Assembly: GCF_900111485.1 (NCBI RefSeq)
Contig: NZ_FOIC01000006.1
Location: 124,001-188,000 of the forward strand
Reading direction: 5' to 3'
Source: Natrinema hispanicum
GTDB lineage: Archaea; Halobacteriota; Halobacteria; Halobacteriales; Natrialbaceae
DNA: 64,000 bases
Shown here: positions 1 to 64,000 of the stretch, piece by piece
Position numbering within the stretch: position 1 is the stretch's first letter
Layout: each line of letters opens with the position of its first letter
Position numbers and translations under genes: made by a program
The notes under the pieces: generated by a model
Database searches by the model: none
What the model was told of the DNA's origin: nothing
The model's input: only the letters and a program-made list of their open reading frames with translations

Positions 1-1
1 C

Positions 2-1777
2 CGCGAAATCTACCGCGAGGTCCTCGGCCTGCTCAAAGACCGTACCGTCACCGACTACGCCGCCCAGCGCCTCGAGACACTCTATCCGAGCCCACGGCGT
101 TCGCGTATCGACGAGGTGCAGGCGTTCGCCCGGGAGGCACTCGAACGCGAGCCCACCCCCGACGTACTCGAGGCACTCGAGGGCGTCGAACCGCTCCGCG
201 AACCCGGCGACGTGCGGGTCCGCGAGCGCTGTCTGGCGACGACCGACGCCGAACGCTACAGCGAGGCCCGCGAGGCGATTCCGGAACTCTCCGTCGAGGT
301 CGTCGAGGACACCCAGGGGCTGGCGGAACTTGCACGTGGCTACGCGACGGTGATCGCCCTCGACGAATCGTTCGCCGGCGTCGCACTCGACGGGGACGTG
401 CAGGTCCGCCCCGACGCACTCGAGAACCCCGCCGAGATCGTCCCCGAGCGACCGCTTGCGTTTTTCGCGCGCAACCGCGATCGGCTGCAGGCGGCCATCG
501 CGGTCCATCGAGCCGCCGATCTCGAAGCCCCTTGCGATCTCGTGGCGCTCGAGGATGGGCTCTCGCGGCTGGCCGAGGACGGCACGGTTGCGGGCGACGA
601 CGAACTCGACCGGTTGACGACGGCGGTCGACGATTTGGATACGGTCGCGAGTGCAGCCGAGAGCGTCGCCAACGACCAGCTCCGGGAGGCGATCCGCGAA
701 CAGGATGTCACCATCGAAGGGTCGGACCTGCTCTCGTTGGTCGAGCGCGGGGCCGGCGTCGATTCCCTGCTGTCTCGCGAACTCGCAGACGAGTACGCTG
801 TGGCAGTCGATGCGGCCCGCGAGCACCTCATCGACGCTCTCGACCTCGACGCCGGCGAGGCCGAGATCGCCCGTCGTGCGTTCGGCGACGAGCCCACGTT
901 TCCAGTCGAGCGCGACGAGGACGTCGTCGGTCGGCTGCGCGATGAACTCACGGCAGCGAAAGAGCGCCGCGCGGGACGGCTCAAACGCGAGCTCGCAGCC
1001 GACCTGGCCGACCAGCGCGAGGGGGCCCGACAGCTCGTCCGCGACGCCCTCGAGCTAGATGTCGAACTCGCAATTGCCCGGTTTGCCGACGACTTCGACT
1101 GCGTGATGCCGGCGTTTGTCGACTCGGCTGACGCTGTCGGCTTCGACATCGAGGGCGGCCGCTCGCCGCTGCTCGACGAACCGCTCGAGCGAATCGATCC
1201 CGTCGATTACGCGGTCTCGGGCGTTGCCCTGCTCTCGGGGGTCAACAGCGGCGGGAAGACCTCCACGCTCGATCTGGTCGCGAGCGTGGTCGTGCTGGCC
1301 CACATGGGGCTGCCCGTCCCCGCCGAGCGCGTGCGCCTGCGGCGGTTCGACGACCTCCACTACCACGCCAAGACTCAGGGAACGCTGGATGCAGGCGCGT
1401 TCGAGTCGACCGTTCGCGAATTCGCCGACCTCGCGCAAGGCGGCGAGGGGTCGCTCGTGTTAGTCGACGAACTCGAGAGTATCACCGAGCCCGGCGCGTC
1501 GGCGAAGATCATCGCCGGCATTCTCGAGGCGCTTTCTGAGAACGGCGCGACGGCAGTGTTCGTCTCACACCTCGCGGGCGAGATCCGCGAGATGGCCGCC
1601 TTCGACGTGACTGTCGACGGCATCGAAGCCGTCGGACTGGTAGATGGCGAACTCGAGGTGAACCGCTCGCCGGTCAAAGACCACCTCGCGCGGTCGACGC
1701 CGGAGCTGATCGTCGAGAAGCTCGCGGGTGAACACGACAGCGCGTTCTACGGGGACCTGTTGGAGAAGTTCGAGTAG
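2..1777 (+). CDS. MutS-related DNA repair ATPase (5' end outside window)
   Basis: The frame is open from base 2 with no start codon that looks like a true N terminus, so about 591 C-terminal residues of a longer protein are visible. The MutS-type ABC ATPase lies at the C terminus: a Walker A GVNSGGKTS at about nt 1237-1263, and a Walker B with the LVLVDELES core at about nt 1450-1480, followed by a conserved histidine loop (FVSHLAGEI). The middle region is helical and charged, as in MutS lever and clamp segments. No Smr domain is present at the C terminus. In archaea this branch is the MutS2/MutS-like family rather than canonical mismatch-binding MutS1; its substrate is uncertain. It is followed by overlapping inverted repeats and then by the Orc1/Cdc6 gene on the same strand. 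Confidence 0.85.
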   Translation, partial: REIYREVLGLLKDRTVTDYAAQRLETLYPSPRRSRIDEVQAFAREALEREPTPDVLEALEGVEPLREPGDVRVRERCLATTDAERYSEAREAIPELSVEVVEDTQGLAELARGYATVIALDESFAGVALDGDVQVRPDALENPAEIVPERPLAFFARNRDRLQAAIAVHRAADLEAPCDLVALEDGLSRLAEDGTVAGDDELDRLTTAVDDLDTVASAAESVANDQLREAIREQDVTIEGSDLLSLVERGAGVDSLLSRELADEYAVAVDAAREHLIDALDLDAGEAEIARRAFGDEPTFPVERDEDVVGRLRDELTAAKERRAGRLKRELAADLADQREGARQLVRDALELDVELAIARFADDFDCVMPAFVDSADAVGFDIEGGRSPLLDEPLERIDPVDYAVSGVALLSGVNSGGKTSTLDLVASVVVLAHMGLPVPAERVRLRRFDDLHYHAKTQGTLDAGAFESTVREFADLAQGGEGSLVLVDELESITEPGASAKIIAGILEALSENGATAVFVSHLAGEIREMAAFDVTVDGIEAVGLVDGELEVNRSPVKDHLARSTPELIVEKLAGEHDSAFYGDLLEKFE

Positions 1778-1815
1778 CCGAGCCGTGGCGGTGTGATTTA
1801 TGAATATCCTTGTTA

Positions 1816-1852
1816 CTATGTCAAAAAAGGACAGCTGACATAGACTCTGTCC
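1816..1852. promoter_or_regulatory. Overlapping, mutually exclusive inverted repeats
   Basis: Two perfect inverted repeats overlap between the MutS-like and Orc1/Cdc6 genes. Arms CTATGTCA (1816-1823) and TGACATAG (1836-1843) enclose arms GGACAG (1829-1834) and CTGTCC (1847-1852), so both hairpins cannot form together. An A6 run (1823-1828) lies in the first loop. The site is about 40 nt after the upstream stop and 53 nt before the next start. It could be a transcript end, an operator or a switchable RNA; the sequence does not decide. Confidence 0.5.
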
Positions 1853-1904
1853 GGGATGTGGACCCACCGAAGGGTTAAGATGCTGCGGAAGCAGGGTGAA
1901 AGTG

Positions 1905-3035
1905 ATGGCAGACGACCCCGACGAGGGGATGTTGTCGTGGGACGAATCCGTGTTCAAAAACGAGCACGTCTTCGAGATCGACTACGTCCCCGAGACGTTC
2001 AAGCACCGCGAGGGCCAGACCCAGAGCCTGACGTATGCGCTGCGTCCGGCGGTGCGGGGGTCGCGACCGCTCAACGTCGTGGTGCGGGGCCCACCTGGCA
2101 CGGGGAAGACGACGGCGGTCCAGAAGCTGTTCGACGAAATCGGGACGCAGACGAGCGACGTCCGGACGATTCGCGTCAACTGTCAGGTCAACGCGACGCG
2201 GTACTCGGTCTTTTCGCGACTGTTCGAGGGCACGTTTGATTACGAGCCTCCTTCGTCGGGTATCTCGTTCAAGAAGCTGTTCGGCCAGATCGCCGAGAAG
2301 CTCGTCGAGGAAGACAAGGTCCTCATCGTCGCACTCGATGACGTCAACTACCTCTTCTACGAGAACGAGGCCAGCGACACCCTCTATTCGCTGCTGCGGG
2401 CTCACGAGGAGTACCCCGGTGCGAAGATCGGCGTCATCGTCGTCTCCTCCGACCCCGCCTTGGACGTCATCGACGAACTCGATTCCCGGGTCCAGAGCGT
2501 CTTCCGCCCCGAAGACGTCTACTTCCCGGTCTACGACCAGCCCGAGATCGTCGACATCCTCGCCGAACGCGTCACACGCGGTTTCCACGACGGGGTTCTC
2601 TCACGAGATACCCTCGAGTACGTCGCCGACCTCACGGCCGAAAGCGGCGATCTTCGGGTCGGGATCGACCTGCTCCGCCGGGCCGGGCTCAACGCCGAGA
2701 TGCGAGCCAGCCGCACTGTCGAGCGCCAGGACGTCGAGGATGCCTACGAGAAATCCAAGTATATCAACCTCACCCGGTCGCTGTCGGGACTCAGCGACAC
2801 CGAACAGGCATTACTCGAGGTGATCGCCACTCATGACGGCGAGCAGGCCGGCGCAGTCTACGAGGCGTTCCACGAGCGGACCGATCTGGGCTATACGCGT
2901 TACTCTGAGATCGTCAACAAACTCGACCAACTCGGCCTGATCGACGCCGACTACACCGACGTCGATGGGCGGGGTCGCTCGCGGTCGCTGTCGCTATCCT
3001 ATGAGAAAGCGGCGGTGTTAGAACGCCTCGAGTAA
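1905..3035 (+). CDS. cdc6: Orc1/Cdc6-family replication initiator AAA+ ATPase
   Basis: A 376-residue protein with the archaeal Orc1/Cdc6 layout. The N-terminal segment precedes a Walker A GPPGTGKTT at residues 62-70. The Walker B region reads IVALDDVNYL at about residue 140, then sensor and arginine-finger regions, and a C-terminal winged-helix domain (about residues 290-376) for origin DNA binding. The ATG at 1905 was chosen over the in-frame GTG at 1896 because a TTAAGA element lies about 26 nt upstream, which suits a leaderless mRNA. Haloarchaea carry many Orc1/Cdc6 paralogues, and not all sit beside an origin. I see no convincing set of origin recognition boxes around this copy, so it may be an orphan initiator. 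Confidence 0.93.
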   Translation: MADDPDEGMLSWDESVFKNEHVFEIDYVPETFKHREGQTQSLTYALRPAVRGSRPLNVVVRGPPGTGKTTAVQKLFDEIGTQTSDVRTIRVNCQVNATRYSVFSRLFEGTFDYEPPSSGISFKKLFGQIAEKLVEEDKVLIVALDDVNYLFYENEASDTLYSLLRAHEEYPGAKIGVIVVSSDPALDVIDELDSRVQSVFRPEDVYFPVYDQPEIVDILAERVTRGFHDGVLSRDTLEYVADLTAESGDLRVGIDLLRRAGLNAEMRASRTVERQDVEDAYEKSKYINLTRSLSGLSDTEQALLEVIATHDGEQAGAVYEAFHERTDLGYTRYSEIVNKLDQLGLIDADYTDVDGRGRSRSLSLSYEKAAVLERLE

Positions 3036-3102
3036 GCACCGCGCCGCCTCGTTCCCGATGGTGGCTTGCCTACTCGGCCCGTGAGCCGTCTCCGACGGCG
3101 AT

Positions 3103-3375
3103 CTATCGGTCTTGATAGATGGATTCGCGGTAGTCTTCGACCACCTCGATGGCCGAGTTGATTTCCGTCGCGGTGGTGCCGTTGGCCCGTGTGCGGGCCT
3201 GTCGGAGCGTGTTCAGCTGCTCGTCGAGGACAGCGTGGTCGGGCTGGCGGTCACCTCGCACGTAGTCCGCGAACGACTCCCTTGTGTCGTGGATATCGTC
3301 GCGGACATCGTTGCTGTCTGCTGCCTTCGCTGCTTTTTCGAGCTCGTCGCGAGCCTGTTGGAGTTTCTCGGACAT
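3103..3375 (-). CDS. Small helical haloarchaeal protein (DUF7553-like)
   Basis: A 90-residue, highly charged, helix-rich protein beginning MSEKLQQARDELEKAAKA. It resembles the short haloarchaeal DUF7553-type proteins of unknown function. The ATG at 3375 was chosen over upstream in-frame codons because the preceding residues are arginine-rich and look like read-through. A TATA-like GTTATACAG on the minus strand near 3398 places transcription start almost at this ATG. No catalytic motif, signal peptide or membrane segment is visible. It is divergent from the DUF4397 gene. Confidence 0.7.
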   Translation of the reverse strand: MSEKLQQARDELEKAAKAADSNDVRDDIHDTRESFADYVRGDRQPDHAVLDEQLNTLRQARTRANGTTATEINSAIEVVEDYRESIYQDR

Positions 3376-3618
3376 CGCTGCAGCCACCACGAGTCGCTGT
3401 ATAACGGTTGGGCGAGCAGTGGCCACGTCCCAGCGTCTCCGAATGGACCAGGGTGTTCGCAACCGCTACTCGTGTTGGCGTTCCTTACTCGTCGGTGTAT
3501 GGGTGGCCTTCAGACGGCAGGCCCCTCATACACGAGCAGCGCCTCGAGAAACGTCAAAACTACCTGTGATACTGACTGGGCGCTTTTTTCTTGTCGCGTT
3601 CTCCCCATCACGTGCATC

Positions 3619-4368
3619 ATGCCAGTATCACGACGCACGGCACTGAAATCGATGGGTGCCGCAGGTGGGTTGACTGCAGCGAGTGCCACCGTTCTGGCCG
3701 GCGGTGAATACGAACACGACCAGCGCTCGAGCGACGCGGACTCGGTCGATACGTCGAAAGAGATGTCTGGTGCGGCCGTCCGGGTCGCACACTTCTCTCC
3801 GGACGCGCCAAACGTCGACGTCTATGTCAACGATGAGCAGGTACTCGCAGACGTCGCCTACGGTGACGTCTCGCCGTACTTAGAGCTCAAGCCGGGCACC
3901 TACACGGTGACGATCACGGCCGCTGGCGACCCGAAGACGGTCGCTTTCGAGGGCGACGTGACCTTCGGTGCCGCGTACTACACCGTCGCCGCGATCGGCG
4001 AACTCGGGGCCAGTACCTTCGAGCCGGCGGTGCTCGTGGACGCGGGCTCGGCACTCGCCCGTCTCGTTCACGCCGCACCTGACGCGCCGGCGGTCGACGT
4101 TTACGCCGATGGCGAACTGCTCTTCGAGAACGTCGCGTTTACCGATGCGACCGACTACGTCCCGGTTCCCGCCGGGTCGTACACCCTCTCAGTCCGGCCG
4201 GCCGGCGATCCGGAGACGACCGTCGCCTCGTTCGACGTCACGCTCGAGCGGGGGATGGCCTACACCGGCTACGCGATCGGCTACCTCGAGCCACCGGAAG
4301 ACGCGATGGACCGCGAGTTCACTGTCGAGGTGACCGTCGACGGTCCGACAACCGACGACGATATGTAG
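3619..4368 (+). CDS. Exported DUF4397 domain protein with Tat-type signal
   Basis: A 249-residue protein with an N-terminal twin-arginine motif ([10 protein letters not shown]) and a hydrophobic stretch, indicating export through the Tat pathway, the usual route in haloarchaea. Two DUF4397 repeats follow: one begins [17 protein letters not shown] at about residue 54, the other [17 protein letters not shown] at about residue 148. Both continue with the typical L-x-[13 protein letters not shown] strand. The C terminus is acidic. The family is a beta-sandwich of unknown function found on cell surfaces. The ATG at 3619 was chosen because the open frame upstream overlaps the divergent gene and has no export signal. 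A T-rich element near 3580 may be its promoter. Confidence 0.85.
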
Positions 4369-4466
4369 CTACCTGGTTCGGTGAGACGCCTTTTTTAGAC
4401 AACTCGCCATCCCTCTCCGGCCGGGTATGCGAGCGGGTCAAGTGGCTCGAGCCCCTGACGCCGACA

Positions 4467-6524
4467 ATGAGCGACGCGCAAGGCCCGCTGCAGCCGGACC
4501 GTCCAGACGTCGATCGCCCCTTTGCGGTCGACGCTCCCTTCGAGCCCGCGGGCGACCAGCCCGAAGCGATCGAGGCGTTGGCCAATGGCTTCCGATCGGG
4601 GATGGACAAACAGACCTTGCTCGGGGTGACCGGCTCCGGGAAAACGAACACCGTCTCCTGGGTGATCGAGGAGATCCAGAAGCCGACACTCGTCATCGCC
4701 CACAACAAGACGCTGGCGGCCCAGCTCTACGAGGAGTTTCGGAATCTGTTCCCGGACAACGCCGTCGAGTACTTCGTCTCCTACTACGACTACTATCAGC
4801 CCGAGGCCTACGTCGAACAGACCGACACCTACATCGATAAAGACGCCTCGATCAACGACGAGATCGACCGCCTCCGACACTCCGCGACTCGGTCACTGCT
4901 GACCCGCGAGGACGTCATCGTCGTCGCCTCCGTCTCCGCCATCTACGGGCTCGGTGACCCGCGCAACTACGTCGACATGTCGCTTCGCCTCGAGGTCGGC
5001 GAACAGATCGGCCGTGACGACCTGCTGGCCCAACTCGTGGACCTCAATTACGAGCGCAACGACGTCGATTTCACGCAGGGCACGTTCCGCGTTCGGGGCG
5101 ACACGATCGAGATCTACCCGATGTACGGCCGGTACGCCGTCCGTGTCGAACTCTGGGGCGACGAAATCGACCGCATGGTCAAGGTCGACCCGCTCGAGGG
5201 TCAGACCCAGGGCGACCAGCAAGCCGTCTTGATCCACCCCGCAGAGCACTACTCGATTCCGGAGACGAAACTCGAGCGCGCGATGGACGAGATCCGCGAC
5301 GACCTAGACTCCCGAATTTCGTATTTCGAGCGACAGGGCGATCTGGTCGCCGCCCAGCGCATCGAAGAGCGAACGACGTTCGACCTCGAGATGATGGCCG
5401 AGACCGGCTATTGTTCGGGCATCGAGAACTACTCGGTCTACCTCTCCGATCGCGACTCCGGCGACGCGCCCTACACCCTACTGGACTACTTCCCCGACGA
5501 CTTCCTGACCGTCGTCGACGAATCCCACGTCACGCTGCCCCAGATCCGTGGCCAGTACGCCGGCGACAAGTCCCGCAAGGACTCGCTGGTCGAGAACGGC
5601 TTTCGGCTTCCTACAGCGTATGACAATCGCCCGCTCACATTCGATGAGTTCGAGGAAAAAACGGACCAGACGCTGTACGTCTCGGCGACGCCGGGCGACT
5701 ACGAGACCGACCACAGCGACCAGATCGTCGAACAGATCGTCCGGCCCACCCACCTCGTCGACCCACAGGTCGAGGTCGCGGACGCGACCGGGCAGGTCGA
5801 CGACTTGATGGATCGTATCGACGAGCGCATCGCTCGCGACGAGCGTACCCTCGTGACGACGCTGACCAAACGGATGGCCGAAGACCTGACCGAGTACCTC
5901 GAGGAAGCAGGCGTCGACGTCGCCTACATGCACGACGAGACCGACACGCTCGAGCGCCACGAGATCATCCGCTCGCTACGATTAGGTGAGATCAACGTGC
6001 TCGTCGGCATCAACCTCTTGCGGGAGGGCCTGGACATCCCCGAGGTCTCGCTGGTGGCGATTCTGGACGCCGATCAGGAAGGGTTCCTGCGCTCGGAGAC
6101 GACGCTCGTCCAGACGATGGGTCGTGCGGCGCGAAACGTCAACGGCGAGGTCGTCCTCTACGCTGACGAGCCGTCGAACGCGATGGCGTCTGCGATCGAG
6201 GAAACACAACGTCGCCGACGGATCCAACAGGAGTACAACGAGGACCACGGTCTCGAGCCCACCACCATCGACAAGGAAATCGGCGAGACCAACCTCCCTG
6301 GGTCGAAGACCGACACCAGCGACGTCTCCGGTCGTGAACTCACCGACGAAGACGACGCCGCGCGCTATATCGACGGACTCGAGGCACAGATGCAGGAGGC
6401 AGCGAACAACCTCGAGTTCGAGTTGGCGGCCGATATCCGAGATCGGATTCGGGAACTTCGAGACGAGTTCGATCTCGATGGTGGTGACGACGAGGGAATC
6501 GCGCCGCCGACCGAGGAGTTCTGA
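4467..6524 (+). CDS. uvrB: UvrABC system protein B
   Basis: A 685-residue UvrB, the damage-verifying helicase-like subunit of bacterial-type nucleotide excision repair. Walker A GVTGSGKT lies at residues 53-60. The damage-probing beta-hairpin with [10 protein letters not shown] follows. The DEXH-type motif (DESH), helicase motifs V/VI ([19 protein letters not shown]) and a C-terminal UVR coiled coil that contacts UvrC (about residues 625-660) are all present. Length matches the family. Haloarchaea are known to use Uvr proteins acquired from bacteria; uvrC lies about 51 kb further on in this window. The gene is convergent with the injection-system cassette, whose last stop is only 35 nt away. 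Confidence 0.97.
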
Positions 6525-6558
6525 AAGGACGCGGGGACAACTGCACCAGTTGTGACCG

Positions 6559-7014
6559 CTAGTCCGGCATCCCTGACAGCGTCGAGAAGCGCTCGTAGGC
6601 CAACTCGATCGACTCGATCGCCATCCCTCGATCGGTGCTCACGAGGCCCGGCCCAGACCACTTCGTCGGATACGCACCGTCGAACTCCCACCCCCATTGA
6701 CTCTTGCCTTGAAAGCCGTCTTTCACCGTGACGACGATGTTTTTCCTGGTGAGTGTCCCACTCATGACCGTCTGAATCCACTCCCAGAAGGTCGTGTTTT
6801 TGGTCAACCCGCGTCGGAGGACGAGGTTCGCGTGTGCGAACTGGCCGGGTAACTGGTGGACGCGATCGTTGACGCCACCCTCTCGGTACGGGACGGTTTC
6901 CAGTTCCATCGTGATCCCGCCGACCTCGGCGAATCCAGCGACCGGCTCGCCGTCGACCTCGACCTCGAAGTTGTACTGTGCGTAGGGATCGGTTTCGTGC
7001 GTGTCTGTTGCCAT
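6559..7014 (-). CDS. gp19-like contractile tail tube protein (second copy)
   Basis: A 151-residue protein of the T4 gp19/phage-tail-region family, which forms the inner tube of contractile injection systems. It shows the family pattern: FEVEVDGEPVAGFAEVGGI, then a VPYREGG segment, then LVLRRGLT and a W-x-W-motif region. The start MATDTHETDP at 7014 was chosen over 7044. It is the last gene of a minus-strand cassette (sheath, tube, 54-aa protein, assembly protein, DUF6760, tube). In complete extracellular injection systems such a second tube paralogue (Afp5-like) is followed by a LysM adaptor and a VgrG-like spike. Here uvrB follows instead, so the operon stops early. Confidence 0.88.
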   Translation of the reverse strand: MATDTHETDPYAQYNFEVEVDGEPVAGFAEVGGITMELETVPYREGGVNDRVHQLPGQFAHANLVLRRGLTKNTTFWEWIQTVMSGTLTRKNIVVTVKDGFQGKSQWGWEFDGAYPTKWSGPGLVSTDRGMAIESIELAYERFSTLSGMPD

Positions 7015-7065
7015 CACTTCGGTACTGCGCGGTGGTATCTGCACCCCAGATACCGTGGTTCGTAG

Positions 7066-7320
7066 TTAGCCCGATTCCGGCGGGTTACGGAGGATGATCC
7101 CACCGCCAGCGTCGTCACGTCTGTGGCCGCGACCACGACTGCCACGGTGGCCACGGCCCCGCTCCGACGGTGTCTCGTTCATTCGATCGTTGATCTCGCT
7201 GATCTCCGTACACCAGCGCTGTCGTTCCCAATGGGGCATGTTCAACACCGTCTCGTGGCTCCACCCGAAATGGTAGGCCACGAACGCGATCTCCTCGTAG
7301 AGGCGATCCGGTTCGTACAA
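7066..7320 (-). CDS. DUF6760-like small injection-system protein
   Basis: An 84-residue protein whose first 50 residues (PDRLYEEIAFVAYHFGW ... RQRWCTEISEIN) match the pattern I recall for DUF6760, a small family seen only next to phage-like tail genes. The remainder is a Gly/Arg/His-rich tail. The only usable start is TTG at 7320, which is unusual; a GGAG lies about 10 nt upstream and no in-frame ATG or GTG exists before the upstream stop. It begins 5 nt after the preceding gene, so the two are probably cotranslated. Its role, perhaps in assembly, is an inference from context. Confidence 0.75.
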   Translation of the reverse strand: MYEPDRLYEEIAFVAYHFGWSHETVLNMPHWERQRWCTEISEINDRMNETPSERGRGHRGSRGRGHRRDDAGGGIILRNPPESG

Positions 7321-7325
7321 CCGGA

Positions 7326-7886
7326 TTACTCCACTGGATTTCCCGGCGTTGATTCCTCACCGTCGTTCGAGTCGACGCTGGCCGCTTGCATTTCGGTGGC
7401 CTCGAGTCCGGACGAGTCGATCGTACCGATTCCACCGAGATCACCGCCGACGCCGGTCGCGCCGGCGTCCCTTCCAACCTGAGTCATGGGACTGCTTGCA
7501 CCGTCAGTCGTGAGGTGGGCACCGCTTTCGGCGTCGACCTCGAATCGCTCGCCACACTCTGGACAGGCCGTCTCGACGGCGTTTACCCCCTGGTTGTTGA
7601 TCCGCTCGTACAGCGCCTGTAGATACTCGAGATCCGAGACGAACAGGTCCTCGATGACGCTGACGTCGATCGTCTCGAGGTCGCCGAGTTCGGTCACGAC
7701 CCGCGAGAGCAAGACGAGCGTGAGATACGAGGAGTTCGACTGGACGCGAGGGGATTGTAGTGGCTCGATCTCATCGGCTGCCGTCGCGAGGCGCATGCGC
7801 CCCTCCTTGTGGAGCGTTCCCTCGTCGTCGACGTACCCCTGCGGAAGGGTAAATTCGAACTCGGTCTGGAGCGTGCCGCCGGTCAT
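7326..7886 (-). CDS. Phage-tail assembly-like protein of injection cassette
   Basis: A 186-residue protein. The N-terminal part (TEFEFTLPQGYVDDEGTLHK, then LATAADEIEPL, then a helical YLTLVLLSRVVTELG, and IEDLFVSDLEYLQALYERIN) matches the small proteins placed between tube genes and DUF6760 genes in contractile injection loci. A CPECGERF motif near residue 110 gives one CxxC pair, not a full zinc site. The C-terminal 70 residues are low-complexity and acidic. Its ATG overlaps the stop of the 54-aa gene (ATGA at 7883-7886), indicating translational coupling. By analogy with tail assembly chaperones it may regulate tube or sheath assembly. Confidence 0.78.
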   Translation of the reverse strand: MTGGTLQTEFEFTLPQGYVDDEGTLHKEGRMRLATAADEIEPLQSPRVQSNSSYLTLVLLSRVVTELGDLETIDVSVIEDLFVSDLEYLQALYERINNQGVNAVETACPECGERFEVDAESGAHLTTDGASSPMTQVGRDAGATGVGGDLGGIGTIDSSGLEATEMQAASVDSNDGEESTPGNPVE

Positions 7887-8047
7887 TGTCGATCACCCCG
7901 ACGGTCACAGCCGACGACGACGCGCTCGGCGAACGGTGCTGCCCGACCGGTGTGAACCACACCCTCGTCGTCAACGTACCAGTCCGAATCAAACCGGGCG
8001 GGCGAAACGGTATCTGCATCCGGGAACTGATTGGCTGGCCGTGTCAT
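7883..8047 (-). CDS. 54-residue coupled protein between tube and assembly genes
   Basis: A 54-residue reading frame (MTRPANQFPDADTVSPARFD at the N terminus) too short for ordinary ORF calling. It is held by two 4-nt ATGA overlaps: its ATG overlaps the stop of the tube gene (8044-8047), and its stop overlaps the ATG of the assembly gene (7883-7886). That arrangement is strong evidence for a real, coupled gene. I do not recognise the family. By position it parallels the small DUF5908-type proteins found after tube genes in Afp/PVC-type loci, but I see no sequence match to support equivalence. Confidence 0.72.
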   Translation of the reverse strand: MTRPANQFPDADTVSPARFDSDWYVDDEGVVHTGRAAPFAERVVVGCDRRGDRQ

Positions 8048-8502
8048 ACGTTCTTGCGCTCCATCTCGTCGAACGTGACGACGTAGGATTCGGTCGCGAG
8101 GTTACCCTGCCCGCCCCCGCCGTGGGCGTTGAGCGTCGGCGGTCGATACTCTTTGATCCATGCCTTCGTGAACTCGAACCGAAGCACCGAGTCACCGACT
8201 TCGTTCATGATGATCACGGCGATGTTCTTCCGGCCGCCGTCGTCCATCTTCCCTTGGTCGACGGCTTTTCGCCACTTGTAGAGCGCCTCGTTTTTCTCGT
8301 TTGCACCGCGAACGAGAACGAGGTCGTCGTACTGGGTGTCTCCCCAGAGCTTTCGGTTGTGTGATGGATCGTTGCCTTCGCGGTATTCGACCTGTTGGGT
8401 TCGCATCGCTGGCAGTTCGACCTCGACGAATCCGGGGACGCCGACGCCGTCGAGTTCAACCTTGAATTCGGTTTGTCTGAGTGGTCCGTGTGAATCTGGC
8501 AT
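8044..8502 (-). CDS. gp19-like contractile tail tube protein (first copy)
   Basis: A 152-residue tube protein of the gp19-like family. It has FKVELDGVGVPGFVEVELP at the N terminus, VEYREGNDPS, LVLVRGANEKNEALYKW and a C-terminal SYVVTFDEMERKN. It resembles the Afp1/Pvc1-type main tube subunit and lies 53 nt downstream of the sheath gene, the canonical order. It shares only the family pattern with the second tube gene of the cassette, so they are old paralogues and not a recent duplication. Confidence 0.88.
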   Translation of the reverse strand: MPDSHGPLRQTEFKVELDGVGVPGFVEVELPAMRTQQVEYREGNDPSHNRKLWGDTQYDDLVLVRGANEKNEALYKWRKAVDQGKMDDGGRKNIAVIIMNEVGDSVLRFEFTKAWIKEYRPPTLNAHGGGGQGNLATESYVVTFDEMERKNV

Positions 8503-8555
8503 TGTCGTGGTAGTTGCGTATTGGTTTTGGAGCTGTCAGCTATGGGTGGGCAGTG

Positions 8556-9779
8556 CTATGTGTCGCTGGTATCCTGACTGATCCTGAAGACGACGAACTC
8601 GGCCGGTTTGACGGGCGCAATGCCGATCTCGACGATGAGTCGGCCGTTGTCGATATCGTCTTGTGTCATCGTTTCCTCGCCGCATTTGACGTAGAACGCC
8701 TCGTCGGCGGTGCTGCCTTGTAGTCCGCCGTCTCGCCAGATCGTCGTCAGGAAGTTCTCCGCGGACTGGCGGACGCGGGCCCACAGGTCCTCGTCGTTGG
8801 GCTCGAAGACCGCCCACTGGGTCCCCTCGTCGATCGACTGCTCGATGTAGAGGAACAGCCGCCACACGTTCACGTACTTCCAAGACGGATCGCTGGACGT
8901 CGTCCGCGCACCCCAGAGGCGGATGCCACGACCCTGAAAACTCCGAATGCAGTTGACGCCCTTCGGATTCAGCACGTCTTGTTCGCCCTTGGTGATCGTG
9001 TGTTGTGTGCCGAGGATGCCCCGAACGACTTCGTTTGCGGGTGCCTTGTGGACGCCGTGTTCGACGTCGCTTCGCGCGAAGATTCCAGCGATGTGGCCGC
9101 CAGGCGGGACGAGCCGCTTTCGGTTGGTCAGCGGATCCGTCGCCTCGACCCACGGATAGTAATAGGCTGCATATGAGGAATCAACCGGCGTCTCGAGCTC
9201 CGAGATCGCACCCGCGTTCTGCGGTGCCTGCAAGATCGCGAACCGCTCACCCATGTTCTCACAGTGAGCGACGAGCGCCTCAGTCAACCCCTCGATATCG
9301 TTTTCGTCAGGGACACACATGAGTGAGACATCGTCGAGTTCCCTGAACGCCGCAAGACCGGTTCGCATCCCGGGCTTGTCGATCCCTTCGTAGTCACTCA
9401 GCGACACGCTCTCTGTCTCGGGCACTGCCGAGAGATCGGAGACCACGTCGACGTCGACCGCCTTTTCGCCGGCACGGATCTCCTCGAGAGCAGCCTGCAG
9501 ATCCTCCTGAGACTGTGACGCGTCGATGTCGAACGGTTTGGCGATCCCCTGTAATTCGGTGTACGCTCGTTCCTCGAGATCGTCAGGGATGTAGGCAGCA
9601 GTCTCCGACTCGTCGCCGACCTCGATTAGCCCACCGTCGGCGTACTCCTCGGGGACATCCCGAGAGAGCCAGGAGAGCCCTTCGGCGGGGCGGCCCGCAG
9701 CTTGCTGTTCGAGGTCGACGAGCACCGATCCCGGGATCTGTTTCTCGTAGAACTGGCTGGATTCGGGATCGGCCGACAT
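8556..9779 (-). CDS. Contractile tail sheath protein
   Basis: A 407-residue protein ending with the highly conserved sheath C-terminal domain: a GIRLWGARTTSS segment, YVNVWRLFLYIEQSIDEGTQW, AVFEPNDEDLWARVR, and the closing handshake-strand region with IGIAPVKPAEFVVFRI. The middle region is acidic and variable. The N terminus (MSADPESSQFYEKQIPGSVL) lacks the usual sheath start with its SPGVYV-type opening, and the frame stays open about 33 codons upstream without a start codon. The N terminus may therefore be diverged or trimmed. The sheath contracts to drive the inner tube through a target membrane. It heads the cassette and is divergent from the + strand gene at 9901. Confidence 0.9.
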   Translation of the reverse strand: MSADPESSQFYEKQIPGSVLVDLEQQAAGRPAEGLSWLSRDVPEEYADGGLIEVGDESETAAYIPDDLEERAYTELQGIAKPFDIDASQSQEDLQAALEEIRAGEKAVDVDVVSDLSAVPETESVSLSDYEGIDKPGMRTGLAAFRELDDVSLMCVPDENDIEGLTEALVAHCENMGERFAILQAPQNAGAISELETPVDSSYAAYYYPWVEATDPLTNRKRLVPPGGHIAGIFARSDVEHGVHKAPANEVVRGILGTQHTITKGEQDVLNPKGVNCIRSFQGRGIRLWGARTTSSDPSWKYVNVWRLFLYIEQSIDEGTQWAVFEPNDEDLWARVRQSAENFLTTIWRDGGLQGSTADEAFYVKCGEETMTQDDIDNGRLIVEIGIAPVKPAEFVVFRISQDTSDT

Positions 9780-9900
9780 GTCCTCGTAGACTTCTTCGAT
9801 GTCGGGCGCGGGATCAGGTTGATCGGATGCAGGTTTGCTGACCGCCTCGAGATCACACGACCAGTACCGATCTTCGCTTCAGTCCGACTCGGAGACAGGC

Positions 9901-10554
9901 GTGTTTCTCGGCTCGTTCGAGCGGACGCCCGACGGTGGCTGGACGGATTCGGAGGCGTCGGCACCTCGGGAGTTCGTCTACGATCACGACCTGCTCTTTG
10001 GGACGATCATCGATCATATCACGGACACCGACAACCCTCATCGAACGCCGGTCGAACGGGAGCCGCCCGACATCCCGGACGATATTACGGCGGTTTCGGA
10101 CCGACTCGACGCGCTCGAGGACGAAGTCGAGCGCGTCACACGAAAGCAGGCGACGCTGACCCGATACATCATGCGCAATACACTCACAGAGCGGGCGCGC
10201 GTGTTCGACGCCCTCGCCGAGCGGTTAGAACGGCGGACGAGCGAGGGCGACGCCAGCCGACTCGCTCGTGAGATCGCGACGGCCGCTCGCACAGCCAGCG
10301 GACAGGTGTGTGAGAACGAGGCTGCCTACCGCAGTCACGTCCGGCAGGTCCTCGAGCAACTGATCGAACTCGGTGACCGACTCGAGGGAGCGACGACCGA
10401 AGCCAGTCTCGAGCGCTATCTCAGATCTGTCTCCGACCTTCAGGAGACGCTCGAGGACGACGGCTCGATTCTCGACATGGCAGAAACACAGGATCGCGTC
10501 TGCGAGGCCGCGGACGCACTCGACGTGCTCGTGGATATCGTTCCGGACGAGTGA
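9901..10554 (+). CDS. Unknown acidic coiled-coil protein beside injection cassette
   Basis: About 217 residues if the GTG at 9901 is used; the frame is open further upstream (TTG at 9835), but that start would overlap the sheath's 5' extension. The N-terminal part contains the short string HITDTDNPHRT, which resembles the DNPH motif of phage tail-fibre and collar proteins. The rest is predicted helical and coiled-coil (SDRLDALEDEVERVTRKQ, then repeated E/R/L heptads) and ends VLVDIVPDE. I do not recognise a family. Its divergent position next to the sheath gene suggests it belongs to the same system, perhaps as a fibre or accessory factor; this is inference. It converges on the E2 gene. Confidence 0.65.
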   Translation: MFLGSFERTPDGGWTDSEASAPREFVYDHDLLFGTIIDHITDTDNPHRTPVEREPPDIPDDITAVSDRLDALEDEVERVTRKQATLTRYIMRNTLTERARVFDALAERLERRTSEGDASRLAREIATAARTASGQVCENEAAYRSHVRQVLEQLIELGDRLEGATTEASLERYLRSVSDLQETLEDDGSILDMAETQDRVCEAADALDVLVDIVPDE

Positions 10555-10591
10555 CGACAGGCCGTCGGTACTGCGCTGACGGACATGCGAG

Positions 10592-12151
10592 TCACTCGAG
10601 TAAGAGGAGATTGGGGTTCTCGAGATATTCCATCACGGTGTTCGTAAACCGAGCACCGACGGCACCGTCGATCAACCGGTGGTCGAACGACAGCGAGAGG
10701 GTCAGCACCGAGCGGGGTTCGATCGATTCCGTACCGTGCTCGTCGGTGACGACGCGTGGCTTGCGTTTGATTTCGCCGATCGCGAGGATGCCTGCTTCGG
10801 GGTAGTTGATGATGGGCGTGGCGTACTCGCCACCGATGCCACCGACGTTGGTGATCGTAAACGTCGACCCGCGGAGCTCGTCGGGGCTGATCGTTCGGTC
10901 GCGGGCCTTCTGGACGAGTTCGTTCATCTCCGAGGACAGTTGGAGGAGTCCTTTCCGGTCGGCGTCCTCGACAACTGGCACCATCAGTCCGACGTTGGTC
11001 GCGGTCGCGACGCCGATGTTGTAGTAGTCACGGTAGACGATCTCTTCGGCGTCCTCGTCGATGACGGCGTTCATCTCGGGGTGTTCTTTCAGCGCCGCCA
11101 CGACGGCTTTCATGAGAAACGGCATGTAAGTCAGCCGGATGCCACGCTCCTCGGCGCGAGGGATGAGTTCCTCGCGTGCGTCGACGAGTGCGGTCACGTC
11201 GACCTCGTCGTGGTGGGTGACATGGGGTGCGCTGTATTTGGACTCGACCATCGCCTCGGCGATCGTCTTGCGAACGCCGCGGAACGGCTCTCGACGTTCG
11301 TGCTCGCCGGGAGCGAAGTCGGCCTCCGCCGTCCCGACCGGCTCGCCCGCTTCGATTGCCTCGCGATCGGCCTCTTGGGCCCGGCGCTGGGCCTGGGCGT
11401 ACTCTCGAACCGCTTCGGGCGTGACGAACGCCTCACCGTCACGCTCTTCGGTCGCCGGAACGGCGTCGATATCGACGTCTTCCTCCGCGGCGAGCCGCCG
11501 AGTCGCGGGTGCTGCCAGGGTCGTCTCGCGATCGGTGGCCTCGAGTCGCGCCGGTGCTGTGGCTCGATCGGGTGCTGTCGACGCGGCCTCGTCGGCCGTC
11601 GCGGTGTCGCTATCGCCCGTGTCAGCAGTCGCGGGTTCGGTATCGGCCACAGGTTCTTGGGAGCGGGATTGCTCCTGTCCCGTCTCGGCGGCGCTGGCGG
11701 TCGCCCGTACGTCGACCGTCGTAATCCGACCGCCAGGACCGCTTCCCTGGATGCTCGAGAGATCGAGTCCTGCCTCGCGGGCCAGCCGACGCACGCGCGG
11801 CGGTGCGAAGATCCGTTCGTCGTACGCCTCGCCCTGGTCCCTCTCGGCTCCAGTCGCGCCGGGGCTTTCGGCAGCGTCGGCGGCCGTTTCGGTCGCTTCG
11901 GCCGCGCCGTCGCCTGCGACATCGAACGAGATGATCACGGTTCCGACCGGGACGACCTCCCCTTCTTCGGCGTGTAACTCGCGGACGGTTCCATCGACCG
12001 GTGCTGGCACCTCCACGAGCGCCTTGTCCGTCTCGACTTCCGCAACCGGCTGATCCTCCGTGACCTCGTCACCCGGATCGACCAGCCACGAGACCAACTC
12101 TCCCTCGGCGACGCCTTCACCAACGTCGGGAAGTTCGAACTCTCTGACCAT
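10592..12151 (-). CDS. 2-oxoacid dehydrogenase E2 (dihydrolipoyl acyltransferase)
   Basis: A 519-residue E2 subunit. The lipoyl domain (about residues 1-80) carries the lipoyl lysine in ETDKALVEV (K43). Two peripheral-subunit-binding-like motifs follow, at about 116-148 (FAPPRVRRLAREAGLDL) and 213-252 (LAAPATRRLAAEEDVDID), separated by Ala/Thr/Glu linkers. The CAT domain ends with the catalytic SFDHRLIDG (H491, D495). The ATG at 12151 is 2 nt after the E1beta stop. The complex transfers acyl groups to CoA. The substrate (pyruvate, branched-chain or other 2-oxoacid) cannot be read from sequence. No E3 gene follows; the next gene downstream belongs to the injection cassette. Confidence 0.95.
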   Translation of the reverse strand: MVREFELPDVGEGVAEGELVSWLVDPGDEVTEDQPVAEVETDKALVEVPAPVDGTVRELHAEEGEVVPVGTVIISFDVAGDGAAEATETAADAAESPGATGAERDQGEAYDERIFAPPRVRRLAREAGLDLSSIQGSGPGGRITTVDVRATASAAETGQEQSRSQEPVADTEPATADTGDSDTATADEAASTAPDRATAPARLEATDRETTLAAPATRRLAAEEDVDIDAVPATEERDGEAFVTPEAVREYAQAQRRAQEADREAIEAGEPVGTAEADFAPGEHERREPFRGVRKTIAEAMVESKYSAPHVTHHDEVDVTALVDAREELIPRAEERGIRLTYMPFLMKAVVAALKEHPEMNAVIDEDAEEIVYRDYYNIGVATATNVGLMVPVVEDADRKGLLQLSSEMNELVQKARDRTISPDELRGSTFTITNVGGIGGEYATPIINYPEAGILAIGEIKRKPRVVTDEHGTESIEPRSVLTLSLSFDHRLIDGAVGARFTNTVMEYLENPNLLLLE

Positions 12152-12152
12152 G

Positions 12153-13148
12153 TCAGAACCCCACGGCGTCTCGGATGCCGTCCTCGATGCGCGCTGGCTC
12201 TGGCAGGTAGTAGTCCTCGAGTGCGTACAGCGGGAACGGCGTGTCGAAGCCGGTGATGCGTTCGACAGGCGCTTCCTGATAGAGCAGTGCTTCCTCTTGG
12301 AGGGTCGCGGTGATCTCGGCACCCAACCCACCGGTCTTGGGTGCCTCGTGGACGACCGCGGCGCGGCCGGTCTTTTTGAACGAGTCGACGATCGTCTCCT
12401 CGTCTAGCGGCGAGAGCGTCCGCAGGTCGACGACTTCCGCGTCGATTCCCTCGTCGGCGAGGTTCTCGGCTGCCTCGAGCGTCGGCCGGGTCATCGCGCC
12501 CCACGTGTAGACCGAAATATCGGATCCCTCGCGGCGGATCGCGGCCTCGCCGAGTGGCACCTCATACGATTCGTCGGGAACTTCCTCGCGGAAGGCCCGA
12601 TAGATGAGCTTTGGCTCGAGGAATATCACTGGATCCGGACTTCGGATGGCGCTGGTCAGCAGTCCCTTGGTGTCGGCGGGGGTCGAGGGAATAACGACCT
12701 TGAGCCCGGGCTGGTGGACGAACATCGCCTCGGTCGACTCTGAGTGGTGTTCGGGTGCGCGGATGCCACCGCCATAGGGGGCGCGAACGACCATGGGACA
12801 CGTGTATCGACCGCGCGAGCGCGTCCGTAGGCGCGCCGCGTGCGAGACGATTTGATCGAATGCAGGGTAGATAAATCCCATGAACTGGATCTCGGGAACC
12901 GGCCGCTTTCCGTAGGCTGCCATTCCGATCGCCGTGCCGACGATCCCCGATTCCGCAAGCGGCGTATCGATCACCCGGTTCTCGCCGAACGCCTCGTAGA
13001 GGCCGTCGGTTGCACGGAAGACGCCGCCGTTCTCGCCGACGTCTTCCCCCATGACGATGACATCGTCGTCGCGTTCCATCTCCGTGTGTAATCCGTCGCG
13101 AACCGCCTCGACCAGCGTGAGGTTCTCAGTTTGTGATTGTGTGGCCAT
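12153..13148 (-). CDS. 2-oxoacid dehydrogenase E1 beta subunit
   Basis: A 331-residue E1beta of the transketolase-like family. Typical landmarks are VIVMGEDVGENGGVFRAT, DTPLAESGIVGTAIGMA, EIQFMGFIYPAFDQIVSHAA, the RAPYGGGIRAPEHHSES segment facing the thiamine diphosphate of E1alpha, and VVDLRTLSPLDEETI at the C-terminal domain. The ATG at 13148 (MATQSQTENL) was chosen because upstream codons overlap E1alpha in a low-quality frame. It lies 4 nt after E1alpha and 2 nt before E2, so the three genes form one operon. Confidence 0.95.
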   Translation of the reverse strand: MATQSQTENLTLVEAVRDGLHTEMERDDDVIVMGEDVGENGGVFRATDGLYEAFGENRVIDTPLAESGIVGTAIGMAAYGKRPVPEIQFMGFIYPAFDQIVSHAARLRTRSRGRYTCPMVVRAPYGGGIRAPEHHSESTEAMFVHQPGLKVVIPSTPADTKGLLTSAIRSPDPVIFLEPKLIYRAFREEVPDESYEVPLGEAAIRREGSDISVYTWGAMTRPTLEAAENLADEGIDAEVVDLRTLSPLDEETIVDSFKKTGRAAVVHEAPKTGGLGAEITATLQEEALLYQEAPVERITGFDTPFPLYALEDYYLPEPARIEDGIRDAVGF

Positions 13149-13152
13149 CGTT

Positions 13153-14259
13153 TCACTCCAGGAGCGCGTCGTCGCCGTGTTTCTCGCGGATCGATTCGAA
13201 GTACTCGAGTTGCCGGTGCAGTCGGCGGGGCATCCCTTCGTAGACGTGGGCGAAGATCTCCTCGGGGTCGGGTCGTTCGAACGATTCGGCCGAATCGATG
13301 GCATCCGCGACATCGTCTTCGATCCGCGCTTCGATCACGTCGACCTGTTCGTCGTCGAGCATCCCGTTCGATCGCAGGTACGTCTCGAGGCGCGGAATGG
13401 GATCTTTCTGCTTCCAGCGTTCGACCTCCTCGTCGCTGCGGTAGACGGACGGATCGTCGGCGGTGGTGTGAGCCCCAAATCGGTACTGGACCGCCTCGAT
13501 GAGCGTCGGTCGGGGTTCGTCCCCGTCGGGGGCTTTGGCTTTCTCGACGGCCTCGCGGGTGACCTTGTACACAGCGAGTGGGTCCATCCCGTCGACCTGG
13601 ACGCCGTCGAAGCCGTAGGCGGTGGCCTTCTGGGCTAAGGTCGCACTCGCCGTCTGGCGCTCGCGGGGGACTGAGATGGCCCACTGGTTGTTGTTACAGA
13701 AGAAGACGGTCGGCGTATCGAAGACGCCGGCGAAGTTCAACCCCTCGTGAAAGTCTCCTTCCGAGGTGGCCCCGTCGCCGAAGTAACAGATGAACGCCTT
13801 CTCTTCGCCGTCGAGTTTCGATGCCCAGGACGCCCCCGTCGCGTGGGGGATCTGGGTGGCGATGGGAACCGCGACCGAGAAGATGTTGACGTCTTCGGGC
13901 ATGTAGTTACCCCGCTCGTGGCCCATCCAGTAGAGCAGGGTGCGCTCGAGCGAGAGGCCCCGAACGAGGCCGACGCCGTGTTCGCGGTAGCTGGGGAAGA
14001 CCCAATCCTCGGTGTCTAAGGCGTGAGCACTGGCGACCTGTGCGCCTTCCTGGCCGGACAGCGGCGGATACGTACCCATCCGCCCCTGGCGCTGGAGGCT
14101 GACGGCCCGCTCGTCGAAGCGGCGCACGAGCCGCATCTGCTCGTACATCTCGACGAGTTCGTCCTCGGTGAGGTCGGGGACGTCGGCACCCTCTCGGACC
14201 CGGCCCGCATCGTCGAGTATCTGGACTCGCTCGCGGGGATCGCGCTGTATCGTACTCAC
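13153..14259 (-). CDS. 2-oxoacid dehydrogenase E1 alpha subunit
   Basis: About 368 residues. It binds thiamine diphosphate through the [13 protein letters not shown] ... FCNNNQWAI motif (GDG...NN) and carries the [12 protein letters not shown] loop of the E1alpha family. It catalyses decarboxylation of a 2-oxoacid and reductive acylation of the E2 lipoyl arm. GTG at 14259 ([10 protein letters not shown]) is preferred over GTG at 14271. It is the first gene of the E1alpha-E1beta-E2 operon. The 224 nt upstream include AT-rich sequence (about 14315-14335) suitable for a promoter. Lipoyl synthase lies upstream on the same strand, which fits supply of the cofactor. Confidence 0.95.
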
Positions 14260-14483
14260 GGGAGAACCCACCTATACATACCCTAGCACACGACCGCTCA
14301 GGGTAAAGGAGTTTCCCAAAATAGTTTACTATCAGAGAGATTCTTGCCAGCGGCCCACAGAAGTCTCATACTCATCCGGACGAACCTGGACGGAAATGAA
14401 CGGAAGTGGCTATTTACTGCTGATTGTCGAATCTCAGACGAAAGATTGGAACGAGACTGGACAAAATAGCGCTCGACTGCCGG

Positions 14484-15449
14484 TTAGGTCTCGGTCTGCT
14501 GTGGTTGTGTCCGGCGTGCGTCGGCTCGCGCCTCCGCGACGCTCTTGCCCTCGCGCAGAACCGCATCGACGAACAGCTCGCCCGCTTTGTACGACGACCG
14601 AACCATCGGCCCGCTCGCACAATAGAGGAATCCCAGTTCCTCTTCGGCGACGCGCCGCCACGTCTCGTACTTGTCCGGGTGGTCGTAGCGCTTGACCTCG
14701 AGATGATTCCTCGAAGGTCGCAGATACTGGCCGAGCGTGACGATGTCGACGCCGCGCTCGCGCAGGTCCGCAAGCGTCTGGTAGACCTCGTGGTCGTACT
14801 CGCCGTGACCGAGCATGATCGAGGTCTTGGTGTAAATGTCGGATTCGCGTTCGACCTGCTCGAGCACCGAGAGGGACTGTTCGTAGCCCGCACGCCGGTC
14901 GCGAACGGGGAACTGGAGCCGTTCAACGGTTTCGACGTTGTGGGCGATCACGTCCGGTTCGGCATCGATGATCTTCCGGACGAGGTGTGCTTCGCCCTGA
15001 AAGTCGGGGATCAGCACTTCGACTACGATGCCCGGATGGCGGGCCTTGATCTCGCGGATCGTCTCCGCGAAGTGGCCTGCGCCCTGATCGGGGAGGTCGT
15101 CGCGGTCGACGCTCGTGAGCACGACGTAATCCAGCCCGATCTCGGCGATGGCGCTCGCGACGTTTTCGGGCTCGTCGGGGTCGAGTGGCTCCATCCCGCC
15201 CGTTTGCACGTCACAGAAATTGCAGGCTCGAGAGCAGCGATCGCCCATGAGCATGAACGTCGCCGTGCCACCGCGGTCCTGACTGCCGGCCTTGGAGCGC
15301 CCGGACCAGCACTCACCCAGGTTCGGACAGTTAGCCTCCTCACAGACGGTGTGAAGCCCGTGGTCCCGTAGCGTCTCCCGGATGCCGGCGAACTCCCGTC
15401 CCGACGGCGGACGGCTCTTCAGCCAGTCAGGTTTTCGCGCGCGGCTCAT
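14484..15449 (-). CDS. lipA: Lipoyl synthase (radical SAM)
   Basis: A 321-residue lipoyl synthase that inserts two sulfurs into protein-bound octanoyl groups. Both iron-sulfur sites are visible: the auxiliary cluster motif CEEANCPNLGEC near residue 37 and the radical-SAM motif CSRACNFC near residue 73, followed by the GGMEPLDPDEP and VVLTSVDRDDLPD blocks. The family's C-terminal serine segment is present (FLYCASGPMVRSSYKAGE). It lies just upstream of the E1/E2 operon that needs the cofactor. Two hundred nucleotides of non-coding sequence separate them, so it probably has its own transcript. Confidence 0.96.
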   Translation of the reverse strand: MSRARKPDWLKSRPPSGREFAGIRETLRDHGLHTVCEEANCPNLGECWSGRSKAGSQDRGGTATFMLMGDRCSRACNFCDVQTGGMEPLDPDEPENVASAIAEIGLDYVVLTSVDRDDLPDQGAGHFAETIREIKARHPGIVVEVLIPDFQGEAHLVRKIIDAEPDVIAHNVETVERLQFPVRDRRAGYEQSLSVLEQVERESDIYTKTSIMLGHGEYDHEVYQTLADLRERGVDIVTLGQYLRPSRNHLEVKRYDHPDKYETWRRVAEEELGFLYCASGPMVRSSYKAGELFVDAVLREGKSVAEARADARRTQPQQTET

Positions 15450-15659
15450 AGTGTGTCATGGGACCGCGTGGTGAAAAACCATGTCGGTCACAGGTCCGGT
15501 TCGTCACCCGATGTCTGACAGGTATCAGTCTGGCGGCTGCCAGCTGGCGAGCGGATAGCGCTGTATGGTGCCCCAAACCCGCTTAATGAGAGGAAAGAGC
15601 CGGTAAGCGGCCCCATTCTCCCGACAGCTTTACAGGCGACAACGGACTACCAGCGACGG

Positions 15660-16175
15660 ATGGCCTTCGGCTCGACACCCGACTGGTTTCACATCAGTGA
15701 GGACGAGGACATCGTCTGGGAGAGCCGCCCCCATCCGATTACGATGGGGGCCAGACTGCCAGTCGGGATTGGACTCGCGCTTGCGGGCCTGCTCGTCGCG
15801 GGCTGGAGCGTGATCGACGGCCCCAGCCTTCTGACGCTTCTCGGGTTCGGCCTACTCGTCGTCGGCGTGGCCGTCGCGGTCGGCCGCTATCTCGTCTGGA
15901 CGAACACCCGCTACGTCATCACCTCTTCGGAACTCTACAAGAAACGCGGGGTCATCTCGCGAGACGTCACCCAGTTTCGCCTCGAGCGCGTCCAAAACAC
16001 TAGTCTCAGTCAGAGCGGGCTCGGTCGCCTGCTGGGATACGGCGACCTGACGGTTTACACCGCCGGCTCCGGCGATCCAGAGCTGACCTTCGAACGCGTC
16101 CCAAACCCGGAGGTAGCCAGCAGTCGGCTTAGCGACCAGCTCGAGGCCGTCGCGACCGACGAATCGGCGCTCTGA
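15660..16175 (+). CDS. Membrane PH-domain protein (bPH2/DUF304-like)
   Basis: A 171-residue protein with two adjacent membrane segments (about residues 33-77) after a short N-terminal EDEDIVWESRPHPI motif. A bacterial-type PH domain follows: TRYVITSSELYKKRGVISRD, then the typical Q-F-R-L-E-R-V-Q-N-T-S turn and GLGRLLGYGDLTVYTAGSGD. The domain ends near residue 155. Such proteins are common, and their function is unclear; they are membrane-associated scaffolds. The transcript appears independent, 76 nt before the next gene. Confidence 0.83.
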   Translation: MAFGSTPDWFHISEDEDIVWESRPHPITMGARLPVGIGLALAGLLVAGWSVIDGPSLLTLLGFGLLVVGVAVAVGRYLVWTNTRYVITSSELYKKRGVISRDVTQFRLERVQNTSLSQSGLGRLLGYGDLTVYTAGSGDPELTFERVPNPEVASSRLSDQLEAVATDESAL

Positions 16176-16250
16176 TCGGCGCGCGGTCGGTCCCAGTTGC
16201 TCGAGAAACCACAAGACCCATTAGTCGACTCGGCTTCGAGAACCGGTACG

Positions 16251-16850
16251 ATGTCCCCACAGCTGTCTCCCTCCGAAGAGCCCACGGTCTCGCGTCGCTC
16301 GAGCGTCGCAGCGAGTGCGGGGGTCGGTGTCTTCGCCGCCGCGATCGGCTATCTCCTGACGTACCTACTGGTCGCCAGTCAGGCCCGCGAGGCTGCCGGC
16401 GACACCGTCGCCGAGTGGAAAGCCGTCGCCTGGTTCTTCTACGAGGCGCACCTGGTCGATATCGAGGTCAGTGGTCAAATCGGCTCGTTTGCCGGGATGA
16501 GTACTCTCGATCTCATCGCACAATCGGATGCTGCGGGCGCGACCCTGCTGTACGTGGTGCCGCCGCTCGTGTTGCTCGCGGCCGGTGCGGTGCTGGCCCT
16601 GCAGTGGAACGTGACCGATCTCGGTGATGCCGTCGTCGCCGGTGCGCCGGTGGCGATCGGCTATGCCGTCGTCATGGGTCTCGGAACTGTCGCCACTGAA
16701 TCGACCACTGAAACGTCCGCGCTCGGCATCGAAGCGAGTAGTTCGATCGCACCGGCGCTCCTGCCAGCGATCGTCCTCGGCGGCGTCTTGTACCCGCTGG
16801 TGTTCGCGACTGCCGGGGCCGCGATTGCCGCCGTCGTCACCACGCGATAG
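16251..16850 (+). CDS. Haloarchaeal multi-pass membrane protein (DUF7978-like)
   Basis: A 199-residue protein with four or five hydrophobic segments (about residues 17-45, 100-125, 130-160 and 170-195). It lies in the same direction as the PH-domain gene. The ATG at 16251 (MSPQLSPSEEP) was chosen since the open frame upstream adds no sensible sequence. It resembles haloarchaeal membrane proteins without assigned function. Small residues dominate the membrane segments, and no charged pore motif or enzyme motif is visible. Confidence 0.7.
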   Translation: MSPQLSPSEEPTVSRRSSVAASAGVGVFAAAIGYLLTYLLVASQAREAAGDTVAEWKAVAWFFYEAHLVDIEVSGQIGSFAGMSTLDLIAQSDAAGATLLYVVPPLVLLAAGAVLALQWNVTDLGDAVVAGAPVAIGYAVVMGLGTVATESTTETSALGIEASSSIAPALLPAIVLGGVLYPLVFATAGAAIAAVVTTR

Positions 16851-16902
16851 AAGGCGAACTCGAAGGAAACGCCTTTGACCTGTCACACCTCGTTTCTGTG
16901 TG

Positions 16903-19257
16903 ATGGAGGTCGCCGAGGTTCTCCCGGAGTTTGCCGACGCGTTCGCGTTCGAGGAGTTCAACCGGATGCAACGCGAGACCCTGCCCGCATTGCTCGAGTC
17001 CGACGAGAACGTGGTCGCGAGCGCGCCGACCGCCTCGGGGAAGACGGCACTCGCGGAGCTGGCGATCTGTAAGGCACTCGCCGACGGCGGCACCGCGCTG
17101 TTTATCGCCCCGATGCGAGCGCTGACGAACGAGAAAGAAGACGACTGGGACCGGTTCGAGGATCTGGAGTACTCGGTGTACGTCGTCACCGGCGAGCGCG
17201 AGCTGAATCCTCGCCGCGCGCGCCGGGCGGACATCCTCGTGATGACCCCCGAAAAGCTCGACTCGGCGACCCGCAAACACGATTCGCGGCGGTACGACTT
17301 CGTCACAGACATCGACGTCTGTGTAATCGACGAGGTTCATCTGCTGGACGCGGATCGACGGGGCTCCGTGCTCGAGGTGACGATCTCGCGGCTGCGCCGG
17401 CTCTGTGAGCCCCGGATCGTCGCGCTCTCCGCGACGATGCCCAATGTCGGTGATGTCGCGGCGTGGCTCGACGCGCCCGAGGAGTGTACCTTCGAATTCG
17501 GCGAGGAGTACCGTCCCGTCGACCTCAACGCGGGCGTCAAGACCTACACGCACGGCGAGAACTCCTTTGCCGACAAGTACCGCCGGCTGTATCGGGCACT
17601 CGATCTTGCAGAGCCACACCTTCGGGAGGACGGACAGTCGCTCGTGTTCGTGTCGTCTCGACAGGACACCGTCCAGGCCGCCAAGAAGGCCAGAGACGAG
17701 ATCGCCGAACGCGATATTCCGATGGGTGCACGCGGCGACTACGACTTTCATACCGAATCGAAAGCCCTCGAGAACGACACCCTTCGAAATTCCGTGCTCG
17801 ACGGCGTGGCCTTCCACCACGCCGGCCTCTCGAAGAACGACCGCGACCTCGTCGAGGAGTGGTTCAAGACGGGCCACGTCGAACTGCTCTTTTCGACGTC
17901 GACGCTGGCCTGGGGGGTCAATCTGCCCGCCCGCTGTGTCGTGATCCGGGATACGAAACTCCACGATCCGCTCGAGGGTGAGATCGACATGAGCCCCCTC
18001 GACGTACTTCAGATGCTCGGGCGCGCGGGGCGTCCGGGCTACGACGATATCGGCTATGGCTGGGTCGTCTGCGATACCGCGGAGGCAGACAAGTACCGCC
18101 GCCTCCTGCGTGATGGCAAGGAGATCGAGTCCCGTCTCGCGGAGAGTCTGGCGACCCACCTCAACGCCGAGATCGCGATGGGCACGATCACCGATCTCGA
18201 GGACGTAATGGACTGGCTCGAGACGACCTTCTACTACGTCCGCGGGCAGTCCAAACCCGACGACTACGACTTCCCAAACCTCCGCCAGCGTGTCCGGGAC
18301 TGTCTCGAGGGGTTGGTCGACCGTGGCTTCGTCGAGACTGGTGAGGACCTCTCGATCGAGGCCACGCCGCGGGGCGTGTTGACCTCGAAGTACTACCTCC
18401 GACTCGACACGGCAGCCCGATTCGCGGCACTATGTGATCGCGTCGACGACGGAGACGAGTTGATGACCGGCGACGTCCTCGAGACGATCGCCACCGCCGC
18501 GGAATTCGACTCCGTTTCGGCCCGTCAGGACGAACGCGACGCGATCAGCGCGGTGCTGGTCGGCCAGGAGACGGGCGACCTCGAGGCAGGCCAACGAAAG
18601 GTGCTCGCGATCCTTCGGGGTGCAGCCAGTGGCTCGACGCCTGCGGAACTGCGTAGCGACGCCTGGGTCATCCGCCAAAACGCCACGCGGCTCGTCTCGG
18701 CGCTCGAGGCGTTCCTCGATCGCTTCGTCGGCCCTCATGCGTCGAACCTCGCGCGGCGAGTCGAGGCCCGCATCGAGAACGGCGTCGCCGAGGACGCGGT
18801 TGGACTCACCGCCATCGACGGCGTCGGTCCAGGTCGTGCGAGCAAATTAGCGAAAGAGGGGCTGTCGACCCCTGGCGACGTCGTCGACGCGGGCGTTGCG
18901 GGGCTCGTCGACGCCGGCCTCTCGGAGGGCGTCGCCGAGGCTGTCTACGAGGGAGCCCAGTCGCTGCCCGCGATCGACCTCGAGTGGGGACAGTTCCCCG
19001 ACACCATCGCGACCGGCGAAAACGAGGTTTGTGAAGTCACGGTCCGAAACGTCGGCGAACCCGCTCGTGCCGGCATCCGCGTGACCGTCAACGGGGTCGA
19101 GATGACGAGCACGAATACCTACCTGCGCGACACCGAAACCGTCCCGGTGGGCGTCTTCGGAGCCGATGCCGACGAACTCGAGTTTACCGTCAGCGTCGCC
19201 TTCCCCGAGGAGCCGCTGGTGCCGGTCGAAGCGACCCGGACGGTCGAGGTCCGGTAG
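16903..19257 (+). CDS. Hel308/Ski2-family DNA helicase with Sec63-like C terminus
   Basis: A 784-residue superfamily 2 helicase. Walker A is APTASGKTAL at residues 41-50, motif II is DEVH (VIDEVHLLDA), motif III is SAT, and motifs V/VI are GVNLPAR and QMLGRAGRPGYDD. After the helicase core come a winged-helix and ratchet region, a helix-hairpin-helix (LTAIDGVGPGRASKL, about residues 640-655), and a C-terminal beta-sandwich-like tail of about 110 residues resembling the end of Sec63 domains. That tail is not part of standard Hel308. Hel308 proteins act at stalled replication forks; this may be a second, divergent paralogue. ATG 16903 was chosen over GTG 16900. Confidence 0.88.
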   Translation: MEVAEVLPEFADAFAFEEFNRMQRETLPALLESDENVVASAPTASGKTALAELAICKALADGGTALFIAPMRALTNEKEDDWDRFEDLEYSVYVVTGERELNPRRARRADILVMTPEKLDSATRKHDSRRYDFVTDIDVCVIDEVHLLDADRRGSVLEVTISRLRRLCEPRIVALSATMPNVGDVAAWLDAPEECTFEFGEEYRPVDLNAGVKTYTHGENSFADKYRRLYRALDLAEPHLREDGQSLVFVSSRQDTVQAAKKARDEIAERDIPMGARGDYDFHTESKALENDTLRNSVLDGVAFHHAGLSKNDRDLVEEWFKTGHVELLFSTSTLAWGVNLPARCVVIRDTKLHDPLEGEIDMSPLDVLQMLGRAGRPGYDDIGYGWVVCDTAEADKYRRLLRDGKEIESRLAESLATHLNAEIAMGTITDLEDVMDWLETTFYYVRGQSKPDDYDFPNLRQRVRDCLEGLVDRGFVETGEDLSIEATPRGVLTSKYYLRLDTAARFAALCDRVDDGDELMTGDVLETIATAAEFDSVSARQDERDAISAVLVGQETGDLEAGQRKVLAILRGAASGSTPAELRSDAWVIRQNATRLVSALEAFLDRFVGPHASNLARRVEARIENGVAEDAVGLTAIDGVGPGRASKLAKEGLSTPGDVVDAGVAGLVDAGLSEGVAEAVYEGAQSLPAIDLEWGQFPDTIATGENEVCEVTVRNVGEPARAGIRVTVNGVEMTSTNTYLRDTETVPVGVFGADADELEFTVSVAFPEEPLVPVEATRTVEVR

Positions 19258-19901
19258 CGACGACTCCCGACGGCGGCTCTGCTATTGCTTCGTTAAGCTT
19301 GACAGAGAGTTATTCTCATAACTTCGTGTAATAATCCGATGAACGGTAAGTGCACAGACAGCACTGAGCGATATCACCGTCCGTTGTTGTACGGCCAGTT
19401 GGAGCCGTCTCCACCAGCGATGACTGCCGCTCCAGCTTCTGAGGCTTCTTGATTATCAGTGTCGTCATTTTCGCTATCTTTGCCTTTGTCATCATCTCCG
19501 TCATCGTGCCCGAGCCACTCCAAAACAGCAATTGAAGCGGTCACAAGGACGCCCAATGTCGATACAACCTGTAAGATTGTTATAAATCCCATACAAGAGT
19601 AAGTCCTGTTGTCACGGATAAGAGAAGGGGTCATGCAGGTGTAGCCGCTCAAACCCCCAAATATCGACATCTGAGTGAGATGTGTTCTGCTAACTCAATA
19701 CTCGTATCATCTAAATTCCGTCGAGAGAGTTTCTCTTGGAGGTGTTTTTTCGAACGGTTAGTAGCACTAAGTCAATCGGCCAGAAGTATGTCCGCGTGAG
19801 CCTCTCCTGACGGTCTATCATCAGATATACTTATCAGTCAATTCAGTCCAGAGTACCGTGAAATCTCCCCTGTCGAACGAACTCTGTGAGTCCGTGTACT
19901 G
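19258..19901. other. AT-rich island, possibly acquired or decayed
   Basis: This 644-nt stretch between the helicase and the HAD gene is visibly richer in A and T than its surroundings and lacks the CTCGAG words that are dense elsewhere. It holds one plausible small minus-strand gene (19374-19592) and stretches with no reading frame. No transposase, integrase or tRNA was found. It may be the remnant of a mobile element. Confidence 0.5.
19374..19592 (-). CDS. Small membrane protein with acidic tail (hypothetical)
   Basis: A possible 72-residue protein starting MGFITILQVVSTLGVLVTAS. One membrane segment (about residues 2-27) is followed by a very acidic linker (HDDGDDDKGKDSENDD) and a Gly-rich end. 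Alternative ATGs upstream extend it by up to 26 residues. Its codons are AT-rich, unlike neighbouring genes, so it may be foreign. I do not recognise it, and it may not be expressed. Confidence 0.4.
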   Translation of the reverse strand: MGFITILQVVSTLGVLVTASIAVLEWLGHDDGDDDKGKDSENDDTDNQEASEAGAAVIAGGDGSNWPYNNGR

Positions 19902-20552
19902 CTACGAGGTCAACCCGAGTACGGCGTCCCGTAGCTCCGCAGGCGAGTCCACGACTTTGTCAGCCGGCGAGCGGTCGATATCGCCGTGGGCGTCGATCCG
20001 GTAGGCGACGACGGTCATGTCTGCCCGCGCAGCCGCCTCGATCCCGTTTGCCGAGTCCTCGACGGCGACGCAGTCGGCGGCAGGGGCGCCGAGTTCGCCC
20101 GCGGCGTACTCGAAAACGTCCGGTTCGGGCTTGCTCGCGGCGTCGATGTCGTCGGCGCTAATGACGCGATCGAACGAGTCCTCGAGCGCGAACTGCTCGA
20201 GGACCATGCCGATCCAGTCGTGGGGTGACGACGACACGAGCGCCGTCGGAACGCCGCGAGCGTCCAGCTCGGCGAGGAGGTCGTGGAAGCCATCGAGGAG
20301 GGCCGCGCGCTCGGTGTAGATCTCCTCAGCGGCGGCGTTGAATCGCTGGATGAACTCCTCGCGGGAGATGGCGGTCCCGTACTCTGCCTCGAGGTAGTCG
20401 TAGATCTCGCGGAAGTTCATGCCACTCGTCTCGGCGACGGCGACATCCGTGTCAGGGACCGTCGCCGGCAGGATCTCTTCGCGCTGGAAGTCGACCCAGA
20501 AGTCTTCGCTGTTGACGACGACGCCGTCCATATCGAACAACACAGCGGTCAT
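19902..20552 (-). CDS. HAD-superfamily phosphatase (beta-phosphoglucomutase-like)
   Basis: A 216-residue HAD hydrolase. Motif I FDMDGVVVNSED contains the nucleophile Asp7 and Asp9. Motif II is the serine in ALVSSSPHDW, motif III lysine is in ASKPEPDVFEYAA, and motif IV acids are in CVAVEDSANGIEAA. The helical cap between motifs I and II (about residues 17-80) places it in the subgroup with beta-phosphoglucomutase and phosphoglycolate phosphatase. The physiological phosphate ester cannot be inferred. ATG 20552 gives the DxD motif its usual position; upstream codons are arginine-rich read-through. Confidence 0.93.
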   Translation of the reverse strand: MTAVLFDMDGVVVNSEDFWVDFQREEILPATVPDTDVAVAETSGMNFREIYDYLEAEYGTAISREEFIQRFNAAAEEIYTERAALLDGFHDLLAELDARGVPTALVSSSPHDWIGMVLEQFALEDSFDRVISADDIDAASKPEPDVFEYAAGELGAPAADCVAVEDSANGIEAAARADMTVVAYRIDAHGDIDRSPADKVVDSPAELRDAVLGLTS

Positions 20553-20798
20553 GTACGCCGGTGGTAGTTGATCGGCCCGTATAGCCGTTTGGCACGCAGC
20601 AGTGAGGGCGATGAGGACGTCACCGCCCGACTGTAGATCACGTCGACGCGAGACGTGTGGCGATCCTGTGGCGCTGGTGCTCGAGGGTGACGTGCTCGCC
20701 TCGTGTCGCGACGACGCGCGCCGGCGGCGCGGTTGACGAGGTATCGGATCCGAATCGCGGTTTCCTGTTCGCCGTCGGCTCGAGCCTGCTCGATCCAC

Positions 20799-20870
20799 GT
20801 TGAACGGGTCACAAACCCCCGAAAACGTCCGTTAAATGGCCGTAAACGGATGCAAACCGCGTTCACCACG
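20799..20870. promoter_or_regulatory. Phased 10-bp repeat array upstream of secreted protein
   Basis: Related decamers follow each other with 10-bp spacing from 20821 to 20870: GAAAACGTCC, GTTAAATGGC, CGTAAACGGA, TGCAAACCGC, GTTCACCACG. A further GTTGAACGGG lies at 20799-20808. The array ends 46 nt before the ATG at 20916. A closely matching array lies at 23391-23430, at almost the same distance (48 nt) from its gene. Ten-bp spacing places each repeat on one face of the DNA helix, as expected for cooperative binding of a regulator. Confidence 0.55.
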
Positions 20871-20915
20871 ATCCCCCTTCAAGTCCATCCGACCACCGGG
20901 CATCGGTTGCAAGCT

Positions 20916-21581
20916 ATGAAACGAACGACGCTCATCGCTGCCGTGTTCGCAGCACTGATCGTAGCGAGCGGGTTCGCCGCCGCGGCACCCGGAAACGCAC
21001 CCGTCGACGTTGACACGGGCGCGGATCGTATCGACGACCACGCAGCGAGCAACGCACAGCATGCAGCCGACAACGCGAATCGAAGCGAGAACAGCACCGC
21101 TGCCGACGAGCGGAGCGAGAACAGTGCCGCTTCGGACAACCGCAACCAGAACGGTGCTGCTGCCGACAAGCGCAGCGAGAACAGCGCCGCTGCCGACACT
21201 GACAACGGTAACGGACAGGGACCGGCCGTCGACCTTCCTGCGCAGGTTCCGGATCACGTCTCCGCGGTCCACGACAAGATTTCGTCGTTCCTGAGTGGTG
21301 ACCTCGGGAGTCGGCTCGGTGAGGCGATCAGCGCAGTGACGCCGGGCGACGACAACACCGACGAGACCGACGCGACTGACATCACCAACGAAGCGCAGCC
21401 GACCGACACCGAAAACGCCGATAACACCGCCGACCAGTCCCAAGAGACCGACGATGGACAGGCCCAGTCGGACGACACACAGACTGACAGCGAACAGCGT
21501 CAGTCGAGCGACGAGCAGACTGCCGACACGCAGCCCGACGGCGACCAGACAGCATCGGACGACACGCAGACCAGCGCCTAA
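20916..21581 (+). CDS. Secreted low-complexity acidic repeat protein
   Basis: A 221-residue protein with a clear signal peptide (MKRTTLIAAVFAALIVASGF, cleavage near AAAAPG). The mature part holds four tandem 10-residue repeats of the type RSENSAAADx (about residues 56-95) and a short amphipathic segment (VDLPAQVPDHVSAVHDKISS). A Gln/Asp/Thr/Ser-rich acidic tail runs to the end. No lipobox or catalytic motif is seen. Such composition suits a surface or extracellular protein in molar salt. It lies upstream of a small membrane protein (10 nt gap), with which it probably shares a transcript. Confidence 0.72.
   Translation: MKRTTLIAAVFAALIVASGFAAAAPGNAPVDVDTGADRIDDHAASNAQHAADNANRSENSTAADERSENSAASDNRNQNGAAADKRSENSAAADTDNGNGQGPAVDLPAQVPDHVSAVHDKISSFLSGDLGSRLGEAISAVTPGDDNTDETDATDITNEAQPTDTENADNTADQSQETDDGQAQSDDTQTDSEQRQSSDEQTADTQPDGDQTASDDTQTSA
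21081..21200 (+). repeat. Four tandem 30-bp repeats inside the secreted protein gene
   Basis: Four in-frame 30-bp units encode RSENSTAADE, RSENSAASDN, RNQNGAAADK and RSENSAAADT. Units 1, 2 and 4 are nearly identical in DNA, and unit 3 has diverged. Such units usually expand and contract by slippage or recombination. Confidence 0.85.
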
Positions 21582-21591
21582 CTGACGTCCC

Positions 21592-21963
21592 ATGACACCA
21601 GCGCCGCCGGCCTCGGTCGGCATCGAACATCGGTTGCTGACATTCGCCGTGAGCCTGCTCGTCGGCGGCGGTGCCCTCCACGTCGGCACACACGTCGTCT
21701 CTGACGGGCAAGACTTCGCCCACGCGGTGCTGACTGCACTGCTCGGTGCGATCGCCTGGGCCCTCCTCGAGCCAGTGCCGCTGCTCGGCGAGTTACTGGC
21801 GATCGCCGCGTGGATTGGCGTCGTCAGGTGGCGCTCCCAGCTCGGCTGGCTGCACTCGGCCGGCGTCGCCGTCGTCGCCTGGATGGCCGCGGTCGTCATC
21901 CTCGCGGCACTCGAGTTGCTCGGTATCGGCCAAATCTCGGCACTCGGCGTGCCGGGGGCTTGA
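21592..21963 (+). CDS. Small multi-pass membrane protein
   Basis: A 123-residue protein with three or four membrane segments (about residues 14-36, 44-75, 86-112). It has few charged residues apart from H and D in the first loop (HVGTHVVSDGQDFAH). It begins 10 nt after the secreted repeat protein and is probably cotranscribed with it. I do not recognise the family; the local cluster suggests a cell-envelope role. Confidence 0.7.
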   Translation: MTPAPPASVGIEHRLLTFAVSLLVGGGALHVGTHVVSDGQDFAHAVLTALLGAIAWALLEPVPLLGELLAIAAWIGVVRWRSQLGWLHSAGVAVVAWMAAVVILAALELLGIGQISALGVPGA

Positions 21964-22196
21964 AGTATCCCTGCTGGCGCTCCCTTCCCACCCCGCTGAC
22001 GCTTTTTTCGCTGCCAACTGCTGGCGGTTCGAACCGACTGAACCGGTTCGCTCTGGGGTGTCTGTGATTGGCCAAACAACATGATTACTATAGTATACTT
22101 CTCTTCAGTATCGGACGAATAGGGCGGATAAAGCGCAGTGAACGCACGATTTCTTACTTTCGCATGTTTTAACTGAGGTGGCAAGAACCGACGCAT

Positions 22197-23315
22197 ATGA
22201 ACAGTCGCGTCGGCATGACGATCGTGGTCGTCATACTGCTTGTGACCGGAACGGGGCCGGTTGCGGCCGCGACCGGGGCGACGAACCCCAGCCGCACGCA
22301 ATCAAACCCGTTCGTGCTGCAGGACACGCAACTCGATGCGGACGAGGTCCGAATGGACGTGGCGCTCCAGCCGAACGGGACCGCCGAGTGGACCCTCGAG
22401 TTCTGGGTCCGGCTCGACGATACCGAGAGCACGACGGCGTTCGAATCGCTCCGGGATGACATCCAGGATGATCCCGGGAATTACACGCAGTCGTTCGCCG
22501 ATCGGATGACAGAGACGGTCGCTGCGGCACAGAACGCGACGGGCCGCGAGATGTCCGCCGACGGATTCGCCGTCGAGACCGAGCGCCAGTCGTTCGCCCG
22601 CGAGTACGGCGTCGTCAGATACACGTTTCGCTGGCATGGGTTCGCCGCTGTCGATGGCGATGAACTCCGAGCAGGCGACGCCATCGAGGGAATCTACCTC
22701 GACGACGGGACGCGACTGCTGTTCGAGTGGCCCGACGGCTACGAGCAAACGTCGGTCACGCCTGATCCGGACGAGAACCGTGAGACCGTCGTGATCTGGC
22801 GCGGCGAATCGACCGATTTCATCTCCGGCGAGCCGCGCATCGTTGTCACTGCTGGGGGCAGCGGAGTCAGCACGACGACGATCGCAGCCGTCGCGCTCGC
22901 CGCAGCCGGGGCCGGCGCTGTCGGCATGTGGTGGTACCGCAATCGGCTGTCGACAGCGGGGCCGACAGCCGACGGCCACGGACGCCCGGATCGTGGCCCC
23001 GACTCTGGCTCCGCGACGACGTCACCGGACTCGACCGACGAATCGGCGGGCTCGAGCGCGACCGCCACACCTGATATGGAACTGCTCAGTAACGAAGAGC
23101 AGGTCCTTCGACTCGTCAGTGATAACGGCGGCCGGATGAAACAGCAGGCGGTCGTCGAGGAACTGGGCTGGACCGACGCGAAGACCAGCAAGGTGGTCAG
23201 TGGCTTACGCGAGGAAGGCAAACTCGAGTCGTTCCGCCTCGGCCGTGAGAACGTACTCTCGCTGCCCGAGGCCGATGAGCTCACGATGGAACCCGATAGT
23301 GACAGCGAACAATGA
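22197..23315 (+). CDS. Membrane-anchored winged-helix regulator (DUF7345/DUF7343-like)
   Basis: A 372-residue haloarchaeal protein with a signal peptide (MNSRVGMTIVVVILLVTGTG) and an extracellular beta-rich domain of about 200 residues. A membrane segment follows near residues 220-245 (TTTIAAVALAAAGAGAV), then a Ser/Asp-rich linker and a C-terminal winged helix. The winged helix (about residues 290-350: LLSNEEQVLRLVSDNGGRMK, then QQAVVEELGWTDAKTSKVV) would lie in the cytoplasm. This layout, sensor outside and DNA-binding domain inside, suggests direct transmembrane control of transcription. Neighbouring genes on both sides encode secreted proteins whose promoters share a repeat array, which makes them candidate targets. 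Confidence 0.83.
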   Translation: MNSRVGMTIVVVILLVTGTGPVAAATGATNPSRTQSNPFVLQDTQLDADEVRMDVALQPNGTAEWTLEFWVRLDDTESTTAFESLRDDIQDDPGNYTQSFADRMTETVAAAQNATGREMSADGFAVETERQSFAREYGVVRYTFRWHGFAAVDGDELRAGDAIEGIYLDDGTRLLFEWPDGYEQTSVTPDPDENRETVVIWRGESTDFISGEPRIVVTAGGSGVSTTTIAAVALAAAGAGAVGMWWYRNRLSTAGPTADGHGRPDRGPDSGSATTSPDSTDESAGSSATATPDMELLSNEEQVLRLVSDNGGRMKQQAVVEELGWTDAKTSKVVSGLREEGKLESFRLGRENVLSLPEADELTMEPDSDSEQ

Positions 23316-23390
23316 TCCACTCCCACTGCGCGAACCGAACGGCGAGTGCGCCACGGCAAAACTCGTCGAAACCGACGGACGGCATCGGAT

Positions 23391-23430
23391 CGAAAACGGC
23401 GTTGAACGGCGTTAACCGTCGTTGAATCCA
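23391..23430. promoter_or_regulatory. Phased 10-bp repeat array (second copy)
   Basis: Four successive decamers: CGAAAACGGC, GTTGAACGGC, GTTAACCGTC and GTTGAATCCA. They end 48 nt before the ATG at 23478; a TATA-like GTATATC lies between them and the gene at about 23449. The array matches the one at 20799-20870 in repeat sequence, spacing and distance to the start codon. Consensus is about GTTRAACGGC. Confidence 0.6.
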
Positions 23431-23477
23431 GGACACCGTCTCGAACGTATATCATCATACAGATACGATAGCCACCA

Positions 23478-24164
23478 ATGAACCGATCTCTCTCGATCGC
23501 ACTGGCAGCGATCCTCGTCGTCGCGACGGTCGCAGTTCCGGTCGCGGCGGCGAGCGTCGTTTCGAGTGCCACTGCCCAGGACGATCCCGAATCGAACGCC
23601 GAGACCGAATCGATCAAACCCGGCGCACGCTTCGCTGCGGCCGTCGGCGTCCAGCACGCCGAACTCGAGGGCGATGTCTCGACGCGGGCCATCGATATCA
23701 GGCTTGCAAACGCCGAGACCAACGCGACGAAAGCGTCCCTGATCGCAGACCACCTCGAGACGAGTGAAACGCGGCTGACGGAACTCGAAGCCAGACTCGA
23801 GCGGCTGAACGAGTCCCGCGAAGCCGGCGAGCTAAGCGAGGGCCGCTACCGTGCGGAAGTCGCACAGACCGCAGCCGAGATGCGAACGATCGAGCGCCAG
23901 ACCGCGATCGCCGCGTCGACGGCAGCCGACCTCCCTGCTGACGTGCGCGACGAACGTGGCATCGATATCGAATCGATCCGAACGCTGCGTGACCGTGCAG
24001 CCGATCTCGGCGGGCCTGACACCGTGTCGATCGCGCGCTCGATCGCCGGCGACGACGTTGGCCGGTCGATCGGCGACGGCCGAGAACCCCGCGGGCCCCA
24101 GCGGAGTGCCATTGAGTCGCCGGGCGGCCAGAACGGAACTGCCGCCCCGCCGAACGAGAACTGA
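23478..24164 (+). CDS. Secreted helical haloarchaeal protein (DUF7096-like)
   Basis: A 228-residue protein with a signal peptide (MNRSLSIALAAILVVATVAV, cleavage near the AAAS region) followed by long helices rich in E, R and L (TRLTELEARLERLNESREAG, then EGRYRAEVAQTAAEMRTIE). The C terminus is disordered and rich in G and P. It resembles haloarchaeal DUF7096-type proteins commonly found next to membrane winged-helix regulators, though the family name is from memory. It could be the partner or target of the regulator encoded upstream. Confidence 0.72.
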   Translation: MNRSLSIALAAILVVATVAVPVAAASVVSSATAQDDPESNAETESIKPGARFAAAVGVQHAELEGDVSTRAIDIRLANAETNATKASLIADHLETSETRLTELEARLERLNESREAGELSEGRYRAEVAQTAAEMRTIERQTAIAASTAADLPADVRDERGIDIESIRTLRDRAADLGGPDTVSIARSIAGDDVGRSIGDGREPRGPQRSAIESPGGQNGTAAPPNEN

Positions 24165-24229
24165 CACCGTCGACTCGCGAGTGCGACTGCACTCGTGTTT
24201 TTTGATCCCTGAGACTGTAGTTCGGCGGG

Positions 24230-24460
24230 ATGGTCGACGCGTATGCGATGCTCGATACCGCGGCCGGAACCGAAAACGACGTGTGTCAGGCCCTGCGTGA
24301 TGCAGAGGGCATCGCGGGGGTATACGCTATCGCGGGCGATTTCGACGTCATCGTCGAGCTGACGGGTGACGACCCTCGCGATCTCCTCGAGACGGTCACC
24401 GACACGATCCGGCCGCTCGAGGGCGTCGGGACGACACGAACGTACGTCTGTATTGACTGA
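24230..24460 (+). CDS. Stand-alone Lrp/AsnC ligand-binding (RAM) domain
   Basis: A 76-residue protein consisting only of the Lrp/AsnC effector-binding domain: an alpha/beta fold beginning MVDAYAMLDTAAGTENDV, then GVYAIAGDFDVIVELTGDD and a closing strand TTRTYVCID. The DNA-binding helix-turn-helix is absent. Such single-domain proteins can oligomerise with full-length Lrp regulators or bind small molecules on their own. It is followed at 47 nt by the NucS-like gene. Confidence 0.88.
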   Translation: MVDAYAMLDTAAGTENDVCQALRDAEGIAGVYAIAGDFDVIVELTGDDPRDLLETVTDTIRPLEGVGTTRTYVCID

Positions 24461-24506
24461 GACTGCTGTCCGCGGGTTTACATACGAAGCCGCGGCCAGC
24501 CCGCCT

Positions 24507-25283
24507 ATGATCGACGACGCGATCCGCGTCCTCGCGGGTGACTGCACCGTCATCGCCGAGGCTGACGACCGCCAGGAGTACCGCGGCCGGGTGACGACGA
24601 TCGTCAAACCCGACAACACCGTCCTCGTCCACGACACCGACGGCTACCAGCCAGTCGCGTGGCTGACCCGCGCCGATAGCGTCTCGAGCGACCGCCGAGA
24701 CGGCTTCACCCTCGTCGCGAAAAAGGACACCCAGACGCTGCGGATCGCCGCCCACGAGCAGGACGGCTTTGCCCACTACCCCTCCTCGGCGGCCGGGACG
24801 CCTGTCGGAACGTGTCCGGACTGTGGCGGGGCACTCGTGCGCTCGAACGATGTCCACTGTGTGGGGTGTGGCGATCGCTACGGCGTGCCGGCCGACGCGA
24901 CGATTCGTGATGACCAGTGTGATTGTGAGTGTGGCCTCCCGAAGATGCGCGTCGAGCGCGGGCGTGCGTTCAACGTCTGTCTCGACCGGAGCTGTGAATC
25001 CCTCGACGCGGCAGTCACGGAAGCGTTCGATCGTGAGTGGGCCTGTCCGGAACCCGACTGTGACGGTGATCTTCGGATTCTCCGTCGCGGCGGTCTTATC
25101 GCCGGCTGTGAGCACTATCCCGATTGTGACACCGGCTTTGCCGTCCCCGCCGGCGTCGTCGACGGCGAGTGTGGCTGTGGCCTGCCGACCTTCGAGACCG
25201 CAAGCGGCATCCGGTGTCTCGACGCGACCTGTGAGCGCGCGCTCGAGGGGACGCTCACGCCCGAGCCCGCGGCTGACGACTGA
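24507..25283 (+). CDS. NucS N-terminal-like (DUF91) protein with zinc fingers, no nuclease
   Basis: A 258-residue protein. Residues about 1-75 match the N-terminal DNA-binding half of EndoMS/NucS: VLAGDCTVIAEADDRQEY, then IVKPDNTVLVHDTDGYQPVAWL. The nuclease half, with its E/D/K catalytic residues, is missing. In its place are zinc-binding segments: CPDCGG...CVGC, a Cys-rich CDCECGLPKM...C, a topoisomerase-type CPEPDCDGDLRIL...GCEHYPDC, and CGCGLPTF...CLDATC. It may bind DNA ends, mismatches or RNA without cutting. ATG 24507 is the first start that keeps the domain intact and not overlapping the upstream gene. Confidence 0.82.
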   Translation: MIDDAIRVLAGDCTVIAEADDRQEYRGRVTTIVKPDNTVLVHDTDGYQPVAWLTRADSVSSDRRDGFTLVAKKDTQTLRIAAHEQDGFAHYPSSAAGTPVGTCPDCGGALVRSNDVHCVGCGDRYGVPADATIRDDQCDCECGLPKMRVERGRAFNVCLDRSCESLDAAVTEAFDREWACPEPDCDGDLRILRRGGLIAGCEHYPDCDTGFAVPAGVVDGECGCGLPTFETASGIRCLDATCERALEGTLTPEPAADD

Positions 25284-25464
25284 TCACCAGTCGATACCGG
25301 ACCAGCCATCGCGCGATAGCTGCCTGACCAGCCGCCACTGCGGTGGGTGGGACTGAAAGGGGCTTCCGAGGTAGTTGCACTTGGCGATCCAACCCAAACA
25401 GGATCACGACTGACGGACGGGAATCGATCCGCAGCCCCTTAGTCGCGGCCGCCCAACACCCGCT

Positions 25465-26532
25465 ATGACACTCGAGGGGCGGTTCGACGACGGCGTCGTC
25501 CATGTTGGCGGCGACGCACGCCAGCGGTATCACGATTCGCGGGGGTATGGCTATCCACTCGAGGGCAACGAGATCGCTCTCGCACCCGTCGAGGCGGCCC
25601 ACCTGCTGTATCGGGGCGATCTCGAGGCGGTGATCGATGAGAGCGGCGAGCGACTCTCCTTTCGGGAGTTCGTCGCGCGCGAGCCCGGCGAGAACTTCGA
25701 CGTGCGGTTTCTGGTCTATGCGGACCTGCGATCGCGTGGCTTCTATCTCTCACCGGCCGCCGAACCGTGGGTTCCAAGCCCGCCCGGCGGCGCGGCCGAC
25801 TTCGCGGTCTTTCCGCGTGGGAAAGGGCCTCGAGACGGTGAGATCGAATACGCCCTGCGGGTCATCGGAGAGCGAACCGACGTTCCCGCCAGCGAGCTTC
25901 AGGAAGGCGTCTTAGCGGTCGTCGACGAAGAGAGTGAGATCACCTATTTCGAGGTCGATCGTCGCGATCCGACCGGGACCTCCGGCACCGACGCGACGTT
26001 GCCCGACAACTGCGGGGCCGACCTGCTGGCCGATCGGGTCGTCGTCTGGGAGCCACCGCTTGAGCTCTACGAGCGGACGTTCTACGGTCAACCGCTCGAG
26101 GGCAGGGAGTACGACGAGCCGACGCTGCAGTGTTCGCTGCTCGAGGCAGCGTATCTGGCCGAACGGGGTGCAATCGACCTCGATCCCGCGACGGTTCGCG
26201 AGCGGGGCCGCGATGTCGAAGGCGAGCGGTTCGATCGGCGGTTGACGGTCTACACCGAGCTCCGGGACCGCAACGTCGTTCCCAAAACTGGCTATAAGTT
26301 CGGCGCGGACTTCCGGACGTACGCCGACGTGGAGTCAGTCGAAAACCTGGGTCACTCAGAGTTACTCGTCCGAGTCCATCCAGCCGAGTACGTCTTCGAA
26401 CCGCGCGATCTGGCACTGGACGTGCGGCTTGCCCACGGCGTTCGGAAGACGATGGTGTTCGCGCTGGTCGACGATGACGCCGACGGCAGCGACGGTATCG
26501 AGTGGTGGTCGCTCGAGCGGCTGACGCCCTAA
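25465..26532 (+). CDS. endA: tRNA-splicing endonuclease
   Basis: A 355-residue EndA that removes tRNA introns at bulge-helix-bulge sites. The protein is double length (two tandem EndA units), as expected for the haloarchaeal alpha2 type. The C-terminal unit keeps the catalytic triad: Y286 in FGADFRTYADV, H297 in NLGHSELLVRV and K328 in HGVRKTMVFAL. The N-terminal unit lacks an equivalent triad and is structural. The start MTLEGRFDDGVV at 25465 fits the family. It stands alone with no clear operon. Confidence 0.95.
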   Translation: MTLEGRFDDGVVHVGGDARQRYHDSRGYGYPLEGNEIALAPVEAAHLLYRGDLEAVIDESGERLSFREFVAREPGENFDVRFLVYADLRSRGFYLSPAAEPWVPSPPGGAADFAVFPRGKGPRDGEIEYALRVIGERTDVPASELQEGVLAVVDEESEITYFEVDRRDPTGTSGTDATLPDNCGADLLADRVVVWEPPLELYERTFYGQPLEGREYDEPTLQCSLLEAAYLAERGAIDLDPATVRERGRDVEGERFDRRLTVYTELRDRNVVPKTGYKFGADFRTYADVESVENLGHSELLVRVHPAEYVFEPRDLALDVRLAHGVRKTMVFALVDDDADGSDGIEWWSLERLTP

Positions 26533-26647
26533 TACTATCGGCTAATTGTCAGTGGCGGGTGTCTGGCCCGACCGTGTCTCGCGTGCGGCCAGTGTGCGAA
26601 CCGTGGCGTCCGACAGTATGAAAGCCCCGACGGACAAGGATCGCATC

Positions 26648-27793
26648 ATGCAACTCGAGGTACTCGGCGTCGGCGGCGCAGGCTGTCGGATCGCTGATGC
26701 GATCCGCGCGGCGGAGCCGGCAGAACACTCGTTTCTCACCGACGTCACGGTTTTCGACACCGACGAGGCTGATCTGAACCGAACCGTTATTCCGGAATCT
26801 CACCGCGTGCAGTACGGTCCGGCCAGTGACGGCGGACTTGACGGTGACCTCGAGCGGGGACTGACGATCGGTCGAGAGCACGCCGACGACCTTCTGGAGC
26901 GGCGCGATCGAGACGCTCCGACGGCCGACGCGGTTCTCGTCGCGGTCGGCCTAGGTGGGGCGACCGGCGGCGGAACGGCCCCTGCACTCGTCGCGACACT
27001 CCAACAGCGCTACGACGTACCGGTCTACGTCCTCGCGACGCTGCCGGCCGACCGCGAGTTCGCCGCCACGGCCGACGCGTCGGGACCTGGACATCGTGTC
27101 AGCGACCCGGCTGCCGGCAGTGAGACGCCACCACGACCGAACGCAGCGGCGAACGCGGTCGCCACCCTCGAGCGACTCGATGGGGTCGCAAGCGCCATCA
27201 TCTGTTTCGACAACGAGGCGTGGCTCCATCCCGTTGAATCGCTCGCTGACGCTCGCGATCGCTGTAACCGCGAACTGGCGACGCAAGTCGAGGCCGTCTT
27301 CGCTGCCGGCGAGCGATCGGCTGGAGCGGTCGCCCAGACCGTCATCGACGCGAGCGACGTTCGGCGGATCGTCGGCGACCAGTCTGCCATCGTCACGCTC
27401 GGCTACGACGACGTGGCTGTCGAAACGGGCGGGTCGCGCTTTGGTCTCGGACTCTTCTCGTCGCCGCCTGACGTCGAGACGAGCGAGGCGGTCAGCGCCA
27501 TCGAGACCGTGGTCCGAAAGGGGATCCACGGCAAACTCTCCCTCGAGTGTAACCTCGAAACGGCCGCACGCGGCCTGCTGGTCGTCGGCGGGCCGCCGGC
27601 GTGGCTCAACCGCCAGGCGATCGCCGAGGGGCGACAAACCCTCGAGTCGGCACTCGATGGGGCGGGCGTCCTCGGCGGTGATGCACCACGACCCGACGGC
27701 GAGTCCGTCTTCGCGGGCGTTGTCCTCGCTGGCGTCGAGTCGGATCGGCTCACAGCGTTGCGAGCGGCAGCCCAGCGGCCGCCCGAACCGTAA
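26648..27793 (+). CDS. Tubulin/FtsZ-family GTPase paralogue
   Basis: About 381 residues from ATG 26648; ATG 26618 would add ten. The N-terminal nucleotide loop is LGVGGAGCRIADAI, and the tubulin signature is VGLGGATGGGTAPALVA (the G-box). A conserved ATLPADRE strand follows. Compared with FtsZ1/FtsZ2 the protein is acidic and has extra Ala/Gly insertions. It lacks the highly conserved FtsZ C-terminal peptide. It may be a CetZ-like or non-canonical tubulin that affects cell shape. It lies between endA and trpS with no division-gene neighbours. Confidence 0.85.
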   Translation: MQLEVLGVGGAGCRIADAIRAAEPAEHSFLTDVTVFDTDEADLNRTVIPESHRVQYGPASDGGLDGDLERGLTIGREHADDLLERRDRDAPTADAVLVAVGLGGATGGGTAPALVATLQQRYDVPVYVLATLPADREFAATADASGPGHRVSDPAAGSETPPRPNAAANAVATLERLDGVASAIICFDNEAWLHPVESLADARDRCNRELATQVEAVFAAGERSAGAVAQTVIDASDVRRIVGDQSAIVTLGYDDVAVETGGSRFGLGLFSSPPDVETSEAVSAIETVVRKGIHGKLSLECNLETAARGLLVVGGPPAWLNRQAIAEGRQTLESALDGAGVLGGDAPRPDGESVFAGVVLAGVESDRLTALRAAAQRPPEP

Positions 27794-27858
27794 GTCACCA
27801 GCGCATCGTCAGGGCCGAAGCCGAAGGCTTTTGCGCGCTGCCGAGCCAAACCCGGGTA

Positions 27859-29439
27859 ATGACCGGAGACGACCCACTCGAGGAGTCCGAGTCAGGGGAA
27901 CCGCTGACTGACGGAGGGGCTGCAGGTGCCGACGACGTTGCGCTTGACCCCTGGGGGTCCTCGAGCGTCTCCGACTACCGCAAACTGTTCGAGGAGTTCG
28001 GGATCGAAGAGTTCGACGAGGTCTTAGAGCAGGTTCCAAACCCGCACTACCTGATGCGACGGGGCGTCATTTTCGGCCACCGGGACTATCGCCCGGTCGC
28101 CGAGGCGCTACAAAACGACGAGCCTGCGGCCGTCCTCTCGGGCTTTATGCCCACCGGCGACCCCCACATCGGCCACAAGCTGGTCTTCGACGAGATCATC
28201 TGGCATCAGCAACAGGGGGCCGACGCCTACGCCCTGATCGCCGACCTCGAAGCCAACTCCGCCCGCGGGATGAGTTGGGAGGAAATCGACGAACACGCAC
28301 GCGATTACCTGCTGTCCTTGCTCGCGCTCGGATTTGATCCAGAAGAGGGTGAACTCTACCGCCAATCGGAAAACCGCGAGCTGCAGGATCTGGCGTTCGA
28401 ACTCGGCGCGGAGGCCAACTTCTCGGAGCTCCAGGCGATCTACGGCTTCGACGGCGAAACCGACGTTTCGCACATGCAATCGGTCGTCACCCAGATGGCC
28501 GACATCCTCTACCCGCAACTCGAGGAGCCCAAACCCACGGTCATCCCTGTCGGCCCCGACCAGGACCCCCACGTCCGGCTGGCTCGCGACCTGGCCGAGC
28601 GGATGCGCTTTTTCAAGGTGAGCGAGGCCTACGCCAGCTTCGAACTCGAGCCTGACGAACGGGACCTGGTCGCCGACTTCTACGACCGACTCGAGCCCGC
28701 CGAGTTCGACGACGACACGCTCCGGTGTGTCCACGTCGCCGAAGCGGTAGAGGAGACGCCGCTGTCGGACCTTGAGGCCGACGCCGACACGCTGAGTTCG
28801 GTCCTGACGAAGCTGAACGAAGCCGGCATGGAGCCAATCCGGCCGCGAACCCGCTTTTCCGATCGGCGGGCGACCGACGAGGCGTTCGACGCACTCATTG
28901 AGGCCATCGAGGGCGAAAAGCGGGTCTACGAGAACCACGTCGACGCCTTCGAGATCGATCTCGCCGAGGCTGAAGAACTCGCCCGTCAGGTCGAAGTCGA
29001 CACCGGTGGCTACGGCTTCCAGCCGCCGTCGTCGATCTATCACCGATTCATGACCGGGCTGACCGGCGGTAAGATGTCCTCCTCGATCCCGGCGAGTCAC
29101 ATCTCGCTGCTCGATGACCCCGAGGACGGCTACAACAAGGTGAAGGCGGCGACGACCGGCGGCCGCGAGACCGCCGAAGAACAACGCGAGAAAGGCGGGA
29201 AAGCCGACGAGTGTCCCGTCTACGAACTCTACGCCTACCTGCTCTCCGGCGACGACGACGAATTCGCCAAGCGCGTCTACGACGAGTGTGTCGGCGGCGA
29301 GCGCCTCTGTGGTGACTGCAAGGAACAGGCGGCGCAGTTGATGCGGGAGTTCCTCGAGGAACACCAGGAGAAACGCGACGAAGTCGAGGAGTTGCTCGCG
29401 GACGTCGACATCGAACTCGAGTCGCCACGGCGTCGCTAG
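27859..29439 (+). CDS. trpS: Tryptophan--tRNA ligase, first copy
   Basis: A 526-residue class Ic synthetase. The HIGH motif is SGFMPTGDPHIGHK and the KMSKS motif is LTGGKMSSSIPAS. A long archaeal N-terminal extension precedes the Rossmann fold. The conserved VIPVGPDQDPHVRLARDL block that holds ATP and tryptophan is intact. It charges tRNA(Trp). A second full-length TrpS (46415-47635) lies in this window, so this organism has two. The gene follows the tubulin-like gene by 65 nt. Confidence 0.94.
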   Translation: MTGDDPLEESESGEPLTDGGAAGADDVALDPWGSSSVSDYRKLFEEFGIEEFDEVLEQVPNPHYLMRRGVIFGHRDYRPVAEALQNDEPAAVLSGFMPTGDPHIGHKLVFDEIIWHQQQGADAYALIADLEANSARGMSWEEIDEHARDYLLSLLALGFDPEEGELYRQSENRELQDLAFELGAEANFSELQAIYGFDGETDVSHMQSVVTQMADILYPQLEEPKPTVIPVGPDQDPHVRLARDLAERMRFFKVSEAYASFELEPDERDLVADFYDRLEPAEFDDDTLRCVHVAEAVEETPLSDLEADADTLSSVLTKLNEAGMEPIRPRTRFSDRRATDEAFDALIEAIEGEKRVYENHVDAFEIDLAEAEELARQVEVDTGGYGFQPPSSIYHRFMTGLTGGKMSSSIPASHISLLDDPEDGYNKVKAATTGGRETAEEQREKGGKADECPVYELYAYLLSGDDDEFAKRVYDECVGGERLCGDCKEQAAQLMREFLEEHQEKRDEVEELLADVDIELESPRRR

Positions 29440-29578
29440 CAGGGTGATCACGCGGTTTCCGTCCGGTCGTGGCACCGCCCAACGTGCATGCGACCGATTT
29501 TCTTTCGGGCGCGAACGGGGCCGGGACTTGCTGTCTGACGAAGCTATATACGGTTGTTCGTGAAACGAAACAGTACTG

Positions 29579-30787
29579 ATGGGTCGGTCCCTCCGCCCGT
29601 CGGACGACGACCTCTGGGTCTCCGCTGACGTTCTCGGTGCGTTCGGCGTCACACTGGCGGACCTCGAGCACGCACCGGCCAGCGATCGCTCTCTCGAAGC
29701 GGCGCTTGCCGACACGCTCGCGGCAGGTGTCGACCGAACGACGGTGTTGCGCCGGACGATCACCCGAAGCGACCGCGGGCTCGCCTGCTCGGCCCGGTAT
29801 GCAACAGCCGACCTCGAGTCGGAACTCGTCGCTGTCTTCGAGGCCATCGGCTGGTCGTTGTCCGTCTCGCACACGCGTGACGGGCTGGCCCTCACTGCGG
29901 CCGATCACCACGATCGACGGCGTGAGACGACCGTCACGTACCCCGACACGCCGCTTGGAACCGACAACCTCCCGGCCGTCCTGTGGGCGATCAACGACGC
30001 CGTCCTCGACGGAACCGACGCACGGTTCGTCCTTCTCTCGAGTGGTGTTGACCGCTGGCGGGCTGCCCTCATCGACAAAGCCGAACTCGAGCAGCTCCGC
30101 GATCGCTACGGCCCGCGAATCGACGCCGTCGAGCAGCCGTTGTGTCCCGAATATGGGCCCGCAGCGTACGTACCCGATGCACCGGCTAACGACGCGATCG
30201 GAGCGGCAACCGGCGAGCCGTGGCCGCCGTGGGCGCTCGAGCGTGACACTCGTCGGACGGGCACTCAAACCGAGAGCGACAGCGTCGACTCGCTCATCGA
30301 CGAAGCGGAGCCGTCGACGGATACGGACGCGGCGTCGGTGTCCGGCGGCGCGAACGAGATCGACGGCTTCGAACTGCGAGGGACGCCCGCACGCTCGCGA
30401 AACGACGATACCGATGGCGTCAAATCCACGGAAGGCACCACATCGACGGACGCCGACGACTTCGGCACGCTCTCGGGCACCAGCCAGACCGCACGCGTCA
30501 CCAACGACGCGTTCGGGACGGACGTCGACTGCGGGTCCGACGACGACCGGTATCGTGCGCTCGGGGCCGCACTCGACGCCGGCGGGACCGTCTCGGTGCG
30601 GGGATTGCTCGAGGACGACGACTTCCTGCCCGAACTGCCAGCAACCGAGTCCGAGGAGGTCCGCATCGAGTTCACCGAGGAGTTCGACCCCGCGGCGATC
30701 CCTGAAGCGACGGCGACTGCCGAGGAGGAAGGGTTCGAATGGGTCGATTCGGGCTCGCTCGAGACGACGCGCGTGCCGAACGGGTGA
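29579..30787 (+). CDS. Acidic haloarchaeal protein of unknown function
   Basis: A 402-residue protein without signal peptide or membrane segment. The N-terminal 200 residues look folded (SDDDLWVSADVLGAFGVTLA, then FVLLSSGVDRWRAALIDKAE). The C-terminal half is Asp/Ser/Thr-rich and probably disordered, ending in an acidic EFTEEFDPAAIPEATATAEE segment. No catalytic motif is visible. I do not recognise a family. Upstream sequence (TATATACGG near 29545) could be its promoter. It lies between trpS and the pheST leader on the same strand. Confidence 0.7.
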   Translation: MGRSLRPSDDDLWVSADVLGAFGVTLADLEHAPASDRSLEAALADTLAAGVDRTTVLRRTITRSDRGLACSARYATADLESELVAVFEAIGWSLSVSHTRDGLALTAADHHDRRRETTVTYPDTPLGTDNLPAVLWAINDAVLDGTDARFVLLSSGVDRWRAALIDKAELEQLRDRYGPRIDAVEQPLCPEYGPAAYVPDAPANDAIGAATGEPWPPWALERDTRRTGTQTESDSVDSLIDEAEPSTDTDAASVSGGANEIDGFELRGTPARSRNDDTDGVKSTEGTTSTDADDFGTLSGTSQTARVTNDAFGTDVDCGSDDDRYRALGAALDAGGTVSVRGLLEDDDFLPELPATESEEVRIEFTEEFDPAAIPEATATAEEEGFEWVDSGSLETTRVPNG

Positions 30788-30849
30788 CGATCTGTGAGTG
30801 GCCGCGGCCGGCAGTCGGACTCGAGTGGTGTGCTGACGCGCATCACAAC

Positions 30850-30857
30850 GTTTTTGG
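30850..30857 (+). promoter_or_regulatory. TATA-like element for the Phe-rich leader ORF
   Basis: GTTTTTGG at 30850-30857 lies about 27 nt upstream of the leader ATG at 30881. That spacing places transcription start within a few nucleotides of the ATG, as for leaderless haloarchaeal transcripts. Strength cannot be judged. Confidence 0.45.
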
Positions 30858-30880
30858 CCCGCTCGCGAATCATCCTGAAT

Positions 30881-31027
30881 ATGGCACTCGAATCCCGCGG
30901 CCGACGTGCGCGTGCCGGTGTCCTGTCGAGGAGACAGGGCTCGGAACGCAAACGGCGTGCGTGTTCCGGTGTCGGCGGGCAGCCACCGCGACTACAGACG
31001 GGATTCGACTTCTTCTTTGCCCGGTGA
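30881..31027 (+). CDS. Phe-rich leader ORF upstream of pheST
   Basis: A 48-codon ORF that ends with Phe42-Asp-Phe-Phe-Phe-Ala-Arg and stop, so four Phe codons fall within five codons just before the terminator. The rest is arginine-rich and low in similarity to known proteins. A 6-bp perfect hairpin (GCCCGG/CCGGGC, 31019-31034) straddles the stop codon. It precedes the phenylalanyl-tRNA synthetase genes by 134 nt. The layout resembles the pheM leader of enteric bacteria, where ribosome speed over Phe codons controls pheST. That it is translated or regulatory here is an inference; a chance ORF is possible. Confidence 0.5.
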   Translation: MALESRGRRARAGVLSRRQGSERKRRACSGVGGQPPRLQTGFDFFFAR

Positions 31028-31118
31028 GCCGGGCCGGTGGATCTGCGTACGTCCACACCGGACGCACGCGGCGAAACCGACCGTTCAACACCGCTGCCGG
31101 GACCGCCCCGGGCAGTAT
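31019..31118 (+). promoter_or_regulatory. Candidate attenuator structures between Phe leader and pheS
   Basis: Several hairpins crowd this leader. The first is GCCCGG/CCGGGC at the leader stop. The second has arms GCGTACGTCC and GGACGCACGC with one mismatch, near 31042-31067. The third pairs CTGCCGGG with CCCGGGCAG, with one bulged G, near 31095-31118. CCGGTGG after the leader can also pair with CCACACCGG downstream, an alternative to the second hairpin. I infer a regulatory leader. No long U tract is seen, so translational control is as likely as termination. Confidence 0.4.
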
Positions 31119-31161
31119 CGGAACCGCTAACTGACCGACACGCAGCCATCCAAACAAGCGA

Positions 31162-32688
31162 ATGCAACTTCCAGCACAACAGGTCGCGGTCTTAGAGATC
31201 GCAAGTGCGGACGAGGCAACGTCCGTCGACGCCCTCGCCGCGGCGACCGAGCTCCCCCCCGAAACCGTCACCGGGGCCGTCTTCGAACTCGAGGACGAGG
31301 GACTGGTCGCCGTCAGCGAACGTGTCGACGAAACGATCGCGCTCACCGACGAGGGACGCGAGTACGCCGACGAGACACTCCCCGAGATTGCCCTCTACGA
31401 GGCCGCGCTCGAGGCGGGTGCCGACGACGAGCCAGTCTCGATGGGGCAGGTCATCGGTGCATCCGGGCTCGAGGGCGGTGCGGTCGACATCGCGCTCTCG
31501 AACTACGCGCGCAAGGGCTACGGCGTCATCGACAGTGGCGAGATCACGGCCGACGCCGACGCTGATCCGGCGGCCGACACAGAGGCGAACGCGCTCGCGG
31601 AACTCGCCGACGTCGACGATGCGCCAGTCGACAGCGTCGATATCGATGCGGACACGCTGGATCAACTCGAGCGGCGCGGCTTACTCGAGCGCCACGAGTC
31701 GACGGTTCGTGAGGTAACGCTGACCGAACTCGCCGTCACGGAGCTGATGGCGGGGATCGAGACCGCCGAGACGGTCGGCCAGGTCACTCCCGAACTGCTC
31801 ACCAGCGGCGAGTGGGAGGACGTCGAGTTCGCCGAGTACAACGTCGAAGCAGACGCCGAACGGTTCGAGGGCGGCAAGGTCCACATTCTGCGTCAGACTG
31901 CCGAACGCGTCAAGGATGTCCTCGTGGGGATGGGCTTCCAGGAGATGGAAGGCCCCCACGTCGACGCGGACTTCTGGATCAACGACTGCCTGTTCATGCC
32001 CCAAGACCACCCGGCGCGGACCCACTGGGACCGGTTCGCTCTGGAGCAGCCAACCCACATCGACGAACTTCCCGATGATCTCGTCGACCGCGTCGAGCGC
32101 GCCCACAAGGAAGGCGTCGGCCCGGACGGCGATGGCTATCACTCGCCGTGGGACGAGGACTTCGCGCGGGCGCTGGCCCTGCGTGGCCACACCACCTCGC
32201 TGTCGACCCGGTATCTCTCCGGCGAGGAGATCGGCGATCTCGAGCCGCCACAGCGCTACTTCAGCGTCGAGAAAGTGTATCGCAACGACACGCTCGATCC
32301 GACCCACCTCCTCGAGTTCTTCCAGATCGAGGGCTGGGTGATGGCCGAAGACCTCTCCGTGCGCGATCTGATGGGCACCTTCGAGGAGTTCTACTCCCAG
32401 TTCGGCATCACGGACATCCAGTTCAAGCCCCACTACAACCCCTACACGGAGCCCAGCTTCGAGCTGTTCGGCACCCACCCGACGACCGGCGAACTCGTCG
32501 AGATCGGCAACTCGGGTATCTTCCGCGAGGAGATGCTCGAGCCGCTGGGCGTCGAGTGTGACGTGATGGCGTGGGGACTGGCCCTCGAGCGACTGCTCAT
32601 GCTGATGTACGGCTTCGAAGACATCCGGGACATCCACGGAACGCTGTGTGACCTGGAACTGCTGCGCGAGACGGAGGTGACCTACTGA
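31162..32688 (+). CDS. pheS: Phenylalanine--tRNA ligase alpha subunit
   Basis: A 508-residue archaeal/eukaryotic-type PheS. N-terminal winged-helix-like domains (about residues 1-170) precede the class II catalytic core. The core includes FWINDCLFMPQDHPARTHWD (motif 1 region), RYLSGEEIGDLEPPQRYFSV and EIGNSGIFREEMLEPLGVE (motif 3 region). With PheT it forms the (alpha-beta)2 enzyme that charges tRNA(Phe). Its stop overlaps the pheT start (TGATG at 32686-32690), indicating translational coupling. Confidence 0.96.
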   Translation: MQLPAQQVAVLEIASADEATSVDALAAATELPPETVTGAVFELEDEGLVAVSERVDETIALTDEGREYADETLPEIALYEAALEAGADDEPVSMGQVIGASGLEGGAVDIALSNYARKGYGVIDSGEITADADADPAADTEANALAELADVDDAPVDSVDIDADTLDQLERRGLLERHESTVREVTLTELAVTELMAGIETAETVGQVTPELLTSGEWEDVEFAEYNVEADAERFEGGKVHILRQTAERVKDVLVGMGFQEMEGPHVDADFWINDCLFMPQDHPARTHWDRFALEQPTHIDELPDDLVDRVERAHKEGVGPDGDGYHSPWDEDFARALALRGHTTSLSTRYLSGEEIGDLEPPQRYFSVEKVYRNDTLDPTHLLEFFQIEGWVMAEDLSVRDLMGTFEEFYSQFGITDIQFKPHYNPYTEPSFELFGTHPTTGELVEIGNSGIFREEMLEPLGVECDVMAWGLALERLLMLMYGFEDIRDIHGTLCDLELLRETEVTY

Positions 32689-34400
32689 TGCCCACGGTCG
32701 ATATCGACCCCGACGAACTGCGCGACCTGACCGGCCACGAGGAGAAAGATGACGAGGAGCTGAAAGACGACCTGTTCGGCCTCGGCCTCGAGTTCGAGGG
32801 CCGCACCGAAGAGGGCGCGTTCGAACTCGAGTTCGCGCCCGACCGACTCGACCGACTCTCCGTCGAGGGTGTCGCCCGCTCGATGCGCTACCAGTACGGC
32901 GACGCGCGGGGGATCCACGTCCCTTCGCCGAACTCGGCGGACTGGACCATTGAAGTGGACGAGTCGGTGCCCGACGAGCGCCCCTACGTCACGGGCGCGG
33001 TGATTCGCGACGTGGATCTCGACGAGGAAAGTCTCGACTCGCTCATCCAGCTGCAGGAGAAACTCCACGCAACGATGGGCCGCAAGCGCGCGAAGGGCGC
33101 GATCGGGATTCACGACCTGACGATGCTGAAAGGGACGGCCGCAACCGAAGGCAACCCGACGATCGAATACGTCGGCGTCGAACCCGACGGCGACCGGTTC
33201 GTGCCCCTCGATTCCGACGCGGAGATGACGCCGGCGGAGGTACTCGAACAGCACCAAACCGGTCAGACCTACGCCGATCTGGTCAGCGAGTACGAACGCT
33301 ATCCGGCGATCTACGACGACATCGGGCTGTTCTCGTTCCCGCCGGTGATCAACGGTCGCCGGACCGAGGTCTCGACGGACTCGCGGGACCTGTTCGTCGA
33401 GATGACCGGCACCGACCAGTGGACGATCGATAAGATGCTCAACATCGTCTGCTATGCGCTTGCGGCACGCGGAGCCACGCTCGAGGAAGTCACCATCGAA
33501 TACTCCGACCACGAGCTCGTTCGCCCCGACTTCTCGACCAAGACGAAGACGGTTGCCCACGACCGCATCGAGACGATCCTCGGCATCGGACTCGACCCCG
33601 ACGAGGTGATCGATCTCGCCGAACGCTCGGGTCTCGAGGCCGAGAAGGAAGAAAACGAGGACGGCGACCTCGTCTACGAGGTGACGATCCCGCCCTACCG
33701 CGTCGACGTCCTTCATCCGCTGGACATCATCGACGACCTCGGACGCGCCTACGGTTTCAACGAGCTCGAGCCACGGTACCCTGACGTGGGAACCGTCGGC
33801 GGCCGTCACGAACGTTCTCGCCTCGAGCGCGCGGTCCGCGAGGGCCTTGTCGGCCTGGGCTTCGAGGACCTCCTGAACTTCCACATGATCAGCGAGGCGG
33901 AGAACTACGACCGGCTCGACGTTTCGCCCGGTGAAGACGTCTACGGGGCCGGTGAGCCCGCGACGATCAAAGAGCCCTACAGCGAGGACTTCACCATGCT
34001 GCGGACCTGGGTCATGCCGTCGCTGTTGATGGTCTTAGAGCGCAACACCCACCGTGCGTACCCGCAGGACCTCGCCGAGATCGGTTTTGCAGCCGAGATC
34101 GACGAGGACGAAAACACCGGCGTCACGGAGGGTCGCCGCGTCGGGGCCGTCCTTGCCAGCCACGACGCCGGCTACGAGGACGCCAAGGCCCGCCTCCAGG
34201 CGCTCGCGCGTAACTTCGATGTCGAGCTCGAGACGCCGCCGACCGACCACCCAACCTTCATCTCGGGCCGCACCGCGGCGGTCGTCATCGACGGCGAAGA
34301 GGTCGGCGTGATCGGCGAAGTGCACCCGAAGGTGCTCGTCGAACATGATCTCGAGGTGCCGGTCTCTGCGTTCGAGTTCGATCTCGAGGCGCTGCGCTGA
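32688..34400 (+). CDS. pheT: Phenylalanine--tRNA ligase beta subunit
   Basis: A 570-residue archaeal-type PheT with B3/B4 and B5 domains. Landmarks include VTGAVIRDVDLDEESLDSLI, GIHDLTMLKGTAATEGNP, and the catalytic-like core with RPDFSTKTKTVAHDRIETIL and LLMVLERNTHRAYPQDLAEI. It recognises tRNA(Phe) and carries out editing. Its stop codon is the first triplet of an 86-bp palindromic element, discussed separately. Confidence 0.96.
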   Translation: MPTVDIDPDELRDLTGHEEKDDEELKDDLFGLGLEFEGRTEEGAFELEFAPDRLDRLSVEGVARSMRYQYGDARGIHVPSPNSADWTIEVDESVPDERPYVTGAVIRDVDLDEESLDSLIQLQEKLHATMGRKRAKGAIGIHDLTMLKGTAATEGNPTIEYVGVEPDGDRFVPLDSDAEMTPAEVLEQHQTGQTYADLVSEYERYPAIYDDIGLFSFPPVINGRRTEVSTDSRDLFVEMTGTDQWTIDKMLNIVCYALAARGATLEEVTIEYSDHELVRPDFSTKTKTVAHDRIETILGIGLDPDEVIDLAERSGLEAEKEENEDGDLVYEVTIPPYRVDVLHPLDIIDDLGRAYGFNELEPRYPDVGTVGGRHERSRLERAVREGLVGLGFEDLLNFHMISEAENYDRLDVSPGEDVYGAGEPATIKEPYSEDFTMLRTWVMPSLLMVLERNTHRAYPQDLAEIGFAAEIDEDENTGVTEGRRVGAVLASHDAGYEDAKARLQALARNFDVELETPPTDHPTFISGRTAAVVIDGEEVGVIGEVHPKVLVEHDLEVPVSAFEFDLEALR

Positions 34401-34483
34401 TACGGTCTGCTGTCACGAGTTCCCAGTGGGACCGCAGTGCGGGTCGTGGGCGGGCCGGACCTGACTGACAGGAGTCCGGATGA
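34398..34483. repeat. 86-bp imperfect palindromic element, copy A
   Basis: The element begins on the pheT stop codon (TGATACGGTCTGCTGTCAC) and ends CTGACAGGAGTCCGGATGA. The two ends are inverted repeats of each other with a few mismatches. It is exactly 86 bp, as are the copies at 40517-40602 and 45564-45649. It may act in 3' end formation or be a decayed mobile element. Confidence 0.75.
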
Positions 34484-34661
34484 GAAGACAGCAGATTTCT
34501 CGAGCGTGACGTTGCGTCTGCGGTTAGCGGTCAAGCGGTTGTACCGCGAGCGAGTGAAACGAGCGAGCGGGCCGACGACTGACTCGGAGCGAACGAGAGC
34601 GCGGCGCTACGGGCCGCGAGTCAAGTGAGCGGAGAGGAAGGAGGAGTGCTTTTCATCGACG
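34484..34661. other. GAGCGA-rich intergenic sequence
   Basis: No gene is seen. The stretch is rich in GAGCGAGYGA/GAGCGAACGAG words and ends in a purine-rich GGAAGGAGGAGTGCTTTT segment before the hairpin element. Similar wording occurs at 43500-43690. Confidence 0.5.
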
Positions 34662-34702
34662 TTTTGCCGAGGGTGCGCCGAAGGCGCGCCCGCAGAGCAA
34701 AA
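34662..34702. repeat. TTTTGC...GCAAAA hairpin element, copy 1
   Basis: Arms TTTTGC and GCAAAA close a stem that continues with GGGTGCGCC/GGCGCGCCC (one mismatch) around a GAA loop. The element lies between convergent genes, 10 nt after the stop of the minus-strand gene at 34712. A second copy lies at 43691-43739, also just past a minus-strand gene. It probably acts as transcript end or RNA stabiliser. Confidence 0.7.
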
Positions 34703-34711
34703 GGTCGGTTG

Positions 34712-34909
34712 TTAGAATTCGTGTTCGACGTCGTCCTCGTCTGCTTTCTGAATGATGATTTTACCGTCCCGGACCCGGACGAAGACCTCGTCGCCGATAT
34801 CCATGCCCGCGACTGCGAGTTCATCCTCGTGGAGATTGAGGTGGACGTTGTGGTAGTTACCGTCTTCGTCTTTCGCACCGCTTGGACTCAGCTTCTTTTT
34901 CCGTACCAT
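34712..34909 (-). CDS. Small AbrB/MazE-like swapped-hairpin protein
   Basis: A 65-residue protein. After a basic start (MVRKKKLSPSGAKDEDG) it has the short-strand pattern of the AbrB/MazE swapped-hairpin fold: VHLNLHEDELAVAGMDIGDEV, then FVRVRDGKIIIQKA. The end is acidic. This fold usually dimerises and binds DNA, as in transition-state regulators and antitoxins. No toxin gene neighbours it. A palindromic TATACTTAAGTG region upstream (34940-34951) could serve as promoter. Confidence 0.75.
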   Translation of the reverse strand: MVRKKKLSPSGAKDEDGNYHNVHLNLHEDELAVAGMDIGDEVFVRVRDGKIIIQKADEDDVEHEF

Positions 34910-35101
34910 CGCGGGATTCTATTCCGAACTTCGCCGTAGGATATACTTAAGTGTTTTCGACGCCCAGGCAAATGACGCCGATTGCGGATCCTGCAGACGA
35001 GTGGCGCTAGCGCTGTACTTAAAGATACCGACGCAGTCGGCTGGTTTCCGGGGATATCTTTATGTCGGGTCGTGTGCTCGTTTGACACGGAGGCGAAAAT
35101 C

Positions 35102-35410
35102 ATGGTACGCGAAGACGGTAAACGAAACTTTGCCCTGCGTGAATCGGGCGGTGACGAATCGAGTGTCTTTTCTGGCAATACACCCCGTCAGGCCGCGCTC
35201 AAGGCGGCCCGACGGCTCGAGCCCGGCCCGAGCGAAGAGGGGGCCGAGCGCGTCGAACTCAAACTGCGAGAGAAGGGAACGGACAAGGTACACATCTATG
35301 AGGGTTGGGCCTGGGAGGAGACGGCTCCAAGCGACAAGCCTGACTGGATGCCGGACGAGATCACGGAAGCAAACGTCTCGAAGAAAGGAATTGATCACTT
35401 AGACGAGTAG
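35102..35410 (+). CDS. Non-histone chromosomal protein MC1
   Basis: A 102-residue MC1-family protein that bends DNA as a monomer in haloarchaea and methanogens. Family landmarks include KRNFALRESGGDESSVFSGN, TPRQAALKAARRLEPG and KVHIYEGWAWEE. The ATG at 35102 was chosen because GGAGGCG (35089-35095) is a good ribosome binding site 6 nt upstream and a TATA-like ATCTTTATG lies about 40 nt before it. The protein is less basic than methanogen MC1, as expected in a halophile. High expression is likely. Confidence 0.94.
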   Translation: MVREDGKRNFALRESGGDESSVFSGNTPRQAALKAARRLEPGPSEEGAERVELKLREKGTDKVHIYEGWAWEETAPSDKPDWMPDEITEANVSKKGIDHLDE

Positions 35411-35589
35411 TCCGTCTGCTTTGTTGTTTTCTCTCGTGTGCCCGGCCGATAGCGATGCCGTCGTCCAGCGCGTGTGGCGCGTACCAGCCCTGACAGCCAA
35501 CCCGCGGTTGCCCGTGTCGATTGTAGGTATTGTCGATCGAACTGGAAGACCCGACGGTCTTTTGACCCATACTGCACTATCGGCCCGTA

Positions 35590-36405
35590 ATGGCTGCAGT
35601 TACGCTGGGTCCCGAAGGAACCTATTCACACCGGGCGACGAGTGCGATCGCCGACAACGGCGAGATCGACTTCCGCCAGTCGGTGACGGCGATCGTCGAC
35701 GCCGTCGCCGCCGGCGAGTACGACCGGGGCGTCATCCCCATCGAGAACAGTATCGAGGGCTCCGTGACGGAGAGTCTCGACGCGATCGCCGACTACGACG
35801 TCGCCGTCGTCCGTGAGATCGTCACCCCGATCCGTCACGCCCTGCTCGCACAGGGGCCGGAGTTCGACACCATCGCCAGCCACTCCCAGGCGCTGGCGCA
35901 GTGTCGGTCCTATCTCGAGCGCGAGTACCCCGACGCGACCCTCGAGGCCGTCGCGAGCACGGCACAGGGCGTCGAGTTCGCCCGCGAGGATCCGTCGGTC
36001 GCGGGCATCGGTCATCCGGCGAACGCCGACGGCGACGGTCTCGAGGTGTTGGCCGAGGACATTCAGGATCAGGACTCCAATGCGACGCGGTTTTTCGCGC
36101 TCGCGCCCGCCGACGAGCGCTCGACCGGCGGCGGCAAGACCTCGCTGGTCGTCTATCCGAACGCGAACTATCCCGGGCTGTTGCTCGAGTTGCTCGAACC
36201 CTTCGCGGATCGGGATATCAACCTGACCCGCGTCGAGTCACGGCCGAGCGGCCAGCGGTTGGGCGATTACGTCTTCCACATCGACTTCGAGGCCGGCCTC
36301 TACGAGTCGCGCACACAGGAGGCGATCGCAGACCTCGAGGACCTCGCCGAAAACGGCTGGGTCCGGCGACTCGGCTCGTACGACACCGAACACGTCGTCG
36401 AGTAA
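35590..36405 (+). CDS. pheA: Prephenate dehydratase
   Basis: A 271-residue prephenate dehydratase that makes phenylpyruvate for phenylalanine synthesis. The catalytic domain has GPEGTYSHRATSAI, IPIENSIEGSVTESLD and the catalytic SNATRFFALAP. The C-terminal ACT domain carries the regulatory ESRP motif, the usual site for feedback by phenylalanine. A TATA-like TCTTTTGAC about 28 nt upstream implies a leaderless mRNA. It lies 1.2 kb after pheT, on the same strand but in a separate unit. Confidence 0.95.
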   Translation: MAAVTLGPEGTYSHRATSAIADNGEIDFRQSVTAIVDAVAAGEYDRGVIPIENSIEGSVTESLDAIADYDVAVVREIVTPIRHALLAQGPEFDTIASHSQALAQCRSYLEREYPDATLEAVASTAQGVEFAREDPSVAGIGHPANADGDGLEVLAEDIQDQDSNATRFFALAPADERSTGGGKTSLVVYPNANYPGLLLELLEPFADRDINLTRVESRPSGQRLGDYVFHIDFEAGLYESRTQEAIADLEDLAENGWVRRLGSYDTEHVVE

Positions 36406-36438
36406 CGCTCGCAGACGGCTCGAGAGACCGAAAAAAGG

Positions 36439-36597
36439 TTATTCGCTGGTCGTGCTTTCCGTCGGGGTGATCCAGTCTCGGACGCGGTCGGCATAGGTTA
36501 TCACGCCCAGTCCCGCCACGAACGACAGGAAGGCTGGCACGAGGATCCACAGGAGGTCGGGATGCTCAGAACCGGTGTGTAGGACGGTATCGATCAT
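36439..36597 (-). CDS. Small single-pass membrane protein
   Basis: A 52-residue protein: MIDTVLHTGSEHPDLLWILV at the N terminus, one membrane helix (about residues 14-36), then a charged end (YADRVRDWITPTESTTSE). The ATG at 36597 was chosen over 36648. It is convergent with pheA and divergent from the peroxiredoxin gene. I do not recognise it, but similar tiny membrane proteins are common in haloarchaea. Confidence 0.6.
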   Translation of the reverse strand: MIDTVLHTGSEHPDLLWILVPAFLSFVAGLGVITYADRVRDWITPTESTTSE

Positions 36598-36738
36598 TGG
36601 CAATTCTAGGCGAGCAGCCGTGGATAATTCGACCGACGTGGGCAGCATTGACCGTTACCGAACGGGGCCGGTATCGTCTCGGACATTGCTGCGTTAGCCG
36701 ACCACAAACTGTTTTTCAGGTCCCGCGCTACCACTGGT

Positions 36739-37194
36739 ATGCCACTCGCTTCAGGTGACGACGCGCCGACCGTGACTGCACCGAATCAAGACGGTGAGGA
36801 CGTCACCCTCGCGTTCGCGGAGCCGACGGTCGTCTACTTCTATCCCAGAGACGATACACCCGGCTGTACTATCGAAGCCAACCAGTTCCAGCGCGAGCGC
36901 GAAACCTACCAGGACGCAGGTGTCGCCGTCTACGGCGTCTCGACCGACGGCGTCGACTCTCACCAGTCCTTTTGTGCGTCGGAAGGGCTCGAGTTCGATC
37001 TCCTCGCAGACCCTGACGCCGAAATCGCCGAGGCATTCGACGTCGAGGTTCAGAACAACAAAACCGCGCGGACGACGTTCCTGCTGGCCGATGGCGAGGT
37101 GAAAGCGGTCTACGAAGCCGTCGACCCCGACGGCCACGCGCGCGAGGTCTTGCTTGCTGCACTCGAGGACGGCCTCGTCACCCTCCCGGAGTGA
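36739..37194 (+). CDS. bcp: Peroxiredoxin (Bcp/PrxQ type)
   Basis: A 151-residue thiol peroxidase. The active-site PRDDTPGCTIEANQF contains the peroxidatic Cys43. The usual PrxQ resolving Cys five residues later is replaced by Asn, so resolution may use Cys79 (SFCASEG) or an external thiol. The remaining thioredoxin-fold motifs (VYGVSTDGVDSHQSF, then LLADPDAEIAEAFDV) are intact. It detoxifies peroxides in the cytoplasm. A TATA-like element near 36710 is about 28 nt upstream of ATG 36739. Hsp20 follows 62 nt later. Confidence 0.92.
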   Translation: MPLASGDDAPTVTAPNQDGEDVTLAFAEPTVVYFYPRDDTPGCTIEANQFQRERETYQDAGVAVYGVSTDGVDSHQSFCASEGLEFDLLADPDAEIAEAFDVEVQNNKTARTTFLLADGEVKAVYEAVDPDGHAREVLLAALEDGLVTLPE

Positions 37195-37256
37195 CACCGA
37201 GTTTTGTCGCCATATCGCGGGCAGAATTTATCTCGGTCGGTCTCCTACACGCAAGT

Positions 37257-37676
37257 ATGCGACGCAATCCGTTCACCGAGATCGAAGAGCTGCTCGACCG
37301 CCTGAGCCAACAGGTCGAAGAGGGAATGGCCGCTGGCGGCCTCCAGGTACCGGGTGCAGTCGCAGTCGACGTCGCCGACACGGACGGCGAATACGTCGTT
37401 ACGGCCGACCTTCCCGGCTACGAGTCCGATGATATCGACCTGACGCTCACAGATGGCACGCTGCGTCTCGAGGCCACCCGGCGCGATCACGCTGCGTTCG
37501 ATGACGACCGATATCTGCGGCGCGAACGGACCACGAAATCGGCGAGTCGGCGGATTCGTCTCCCCGAACCGGTCGACGAGGACGGGGTGGCTGCCGGCTT
37601 CGAGAACGGTGTTTTGACGGTTCGACTCCCGAAGGAGTCGAGCGACGAGGATACCAAGCAGATCGACATCGAGTGA
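37257..37676 (+). CDS. hsp20: Hsp20/alpha-crystallin small heat-shock protein
   Basis: A 139-residue chaperone. The alpha-crystallin domain runs from about residue 40 to 125 (VADTDGEYVVTADLPGYESD, then RSERTT-type RRERTTKSASRRIRLPE, then FENGVLTVRLPK). The C-terminal I-x-I type motif is replaced by KQIDIE. ATG 37257 was chosen because the open frame upstream overlaps the peroxiredoxin gene end. It holds unfolding proteins in soluble form. Confidence 0.93.
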   Translation: MRRNPFTEIEELLDRLSQQVEEGMAAGGLQVPGAVAVDVADTDGEYVVTADLPGYESDDIDLTLTDGTLRLEATRRDHAAFDDDRYLRRERTTKSASRRIRLPEPVDEDGVAAGFENGVLTVRLPKESSDEDTKQIDIE

Positions 37677-37861
37677 CTGCGCTACGACGACAAGCCGTGT
37701 CTTGTGTCGAATGTTCTGCGAACAGACCTGGCTGTTAGCCGACAGCAGCAGTAACGCGGTCGTTCGATCGCATCTGGACCGACCGACAATATCGGTGTTT
37801 GGCTGACTGTCGGGCAATGTATGGAAAGGTATAGGGAGGCCTCTTTCCCATATATAAGCAA

Positions 37862-40519
37862 ATGAGTGACGAGGGATACGACCACGCGACGGTCGAACGG
37901 CGCTGGCAGGAGGCGTGGGACGACGCAGACGTCTACCGGACGCCCGACGACGTCGACGATCCGACGTACGTCCTGGGGATGTACCCGTATCCGTCCGGCA
38001 AACTCCACATGGGACACGTCCGAAATTACACGATCACGGACGCGTACGCTCGCTACCGCCGGATGCAAGGCGACGACGTGCTTCATCCGATGGGCTGGGA
38101 CGCCTTCGGCCTCCCCGCGGAGAACGCGGCCAAGGAACGCGACACGAACCCGCGTGACTGGACGTTCGACTGCATCGAGACGATGACCAACCAGATGGAG
38201 TCGATGGGCTTTGGCTACGACTGGGAGCGCGAAATCACCACCTGTACGCCAGACTACTACCAGTGGAACCAGTGGCTCTTCGCTCGCTTCCACGAGGAAG
38301 GGCTGGTCGAACGCCGCGACGCCGAGGTCAACTGGTGTCCCGAGTGCGAGACCGTCCTGGCCGACGAACAGGTCGAGGGCGAGGCCGAACTCTGCTGGCG
38401 CTGTGACACCCCCGTCGAACAACGCGAACTCGAGCAGTGGTTCCTGAAGATCACCGAGTACGCCGACGAGTTGTTGGAAGCCATCGACGACCTCGAAGGC
38501 TGGCCAAACTCGGTGCGCCAGATGCAGCGCAACTGGATCGGTCGCCAGTACGGGACGGAACTGGACTTCGAGGCCGAGGGCCACGGTCCGGTCGAGGCCT
38601 TCACGACCCGTGTCGACACGATCCACGGCGCGACCTTCTTCGCGCTCGCGCCCGACCATCCGATCAGCGAGGACCTGGCCGAGGCAGACGACGACGTTCG
38701 ACACTTCATCGAGCACGAAGCCGACCCCGAGGGCGACGAGCCAAACGGCGTCGAGACGGGCCTGACGGCGACGAATCCCGTCACCGGTGACGAGATTCCC
38801 GTCTACGTCGCCGACTTCGTCCTCTCGGACGTCGGGACGGGCGCGCTGATGGCTGTTCCAGGCCACGACGAGCGCGACCACGCCTTCGCCGAGAAGATGG
38901 GGATCGAGATCAAGCCGGTGATCGCTCCCGAGCCCGACGACTGGGACGGCGAGACGGTTCCCGACGCACCAGATGTCAGCGAGGACGCGTTCACCGATGA
39001 CGGTGTCCTGATCAACTCCGGCGAGTACAGCGGCCTCGACAGCGAGACGGCCCGCGAGCGCCTGACCGAAGACATCGACAGCGCCGAGAAGGCCACCCAG
39101 TACCAGCTGCGCGACTGGGGCATCTCCCGTCAGCGTTACTGGGGCACGCCGATTCCGGTCATCCACTGTGACGACTGTGGCCCGGTCATGGTCCCCGAGG
39201 AGGACCTCCCGGTCGAACTGCCGGAGTTCATTAATACCACTGGCAACCCACTCGATGCTGCAGACGAGTGGAAGGAGACCACGTGTCCGGACTGTGGTGG
39301 CGACGCGACCCGCGAGACGGACACGATGGACACCTTCGTCGACTCCTCGTGGTACTTCCTGCGATACGTCTCGCCGGACCTCGAGGATGCGCCGTTCGAC
39401 TTAGAGCGCGCGAACGACTGGATGCCCGTCGACCAGTACGTCGGCGGCATCGAACACGCCGTGATGCACCTGCTCTATTCGCGCTTCTTCACGAAGGTGC
39501 TCGCAGACCACGAAGGCTTAGAGCACCGCGAGCCCTTCACGAATTTGTTGGCACAGGGAATGGTCCAGCTCGAGGGCGAGAAGATGTCCAAGTCGAAGGG
39601 TAACGTCGTCTCGCCCCAGCGGATCGTCGAGGACTACGGCGCTGACACGGCGCGGCTGTTCATGATGCAGGCCGCCCAACCCGAGCGTGACTTCGACTGG
39701 AGCGAAGAAGGCGTCCGGTCGACCTATGCCTTCCTCACCCGGCTACAGGGGATGGTCGAGGACTACGTCGCGGATCAGCCCGACGGCGACGACGATGCGA
39801 TCGCCAGCTACGTCGATGCCGAGATCGACGCGACGATCGCCATCGCCAGCGGCGAGTACGACGACCTGACGTTCAACAAGGCGCTGCGCGAAACCCAGGA
39901 TCTGGTGCGGACGCTGCGCCAGTACGCCGACTACACCGAGCCCCACGCCGAAACCTACGAGCGCGGGCTATCGGCCGTCGTCCGACTGCTCGCGCCGGTT
40001 GCGCCCCACCTCGCTGAAGCGCTCTACGACGAACTCGGCGGTGACGGCTTCGTCGCCGAGGCCGACTGGCCGTCCGCGAAGATCGACCGCGATCGCGTCG
40101 CCAAGCGCCGTCAGCTGGTCGAAAACACCCGCGAGGACATCCGCGACATCGTGGAGGTCGCGGGTATCGAAGATCCCCAAGCTATCGACGTCGTCATCGC
40201 CCCTGACTGGAAGTACGACGCCTTAGAGATCGCCATCGAGAGTGACGCTGACAACCTGATCGGAGAACTCATGCAGCAGTCACACATCCGCGAGCAGGGC
40301 GACGCCGCTGCCGACTACGGCCAAGACCTCCAGGCCGAACGCGAGGCGCTGACGATGACCCTCGAGCCCGACGCAGAGTATGAGGCACTCGAGGCGGCCG
40401 CGTGGCTGATCGAACGCGAGTTCGAGGCCCCGGTCGACGTCGTCCGTGCTGACGAGGCAGCTGACAGCGTCCTCAAAAACGCCGAGCCTGGCCGGCCGGC
40501 GATCGAAATCGAGGACTGA
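37862..40519 (+). CDS. leuS: Leucine--tRNA ligase (bacterial-type)
   Basis: An 885-residue LeuRS. The HIGH motif is PYPSGKLHMGHVRNYTITDA and the KMSKS motif is GEKMSKSKGN. The N-terminal pattern RMQGDDVLHPMGWDAFGLPA is that of bacterial LeuRS, and the length matches it, whereas typical archaeal LeuRS is about 80 residues longer and reads differently here. The editing domain carries TTRVDTIHGATFFALAP. A TATATAAG element is only about 8 nt before the ATG, too close for a leaderless start, so promoter placement is uncertain. The stop codon begins an 86-bp palindromic element. Confidence 0.95.
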   Translation: MSDEGYDHATVERRWQEAWDDADVYRTPDDVDDPTYVLGMYPYPSGKLHMGHVRNYTITDAYARYRRMQGDDVLHPMGWDAFGLPAENAAKERDTNPRDWTFDCIETMTNQMESMGFGYDWEREITTCTPDYYQWNQWLFARFHEEGLVERRDAEVNWCPECETVLADEQVEGEAELCWRCDTPVEQRELEQWFLKITEYADELLEAIDDLEGWPNSVRQMQRNWIGRQYGTELDFEAEGHGPVEAFTTRVDTIHGATFFALAPDHPISEDLAEADDDVRHFIEHEADPEGDEPNGVETGLTATNPVTGDEIPVYVADFVLSDVGTGALMAVPGHDERDHAFAEKMGIEIKPVIAPEPDDWDGETVPDAPDVSEDAFTDDGVLINSGEYSGLDSETARERLTEDIDSAEKATQYQLRDWGISRQRYWGTPIPVIHCDDCGPVMVPEEDLPVELPEFINTTGNPLDAADEWKETTCPDCGGDATRETDTMDTFVDSSWYFLRYVSPDLEDAPFDLERANDWMPVDQYVGGIEHAVMHLLYSRFFTKVLADHEGLEHREPFTNLLAQGMVQLEGEKMSKSKGNVVSPQRIVEDYGADTARLFMMQAAQPERDFDWSEEGVRSTYAFLTRLQGMVEDYVADQPDGDDDAIASYVDAEIDATIAIASGEYDDLTFNKALRETQDLVRTLRQYADYTEPHAETYERGLSAVVRLLAPVAPHLAEALYDELGGDGFVAEADWPSAKIDRDRVAKRRQLVENTREDIRDIVEVAGIEDPQAIDVVIAPDWKYDALEIAIESDADNLIGELMQQSHIREQGDAAADYGQDLQAEREALTMTLEPDAEYEALEAAAWLIEREFEAPVDVVRADEAADSVLKNAEPGRPAIEIED

Positions 40520-40602
40520 GACGGGGCTGCTGTCCCGAGTGACTGGCACGACCGTGGACAGCTCGCGGTCGCGCTGCCATTGACGTACAGCAGTCTGTTT
40601 GA
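40517..40602. repeat. 86-bp imperfect palindromic element, copy B
   Basis: It starts on the leuS stop codon (TGAGACGGGGCTGCTGTCCC) and ends GTACAGCAGTCTGTTTGA; the ends are imperfect inverted repeats. It has the same 86-bp length as copies A and C, with more mismatches. Confidence 0.65.
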
Positions 40603-40714
40603 CCGGCCACACCGACGGCGGCGATACCTGAACCACCATCAGACCTGACAACAGACTATCTATTTTATACGCTGGCCTGCTGTAGAGGCGTGACAGCACC
40701 GGTTGGTTCTGAGG

Positions 40715-41476
40715 ATGACCGAACAACGCACAGCGCCATTTCGATGGCCGTTCCCAGGCAGGTCGTCACTGAACGCACCACACGGTATCACGATGACCCT
40801 TCGCAATGGGTTGTTCGCCCACTGGCCGGTCGACCCGGACGAACTTCGCCCGCACGTTCCCAGCCAGTTGGCACTCGAGACGTGGGATGGCCGCGCCTGG
40901 GTGAGCGTGCTCCCGTTCGTCCTCACGAACGTCGGCCTCCGCGGAACGCCGTCGATCGCACGGCTCGCTTTTGGTGACCTCACCGTCCGGACCTACGTCC
41001 GATATCGGGGCACTCCCGGCCTGTTTTTCTTCAGCATCGACATCGGGCGATCGCTGATCGCGACGACTGTCGGCCGAACGATCGGGTTGCCAGTCTCCAG
41101 TGCAACCATGCGGGTCGGTGCGACCGACCAAAACCGCGTGGCCTTTCGGAGCCGGCGACGGAAGACAGCGAGTGAGACACCCGCCCGCTTCGCCGCGACC
41201 TACCGCCCGACCGGAGCGGTCTCCCCTGCTCCGCCGGACACGCTCGAGTACTGGCTCACTGCTCGCCGACGGTTCTACGCGCCGACCGCACGCGGCATCG
41301 TGACCGGCGACATCGCACACGATCCGTGGCCGCTCCAGCCTGCCACGGTGACGATCTACGAAAACACGATGCTCGAGGCCGATGGCCTGCCGTCACCGAC
41401 TGGCGAGCCGGTCGTCCACTACGTTGATGATGTATCGATGACTGGGTCAATTCCGTGGCTGCTACGCGGTCGCTGA
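40715..41476 (+). CDS. DUF2071 (YqjF-like) family protein
   Basis: A 253-residue DUF2071 protein. Landmarks are NGLFAHWPVDPDELRPHVPS, WVSVLPFVLTNVGLRGTPS, and a C-terminal half with PTGAVSPAPPDTLEYWLTAR. The family has an acetoacetate-decarboxylase-like beta-cone fold of unknown function. ATG 40715 was chosen over TTG 40703; ATG 40793 is also possible. It is convergent with the gene at 41488. Confidence 0.83.
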   Translation: MTEQRTAPFRWPFPGRSSLNAPHGITMTLRNGLFAHWPVDPDELRPHVPSQLALETWDGRAWVSVLPFVLTNVGLRGTPSIARLAFGDLTVRTYVRYRGTPGLFFFSIDIGRSLIATTVGRTIGLPVSSATMRVGATDQNRVAFRSRRRKTASETPARFAATYRPTGAVSPAPPDTLEYWLTARRRFYAPTARGIVTGDIAHDPWPLQPATVTIYENTMLEADGLPSPTGEPVVHYVDDVSMTGSIPWLLRGR

Positions 41477-41487
41477 CGGCCCGCTTC

Positions 41488-42480
41488 TTACCCGTCGACA
41501 CCGACCAGATCGAGCCCGTAGCCCGCCCCGTCGGCCGACGCCTGCTTGTAGACCACGTGTGCGGCCGCTACGTCCTGGATCGCGAGTCCGGTCGAGTCGA
41601 AGACCGTGATGCCAGTCTCGTCGCTCCGTCCGTCTTTCGCCCCGACGACGAGTTCGCCGATCTCGCCGTAGATATCTGCGTCCGTCAGCACCCCCTCGCC
41701 GTAGGGGACGTTGATCTCACCCGAATGCGTACACTGCTCGTGGTCGTCGATGACGATCCGAGCCGCCTCGAGCACCGCGTCGGCCAGTTCGTGTTTCCCC
41801 TCGGCGTCGGCACCGATGGCGTTGATGTGGGTGTGTTCGCCGACGTCCTCGAGATCCACGATCGGATCCTCGACCGGCGTCACCGTCGAGAGCACGTCAC
41901 AGCTCCCGGCGTCCGCAATCGAGCCACCGCGGACATCGAACTGATCCTCGTAGGTCTCGACGAACTGTTCGACGCGCTCTTCGTCGGGGTCCGAGACGAC
42001 GACCTCCTCGATCGGGCGAACCTCGCTGATCGCCTCGAGTTGCATATAGGACTGGACGCCGGCCCCGACGAGCCCGAGACTCGAGGCGTTCTCGACGGCG
42101 AGATAGTCGGTCGCGACGGCCGCCGCCGCACCGGTGCGTTTCATGGTGAGTGTCGTCCCGTCCATGATCGCAAGCGGGAAGGCGGTCTCGGGGTCGGAGT
42201 AGATCATCGTTCCCAGGACCGTCGGCAGGTCGTGGTCCTCGGGATTGTCGGGGTGGACGTTGACCCACTTGAGTCCCGCGGCGTCCCACTCGCCGGTATC
42301 GAGATAGGCGGGCATCGACCGGAAGTCGCCGTTGTACTGTGGGAGGTCGATGTAGGACTTGACGGGCATCTGCGTGTCGCCGCGCTCGAAGGCCCCGAAG
42401 GCACCCTCGACGGCGTCGATGACGTCGGCGAGGCGTGCGTACTCGTCGACATCGTCACTGTCCAGAACCAGCGTGTTCAT
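41488..42480 (-). CDS. Ornithine cyclodeaminase / alanine dehydrogenase-like enzyme
   Basis: A 330-residue OCD/mu-crystallin family dehydrogenase. The NAD(P)-binding motif is LGLVGAGVQSYMQLEAISE, and conserved substrate residues lie in VKSYIDLPQYNGDFRSMPAY and LTMKRTGAAAAVATDYLA. Members act as ornithine cyclodeaminase, archaeal alanine dehydrogenase or similar imine reductases. The archaeal Ala dehydrogenase branch is a reasonable guess, but the substrate cannot be fixed from sequence. It stands alone with a short AT-rich upstream region at 42490-42515. Confidence 0.88.
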   Translation of the reverse strand: MNTLVLDSDDVDEYARLADVIDAVEGAFGAFERGDTQMPVKSYIDLPQYNGDFRSMPAYLDTGEWDAAGLKWVNVHPDNPEDHDLPTVLGTMIYSDPETAFPLAIMDGTTLTMKRTGAAAAVATDYLAVENASSLGLVGAGVQSYMQLEAISEVRPIEEVVVSDPDEERVEQFVETYEDQFDVRGGSIADAGSCDVLSTVTPVEDPIVDLEDVGEHTHINAIGADAEGKHELADAVLEAARIVIDDHEQCTHSGEINVPYGEGVLTDADIYGEIGELVVGAKDGRSDETGITVFDSTGLAIQDVAAAHVVYKQASADGAGYGLDLVGVDG

Positions 42481-42551
42481 ACTGGTGACTATTGGTGGTG
42501 ACTACTTATATTTCGTCAGTAGCTACCGACAGCACGCACCACTGCGTGTTG

Positions 42552-43325
42552 TCAGCCCGTCGCGTGGAGCAACACGACGCCGGTTCGATACGACGCGAGC
42601 CGGTCGCCGTCGCCCTCGTACTGAAACTCGAATGCCTCCGCGAGATCGGCCGGCGCGTCCGACAACAACGACCGAATCCGCTGGCGGTCTCCCTCGGGGA
42701 CAGCCATGCGGTCGAGCCAGGCGTCGACCTCGAGTTCTCGGCTCGTCTCGTGGACTGTTTCGACCGTCAGGTCTGTCGCTGCGAGCCAGTCGAGCCACTG
42801 CGCTCGAGAGTAGGTCTCGACGTGTCCCGAATCGCGGAGTCGCTCGATTCGGTTGATGTCGGCCGCCAGCTCGGGATCGTCCGGAACGCAGAGATCCTCG
42901 AACGCGAACACACCACCCGGTTCGAGGACGCGCTCGACTTCGGCAAGGAACGCCTCGGGATCGGGAAAGTGGTGGGCTGCGAACCGACAGGTGACCGCGT
43001 CGAAGCGATCCGCGGGAAACGGGAGCCGTTCGGCATCGACTGCCACACCCTCGAGCCCCCGGTACTCCGTGGTCGCCGTCTGGACCATTGCGGGGGAGAG
43101 ATCCGACGCGACGACTCTCGAGACGCCAGCATCTGCGAGCGACCCGGCTACGTGACCCGCACCAGTCGCCACGTCCAGCGCACACGTCGCGTCGCGACAC
43201 CAGTCGATGAGTTGCTCGAGGTCCGCGCCGTGCTTGAGGATGTTCCCGTCCAGATAGCCGTCCGTTGCGTCGCTGAAAGACGCCGCGACGTCGCGTTTTC
43301 TGCCGGTGTTGTTCGTCACTGCCAC
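42552..43325 (-). CDS. Class I SAM-dependent methyltransferase
   Basis: A 257-residue methyltransferase of the UbiE/type-11 group. SAM-binding motif I is ALDVATGAGHVAGSLADAG, motif II lies in VVASDLSPAMVQTA, and motif III is FDAVTCRFAAHHFPDPEAFL. The start is GTG 43325 or GTG 43319. The substrate is unknown; no operon partner is evident. Confidence 0.87.
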   Translation of the reverse strand: MAVTNNTGRKRDVAASFSDATDGYLDGNILKHGADLEQLIDWCRDATCALDVATGAGHVAGSLADAGVSRVVASDLSPAMVQTATTEYRGLEGVAVDAERLPFPADRFDAVTCRFAAHHFPDPEAFLAEVERVLEPGGVFAFEDLCVPDDPELAADINRIERLRDSGHVETYSRAQWLDWLAATDLTVETVHETSRELEVDAWLDRMAVPEGDRQRIRSLLSDAPADLAEAFEFQYEGDGDRLASYRTGVVLLHATG

Positions 43326-43690
43326 TACTTATAGTGAAAACTACATGGTTGTTTCGCGTGATGTGTTGACGAACGATTGGCTGCTCGAGGTTCTGAGGAA
43401 GTGGACGGGAGAATTGAATACAAGAATGACGACGAACCGGCAACGAAAGATGGGCCGACTCGAAGTGGGAGGTGCAGTGATGCAAGCGGTACTAGCTCCC
43501 GTTGCGAGCGACGGGGCTCAAGTCTACTATCGGCGAGCGAGCGGTTCGAAGAACCCGAGCGACGCCGTTCACCGAGCGAAGCGCGGTTCGGAGCCCAAAG
43601 GGCGAGAACCGCGGAAGCGAACGGGCGAAGCCCGTGAGCGCTCCGCGCTCGGGCCGACGAGCGACCAACGGGAGCGAGGAGGCTTTTATA
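43326..43690. other. Repeat-rich intergenic sequence downstream of thermosome
   Basis: No convincing gene is seen. From about 43500 the sequence is full of GAGCGA/CGAAGC words with local inverted repeats (for example GGTTCGAAGAACC), as in the stretch at 34484-34661. It ends GGGAGCGAGGAGGCTTTTAT immediately before the hairpin element. The + strand open frame here has no gene-like features. Confidence 0.5.
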
Positions 43691-43739
43691 CTAAATTTTG
43701 CCGAGGGCCGCCGAAGGCGGACCGTAGAGCAAAATTTAG
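43691..43739. repeat. TTTTGC...GCAAAA hairpin element, copy 2
   Basis: Perfect 11-bp arms CTAAATTTTGC (43691-43701) and GCAAAATTTAG (43729-43739) enclose GGCCGCC/GGCGGACC around GAA. It ends 2 nt past the thermosome stop. The core CCGAGGGxxGCCGAAGGCxGxCC is shared with copy 1. Confidence 0.75.
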
Positions 43740-43741
43740 TT

Positions 43742-45418
43742 TTACATCATGCCGCCCATGCCACCGCCCATACCGCCCATGCCGCCCATGCCACCGCCGC
43801 CCGGCGGCATCTCGTCGCCCTCGTCGTCGTCGTGGGAGACGGCGAGGTCGCCAGCGGCGATGACGTCGTCGATGCGCAGCAGCATGACGGCCGCTTCGGT
43901 GGCGGATTCGATGGCCTGGGTCTTCACGCGCAGCGGCTCGTAGACGCCCTCGGCATCCATGTCGATGGTGTCGCCGGTGTAGGCGTCGAGGCCGGCACCG
44001 GTGTCGCCACCGTCGTGGGCGCTGCGGAGTTCGACCAGCGAGTCGATGGGATCGAGTCCGGCGTTCTCGGCCAGCGTGCGTGGGATGACCTCGAGCGCAT
44101 CTGCGAAGGCCTCGACGGCGAGCTGCTCGCGGCCGCCAACGGAGTCGGCGTAGTCACGCAGGGCAAGCGAGAGGTCGATCTCGGGTGCGCCGCCGCCGGC
44201 GAGGACTTTGCCGTCCTCGATGGTCGTTCGCACCACGCCGAGGGAGTCCTCGATGGCGCGGTCGATCTCGTCGATGACGTGCTCGGTGCCACCGCGGAGG
44301 ATGAGGGTGACGGCCTGGGCGTCGTCGACGTCCTCGACGAAGATGCGCTGGTCGCCAGCGATCTCCTTCTGGGCGACGCTGCCGGCAAATCCGAGATCGT
44401 CCTCGGTCAGGTCGTCGACGCTCGAGACGGGCGTCGCGCCGGTTGCGCGGGCGAGCTGGCTCTGGTCGCTGGACTTGACACGGCGGACAGCGATGATGCC
44501 CTCCTGGGCGAGGTAGTGCTGGGCCATGTCGTCGATGCCGCCGTCGACGAAGACGACGTCAGCACCGGCGTCAGCGACCTGCTCGGCCATCTCGCGCAGC
44601 TGGGCCTCTTCCTGTTCGAGGAACTGCTCGAGCTGGTCGGGGTCGGTGACGTTGACTTCGGCGTCGATCTCGGTCTCTTTGATCTCTAAGTCGCCGTCGA
44701 CGATCGCGACGTTGGCGTCCTCGGCGAAGTAGGGCATGTTCTCGGAGACGCGCTCCTTGTCGACGATGACGCCCTCGACGAGTTCGGAGTTCTCGATCGA
44801 ACCGCCGACGACCTTCTCGACTTTGATGTTGTCCGTGTCGACGCCGTCGTCGTCAGCGACCGCGCGGACGGCATCGACGACGAGCTCGGAGAGGAGGTCT
44901 TTGGCGCTTTCGGCACCTTTGCCGGTCATCGCCGTCGCGGCGATCTGCTCTAAGACCTCGGTGTCGTCTTCGTCGACATCGATGGCGATCTCCTCTAAGG
45001 AGTCGATCGCTTCCTCGGCGGCCTCTCGATACCCCTGTGCGAGGGTGGTCGCGTGGATGTCCTGATCGAGCAGGTCCTCGGCCTGACTGAGGAGTTCGCC
45101 GGAGATGACGACGGCGCTTGTCGTGCCGTCGCCGACTTCCTCTTCCTGGGTCTCGGCGACTTCGACGATCATGTCGGCCGCGGGATGGTCGATCTCCATC
45201 TCCGAGAGCAGGGTGACACCGTCGTTCGTGACGATGACGTTGCCCGAGGAGTCGACGAGCATCTTGTCCATCCCCTTCGGGCCGAGCGTCGTCCGAACCG
45301 ATTCGGCGACGGCTTTCCCGGCCTGGACGTTCATGGACTGTGCGTCCTCGCCAGAGGTGCGCTGGCTGTCCTCCGAAAGTACGATGAGGGGCTGGTTGCC
45401 CATCTGCTGTTGAGCCAT
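43742..45418 (-). CDS. Thermosome (group II chaperonin) subunit
   Basis: A 558-residue CCT/thermosome subunit. ATP-binding motifs are [26 protein letters not shown] and [15 protein letters not shown], with the catalytic Asp in the GDGTT motif. The C terminus is the flexible Gly-Gly-Met repeat ([17 protein letters not shown]) that points into the cavity. ATG 45418 was chosen over GTG 45424. A strong TATA element lies about 26 nt before it. Haloarchaea have two or three paralogues; this one cannot be assigned to alpha, beta or gamma from sequence alone. Confidence 0.96.
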
Positions 45419-45444
45419 AGTCACCCGAACGATTGATTGCTATT

Positions 45445-45453
45445 CTATATAAA
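45445..45453 (-). promoter_or_regulatory. TATA element of the thermosome gene
   Basis: On the minus strand TTTATATAG (45453-45445) is an excellent archaeal TATA box. Its centre is about 31 nt before the ATG at 45418, giving an mRNA leader of about 5 nt. A purine-rich BRE-like sequence precedes it. Confidence 0.75.
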
Positions 45454-45524
45454 TCTTTTGCTACCTACCAAATGTAACCCCGTGATCACCCTTTCGTCTG
45501 TCGTTTTCGAATTGCTGGTTGTCG

Positions 45525-45551
45525 GGTATTTATACCGCTAATTCTCGAGAA
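45525..45551. promoter_or_regulatory. Paired palindromes in thermosome upstream region
   Basis: Two palindromes lie close together: GGTATTTATACC (45525-45536) and TTCTCGAGAA (45542-45551). They are about 100 nt upstream of the thermosome start. The first also resembles a TATA box on both strands. They could be regulator sites for heat-shock control; no regulator can be named. Confidence 0.4.
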
Positions 45552-45563
45552 CGACCGGTCGAC

Positions 45564-45649
45564 TGATACGGACTCCGACCAGTCAGTTCCGGCGCACCCG
45601 CGACCTGTCCTGCGGGTTCGCCGGTACCCAGTGATAGCAGACCGTATGA
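45564..45649. repeat. 86-bp imperfect palindromic element, copy C
   Basis: TGATACGGACTCCGACCAGT starts the element and GTGATAGCAGACCGTATGA ends it. Read from each end inward, the strands match well (ATACGGxCTxC, then CCGGCGxACCCGC), so the whole element is a near palindrome centred on GACCTGTCC. It is 86 bp, like copies A and B, but is not attached to a stop codon. Confidence 0.75.
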
Positions 45650-45753
45650 CGCGTCGCTGGCGACTCGAGTCTCAGTCAGAAGCGGTGGAAGACGACTAGC
45701 CGGTCACGTGTCACCAGCCCGAGTAGCCACCGGAAACGGGTGGGAAGGGAAAC

Positions 45754-46311
45754 TCAGGACTGGCCACCAGGGAATCGGTGGTATTCAAGTCCCTGATGTT
45801 TCATCTCGTTGTGTTTCTCCTCGAGGAAGGAGTAGACTGCGCCGTGGGGCGCGCCGTCGAGCAGCATCTCGGCGGCGCTGCGGACGGCGTCGACCTCCTG
45901 TGGGGCACCGATGATCCCGAGCGTCGAGCCGTAGATGACGACGTCGGCACCAGTCAGTTCTTCCATCAGTTCGCGGGTTCGGCCACCCTCGCCGATGAGC
46001 CGGCCCTTCTTGCGTTTCATGTCGTTTTTGTTGCGCGCGGCGGCGTCGATATCGACGACGTCGAATAACATCATGTCGTCCTCGAGGAGCCGTAGGGCGT
46101 CCTCGGGTGCAAAGCCGCGGCCGATCGCACGAACGATATCGGGGCCTTTGAGGCCGAGCACGGGATCGCCGACGGTCTCGACAGCGACGGAGCCGTTCTC
46201 CGAGTCGATGTCGAGTCGTACTTCCGCTTCCGCCTCGATCTCGCGCATCGTCTCGCCTCCTTCGCCAATAAGAACACCGATGCGGTCCTGCGGAATCTTC
46301 ACGTGCTGCAT
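45754..46311 (-). CDS. KH-domain protein (Dim2/Pno1-like)
   Basis: A 185-residue protein with two KH domains. The first is at about residues 1-75 (VKIPQDRIGVLIGEGGETMR with its GxxG loop), and the second at about 90-160, with a diverged loop KGRLIGEGGRTRELMEE. It matches archaeal Dim2/Pno1, which binds the 3' end region of 16S rRNA during small-subunit assembly, usually beside RIO1. Here a trpS gene lies between them. ATG 46311 begins exactly at the KH domain. Confidence 0.93.
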   Translation of the reverse strand: MQHVKIPQDRIGVLIGEGGETMREIEAEAEVRLDIDSENGSVAVETVGDPVLGLKGPDIVRAIGRGFAPEDALRLLEDDMMLFDVVDIDAAARNKNDMKRKKGRLIGEGGRTRELMEELTGADVVIYGSTLGIIGAPQEVDAVRSAAEMLLDGAPHGAVYSFLEEKHNEMKHQGLEYHRFPGGQS

Positions 46312-46414
46312 ACAGTCTGTTACTGGCTGGGTGAGGTTAAGACCTTGGTCCGCGAGTATTGGATACTGTCTGTCTCTCCCATGCACCTGTCTCGTTCGGT
46401 CTCCGATGCCGACG

Positions 46415-47635
46415 CTACTCGAGTGCCGATGGGACGCCGGCTCGCTCGAGTGCTTGCTGTCGTTCCGCGTCGGTGAGTCGATACGGCTGGATTTCAGTCG
46501 CCAGCTCACCCAGTGCAGCGCGCCGGCGCTGGTGTGCCGCGAGAAACGTGGTGATTCGATCGATCGCGATTTCTTTTAGTTCACCACTGAGCAGGTCGCC
46601 AGACCGATAGTCGGCCGCAATGCGCTCGAGTTCGGCATCGTCGGGTTCGAAGAAAAAGCGGAGATACTGAAAGAGAACGTCGACGGACGGATCACCACCC
46701 TTCTCGCGATGTTCCTCGAGGGTTGCTCGGCCGCCGGTGTAGGCATGTGTTCGAATCGTCTCGGCGACCGTTTCCGGGGCAGCAGTGAGATCGATCGAGG
46801 GGGCATCGGCGGACGAACTCATCTTTCCCGGTCCCTCGAGACTCGGAAGGAATCGGCCGAGGAGGGCACCGGGTTTCTCCACGGGGAGTGCCTCCTTCGC
46901 AGCAATGTCGCGACAGACGCGAACGTGCGGATCTTGATCGACGGCGATGGGGACGAGCGTCGGCTGCCGACCGCCGACGAGTTGCGGAAGCAGGAGGTGT
47001 GTCGCCTGGACGGCGGGATAGAACTGGAGACCGACGGTGTCTTGCTCGCCGTAGACGGCCTCGACGGTGGCCGGCGTGAGATGCGTTGCGAGTCGCACAG
47101 CGAGGGGGTAGATCACGTCTGCATCGACGGTATCGATGATGAGTCTCGTCTTGTCGGAATCGAAGCCAACGGCGAGAACATCGCGGAGATTCTCGCGGGT
47201 ATGCTGTCCGATTTCCGCGAAGGACTGTGCTTTCGCGAGGAACTTTTCGTCGTCGGAAAGCGGGATGTAGACCGTTGCTCCCGTCTCCTGCTGAAGCCGC
47301 TTGGCGAGATACAGCGGGAGAACGTGACCGAGATGCATCGGTCCCGACGGCCCTCGTCCGGTGACGATCGCGTGCGGCGCATCGGCTTCGGCAGCCTCGA
47401 GGTACTCATCGATGTCTCGGCCCGCATAGAACGTTCGACGACGGAGCAGCGGGTGCTCGGGAAAGCGAGCGAGCTGGTCGTCGGTGAGCCGATCGGCCCC
47501 GAACCGGTCGATGAGCTTCTCGTAGTCGATCTCGCCGTCGACGGCATACGGGGTAACGGTGAAGTCGTCAGTGGCAGTGGCGGTACGTGTCTCAGTCGCG
47601 TCGATATCGGTTTCGGTGTGATCAGTGGGTGACAT
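46415..47635 (-). CDS. trpS: Tryptophan--tRNA ligase, second copy
   Basis: A 406-residue TrpS from ATG 47635 (ATG 47641 adds two residues). The HIGH motif is RGPSGPMHLGHVLPLYLAK and the KMSKS motif is GPGKMSSSADAPSID. VPIAVDQDPHVRVCRDIAAK forms the tryptophan pocket block. It is closer to typical archaeal TrpS in the HIGH region than the first copy, which has a GDP insertion. It lies between rio1 and the KH gene on the same strand and is preceded by a Trp-rich leader ORF with alternative RNA structures. This copy may therefore be the regulated one. Confidence 0.95.
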   Translation of the reverse strand: MSPTDHTETDIDATETRTATATDDFTVTPYAVDGEIDYEKLIDRFGADRLTDDQLARFPEHPLLRRRTFYAGRDIDEYLEAAEADAPHAIVTGRGPSGPMHLGHVLPLYLAKRLQQETGATVYIPLSDDEKFLAKAQSFAEIGQHTRENLRDVLAVGFDSDKTRLIIDTVDADVIYPLAVRLATHLTPATVEAVYGEQDTVGLQFYPAVQATHLLLPQLVGGRQPTLVPIAVDQDPHVRVCRDIAAKEALPVEKPGALLGRFLPSLEGPGKMSSSADAPSIDLTAAPETVAETIRTHAYTGGRATLEEHREKGGDPSVDVLFQYLRFFFEPDDAELERIAADYRSGDLLSGELKEIAIDRITTFLAAHQRRRAALGELATEIQPYRLTDAERQQALERAGVPSALE

Positions 47636-47660
47636 TCGCATTGGGTCGGCGACGGCAACA

Positions 47661-47800
47661 GCTGGCAGTCGGTTCCAGCAAAAACGAGCGGAGGGAGCGA
47701 TCGCCGCCGCAGCCGCCGGGTTAGGCCGCGTCGCCCGCCGCGACGACACTGTCCGCTCTCGAGGGCGCGTGCCATCGCCACTGCCAGCCGAGAGCGGACA
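47661..47800 (-). promoter_or_regulatory. Candidate Trp-responsive leader RNA
   Basis: Three competing pairings are visible. Pairing A is 12 bp perfect between 47789-47800 (leader start) and 47750-47761. Pairing B is 9 bp perfect between the TGG CAG TGG region (47780-47788) and 47661-47669, just before the trpS start. Pairing C is 7 bp between 47752-47758 and 47686-47692 and is followed by a T5 run (47680-47684). A and C share one arm. A ribosome on the Trp codons would block A and B. Confidence 0.6.
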
Positions 47801-47801
47801 T
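47721..47801 (-). CDS. Trp-rich leader peptide ORF upstream of trpS
   Basis: A 26-codon ORF reading M-S-A-L-G-W-Q-W-R-W-H-A-P-S and then S/V/A-rich residues to a TAA stop. Three Trp codons in five positions is remarkable in a proteome where Trp is rare. Its ATG at 47801 lies about 28 nt after a TATA element, consistent with a leaderless transcript. It ends 85 nt before trpS. By analogy with bacterial trp leaders, ribosome progress over the Trp codons would sense charged tRNA(Trp). Translation and function are inferred. Confidence 0.65.
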   Translation of the reverse strand: MSALGWQWRWHAPSRADSVVAAGDAA

Positions 47802-47825
47802 CAGTATGACTACATTTCGGACCGA

Positions 47826-47833
47826 CAATAAAG
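47826..47833 (-). promoter_or_regulatory. TATA element for the Trp leader/trpS transcript
   Basis: CTTTATTG on the minus strand, with CGAAATC upstream as a possible BRE. The centre is about 28 nt before the leader ATG at 47801, so the transcript would begin at or within a few nucleotides of the leader ORF. Confidence 0.5.
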
Positions 47834-47865
47834 AGGATTTCGGACCTAACTGACAGGCGTCCGTC

Positions 47866-48741
47866 TCAGTCTCGAGACGGGTCCGGCTCCGGACTCGTGA
47901 CGAACGCGAGCAACTCGTCGGCGGTCACGTCGAGTCCCTGCCGGGAGAAAAACGAGGCGACGTTCCGACAGTCACGCTCTAAGAAGTCACGGCTGTTGGG
48001 GTGGTGGACGGTGACGGCCTGCCCGAGGTCGATGAGCACGAGTTGGCCCTCAGCCTCGTCGAAGACGACGTTGTATTCGCTCAAGTCGCCGTGGATCAGC
48101 CCGGCCGAGTAGAGCCGGCGCATGTACTCGCGCATGACCTCGTAGGCGGTTTGTGGGTTCTCGATGTGGACCTCGCCGAGGCGTTTCGCGCGGCCGTCCT
48201 CGGTGCCGATGTACTCCATGACCAACACGTTGCGCTCGGTGGCGATCGGCTCCGGCACGCGGACGCCGGCCGCTTTCGCCCGCTGTAAGTTCGCCAGTTC
48301 CTTTTTTGTCCACGCGAGGACGACGTCTTTCTTCTGGCCGCCCAGCCCCTCGAAACGCGGGTCGCCCTCGAGGTAGTCGCGCATCTGCCGGAAGTTCGAG
48401 GCGTTGATCCGGTAGATCTTGACCGCGACCTCGCGGTCATCGCCCAGCGCGTGGTAGACGTTTGCCTCCTTGCCTGTCGAGAGCGGGCCGCCGAAAGCCT
48501 CGACGTAGCCGTCCTGGACGAGCTTATACAGCGCCGCGAACGTCGCGTCGTCGAACACCGACTGTTCGACTTTGAACTGGTCGGCGTCCTTGATTCGCTC
48601 CTGGAACTGGTTGAACTCGCGATCGCGCTTGCGGGCGATCCGATCTGCTTCCGTATCCGAGACATCGATCTCTTCCCACTCGTCGCCTGGGGTCTCGGCT
48701 TCATCTACGTCGACCAGTCCGAACTCCGTTCCCTGTCCCAT
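47866..48741 (-). CDS. rio1: RIO1-family serine/threonine kinase
   Basis: A 291-residue RIO kinase. The nucleotide loop is GPLSTGKEANVYHAL, the invariant lysine is in EVAVKIYRI, the catalytic loop is LIHGDLSEYNVVF, and the metal-binding loop is LVLIDLGQAV. RIO1 acts in final maturation of the small ribosomal subunit. The acidic N-terminal extension (about 60 residues) is typical of haloarchaeal members. The usual archaeal partner, the KH protein, is two genes downstream because trpS intervenes. Confidence 0.95.
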   Translation of the reverse strand: MGQGTEFGLVDVDEAETPGDEWEEIDVSDTEADRIARKRDREFNQFQERIKDADQFKVEQSVFDDATFAALYKLVQDGYVEAFGGPLSTGKEANVYHALGDDREVAVKIYRINASNFRQMRDYLEGDPRFEGLGGQKKDVVLAWTKKELANLQRAKAAGVRVPEPIATERNVLVMEYIGTEDGRAKRLGEVHIENPQTAYEVMREYMRRLYSAGLIHGDLSEYNVVFDEAEGQLVLIDLGQAVTVHHPNSRDFLERDCRNVASFFSRQGLDVTADELLAFVTSPEPDPSRD

Positions 48742-48886
48742 CTAGTCGGTCGTAGTGGCTCTGAAGGGTAAAGTACTGGGTCTCGTTTGGCGACGTGTCC
48801 TCGAGGGTGACAGTAACTTGGAGGCTTCGTTCGGCTGCTGTAACTCTCGAACAGACTTATCTACCTGTTCGTAGTCACGGAGTACC

Positions 48887-50287
48887 ATGAGTGATGCTAG
48901 CACAGGTAGTGGCGCAGAGTCAGAGCACGACCACGCCCAGCACCACGAGGGTCCGGGCTACACAACGCCACAGGCTGCCATCGAGGAGGGCGGACGGGAG
49001 AAACTGGCCTACGTGATGAGTCTCTACGTCGGCACGGACGTCGACGCGCCGGACTTCGTTGCGGTCGTCGACCTCGATCCCGAATCGGACACGTACTGCG
49101 AAATCATCGACCGCATCGAGATGCCTAATCGCGGTGACGAACTCCACCACTTCGGGTGGAACGCCTGTTCGTCGTCGTGCCACATGGAAGGTCTCGAGCG
49201 CCAACACCTGATCGTCCCGGGTCAGCGGTCCTCGCGGCTTCACGTGATCGACGCGGCCGACCGGCGCAATCCCGAACTGGTCAAGGTGATCGAACCCGAG
49301 GAGGTCTTCGAGTACGACCTCTCGGCACCGCACACAGTCCATTGCGTTCCGGACGGACAGATCCTGATTAGCATGCTCGGCGACGCCGACGGCGACCTTC
49401 CCGGCGGCTTCCTCGAGCTAAACGAAGACTTCGAGATCGAGGGCCGGTGGGAGCCGCCAGGCGAGATCGAAATGAACTACGACTACTGGTATCAGCCACG
49501 CCAGAACGTGATGGTCTCGACCGAGTGGGCCGCACCGAAGACCTACTACCCGGGCTTCGATTTAGAGGACGTCGAGGAGGGGAAGTACGGCCAGCAGATT
49601 CATTTCTGGGACTGGGAGGAAGGCACCGTCGAACAGACGATCGACCTCGGCGAGGAAGGCCAGATTCCACTCGAGGTACGATTCCTCCACACGCCCGAAT
49701 CGACGCACGGCTTCGTCGGGACTGCACTCTCGTCGAACATGTTCCACTTCTGGCGTGACGAAGAGGCCGGCGAGTACCGCGCTGAGAAGGCGATCGACTT
49801 CGAGGCCCGCGAGCATCCAGACTGGGACATGCCCGTTCCCGGGCTGACGACCGACATCCTGATCTCGATGGACGATCGCTACCTGTTCGGCTCGAACTGG
49901 CTCCACGGTGAGGTCTGGATGTACGATATTTCGGACCCGTCGAACCCGCGACGGGCCGACTCGCTTTCGGTCGGCGGCACCTTCGGCGACATTCGCGAAG
50001 TTCAGGGGCGGGAAATCGTCGCTGGCCCGCAGATGCTCCAGCTCTCGCTGGATGGCGAACGGCTCTACTGGACCACCTCGCTGTTCTCGTCGTGGGACGA
50101 CCAGTTCTACCCCGAGGAGGCAGAGCGTGGCTCGGTGATGTTGAAAGCCGATGTCGATCCCCGAACGGGCACCCTCGAGTTAGATGAAGACTTCCTCGTC
50201 GACTGGGGAGAGTGTCCGGCGGGTCCGGCCCGCGCCCACGAGATCCGCTGGCCCGACGGCGACTGCACGAGCGACGTCTGGCAGTGA
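48887..50287 (+). CDS. Selenium-binding protein (SBP56/methanethiol oxidase family)
   Basis: A 466-residue SBP56-family beta-propeller. Landmarks include VVDLDPESDTYCEIIDRIEM, LHHFGWNACSSSCHMEGLE with the conserved cysteines, STEWAAPKTYYPGFDLEDVE and SNWLHGEVWMYDISDPSNP. In animals and some bacteria the family oxidises methanethiol; activity in archaea is not established. The N terminus is His/Glu-rich. It overlaps or lies 8 nt before the ferredoxin gene, so both are likely in one transcript. Confidence 0.93.
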   Translation: MSDASTGSGAESEHDHAQHHEGPGYTTPQAAIEEGGREKLAYVMSLYVGTDVDAPDFVAVVDLDPESDTYCEIIDRIEMPNRGDELHHFGWNACSSSCHMEGLERQHLIVPGQRSSRLHVIDAADRRNPELVKVIEPEEVFEYDLSAPHTVHCVPDGQILISMLGDADGDLPGGFLELNEDFEIEGRWEPPGEIEMNYDYWYQPRQNVMVSTEWAAPKTYYPGFDLEDVEEGKYGQQIHFWDWEEGTVEQTIDLGEEGQIPLEVRFLHTPESTHGFVGTALSSNMFHFWRDEEAGEYRAEKAIDFEAREHPDWDMPVPGLTTDILISMDDRYLFGSNWLHGEVWMYDISDPSNPRRADSLSVGGTFGDIREVQGREIVAGPQMLQLSLDGERLYWTTSLFSSWDDQFYPEEAERGSVMLKADVDPRTGTLELDEDFLVDWGECPAGPARAHEIRWPDGDCTSDVWQ

Positions 50288-50295
50288 CTGCGCCA

Positions 50296-50661
50296 ATGGC
50301 GAGCCATGAGGTCCGCCTCGAGTGGCCCACCGGCCGGACGAAGACGGTGACGGTTCGCGAGGACGAGACGGTCCTCGAAGCGGCCGGACGCGACGGGATC
50401 GGACTGCCCTACGGCTGTCGAACCGGTGCCTGCGGGACCTGTACCGGTCGGCTGCTCGAGGCCGCCGGACACGAGTCGAACGACGAGCAGGTCCTCGACG
50501 TCGACGACGCGTTCGCGTATCGCCGGTGCCAGCGAGCGCTGAAGGATCGACACCGGGCAGACGGCTACGTCCTGTTGTGTGTCGCCGAGCCGCGAGCCGA
50601 CTGCCGGCTCGCTGTCGGCCCCAGCGTCCATACGGAACTGGTCGAAAACCCGTGGAAATGA
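50296..50661 (+). CDS. Plant-type [2Fe-2S] ferredoxin
   Basis: A 121-residue ferredoxin. The cluster motif is YGCRTGACGTCTGRL (C-x4-C-x2-C), and the fourth ligand is in YVLLCVAEP. ATG 50296 was chosen; GTG 50284 would overlap the upstream stop as GTGA and is also possible. The tail beyond the cluster domain is about 30 residues. It may transfer electrons to the SBP56-family enzyme encoded just upstream, but this is inferred only from position. Confidence 0.9.
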   Translation: MASHEVRLEWPTGRTKTVTVREDETVLEAAGRDGIGLPYGCRTGACGTCTGRLLEAAGHESNDEQVLDVDDAFAYRRCQRALKDRHRADGYVLLCVAEPRADCRLAVGPSVHTELVENPWK

Positions 50662-52839
<2,178 letters not shown>

Positions 52840-52880
52840 TCACTCGAGAACGCAGGCCTCGAGCCAGACCAACGGGGACC

Positions 52881-53069
52881 TCACCCGCGGTGAGTGAGCA
52901 CCACGACGACCGCGATCACGGCGGCGGCAACGCCGATGAGCATCGGCACAAGCTGCCCTGAACTCCACTCCCAGCCGAGATACCGGGTCCCGATGATGGC
53001 GACGAGCGCAACGACGATGCCGATCGCCGTGATGGCCGGCGACGAGGTCCGACCGATCGAGAGTGCCAT
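52881..53069 (-). CDS. Small two-helix membrane protein
   Basis: A 62-residue protein with two membrane helices (about residues 10-30 and 38-58) joined by a short loop with GWEWSSGQ. It ends HRG. No motif identifies it. It lies in a convergent position after ligA and is divergent from nothing close; the ArsA gene follows on the same strand upstream. Confidence 0.65.
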   Translation of the reverse strand: MALSIGRTSSPAITAIGIVVALVAIIGTRYLGWEWSSGQLVPMLIGVAAAVIAVVVVLTHRG

Positions 53070-53127
53070 GCCTGAATGTTATCGAACCAACACAATAAGC
53101 GCTGGGCCGACCCTGTCAGATGTCCAT

Positions 53128-54099
53128 TCAGGTCGGCATTCGCTCGGCGATAATCGACAGCGACTCCCGCCCGTGTACCTCGCCCTCGAGATCCGGCAGC
53201 GTCACGATTTCGAGGTCGGGAAACGTCTCGTGGATCTCGGCGAGGCGCTCCTCGTGGCGGGCCTGTCGGGACTGACAGCGCGGACAGCCCTCGTGTGGGT
53301 CCTCGAGCACCCGGTTGACGATCAGGCGCTCGACGGGCACGTCGACCTCGCGAAGTCGCGCGACGAGCCGTTCGGTCTCCGCGATAGCCATCTGCTCGGG
53401 GATCAGGACGACCCGAAACTCGGTTCGGTCAGGATCGGCGAGCAACTCGCGGGCGCGCTCGAGACGGGCCTGAAACGACGCAAGGCTCTCGTCGTCGTCC
53501 TGGTTGCCGAGCATCGACAGCGGCCCGAACATCGCCGTGCGGGCGGCCGAGCCGATCCGGCGGGCCTGCCCGCGTAGCGATTGGGCCGTCTCGAGTGCGT
53601 TGCCCATGATACCGGGCATATCGAACAGCCGCAGTGTGTGGCCCGTTGGCGCGGTGTCGAAGACGATTACGTCCCACTCGCCGGCGTCGACGTATTCGAC
53701 CAGCAAGTCGAGTGCTGCGATCTCGTCGCTGCCGGCCGGCATGCCGCCGGAAAACAGCCGTTCGATCTCCGCATCCGAGAGGCTGATACCGGCACTGCGC
53801 AGATCGGCCGCCAGCGCACGCGCCAGTTTTTCGTAGCGCTCCTGTTGTGTTGCCGGATCGATCTCGACGCCCCACAGCTCGCCTTCGGCGTGTGGCTCTC
53901 CCTCGAGCGGGCCTGGTAGCTCGAGTGCGGTCGGTTCCGAGTCAATATCGGCCTCGAACGAGTCGGACAGTGAGTGGGCTGGATCGGTTGAGACAACGAG
54001 CGTCCGCTGCCCGGCGGCAGCAAGCGAGAGTCCGGTGGCCGCAGCACAGGTCGTTTTGCCGACGCCGCCTTTTCCGCCGTAGTAGATGCAGTCGGTCAC
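53128..54099 (-). CDS. Get3/ArsA-family ATPase
   Basis: About 323 residues. The deviant Walker A is YYGGKGGVGKTTCAAA, with STDPAHSLSDSFEAD (switch region) and VFDTAPTGHTLRLFDMPG. A CPRCQ motif near the C terminus resembles the zinc-binding CxxC of Get3. Archaeal members target tail-anchored membrane proteins or act as arsenite pump ATPases; CxxC favours the Get3-like role. GTG 54099 was chosen because a TATA box lies about 26 nt before it. Confidence 0.9.
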   Translation of the reverse strand: MTDCIYYGGKGGVGKTTCAAATGLSLAAAGQRTLVVSTDPAHSLSDSFEADIDSEPTALELPGPLEGEPHAEGELWGVEIDPATQQERYEKLARALAADLRSAGISLSDAEIERLFSGGMPAGSDEIAALDLLVEYVDAGEWDVIVFDTAPTGHTLRLFDMPGIMGNALETAQSLRGQARRIGSAARTAMFGPLSMLGNQDDDESLASFQARLERARELLADPDRTEFRVVLIPEQMAIAETERLVARLREVDVPVERLIVNRVLEDPHEGCPRCQSRQARHEERLAEIHETFPDLEIVTLPDLEGEVHGRESLSIIAERMPT

Positions 54100-54120
54100 G
54101 GCCACGGTTACCACGGTCGC

Positions 54121-54130
54121 TGATATAAAC
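54121..54130 (-). promoter_or_regulatory. TATA element of the Get3/ArsA gene
   Basis: GTTTATATCA on the minus strand, centred about 26 nt before GTG 54099, marks a leaderless start and supports that start codon over GTG 54114. Confidence 0.6.
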
Positions 54131-54190
54131 GGTGTCCCGAACCTAGAATCGCACGTCTCGATGGGAGCCGGCCGATGCCGGCCGGTGCGC

Positions 54191-55150
54191 TCAGATGTCG
54201 ACGCGGTCGAACCGGTAGAGCGCGACGGCGAGCGGGACGGCGATCCAGAACAGCAAGATCAGCAGGGAGAACCAGTCCTGCAGGAAGAACGGCAGCCCAT
54301 CGGGGAAGGCAGCCGTCGGGAACCGTGTCCCGATCCGGTCACTGGAGAGGGCGCTAAACAGCGTGATCGTGTTCTGATAGGCGTTCCCCGGGTCGATCAT
54401 GTCGATAAACAGCGCCCAGTCGGGGAGTCTGGTCGTCTCGATCTGTTGGCCGGTCAAGCCCGTCGTCGTGTAGGTGACGCCCTCGATGTAGCCACGTTGC
54501 ATCAGGAGGCCGAGTGCCGTCCGGATCGAGTTCCAGACGATATAGAACAGGACGAAGATGCCAAACATCGCCGCGCCGGCCATCGTCGTCGATCGGGTCA
54601 GCGACGACAGCGAGACGGCGATACTCATGTACGCGAGCCCGTAGACGATCGTCATCGCGAGGAAGGCGATGTACGCGGGGAAGGAAAACTCCGAGACCGC
54701 GAACACGACGGCGACCATCGCGATGAGGAAGCCGATAAGCAACGATAGCGAGAGCACGGCCGTCCGACCGAGCAGCTTACCCAGTAAAACGTCTTTCCGA
54801 GAGTGAGGCAGCGACAGTAGGATCTTGATGCTCCCCGCTTCGCGCTCGCCGGCGATGGCCTTCCAGCCGAGGAGCAGCGCGATCAGTGGGATAATCAGCT
54901 TACACACCTGACTGACGAGGGCGATGAAGCTGATCGTCGTAAAGTTGTCCGGATTCGCCCACGAGAGGAACCCGGCAAGAGCGGCCATCAGCGTGAAGAA
55001 AAACGCGCTCAGTCCCCAGAACAGCCACGAGCGAACCGCATCCTGGAAGTCTTTCTTCGCGACCGCGCGGACACTCTCTGTGTCGATCGAACTCGCAGGC
55101 GAGTTGCCCGCGTCCGTCGCATCCGTCCCAGCTCCGGTTTCGGTACTCAT
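54191..55150 (-). CDS. ABC transporter permease (ABC-2 type)
   Basis: A 319-residue membrane protein with about six helices. The N terminus is acidic and cytoplasmic (about 30 residues), then a cytoplasmic segment (VAKKDFQDAVRSWL) precedes the first helix. The pattern KILLSLPHSRKDVLLGKLLG between helices 2 and 3 is typical of ABC-2/NosY-type permeases. Its start overlaps the end of the ATPase gene by 4 nt (ATGA). The substrate is unknown. Confidence 0.92.
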   Translation of the reverse strand: MSTETGAGTDATDAGNSPASSIDTESVRAVAKKDFQDAVRSWLFWGLSAFFFTLMAALAGFLSWANPDNFTTISFIALVSQVCKLIIPLIALLLGWKAIAGEREAGSIKILLSLPHSRKDVLLGKLLGRTAVLSLSLLIGFLIAMVAVVFAVSEFSFPAYIAFLAMTIVYGLAYMSIAVSLSSLTRSTTMAGAAMFGIFVLFYIVWNSIRTALGLLMQRGYIEGVTYTTTGLTGQQIETTRLPDWALFIDMIDPGNAYQNTITLFSALSSDRIGTRFPTAAFPDGLPFFLQDWFSLLILLFWIAVPLAVALYRFDRVDI

Positions 55151-56079
55151 TGCGCGTGCACCTCCGTTTCCGTATCGGTCGTATACGACTGGAAGACATC
55201 GTCGAGCGAGGCTTCGGTCGTCTCGAAGTCCTGGATCTCGATGCCGCGATCCTCGAGCGCCGAGAGGACAGCCGTCTTCGAGCCATCGACGGTGACGACG
55301 ACCGTCGGCGGTGCGTGGGACTCAACGGTGGCGTCGGTGACGTCGGGCAGCGAACGGACCGCCTGCAGGGCGTCATCGTCGATCCGATCGACGGTGACCC
55401 GTAGCGTCGTCCCGCCGTCGACGGAGTCGCGCAGTCCCTCGACGGAGTCGACGGCGACCATCTGGCCGTCGCGCAGAATGCCAACGCGGTCACAGACCGT
55501 CTCGACCTGCTCCATGATGTGACTCGAGAAGAAGACGGTCGCGCCCCGCTCGTTTTCTTCGCGGACGATTTCGCGCATCTCGCGGGCTCCGTTTGGGTCG
55601 AGTCCGGTGGAGGGCTCGTCTAAGATCAGCAGGTCGGGTTCGCCGACCAGTGCCATCGCGAGCATGAGCCGCTGGGCCATCCCTTTCGAGTAGCCCCCGG
55701 CTTTCCGGTCGATCGCATCGGTCAGCCCGACGCGCTCGAGCAGCGCCTCGGGGTCGTCGGTGGCGTCTTTCGAGTCGATGACGAACTCGAGGTGCTGGCG
55801 GGCGGTGAGCCGGTCGTACAACTCGACGCCCTCGGGGAGCACGCCGGTTCGCTGTCGGATCTCTCGGCTCTGTCGCTGGGCGTCCATGCCGAGGACGCTG
55901 GCCGAACCCGACGTCGGGCGGACGAAATCGAGGAGAACGTTGATCGTCGTCGACTTCCCGGCCCCGTTGGGCCCGAGAAAGCCGAACACCTCGCCGTCCT
56001 CGACCTGGAAGGAGAGCGCTTCGAGTGCGACGGTCTGACCGAACCGCTTGGTCAGCTCGTCGACTGTGATAGCGGGCAT
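55147..56079 (-). CDS. ABC transporter ATP-binding protein
   Basis: A 310-residue ATPase. Walker A is LGPNGAGKSTTIN, the signature is GGYSKGMAQRLMLAMA (variant of LSGGQ), and Walker B is LLILDEPSTGLDPNG. A C-terminal domain of about 90 residues follows the nucleotide-binding domain, as in the CcmA/NatA group. With the permease it forms an exporter of unknown substrate. The pair forms an operon. Confidence 0.94.
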   Translation of the reverse strand: MPAITVDELTKRFGQTVALEALSFQVEDGEVFGFLGPNGAGKSTTINVLLDFVRPTSGSASVLGMDAQRQSREIRQRTGVLPEGVELYDRLTARQHLEFVIDSKDATDDPEALLERVGLTDAIDRKAGGYSKGMAQRLMLAMALVGEPDLLILDEPSTGLDPNGAREMREIVREENERGATVFFSSHIMEQVETVCDRVGILRDGQMVAVDSVEGLRDSVDGGTTLRVTVDRIDDDALQAVRSLPDVTDATVESHAPPTVVVTVDGSKTAVLSALEDRGIEIQDFETTEASLDDVFQSYTTDTETEVHAQ

Positions 56080-56193
56080 GGCTGTGTGGTCGGAGCCGTG
56101 CCCGATAAGATTTGTGCCACTCGAAGCGCGGCTGAATTCATCTGTTTCAGTTCGTCAACGATCGGATTCGGGGGTCCGAGCTGACGCCGCAGG

Positions 56194-56463
56194 TCAGATC
56201 GGATCGTCGGGATCGTACCGCTCGGCGGTTCGGTCGACCTCCGTGGCGTAGCGGTCGCGGGTTTCCTCGTCGGGCACCGCCTCGAGTTCGTCTTCGGGAA
56301 TCTCGACCGCTGCGGTGACTTGCGTCCCGGTTCGCAACGCCGTCGAGGACCGCTGGCGCTGCTGATAGCGCGAGCCGTCCGGCGTCGCATAGACCAGCGT
56401 GACGAAATCGCGGTCGCCCAGTTCCCGTTCGACCAGCCAGCACTGCACCGTCGAGTCGCTCAT
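56194..56463 (-). CDS. Small acidic haloarchaeal protein (DUF7967-like)
   Basis: An 89-residue soluble protein: MSDSTVQCWLVERELGDRDF at the N terminus, beta-rich middle (VTLVYATPDGSRYQQRQRSS, AAVEIPEDELEAVPDE) and an acidic end. The family resemblance is from memory and should be treated as tentative. It has no partner gene. Confidence 0.65.
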   Translation of the reverse strand: MSDSTVQCWLVERELGDRDFVTLVYATPDGSRYQQRQRSSTALRTGTQVTAAVEIPEDELEAVPDEETRDRYATEVDRTAERYDPDDPI

Positions 56464-56635
56464 AGCCGACGAGTTTGCAGTCGAGCACCGAGAATGTACC
56501 GCGTTCGCGCCGTCCGTCCCGAAGGGACGGCCTACGGATGCGAACGGCGAGCGTACACGCGCGAATGACGTCCATATGCGCGTGAACGAGCCCCGACGTA
56601 CTTGGTGGTCGATGGTGGACAGGTGACGACCACCG

Positions 56636-57334
56636 ATGGCCGGACGCCGGACCGAACGGATCGACGAGTGGCGCGAACGCGTCGACGAGCTGTGTTACGA
56701 CGGCGAACGCGTCGAACACCGCCTCGACCTCGAGTGCGCGACGGTCGTCGTCACGACCCAGCGCGTGCTGGCGTTCGTTCCCACCACTGCCGGCCCAGCC
56801 TTTCGCCACGTCGATCGACCGAACGTCGGGACCGTTACCCTCGAGACGTCGCAGCGACTGGCCGTTCTCTGTGCCGGGATCATCGCCGCGTTTGCCGGCG
56901 TCGCCACGCTCGAGATGGCGACTAGCATCACCGTCTCGTCGGCCGTTCCGTCCGTCGACCTCGAAGGGATCGCGCCCCTGCCCGGCTCCAATCTGCTCGT
57001 CGGCTTCGTCGAGACGGTGCTTGCGGCCATCGAAACCGGGCTGTTACTGCTGCAGTGGAGCGTCCTCTTGGCCGGTGTCGCCGCACTCGTCGCCGCGATC
57101 GGCCTCATCACGTACTACATTCGCTCGCGCACGCGGCTGCTCGTCGTGCGCGTCAGCGGTGACGACGACCTCGTGGTTCCCGTTAGCGGCGTCGATCTCG
57201 AGGACGAGCTGGTCGTCGATCTCGAGGCTGCGATTCGGCCAGCACCGGAATCGACGCCAGCGCTCGAGGCCGAAGACGGCCGACGTACCAGCAGCCGGAA
57301 CTGGACCGAGATCGATCACGAGGAGTCAGGCTGA
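56636..57334 (+). CDS. Haloarchaeal membrane protein with PH-like N terminus
   Basis: A 232-residue protein. The N-terminal part (about residues 15-75) includes [23 protein letters not shown], split here into the strand pattern seen in PH-like domains. Two or three membrane segments follow (about residues 78-100 and 135-165), then a cytoplasmic C terminus rich in D and E. It ends 26 nt before uvrC and may be cotranscribed with it. Function is unknown. Confidence 0.7.
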
Positions 57335-57360
57335 AACCGTCCCGCTCCGTAGGACCGCCG

Positions 57361-59103
57361 ATGAACGCCGATGGGGTTCGCGAGCGTGCCGGATCGCTGC
57401 CGCGAGAGCCAGGCGTCTACCAGTTTCGGGATGGAGAAACGACGCTCTACGTCGGGAAAGCGGTCGATCTGCGCGATCGGGTCCGGTCCTATGCTGACCC
57501 ACGCAGCGCGCGGATCGGGCGGATGGTCGAGCGGGCCGACGACATCGAGATCGCCGTCACCGACACCGAGACGCAGGCGCTGTTGCTCGAGGCGAACCTG
57601 ATCAAGCGTCACCAGCCCCGCTATAACGTCCGGCTGAAAGACGACAAGTCGTATCCGATGGTCCAGGTGACCGACCACGACGCGCCGCGGATCGAGATCA
57701 CGCGCGATCCCGACGAATCTGCAACCGTCTTCGGTCCCTACACCAGCAAACGACAGGTCGAGACCGTCGTGAAGGCGCTGCGCGAGACCTACGGGATCCG
57801 GGGCTGTTCGGACCACAAGTATGCGGGTCGCGACCGGCCGTGTCTGGACTACGAGATGGGGCTGTGTACCGCCCCCTGTACCCGCGAGATCGATCTTGCA
57901 AGCTACCGCGAGGACGTCACCGCCGTCGAACGGTTCCTCGAGGGCGAAACCGGAATTCTCGCCGATCCGCTGCGCCGAGAGATGGAAGCGGCTGCAGAAG
58001 ACCAGCACTTCGAGCGCGCGGCGAACCTGCGGGATCGACTCGAGACCGTCGAGACCTTCCACGGCGAGGGCGGCGAGGCGGTTCAGTCGGTCGGCGACGA
58101 GCGAGCCGTCGACGTCCTCGGGGTCGCCATCGAGGGTGACGACGCCACCGTCGCCCGCCTGCGCGCCGAGGACGGCAAGCTGGTCGACCGGGATCGGCAC
58201 ACGCTCGAGGCCCCCGGTTCGCCGGAGGACGGCGATAGCGTTCCAGCCGTTCTGGCAGCCTTTATCGTGCAGTATTACGCCGAACGCGAACTGCCAGACG
58301 CCCTTCTGTTGCCCGAACGCCACGGCGACGCGGAGGTCACAGCCTGGCTCGAGGCCGAAGGTGTCGCGGTTCGCGTCCCGGGTGCCGGCCGGGAGGCCAA
58401 ACTCGTCGATCTCGCGCTGAAAAACGCTCGGCGCAACGTCGGCCGCCGTGACGAGTGTGGCATGCTCGCGGACGCCCTCGACCTCGACGCCGCCCGACGG
58501 ATCGAAGGGTTCGACGTGAGCCACGCACAGGGGACGGCGGCGGTCGGTAGCAACGTCACCCTCGTCGACGGCAGTGCCGAGAAACGCGAGTACCGACGGA
58601 AGAAACTCACCGATCAAAACGACGACTACGACAACATGCGCGCCTTACTCGAGTGGCGCGCTAGGCGGTCCGTCGAGGATCGCGATGACCGGCCCGACCC
58701 CGATCTGTTGCTGATCGACGGCGGGGAGGGGCAACTCGAGGCCGCCCGCGACGCACTCGCCGCGGTGGGCTGGGACGTCCCGGCGGTCGCGCTGGCGAAA
58801 GCCGAGGAGCGCGTCGTGACGCCGGAGCGGGAGTTCGCGTGGCCACGTGACGCGCCGCATCTGCATCTTCTGCAGCGTGTGCGCGACGAGGCCCACCGCT
58901 TTGCGGTACAGTACCACCAGACGGTTCGCGACGAGGTAAAGACGGTATTAGACGACGTCGAGGGGGTCGGTCCCGAGACCCGGAAGCGGTTGCTCGGGCG
59001 ATTCGGCAGCGTCGAGAACGTCCGCGAGGCGAGCCTTGCAGACCTTCAGAGCGTCGAGGGGATCGGCGAGAAGACCGCCGCGACGATCAAGTCCCGACTC
59101 TGA
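57361..59103 (+). CDS. uvrC: UvrABC system protein C
   Basis: A 580-residue excinuclease subunit that makes the incisions in nucleotide excision repair. The N-terminal GIY-YIG nuclease starts [21 protein letters not shown] Cys-rich zone ([20 protein letters not shown]) and UVR motif (about residues 200-235) follow. The RNase H-like endonuclease V domain has [19 protein letters not shown], and the C terminus carries helix-hairpin-helix motifs ([34 protein letters not shown]). Works with UvrB (this window) and UvrA (not seen). Confidence 0.97.
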
Positions 59104-59216
59104 GGGAGCCTGAACACGTCTTACTGTGGTGGAGTCCGTGAATCGCGCGGTCGCCTATCGCAGCCGCTCATGGCTGTGGCTGAGGGCTGTCGGCCGTCGT
59201 TTGCGGGGTGGACCGC

Positions 59217-59357
59217 TCAGAACTCGTAGTGAGCGATCTCCCGTGAGTTGCAGTTCGAGCACCGGTCGCGGTCAGGCGCGAGTTTTGTCCCGCAGTTTCG
59301 GCATTCGTACAGCCCCGTGTCGTCGGGTTTCCCGCGTAGTGTTCTCAACACACCCAT
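59217..59357 (-). CDS. Small zinc-ribbon protein
   Basis: A 46-residue protein starting MGVLRTLRGKPDDTGLYECR. Two CxxC pairs (CRNCG and CSNCN) form one zinc ribbon. Such short single-ribbon proteins are common in haloarchaea and may bind RNA, DNA or a protein partner. ATG 59357 was chosen; the region just upstream (TATCCTAGAC near 59375 on the minus strand) may hold the promoter. Confidence 0.75.
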   Translation of the reverse strand: MGVLRTLRGKPDDTGLYECRNCGTKLAPDRDRCSNCNSREIAHYEF

Positions 59358-59655
59358 CTTTTGATCCCCCTTGTCTAGGATAGTGGTGTGTACAACCATT
59401 AACATTATCGAGGGTTGGAGTGAGACTCACGTTCTTTCGACAGTCGGTCCGAGGGGACGCTCTCGGAACGACTGTACTGAATCTCGTACTGGGGACGGGG
59501 CCGTCATGCGACCGGAACAGTCAGTGGCTCCGACGGGCGGCGACCAGTCCGATTGTGACACCTGCCACAGCCCTCGCTCGCGTCATAGACGATTGATAGC
59601 TAACCCGTTGCGACAGCAAGGACAGGACTATGGCCGCGCACAGCCATGTGACTGT

Positions 59656-59952
59656 ATGGCGGACGAAGACGACCTCGAGGAACTGCTCGAGGAACTGGAT
59701 ACGCAGGGTGACCTCGAGACAGCCGAACAGGTGCTATCGCTGCGGATCGAGAAACGACGCTACGACAAGCCGGTGACGATCATCGAGGGGTTCGACCTCC
59801 CGCAATCGGAACTCAAGTCGACCGCATCAGCCCTCAAGAGTGCGCTGGGGACCGGTGGAACGGTCGACGAGGATCGAATCGAACTGCAAGGTGACCACCG
59901 CGACCGCGTGCCCGACCTCCTGCGTGAGCGGGGATTCGAGATCCGCGAGTGA
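59656..59952 (+). CDS. eIF1/SUI1-family translation factor-like protein
   Basis: A 98-residue protein with an acidic N terminus (MADEDDLEELLEELDTQG) and the SUI1 fold: RIEKRRYDKPVTIIEGFDL, then LKSTASALKSALGTGGTVDE and DRIELQGDHRDRVPDLLRE. This is the eIF1/YciH family, which guides start-codon choice. ATG 59656 begins at the natural domain. The 298 nt upstream (59358-59655) contain no other gene that I can support. Confidence 0.88.
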   Translation: MADEDDLEELLEELDTQGDLETAEQVLSLRIEKRRYDKPVTIIEGFDLPQSELKSTASALKSALGTGGTVDEDRIELQGDHRDRVPDLLRERGFEIRE

Positions 59953-60030
59953 GCGCACACTACGACCGATTTGGTTTCGTCTCGTGTTTCTGGCAAGGAG
60001 TTATGTATACCCACCATTCAATGATGAGGT

Positions 60031-60510
60031 ATGGACATTCGATCCGCGACATCCGATGATTTTGAAGCGATTACGGAAGTCGCCCGTGAAACCTGGCACG
60101 CGACCTATGACGAACTCGAGCCCGACGTAATCGACCGGACCGTCGCCGACTGGTACACTGACGACTCGATGCCGCTCGAGGCACCCGGCACGATCGTCCT
60201 CGTCGCGGAAGAAAACGGCGACCTCGTTGGCTTTACCCACGCCGTTGCCCAGGGCGACACTGCCGATATCCTGCGGCTGTATGTCCACCCGGACCACCAA
60301 GGCGAGGGGATCGGGTCGGCCCTGCACGAACACCTCCTCGAGGAGATCGACTCGTACGATGTCGACCGGCTTCGGTCGTTTGACTTCGCGTTCAACGACG
60401 CCAGTCGCGCGTTCTACGAGGGGCTTGGCTTCGAACAGACCGACGAAGGCGAAGTCGAAATCGACGGCGAGTACTACCCTGAAGCGGTCTACACGTTCGA
60501 CTTCGCATAA
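60031..60510 (+). CDS. GNAT-family N-acetyltransferase, first of a tandem pair
   Basis: A 159-residue GNAT protein. The acetyl-CoA motif is LYVHPDHQGEGIGSALHEHL, with the preceding strand DLVGFTHAVAQGDTADI. Closely resembles the next gene throughout (for example VARETWHATYDELEP against VARETWHDTYDELDA). Substrate is unknown. The two lie 102 nt apart, so a local duplication followed by divergence is likely. Confidence 0.92.
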   Translation: MDIRSATSDDFEAITEVARETWHATYDELEPDVIDRTVADWYTDDSMPLEAPGTIVLVAEENGDLVGFTHAVAQGDTADILRLYVHPDHQGEGIGSALHEHLLEEIDSYDVDRLRSFDFAFNDASRAFYEGLGFEQTDEGEVEIDGEYYPEAVYTFDFA

Positions 60511-60612
60511 GCAACGCGGCCACAGACATCTTCGATCACTGGTTTCGACTGCTGGCCGATACCTAACTGAGATGGTGCAACCACTTTGCTGTTCGCTCCC
60601 GTACCACGCAGT

Positions 60613-61095
60613 ATGGAGATACGACCAGCGAGCCACGACGACCGCGATCGGATCAGAGCTGTCGCCCGCGAGACCTGGCACGATACCTACGACGAACTCG
60701 ATGCCGAGACCATCGACGAGACGATCGAGGAGTGGTATAGCGACGAAGCACTCGAGACGGCGTTGACGAAACCGGGGACGGCCTTCCTCGTCGCAGAACG
60801 GGATGGGGAGATCGTCGGCTTTACTCACGGCGTTGTCAGCGAAGCGGAAGGTGATGTCCTGCGCATGTCCGTCCATCCTGCCCACCAAAACGAGGGCATC
60901 GGCACCGCGCTGTACGAGCGACTGCGCGAGGACTTACAGGACTTCAATATGGCACGCATGCGCGCGATCGATCTCGCCTCGAACGAGGGCGGCCGGGAGT
61001 TCTACGAGACCCACGGCTTCGAGCCGACTGACGAGGACGACGTCGAAATCGGCGGCGAAAAGCGACGCGAGGTGGTCTACACGCTCGAGCTATAA
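60613..61095 (+). CDS. GNAT-family N-acetyltransferase, second of a tandem pair
   Basis: A 160-residue paralogue of the preceding gene. The acetyl-CoA motif reads MSVHPAHQNEGIGTALYERL; the Q-x-x-G-x-G/A core is slightly altered to QNEGIG. ATG 60613 (MEIRPASHDDRDR) aligns with the start of the first copy. Substrate unknown. Confidence 0.92.
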   Translation: MEIRPASHDDRDRIRAVARETWHDTYDELDAETIDETIEEWYSDEALETALTKPGTAFLVAERDGEIVGFTHGVVSEAEGDVLRMSVHPAHQNEGIGTALYERLREDLQDFNMARMRAIDLASNEGGREFYETHGFEPTDEDDVEIGGEKRREVVYTLEL

Positions 61096-61192
61096 GTCAC
61101 CGAAAACGAACCGACGGCATCGGATCGCCATCCTCTGATCGGTTGGCGATCCCGATGGTGCGGTCGTCGTTCGAACAGGACAACTCGAGGAG

Positions 61193-61552
61193 TTACCCCG
61201 TAAACCACAGTGTCCGCTTGCTGCCCGCTGGGACGAAGAGACTCCGGCTCGAGGGGAGGCTGGCCGGATTCGTGACGTATCTGTTCTCGCCAACCCGACC
61301 GGTGACGCGCACCGTCACGCGACCACCGCCGCCTGAACACGCCTGTACCGTTACTGTACCGGTCGACCAGTCGGCTGCCGTCAGTGCCGTGTCGTTGCAG
61401 CCACGGGTCCGGATGGCTCCACCGCCCTGTGCTGCACTCGGCTCTGCCAGTGCCGTCGCACCTGTCAGCGCACCGATTGTGCCGAGTAACGTGCGCCGCC
61501 GTGGGGACGCTCTGTCGCTCTCGCTCGAGTCGGACGGATTGTCATCGGCCAT
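61193..61552 (-). CDS. Small Tat-exported protein
   Basis: A 119-residue protein with a twin-arginine signal (SPRRRTLLGTIGALTGATAL) and probable cleavage after SAAQ. The mature part is short, beta-like and contains two cysteines (RGCNDTALTA and VQACSGGGGR), which could form a disulfide. No family is recognised. ATG 61552 keeps the signal in normal position. Confidence 0.72.
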   Translation of the reverse strand: MADDNPSDSSESDRASPRRRTLLGTIGALTGATALAEPSAAQGGGAIRTRGCNDTALTAADWSTGTVTVQACSGGGGRVTVRVTGRVGENRYVTNPASLPSSRSLFVPAGSKRTLWFTG

Positions 61553-61745
61553 TGTGACCACTATTCATTGTCTGCGGACTGGAACGTGAACTGCTGCTGT
61601 TACGATTCGACGAACTGGTCTCGCGGTGAACGAAATCGGGGAGAGAGAGTCAACGATGGTGACGCTAAACAGGCCGATCAGTCGACCCCTTGCAAATGCA
61701 CCGTACGGACGCAAGTGGAAGGACGGTGTGTCTAACGGTAGCACG

Positions 61746-63080
61746 ATGGGGACGAAAACGCCGAGCGAGGCCGACATCCTGCGACCGGTCGGATCGACAT
61801 CGAGAACGTACTTCATCATGGTCGCCATCGCGGGGCTGGCGTTTGCCGCCTTTCTCGTGGGATGGGCCTACCAGCTTCAGGAGGGACTGGTCGTCACTGC
61901 CCTCGGTGACTGGGGGAGCGGCGGCGGTGCCACATGGGGGATCTACATCGGCGCGTTCATCTGGTGGGTCGGGATCGCCCACGGCGGGATCATCCTCTCG
62001 GCCGCCGTCCGCCTGTTGGGCATGGACCGGTACATGCCGGTCGCCCGGCTCGCCGAGTTGCTAACCCTCAGCGGACTCTCTGCGGCGGGCTTTTACATCA
62101 TTGTCCACCTCGGTCGCCCCGACCGGATGGTCACCAGCGTCATCGGCCACTACCACATCACAGTCCACAACTCGCCGCTGGTGTGGGACGTGACCGTTAT
62201 CACGGCGTACTTCGTCCTGACGGCGACCTACCTCGGGCTTACGCTCCGATACGACGTCACCAGGCTGCGCGATCAGTTGCCCGATCGACTCGATCCGATT
62301 TATCGGTTTATGACGATCGGCTACACCGAAACGGAAGATCGGATCGTCGAGCGAATGGTCTGGTGGCTTGCGCTCGCGATCATCATCATGGCACCGCTGT
62401 TACTCCACGGTGGCGTCATCCCGTGGCTGTTCGCGGTGTTGCCGAACTATCCGACCTGGTTCGGCGGCGTGCAGGGCCCGCAGTTCCTCACGATTGCGCT
62501 TACGTCTGCCATCAGCGGCGTGATCATCCTCTCGTTCGCGTTCCGACGCGCGTACGACTGGGATCACATCATCACTGACGATATCTTCCGCGGACTGTTG
62601 CTCTGGCTCGGGTTCTTTTGTCTGCTGTTCCTGTGGCTGCAACTCCAGCAGAACATCACTGGTCTGTTCAAGGCCCCTGTCGACCTGACCATCGCAGCCC
62701 TCGCCAGAGCCACCAATCCTATCTACCTCACGTCGATGTCGCTGGTCTTCGTGACGCTGTCGTATATTTTCGCCCAGACGATCCGACCGGCACTGTTCAC
62801 CAGGCGACGGGCCATTATCGCCGGCCTCGCCGTCCTCACCGCGACGATCCTCGAGAAAGTCCTGTTCGTCGTCGAGGGATTCTTACATCCCACCTTCGAC
62901 ATCTACGAGGCCGTCCCTGGCGTCTATGTCCCTGGATTGATCGAGATCCTGTCGATCCTCGGGACGATCGGCATGGTCTGTCTGTTCTTCCTCACGATCG
63001 CCAAGATCGTCCCCGTGGTCGAACTCCACGCGATCGAGCACCTGCGTGACGGCCACGAGTCGATCAACGACCACGAATAG
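61746..63080 (+). CDS. NrfD/polysulfide-reductase-type membrane subunit
   Basis: A 444-residue membrane protein with about ten helices. The second helix region reads IGAFIWWVGIAHGGIILSAA and is followed by a Pro/Arg-containing loop (HLGRPDRMVTSV), both typical of the NrfD/PsrC quinone-interacting subunit. Normally an iron-sulfur protein and a molybdopterin enzyme accompany it; neither is encoded next to it here. It may work with subunits encoded elsewhere or alone. ATG 61746 was chosen; earlier in-frame starts exist. Confidence 0.87.
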   Translation: MGTKTPSEADILRPVGSTSRTYFIMVAIAGLAFAAFLVGWAYQLQEGLVVTALGDWGSGGGATWGIYIGAFIWWVGIAHGGIILSAAVRLLGMDRYMPVARLAELLTLSGLSAAGFYIIVHLGRPDRMVTSVIGHYHITVHNSPLVWDVTVITAYFVLTATYLGLTLRYDVTRLRDQLPDRLDPIYRFMTIGYTETEDRIVERMVWWLALAIIIMAPLLLHGGVIPWLFAVLPNYPTWFGGVQGPQFLTIALTSAISGVIILSFAFRRAYDWDHIITDDIFRGLLLWLGFFCLLFLWLQLQQNITGLFKAPVDLTIAALARATNPIYLTSMSLVFVTLSYIFAQTIRPALFTRRRAIIAGLAVLTATILEKVLFVVEGFLHPTFDIYEAVPGVYVPGLIEILSILGTIGMVCLFFLTIAKIVPVVELHAIEHLRDGHESINDHE

Positions 63081-63206
63081 CGTCGCAAAATCTAGTTTTC
63101 TCGCGCTTCGACCGGTCAAAGGGTCCAACGCGGACGGATGGCGCTCTCGAGTCGCCATCAAGACGGACCATCAGCAACTATTTACCCAATGGTGCTAAAC
63201 CTCTTT

Positions 63207-63220
63207 TTAGAGATGTCTAA
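63207..63220. promoter_or_regulatory. Interrupted palindrome upstream of transporter
   Basis: TTAGA-GATG-TCTAA is a perfect 5-bp inverted repeat in an AT-rich stretch, 40 nt before ATG 63260. The arrangement resembles binding sites of DtxR/MntR-type metal regulators, which commonly control manganese and iron genes in haloarchaea. Identity is not established. Confidence 0.4.
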
Positions 63221-63259
63221 TCTTTGGTCTCCTCGCCCTCAAATAGCAGGTGAGACGGC

Positions 63260-64000
63260 ATGAACGAGCTGCTGGACGTGCTCTTCGCGTCGCTTCGCGA
63301 CGGCTACGTCCAAGTGAGTGCGTTCGTCGCGATGACGGTGCTCGCGTTCGGACTGGTCCAGTATCGCACGGACGGTGCGCTCATCGCCACCATCGAGGAC
63401 AACGAGCGACTTCAGGTGCTGTTCGGCGGCCTGCTCGGATTGACACCGGGCTGTGGCGGTGCAATCGTCGTCATGCCGCTGTACGTCCGCGGGACGGTCA
63501 GCTTCGGAACCGTCGTCGCGACGCTCGGTGCGACCGCCGGTGACTCTGCGTTCGTCATCCTCGCGCTCGCGCCCGAGGCCGCACTGTACGCCTACGCCGT
63601 TGCCTTCGCGGCCTCCGTTGCGACGGGGTATCTGGTTGACTCCGTCGGCCTCGGCGTTTCGCGGGTCGACGCCGCCGTCGCGCGCCTCTCGCCTGCCGCA
63701 CGGCCTGACGGCGGTACTGCCGTCAACGGCAGCGTCACGCCGAACCCGGCTCACGACTACTGCGGGCCAGCCCCCACTCACGCTCACGAGGCGGGGCCGG
63801 ACCGTCGCTCTCGAGTCCTCACTCCTCTTTCCCACCTCGCACACGTCACGTGGTGGGGGACCGCTATCGCCGGCCTCGGCCTCGGGATACTCTACTTGCT
63901 TCGTGGCGGCCCCGAGGTCGCGCTCACAGTGGGGGTCGGCTTCGATGGCCTGTTCACGGTCGTCGGCATTGCCGGCGCAGTGCTGTCGCTGTACCTCTAT
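63260..64000 (+). CDS. Putative manganese/metal transporter (3' end outside window)
   Basis: 247 codons are visible and the frame is open to the window end. The protein has several membrane helices. Its first repeat carries LTPGCGGAIVVMPLYVRGTV, then TLGATAGDSAFVILALAPEA. This resembles the PNSGPH-type signature of a family annotated as putative manganese or arsenite efflux permeases. A His-rich loop (PNPAHDYCGPAPTHAHEAGP) lies between helices near residue 165 and suggests metal binding. Identity of the ion is unknown. Confidence 0.78.
   Translation, partial: MNELLDVLFASLRDGYVQVSAFVAMTVLAFGLVQYRTDGALIATIEDNERLQVLFGGLLGLTPGCGGAIVVMPLYVRGTVSFGTVVATLGATAGDSAFVILALAPEAALYAYAVAFAASVATGYLVDSVGLGVSRVDAAVARLSPAARPDGGTAVNGSVTPNPAHDYCGPAPTHAHEAGPDRRSRVLTPLSHLAHVTWWGTAIAGLGLGILYLLRGGPEVALTVGVGFDGLFTVVGIAGAVLSLYLY

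Follow-up and report, generated by a model that had tools for sequence, protein, structure and literature searches.

Ribosome-mediated attenuation is a textbook mechanism in bacteria. In Escherichia coli trpL, stalling at tandem Trp codons frees an RNA segment and changes the pairing downstream, and in the same organism pheM is the leader of pheST. Vecchione and Sello reportedly described a leader-peptide attenuator for trpRS1 of Streptomyces coelicolor. A leader-peptide attenuator has also been predicted upstream of trpS2 in Streptomyces avermitilis, and actinobacterial ilvB genes possess leader peptides with terminators (PMC1262725). The auxiliary TrpRS of Streptomyces serves indolmycin resistance (PMC6804068). 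For Archaea, Blombach et al. stated in 2021 that no example of attenuation or antitermination was known (PMC8448881), and we found no archaeal attenuation case reported since then in the openly licensed literature. An earlier examination of the locus described here, made from its letters alone (the sequence-only reading), had likewise cited no described haloarchaeal case.

The locus lies on the minus strand of a 64,000-nucleotide stretch of Natrinema hispanicum DNA (the window), upstream of trpS2. Its leader shares with the Streptomyces synthetase attenuators the presence of Trp codons in a short open reading frame (ORF), candidate alternative hairpins, and an auxiliary TrpRS as the target. 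However, the Streptomyces elements use bacterial intrinsic terminators and a classical antiterminator, whereas the haloarchaeal leader belongs to an archaeon, has the promoter spacing of a leaderless mRNA, encloses its Trp codons within a hairpin (P1), and in most species carries a CU tract instead of poly-U; no sequence relation between the two is claimed. The likeness to E. coli trpL is that a stall at Trp codons, which is proposed for the haloarchaea, would free a segment that alters downstream pairing. In contrast to trpL, the target is a synthetase and not biosynthesis, no conserved 2:3 antiterminator was found, and RNA polymerase and termination are archaeal. Sequence comparison suggests that the haloarchaeal Trp leader works like bacterial leader-peptide attenuation, in a domain where this kind of control is unreported. 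If this is true, transcription and translation in archaea would be so tightly coupled that a ribosome can govern RNA polymerase, and the logic of attenuation would have arisen or persisted outside the bacteria. The Trp leader would also give haloarchaeal genetics a ready-made expression part that responds to an amino acid.

The leader ORF and its Trp codons

The trpS2 gene encodes an auxiliary tryptophan--tRNA ligase (46415 to 47641, minus strand, with a start at 47641 or 47635; NF008927, 572 bits; TIGR00233, 208 bits), and its upstream neighbor is the rio1 kinase gene (47866 to 48741, minus strand; NF041310). The leader ORF (47721 to 47801, minus strand) consists of 26 codons and a stop codon (MSALGWQWRWHAPSRADSVVAAGDAA). 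The sequence-only reading had pointed to this ORF for its W-x-W-x-W order; it is present as described, and such ORFs recur in dozens of genera. The array TGG-CAG-TGG-CGA-TGG (47772 to 47786, minus strand) lies in the P1 loop, with its TGG codons at 47786-47784, 47780-47778, and 47774-47772, and the TAA stop codon (47721 to 47723, minus strand) lies within the loop of a second hairpin, P2. The end of the ORF is 79 nt from the in-frame ATG at 47641 and 85 nt from the ATG at 47635; a distance of 85 nt had been reported, which is correct for the latter start. The leader ORF is short, and its codons include those for the amino acid that the downstream TrpRS handles.

A putative leader promoter (47827 to 47843, minus strand) is composed of a BRE-like CCGAAAT box followed by the TATA element CTTTATT (47833-47827), the center of which is about 28 nt 5' of the leader ATG. 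The TATA element had been noted before at this distance, and the spacing recurs in relatives beyond chance: in nearly all of the 65 listed relatives, an A/T-rich TATA-like box, usually after a CGAAA-like BRE, stands at a near-constant distance from the leader start. Because this distance is near constant, the leader mRNA is probably leaderless. The long primary tryptophan--tRNA ligase gene of the same genome, trpS1 (27859 to 29439, plus strand; NF008928, 1053 bits), has no W-rich ORF upstream, and the genome as a whole yielded only one confident match to R1, a covariance model built from the leader RNA. When the window was searched with Rfam covariance models, there were no matches at the gathering score to the T-box, a Trp riboswitch, or any other family, and no tRNA genes were found in the window.

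A scan of public genomes returned 78 loci, nearly all of them haloarchaeal trpS2 relatives, and 77 were examined for leaders. A W-x-W-type leader ORF was present 5' of 68 of these 77 trpS2-type loci, and five further loci (L036, L043, L046, L051, and L082) had a single-Trp leader ending in RWR or LWR before the stop codon, on the same RNA scaffold. Among the remaining trpS2-type loci, L032 was cut off and L049 was apparently degenerate; a leader was not found at L076 or at L080 (the only non-haloarchaeal archaeon among the 77 loci). Single-Trp leaders of the RWR/LWR type occur at the trpS2 copies of the same five loci and of L139, some of which are plasmid borne. L082 and L139 carry about 90 additional bases within P2, possibly an insertion.

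The reading frame of the leader is maintained. Between the start codon and the P1 3' arm, 130 of 137 TGGs are in the frame set by the closest start codon, and the distance from the start to the last TGG is mostly 21, 24, 27, 30, 33, 36, or 39 nt, seven lengths that are all multiples of 3. Two loci, L038 and L052, were scored as out of frame when an earlier upstream ATG was taken; an in-frame start is present in both. Leaders contain 1 to 4 Trp codons, the codons between them vary (R, H, Q, C, and P), and the site of the leader stop differs by lineage, falling in the P1 loop, the P2 5' arm, or the P2 loop. Frame maintenance and the length steps of three suggest that the Trp codons are read by the ribosome.

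Hairpins P1 and P2 and the approach to trpS

P1 is formed on the minus strand by segment 1 (47789 to 47800), which overlaps leader codons 1 to 5, and segment 2 (47750 to 47761). The sequence-only reading had reported this 12-bp inverted repeat (47800-47789 with 47761-47750), which is perfect in the window and is confirmed by compensatory changes. P2, a second conserved hairpin that had not been listed, has its 5' arm directly 3' of P1 (47740 to 47750, minus strand), with A47750 as the boundary base, and its 3' arm, ending in an invariant GCT, at 47696 to 47707 (minus strand). The window RNA folded alone formed both P1 and P2 (z = -2.4).

The structure tests used a 66-sequence alignment of leader loci; a trimmed alignment, A2, was left out, since the GCTC motif is misaligned there. 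RNAalifold recovered P2 from the 66 sequences, and pair counts showed that 91.7% of P1 and P2 cells were paired. Double changes were found in 141 cells, versus 49.5 ± 9.0 in shuffles and no more than 26 when the arms were slid. In the arm-swap test, own arms versus swapped arms gave -19.8 versus -15.1 kcal/mol for P1 and -9.35 versus -7.70 kcal/mol for P2, with 0 of 5,000 permutations as good in either case, although shuffle-based P values overstate independence because the sequences are related. The Natrialba-type arms TCCGCTCTC/GAGAGCGGA are replaced by TCCACTTCC/GGAAGTGGA in Haloferax-type sequences. At the 3' end of P2, GCTC is invariant in the 66 aligned sequences. The P1 3' arm is conserved as RNA and not as peptide: a different frame is used in Halorussus (GERTVS before the stop codon), and in early-stop leaders (the L036 group, L060, and L155) it is untranslated and still kept as RNA. 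P1 is a conserved RNA hairpin with an arm that is coded by the leader beside the sensor codons.

A CU-rich tract follows P2 (47680 to 47695, minus strand) and ends in T5 (47684-47680). Across 61 loci, T makes up 36% and pyrimidines 82% of the first 15 nt 3' of P2, but just 12 of these loci have a run of T4 or longer. The region before the trpS start is A/C rich and poor in G and T, lies outside P1 and P2, and looks unstructured and not sequestered. This openness favors control upstream of the start codon, with transcriptional attenuation as the most likely form.

Two further stems had been proposed in the sequence-only reading, which called for a comparison of TGG clusters and of compensation in all three stems; the TGG clusters and P1 proved to be conserved, and the other two stems did not. 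The 9-bp pairing of the Trp-codon segment with sequence before the trpS start (47788-47780 with 47669-47661) is perfect in the window. However, it is confined to the closest relatives, and own and swapped regions paired equally well (P = 0.56), and it was rejected as the switch. The third pairing, which precedes T5, is also present but lacks covariation (P = 0.71); it was rejected as a terminator hairpin, and the only role in which we retained it is that of possibly extending P2.

Such an extension would pair segment 2 with the CU tract. Its pairing energy, -11.8 kcal/mol, was modestly better than the -10.9 and -10.8 kcal/mol of shuffled sequences (Wilcoxon P values of about 2e-4 and 3e-5, which ignore relatedness). 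The arm-swap test gave no covariation for the pairing of segment 2 with the tract (P = 0.71), and shuffling the tract alone showed no excess pairing. Among the best folds of the 66 sequences, 52 contained P1 and 8 contained the P2 extension instead of P1. The conserved 2:3 helix of the classical 1:2/2:3/3:4 trp attenuator was absent from both the consensus fold and the best fold of the window. The candidate alternative partner of segment 2 is the tract beyond P2.

Proposed mechanism and competing explanations

We propose that the leader is probably a ribosome-operated attenuator that ties TrpRS expression to the level of charged tRNA-Trp. Stalling at the Trp codons is very likely the signal, and there is a reasonable case for an output that is transcriptional rather than translational; for the specific switch between P1 and the P2 extension, we rate the chances as even. 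When Trp-tRNA is plentiful, the ribosome would pass the Trp codons, and P1 and P2 would form. The CU/U tract would then be exposed, and RNA polymerase would terminate before trpS, with or without aCPSF1/FttA. When Trp-tRNA is scarce, the ribosome would stall at the first Trp codon, mask the P1 5' arm, and leave the 3' arm free, given the usual size of a ribosome footprint. Segment 2 and the CU tract flank P2 immediately on its 5' and 3' sides, so that the two can pair with each other across the base of that hairpin. The freed 3' arm would do so, extending P2 and hiding the tract, and transcription would read through into trpS. A tract that is free with P1 and can become hidden once P1 is prevented from forming fits termination with Trp and read-through without it. 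The sequence-only reading had also proposed a stalled ribosome. The comparison gives strong support to the part in which a Trp leader lets trpS sense charged tRNA-Trp, but not to the part in which stalling opens a stem at the trpS start.

Several features speak against an attenuator: the position of the leader stop codon is not fixed relative to P2, the short T runs make the termination signal not obvious in most species, and the pairing of segment 2 with the tract lacks covariation. With T4 or longer at so few loci, termination may be factor assisted, or control may be translational. In Haloferax volcanii, stretches of T act as termination sites, and a hairpin tested at one site terminated transcription with an efficiency of 59% (PMC7237163). 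U4 tracts are bound by archaeal aCPSF1 (PMC8716108). Translational control would mean that the leader and hairpins set ribosome loading or re-initiation at trpS on a complete mRNA, with no termination. The shortness of the T runs 3' of P2 would suit it, as would a leader stop no more than about 100 nt away from the start of trpS and the existence in H. volcanii of long 5' untranslated region (5'UTR) transcripts with upstream ORFs (uORFs), as tabulated in PMC4983044. Yet the A/C-rich approach to trpS outside P1 and P2 looks permanently open, the sole pairing that would cover the trpS start is unconserved, and most haloarchaeal transcripts are leaderless, the share given for H. volcanii coding transcripts in that survey being 72% (PMC4983044). 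We therefore regard translational control as unlikely, although it deserves attention.

A broader switch responding to translation stress or antibiotics, in which output rises whenever the leader ribosome is blocked and TrpRS2 is auxiliary and perhaps inhibitor resistant, as in Streptomyces, appears to us improbable. An auxiliary indolmycin-resistant TrpRS is indeed known in Streptomyces (PMC6804068), and the scaffold, free of a Trp array, precedes GNAT genes (L118, L130, L135, and L136) and an ABC exporter gene (L133). These five are the only non-TrpRS examples found, however, and the Trp codons are strongly kept before both types of TrpRS. It is much less probable that CTGGCGCTGG is an RNA motif forming a protein, tRNA, or metabolite site in an RNA-only element with an incidental ORF. 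Although TGGCGCTGG is the commonest loop sequence, the frame is kept, whole W codons are inserted, the middle codons vary, and the start lies at promoter distance. Moreover, in Halomarina the first Trp codon itself is part of the P1 5' arm, yet it is retained. That the leader encodes a functional microprotein is hardly credible, since the recurring amino acid pattern SRADS/GADS/EVDS follows from the P1 3' arm and is lost in the peptide, but not in the RNA, in Halorussus and the early-stop groups.

Distribution and sister leaders before pheS and ilvB

R1 was searched in 292 Halobacteria genomes and matched in 114 of them, representing 42 of 77 genera. It was present in 95 of the 98 genomes with trpS2; at the trpS2 genes of the other three (G278, L147; G223, L148; G274, L149), no leader was detectable. 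These three trpS2 genes are possible natural constitutive cases. A further 19 genomes were R1 positive without trpS2. In the 17 of these that were examined, the leader preceded a long TrpRS gene in 15 and a GNAT acetyltransferase gene in 2. The long TrpRS gene and trpS2 are about 32% identical. The sequence-only reading had assigned the leader to the "second trpS," which is right in this genome; in other genera, it precedes the long primary TrpRS gene.

The leaders on the P1/P2/GCTC scaffold before the four GNAT genes and the ABC exporter gene contain 0 or 1 Trp codon; it is thus the TrpRS gene, and not the RNA scaffold, that the Trp array accompanies. Since GNAT homologues occur in as many as 168 of the 292 Halobacteria genomes, GNAT leaders are occasional and not general. 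One R1 match, G213:C1:2036035 (L137, E = 0.0055), lies in continuous coding sequence and was taken as chance; R2 matches above about 1e-3 (L140 to L146) and L150 (E = 4.9e-4) also look like chance. TrpRS2 was absent from the phage collection searched.

Two further amino acid genes have leaders of a comparable kind. In the window, a Phe-rich leader ORF (30881 to 31027, plus strand) ends in QTGFDFFFAR and lies upstream of pheS (31162 to 32688, plus strand; TIGR00468 in its own genome at the corresponding position); an inverted repeat, GCCCGG/CCGGGC, contains the stop codon of the leader. Phe-rich leaders of the GFGFFF type precede pheS in about 24 of 30 haloarchaeal loci (L219 to L245), this window included, and the pheS leader is a probable Phe attenuator. 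Upstream of ilvB, an Ile/Val-containing leader ending in IVGAx before the stop codon was found in 29 of 30 loci (L158 to L187). It has an invariant GTAGGGGC..TAGCCCC hairpin, whose loop contains the stop codon, and then a CU-rich tract, and is probably a branched-chain amino acid attenuator. In the genome studied here, the ilvB leader (L169) is upstream of G000:C54:24304. The ilvB leader at L138 (559 to 720; MRRTAGTTAINAASGIAFLGIIVGA before the stop codon) also matches the Trp-leader model, via a P1-like stem. The haloarchaeal ilvB and pheS leaders are most closely paralleled by the actinobacterial ilvB leaders and E. coli pheM, which belong to a different domain of life; in addition, the haloarchaeal ilvB stop codon lies within the invariant GGGGC/GCCCC hairpin.

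Taken with the Trp leader, these cases incline us, with some reserve, toward a general haloarchaeal system of ribosome-mediated transcription attenuation, which would be the first in Archaea. Sensor codons would be exchanged per gene (Trp for TrpRS, Phe for PheRS, Ile/Val for acetolactate synthase, and others before GNAT and the ABC exporter), with the Trp, GNAT, and ABC cases on one P1/P2 scaffold. A class-wide Trp leader supported by covariation, together with its Phe and Ile/Val sisters, makes the question of archaeal attenuation testable in H. volcanii. Differential RNA sequencing (dRNA-seq) of that organism identified 16 uORFs in long 5'UTRs (Babski et al., 2016; PMC4983044, Table 2), including one of 23 amino acids (aa) before the tryptophan--tRNA ligase gene HVO_A0127 and one of 26 aa before pheS. 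The table presents them as small proteins, and amino acid sensing, structure, and conservation do not figure in that part of the paper. Haloferax-type Trp leaders in our analysis are 22 to 23 aa long (2.5 to 2.8 kDa). Going by the tabulated entries, the HVO_A0127 and pheS uORFs are very probably the same elements as the Trp and Phe leaders. The same table (row 11) lists a 23-aa uORF before the SNF-family transporter gene HVO_A0165, which could be another amino acid leader.
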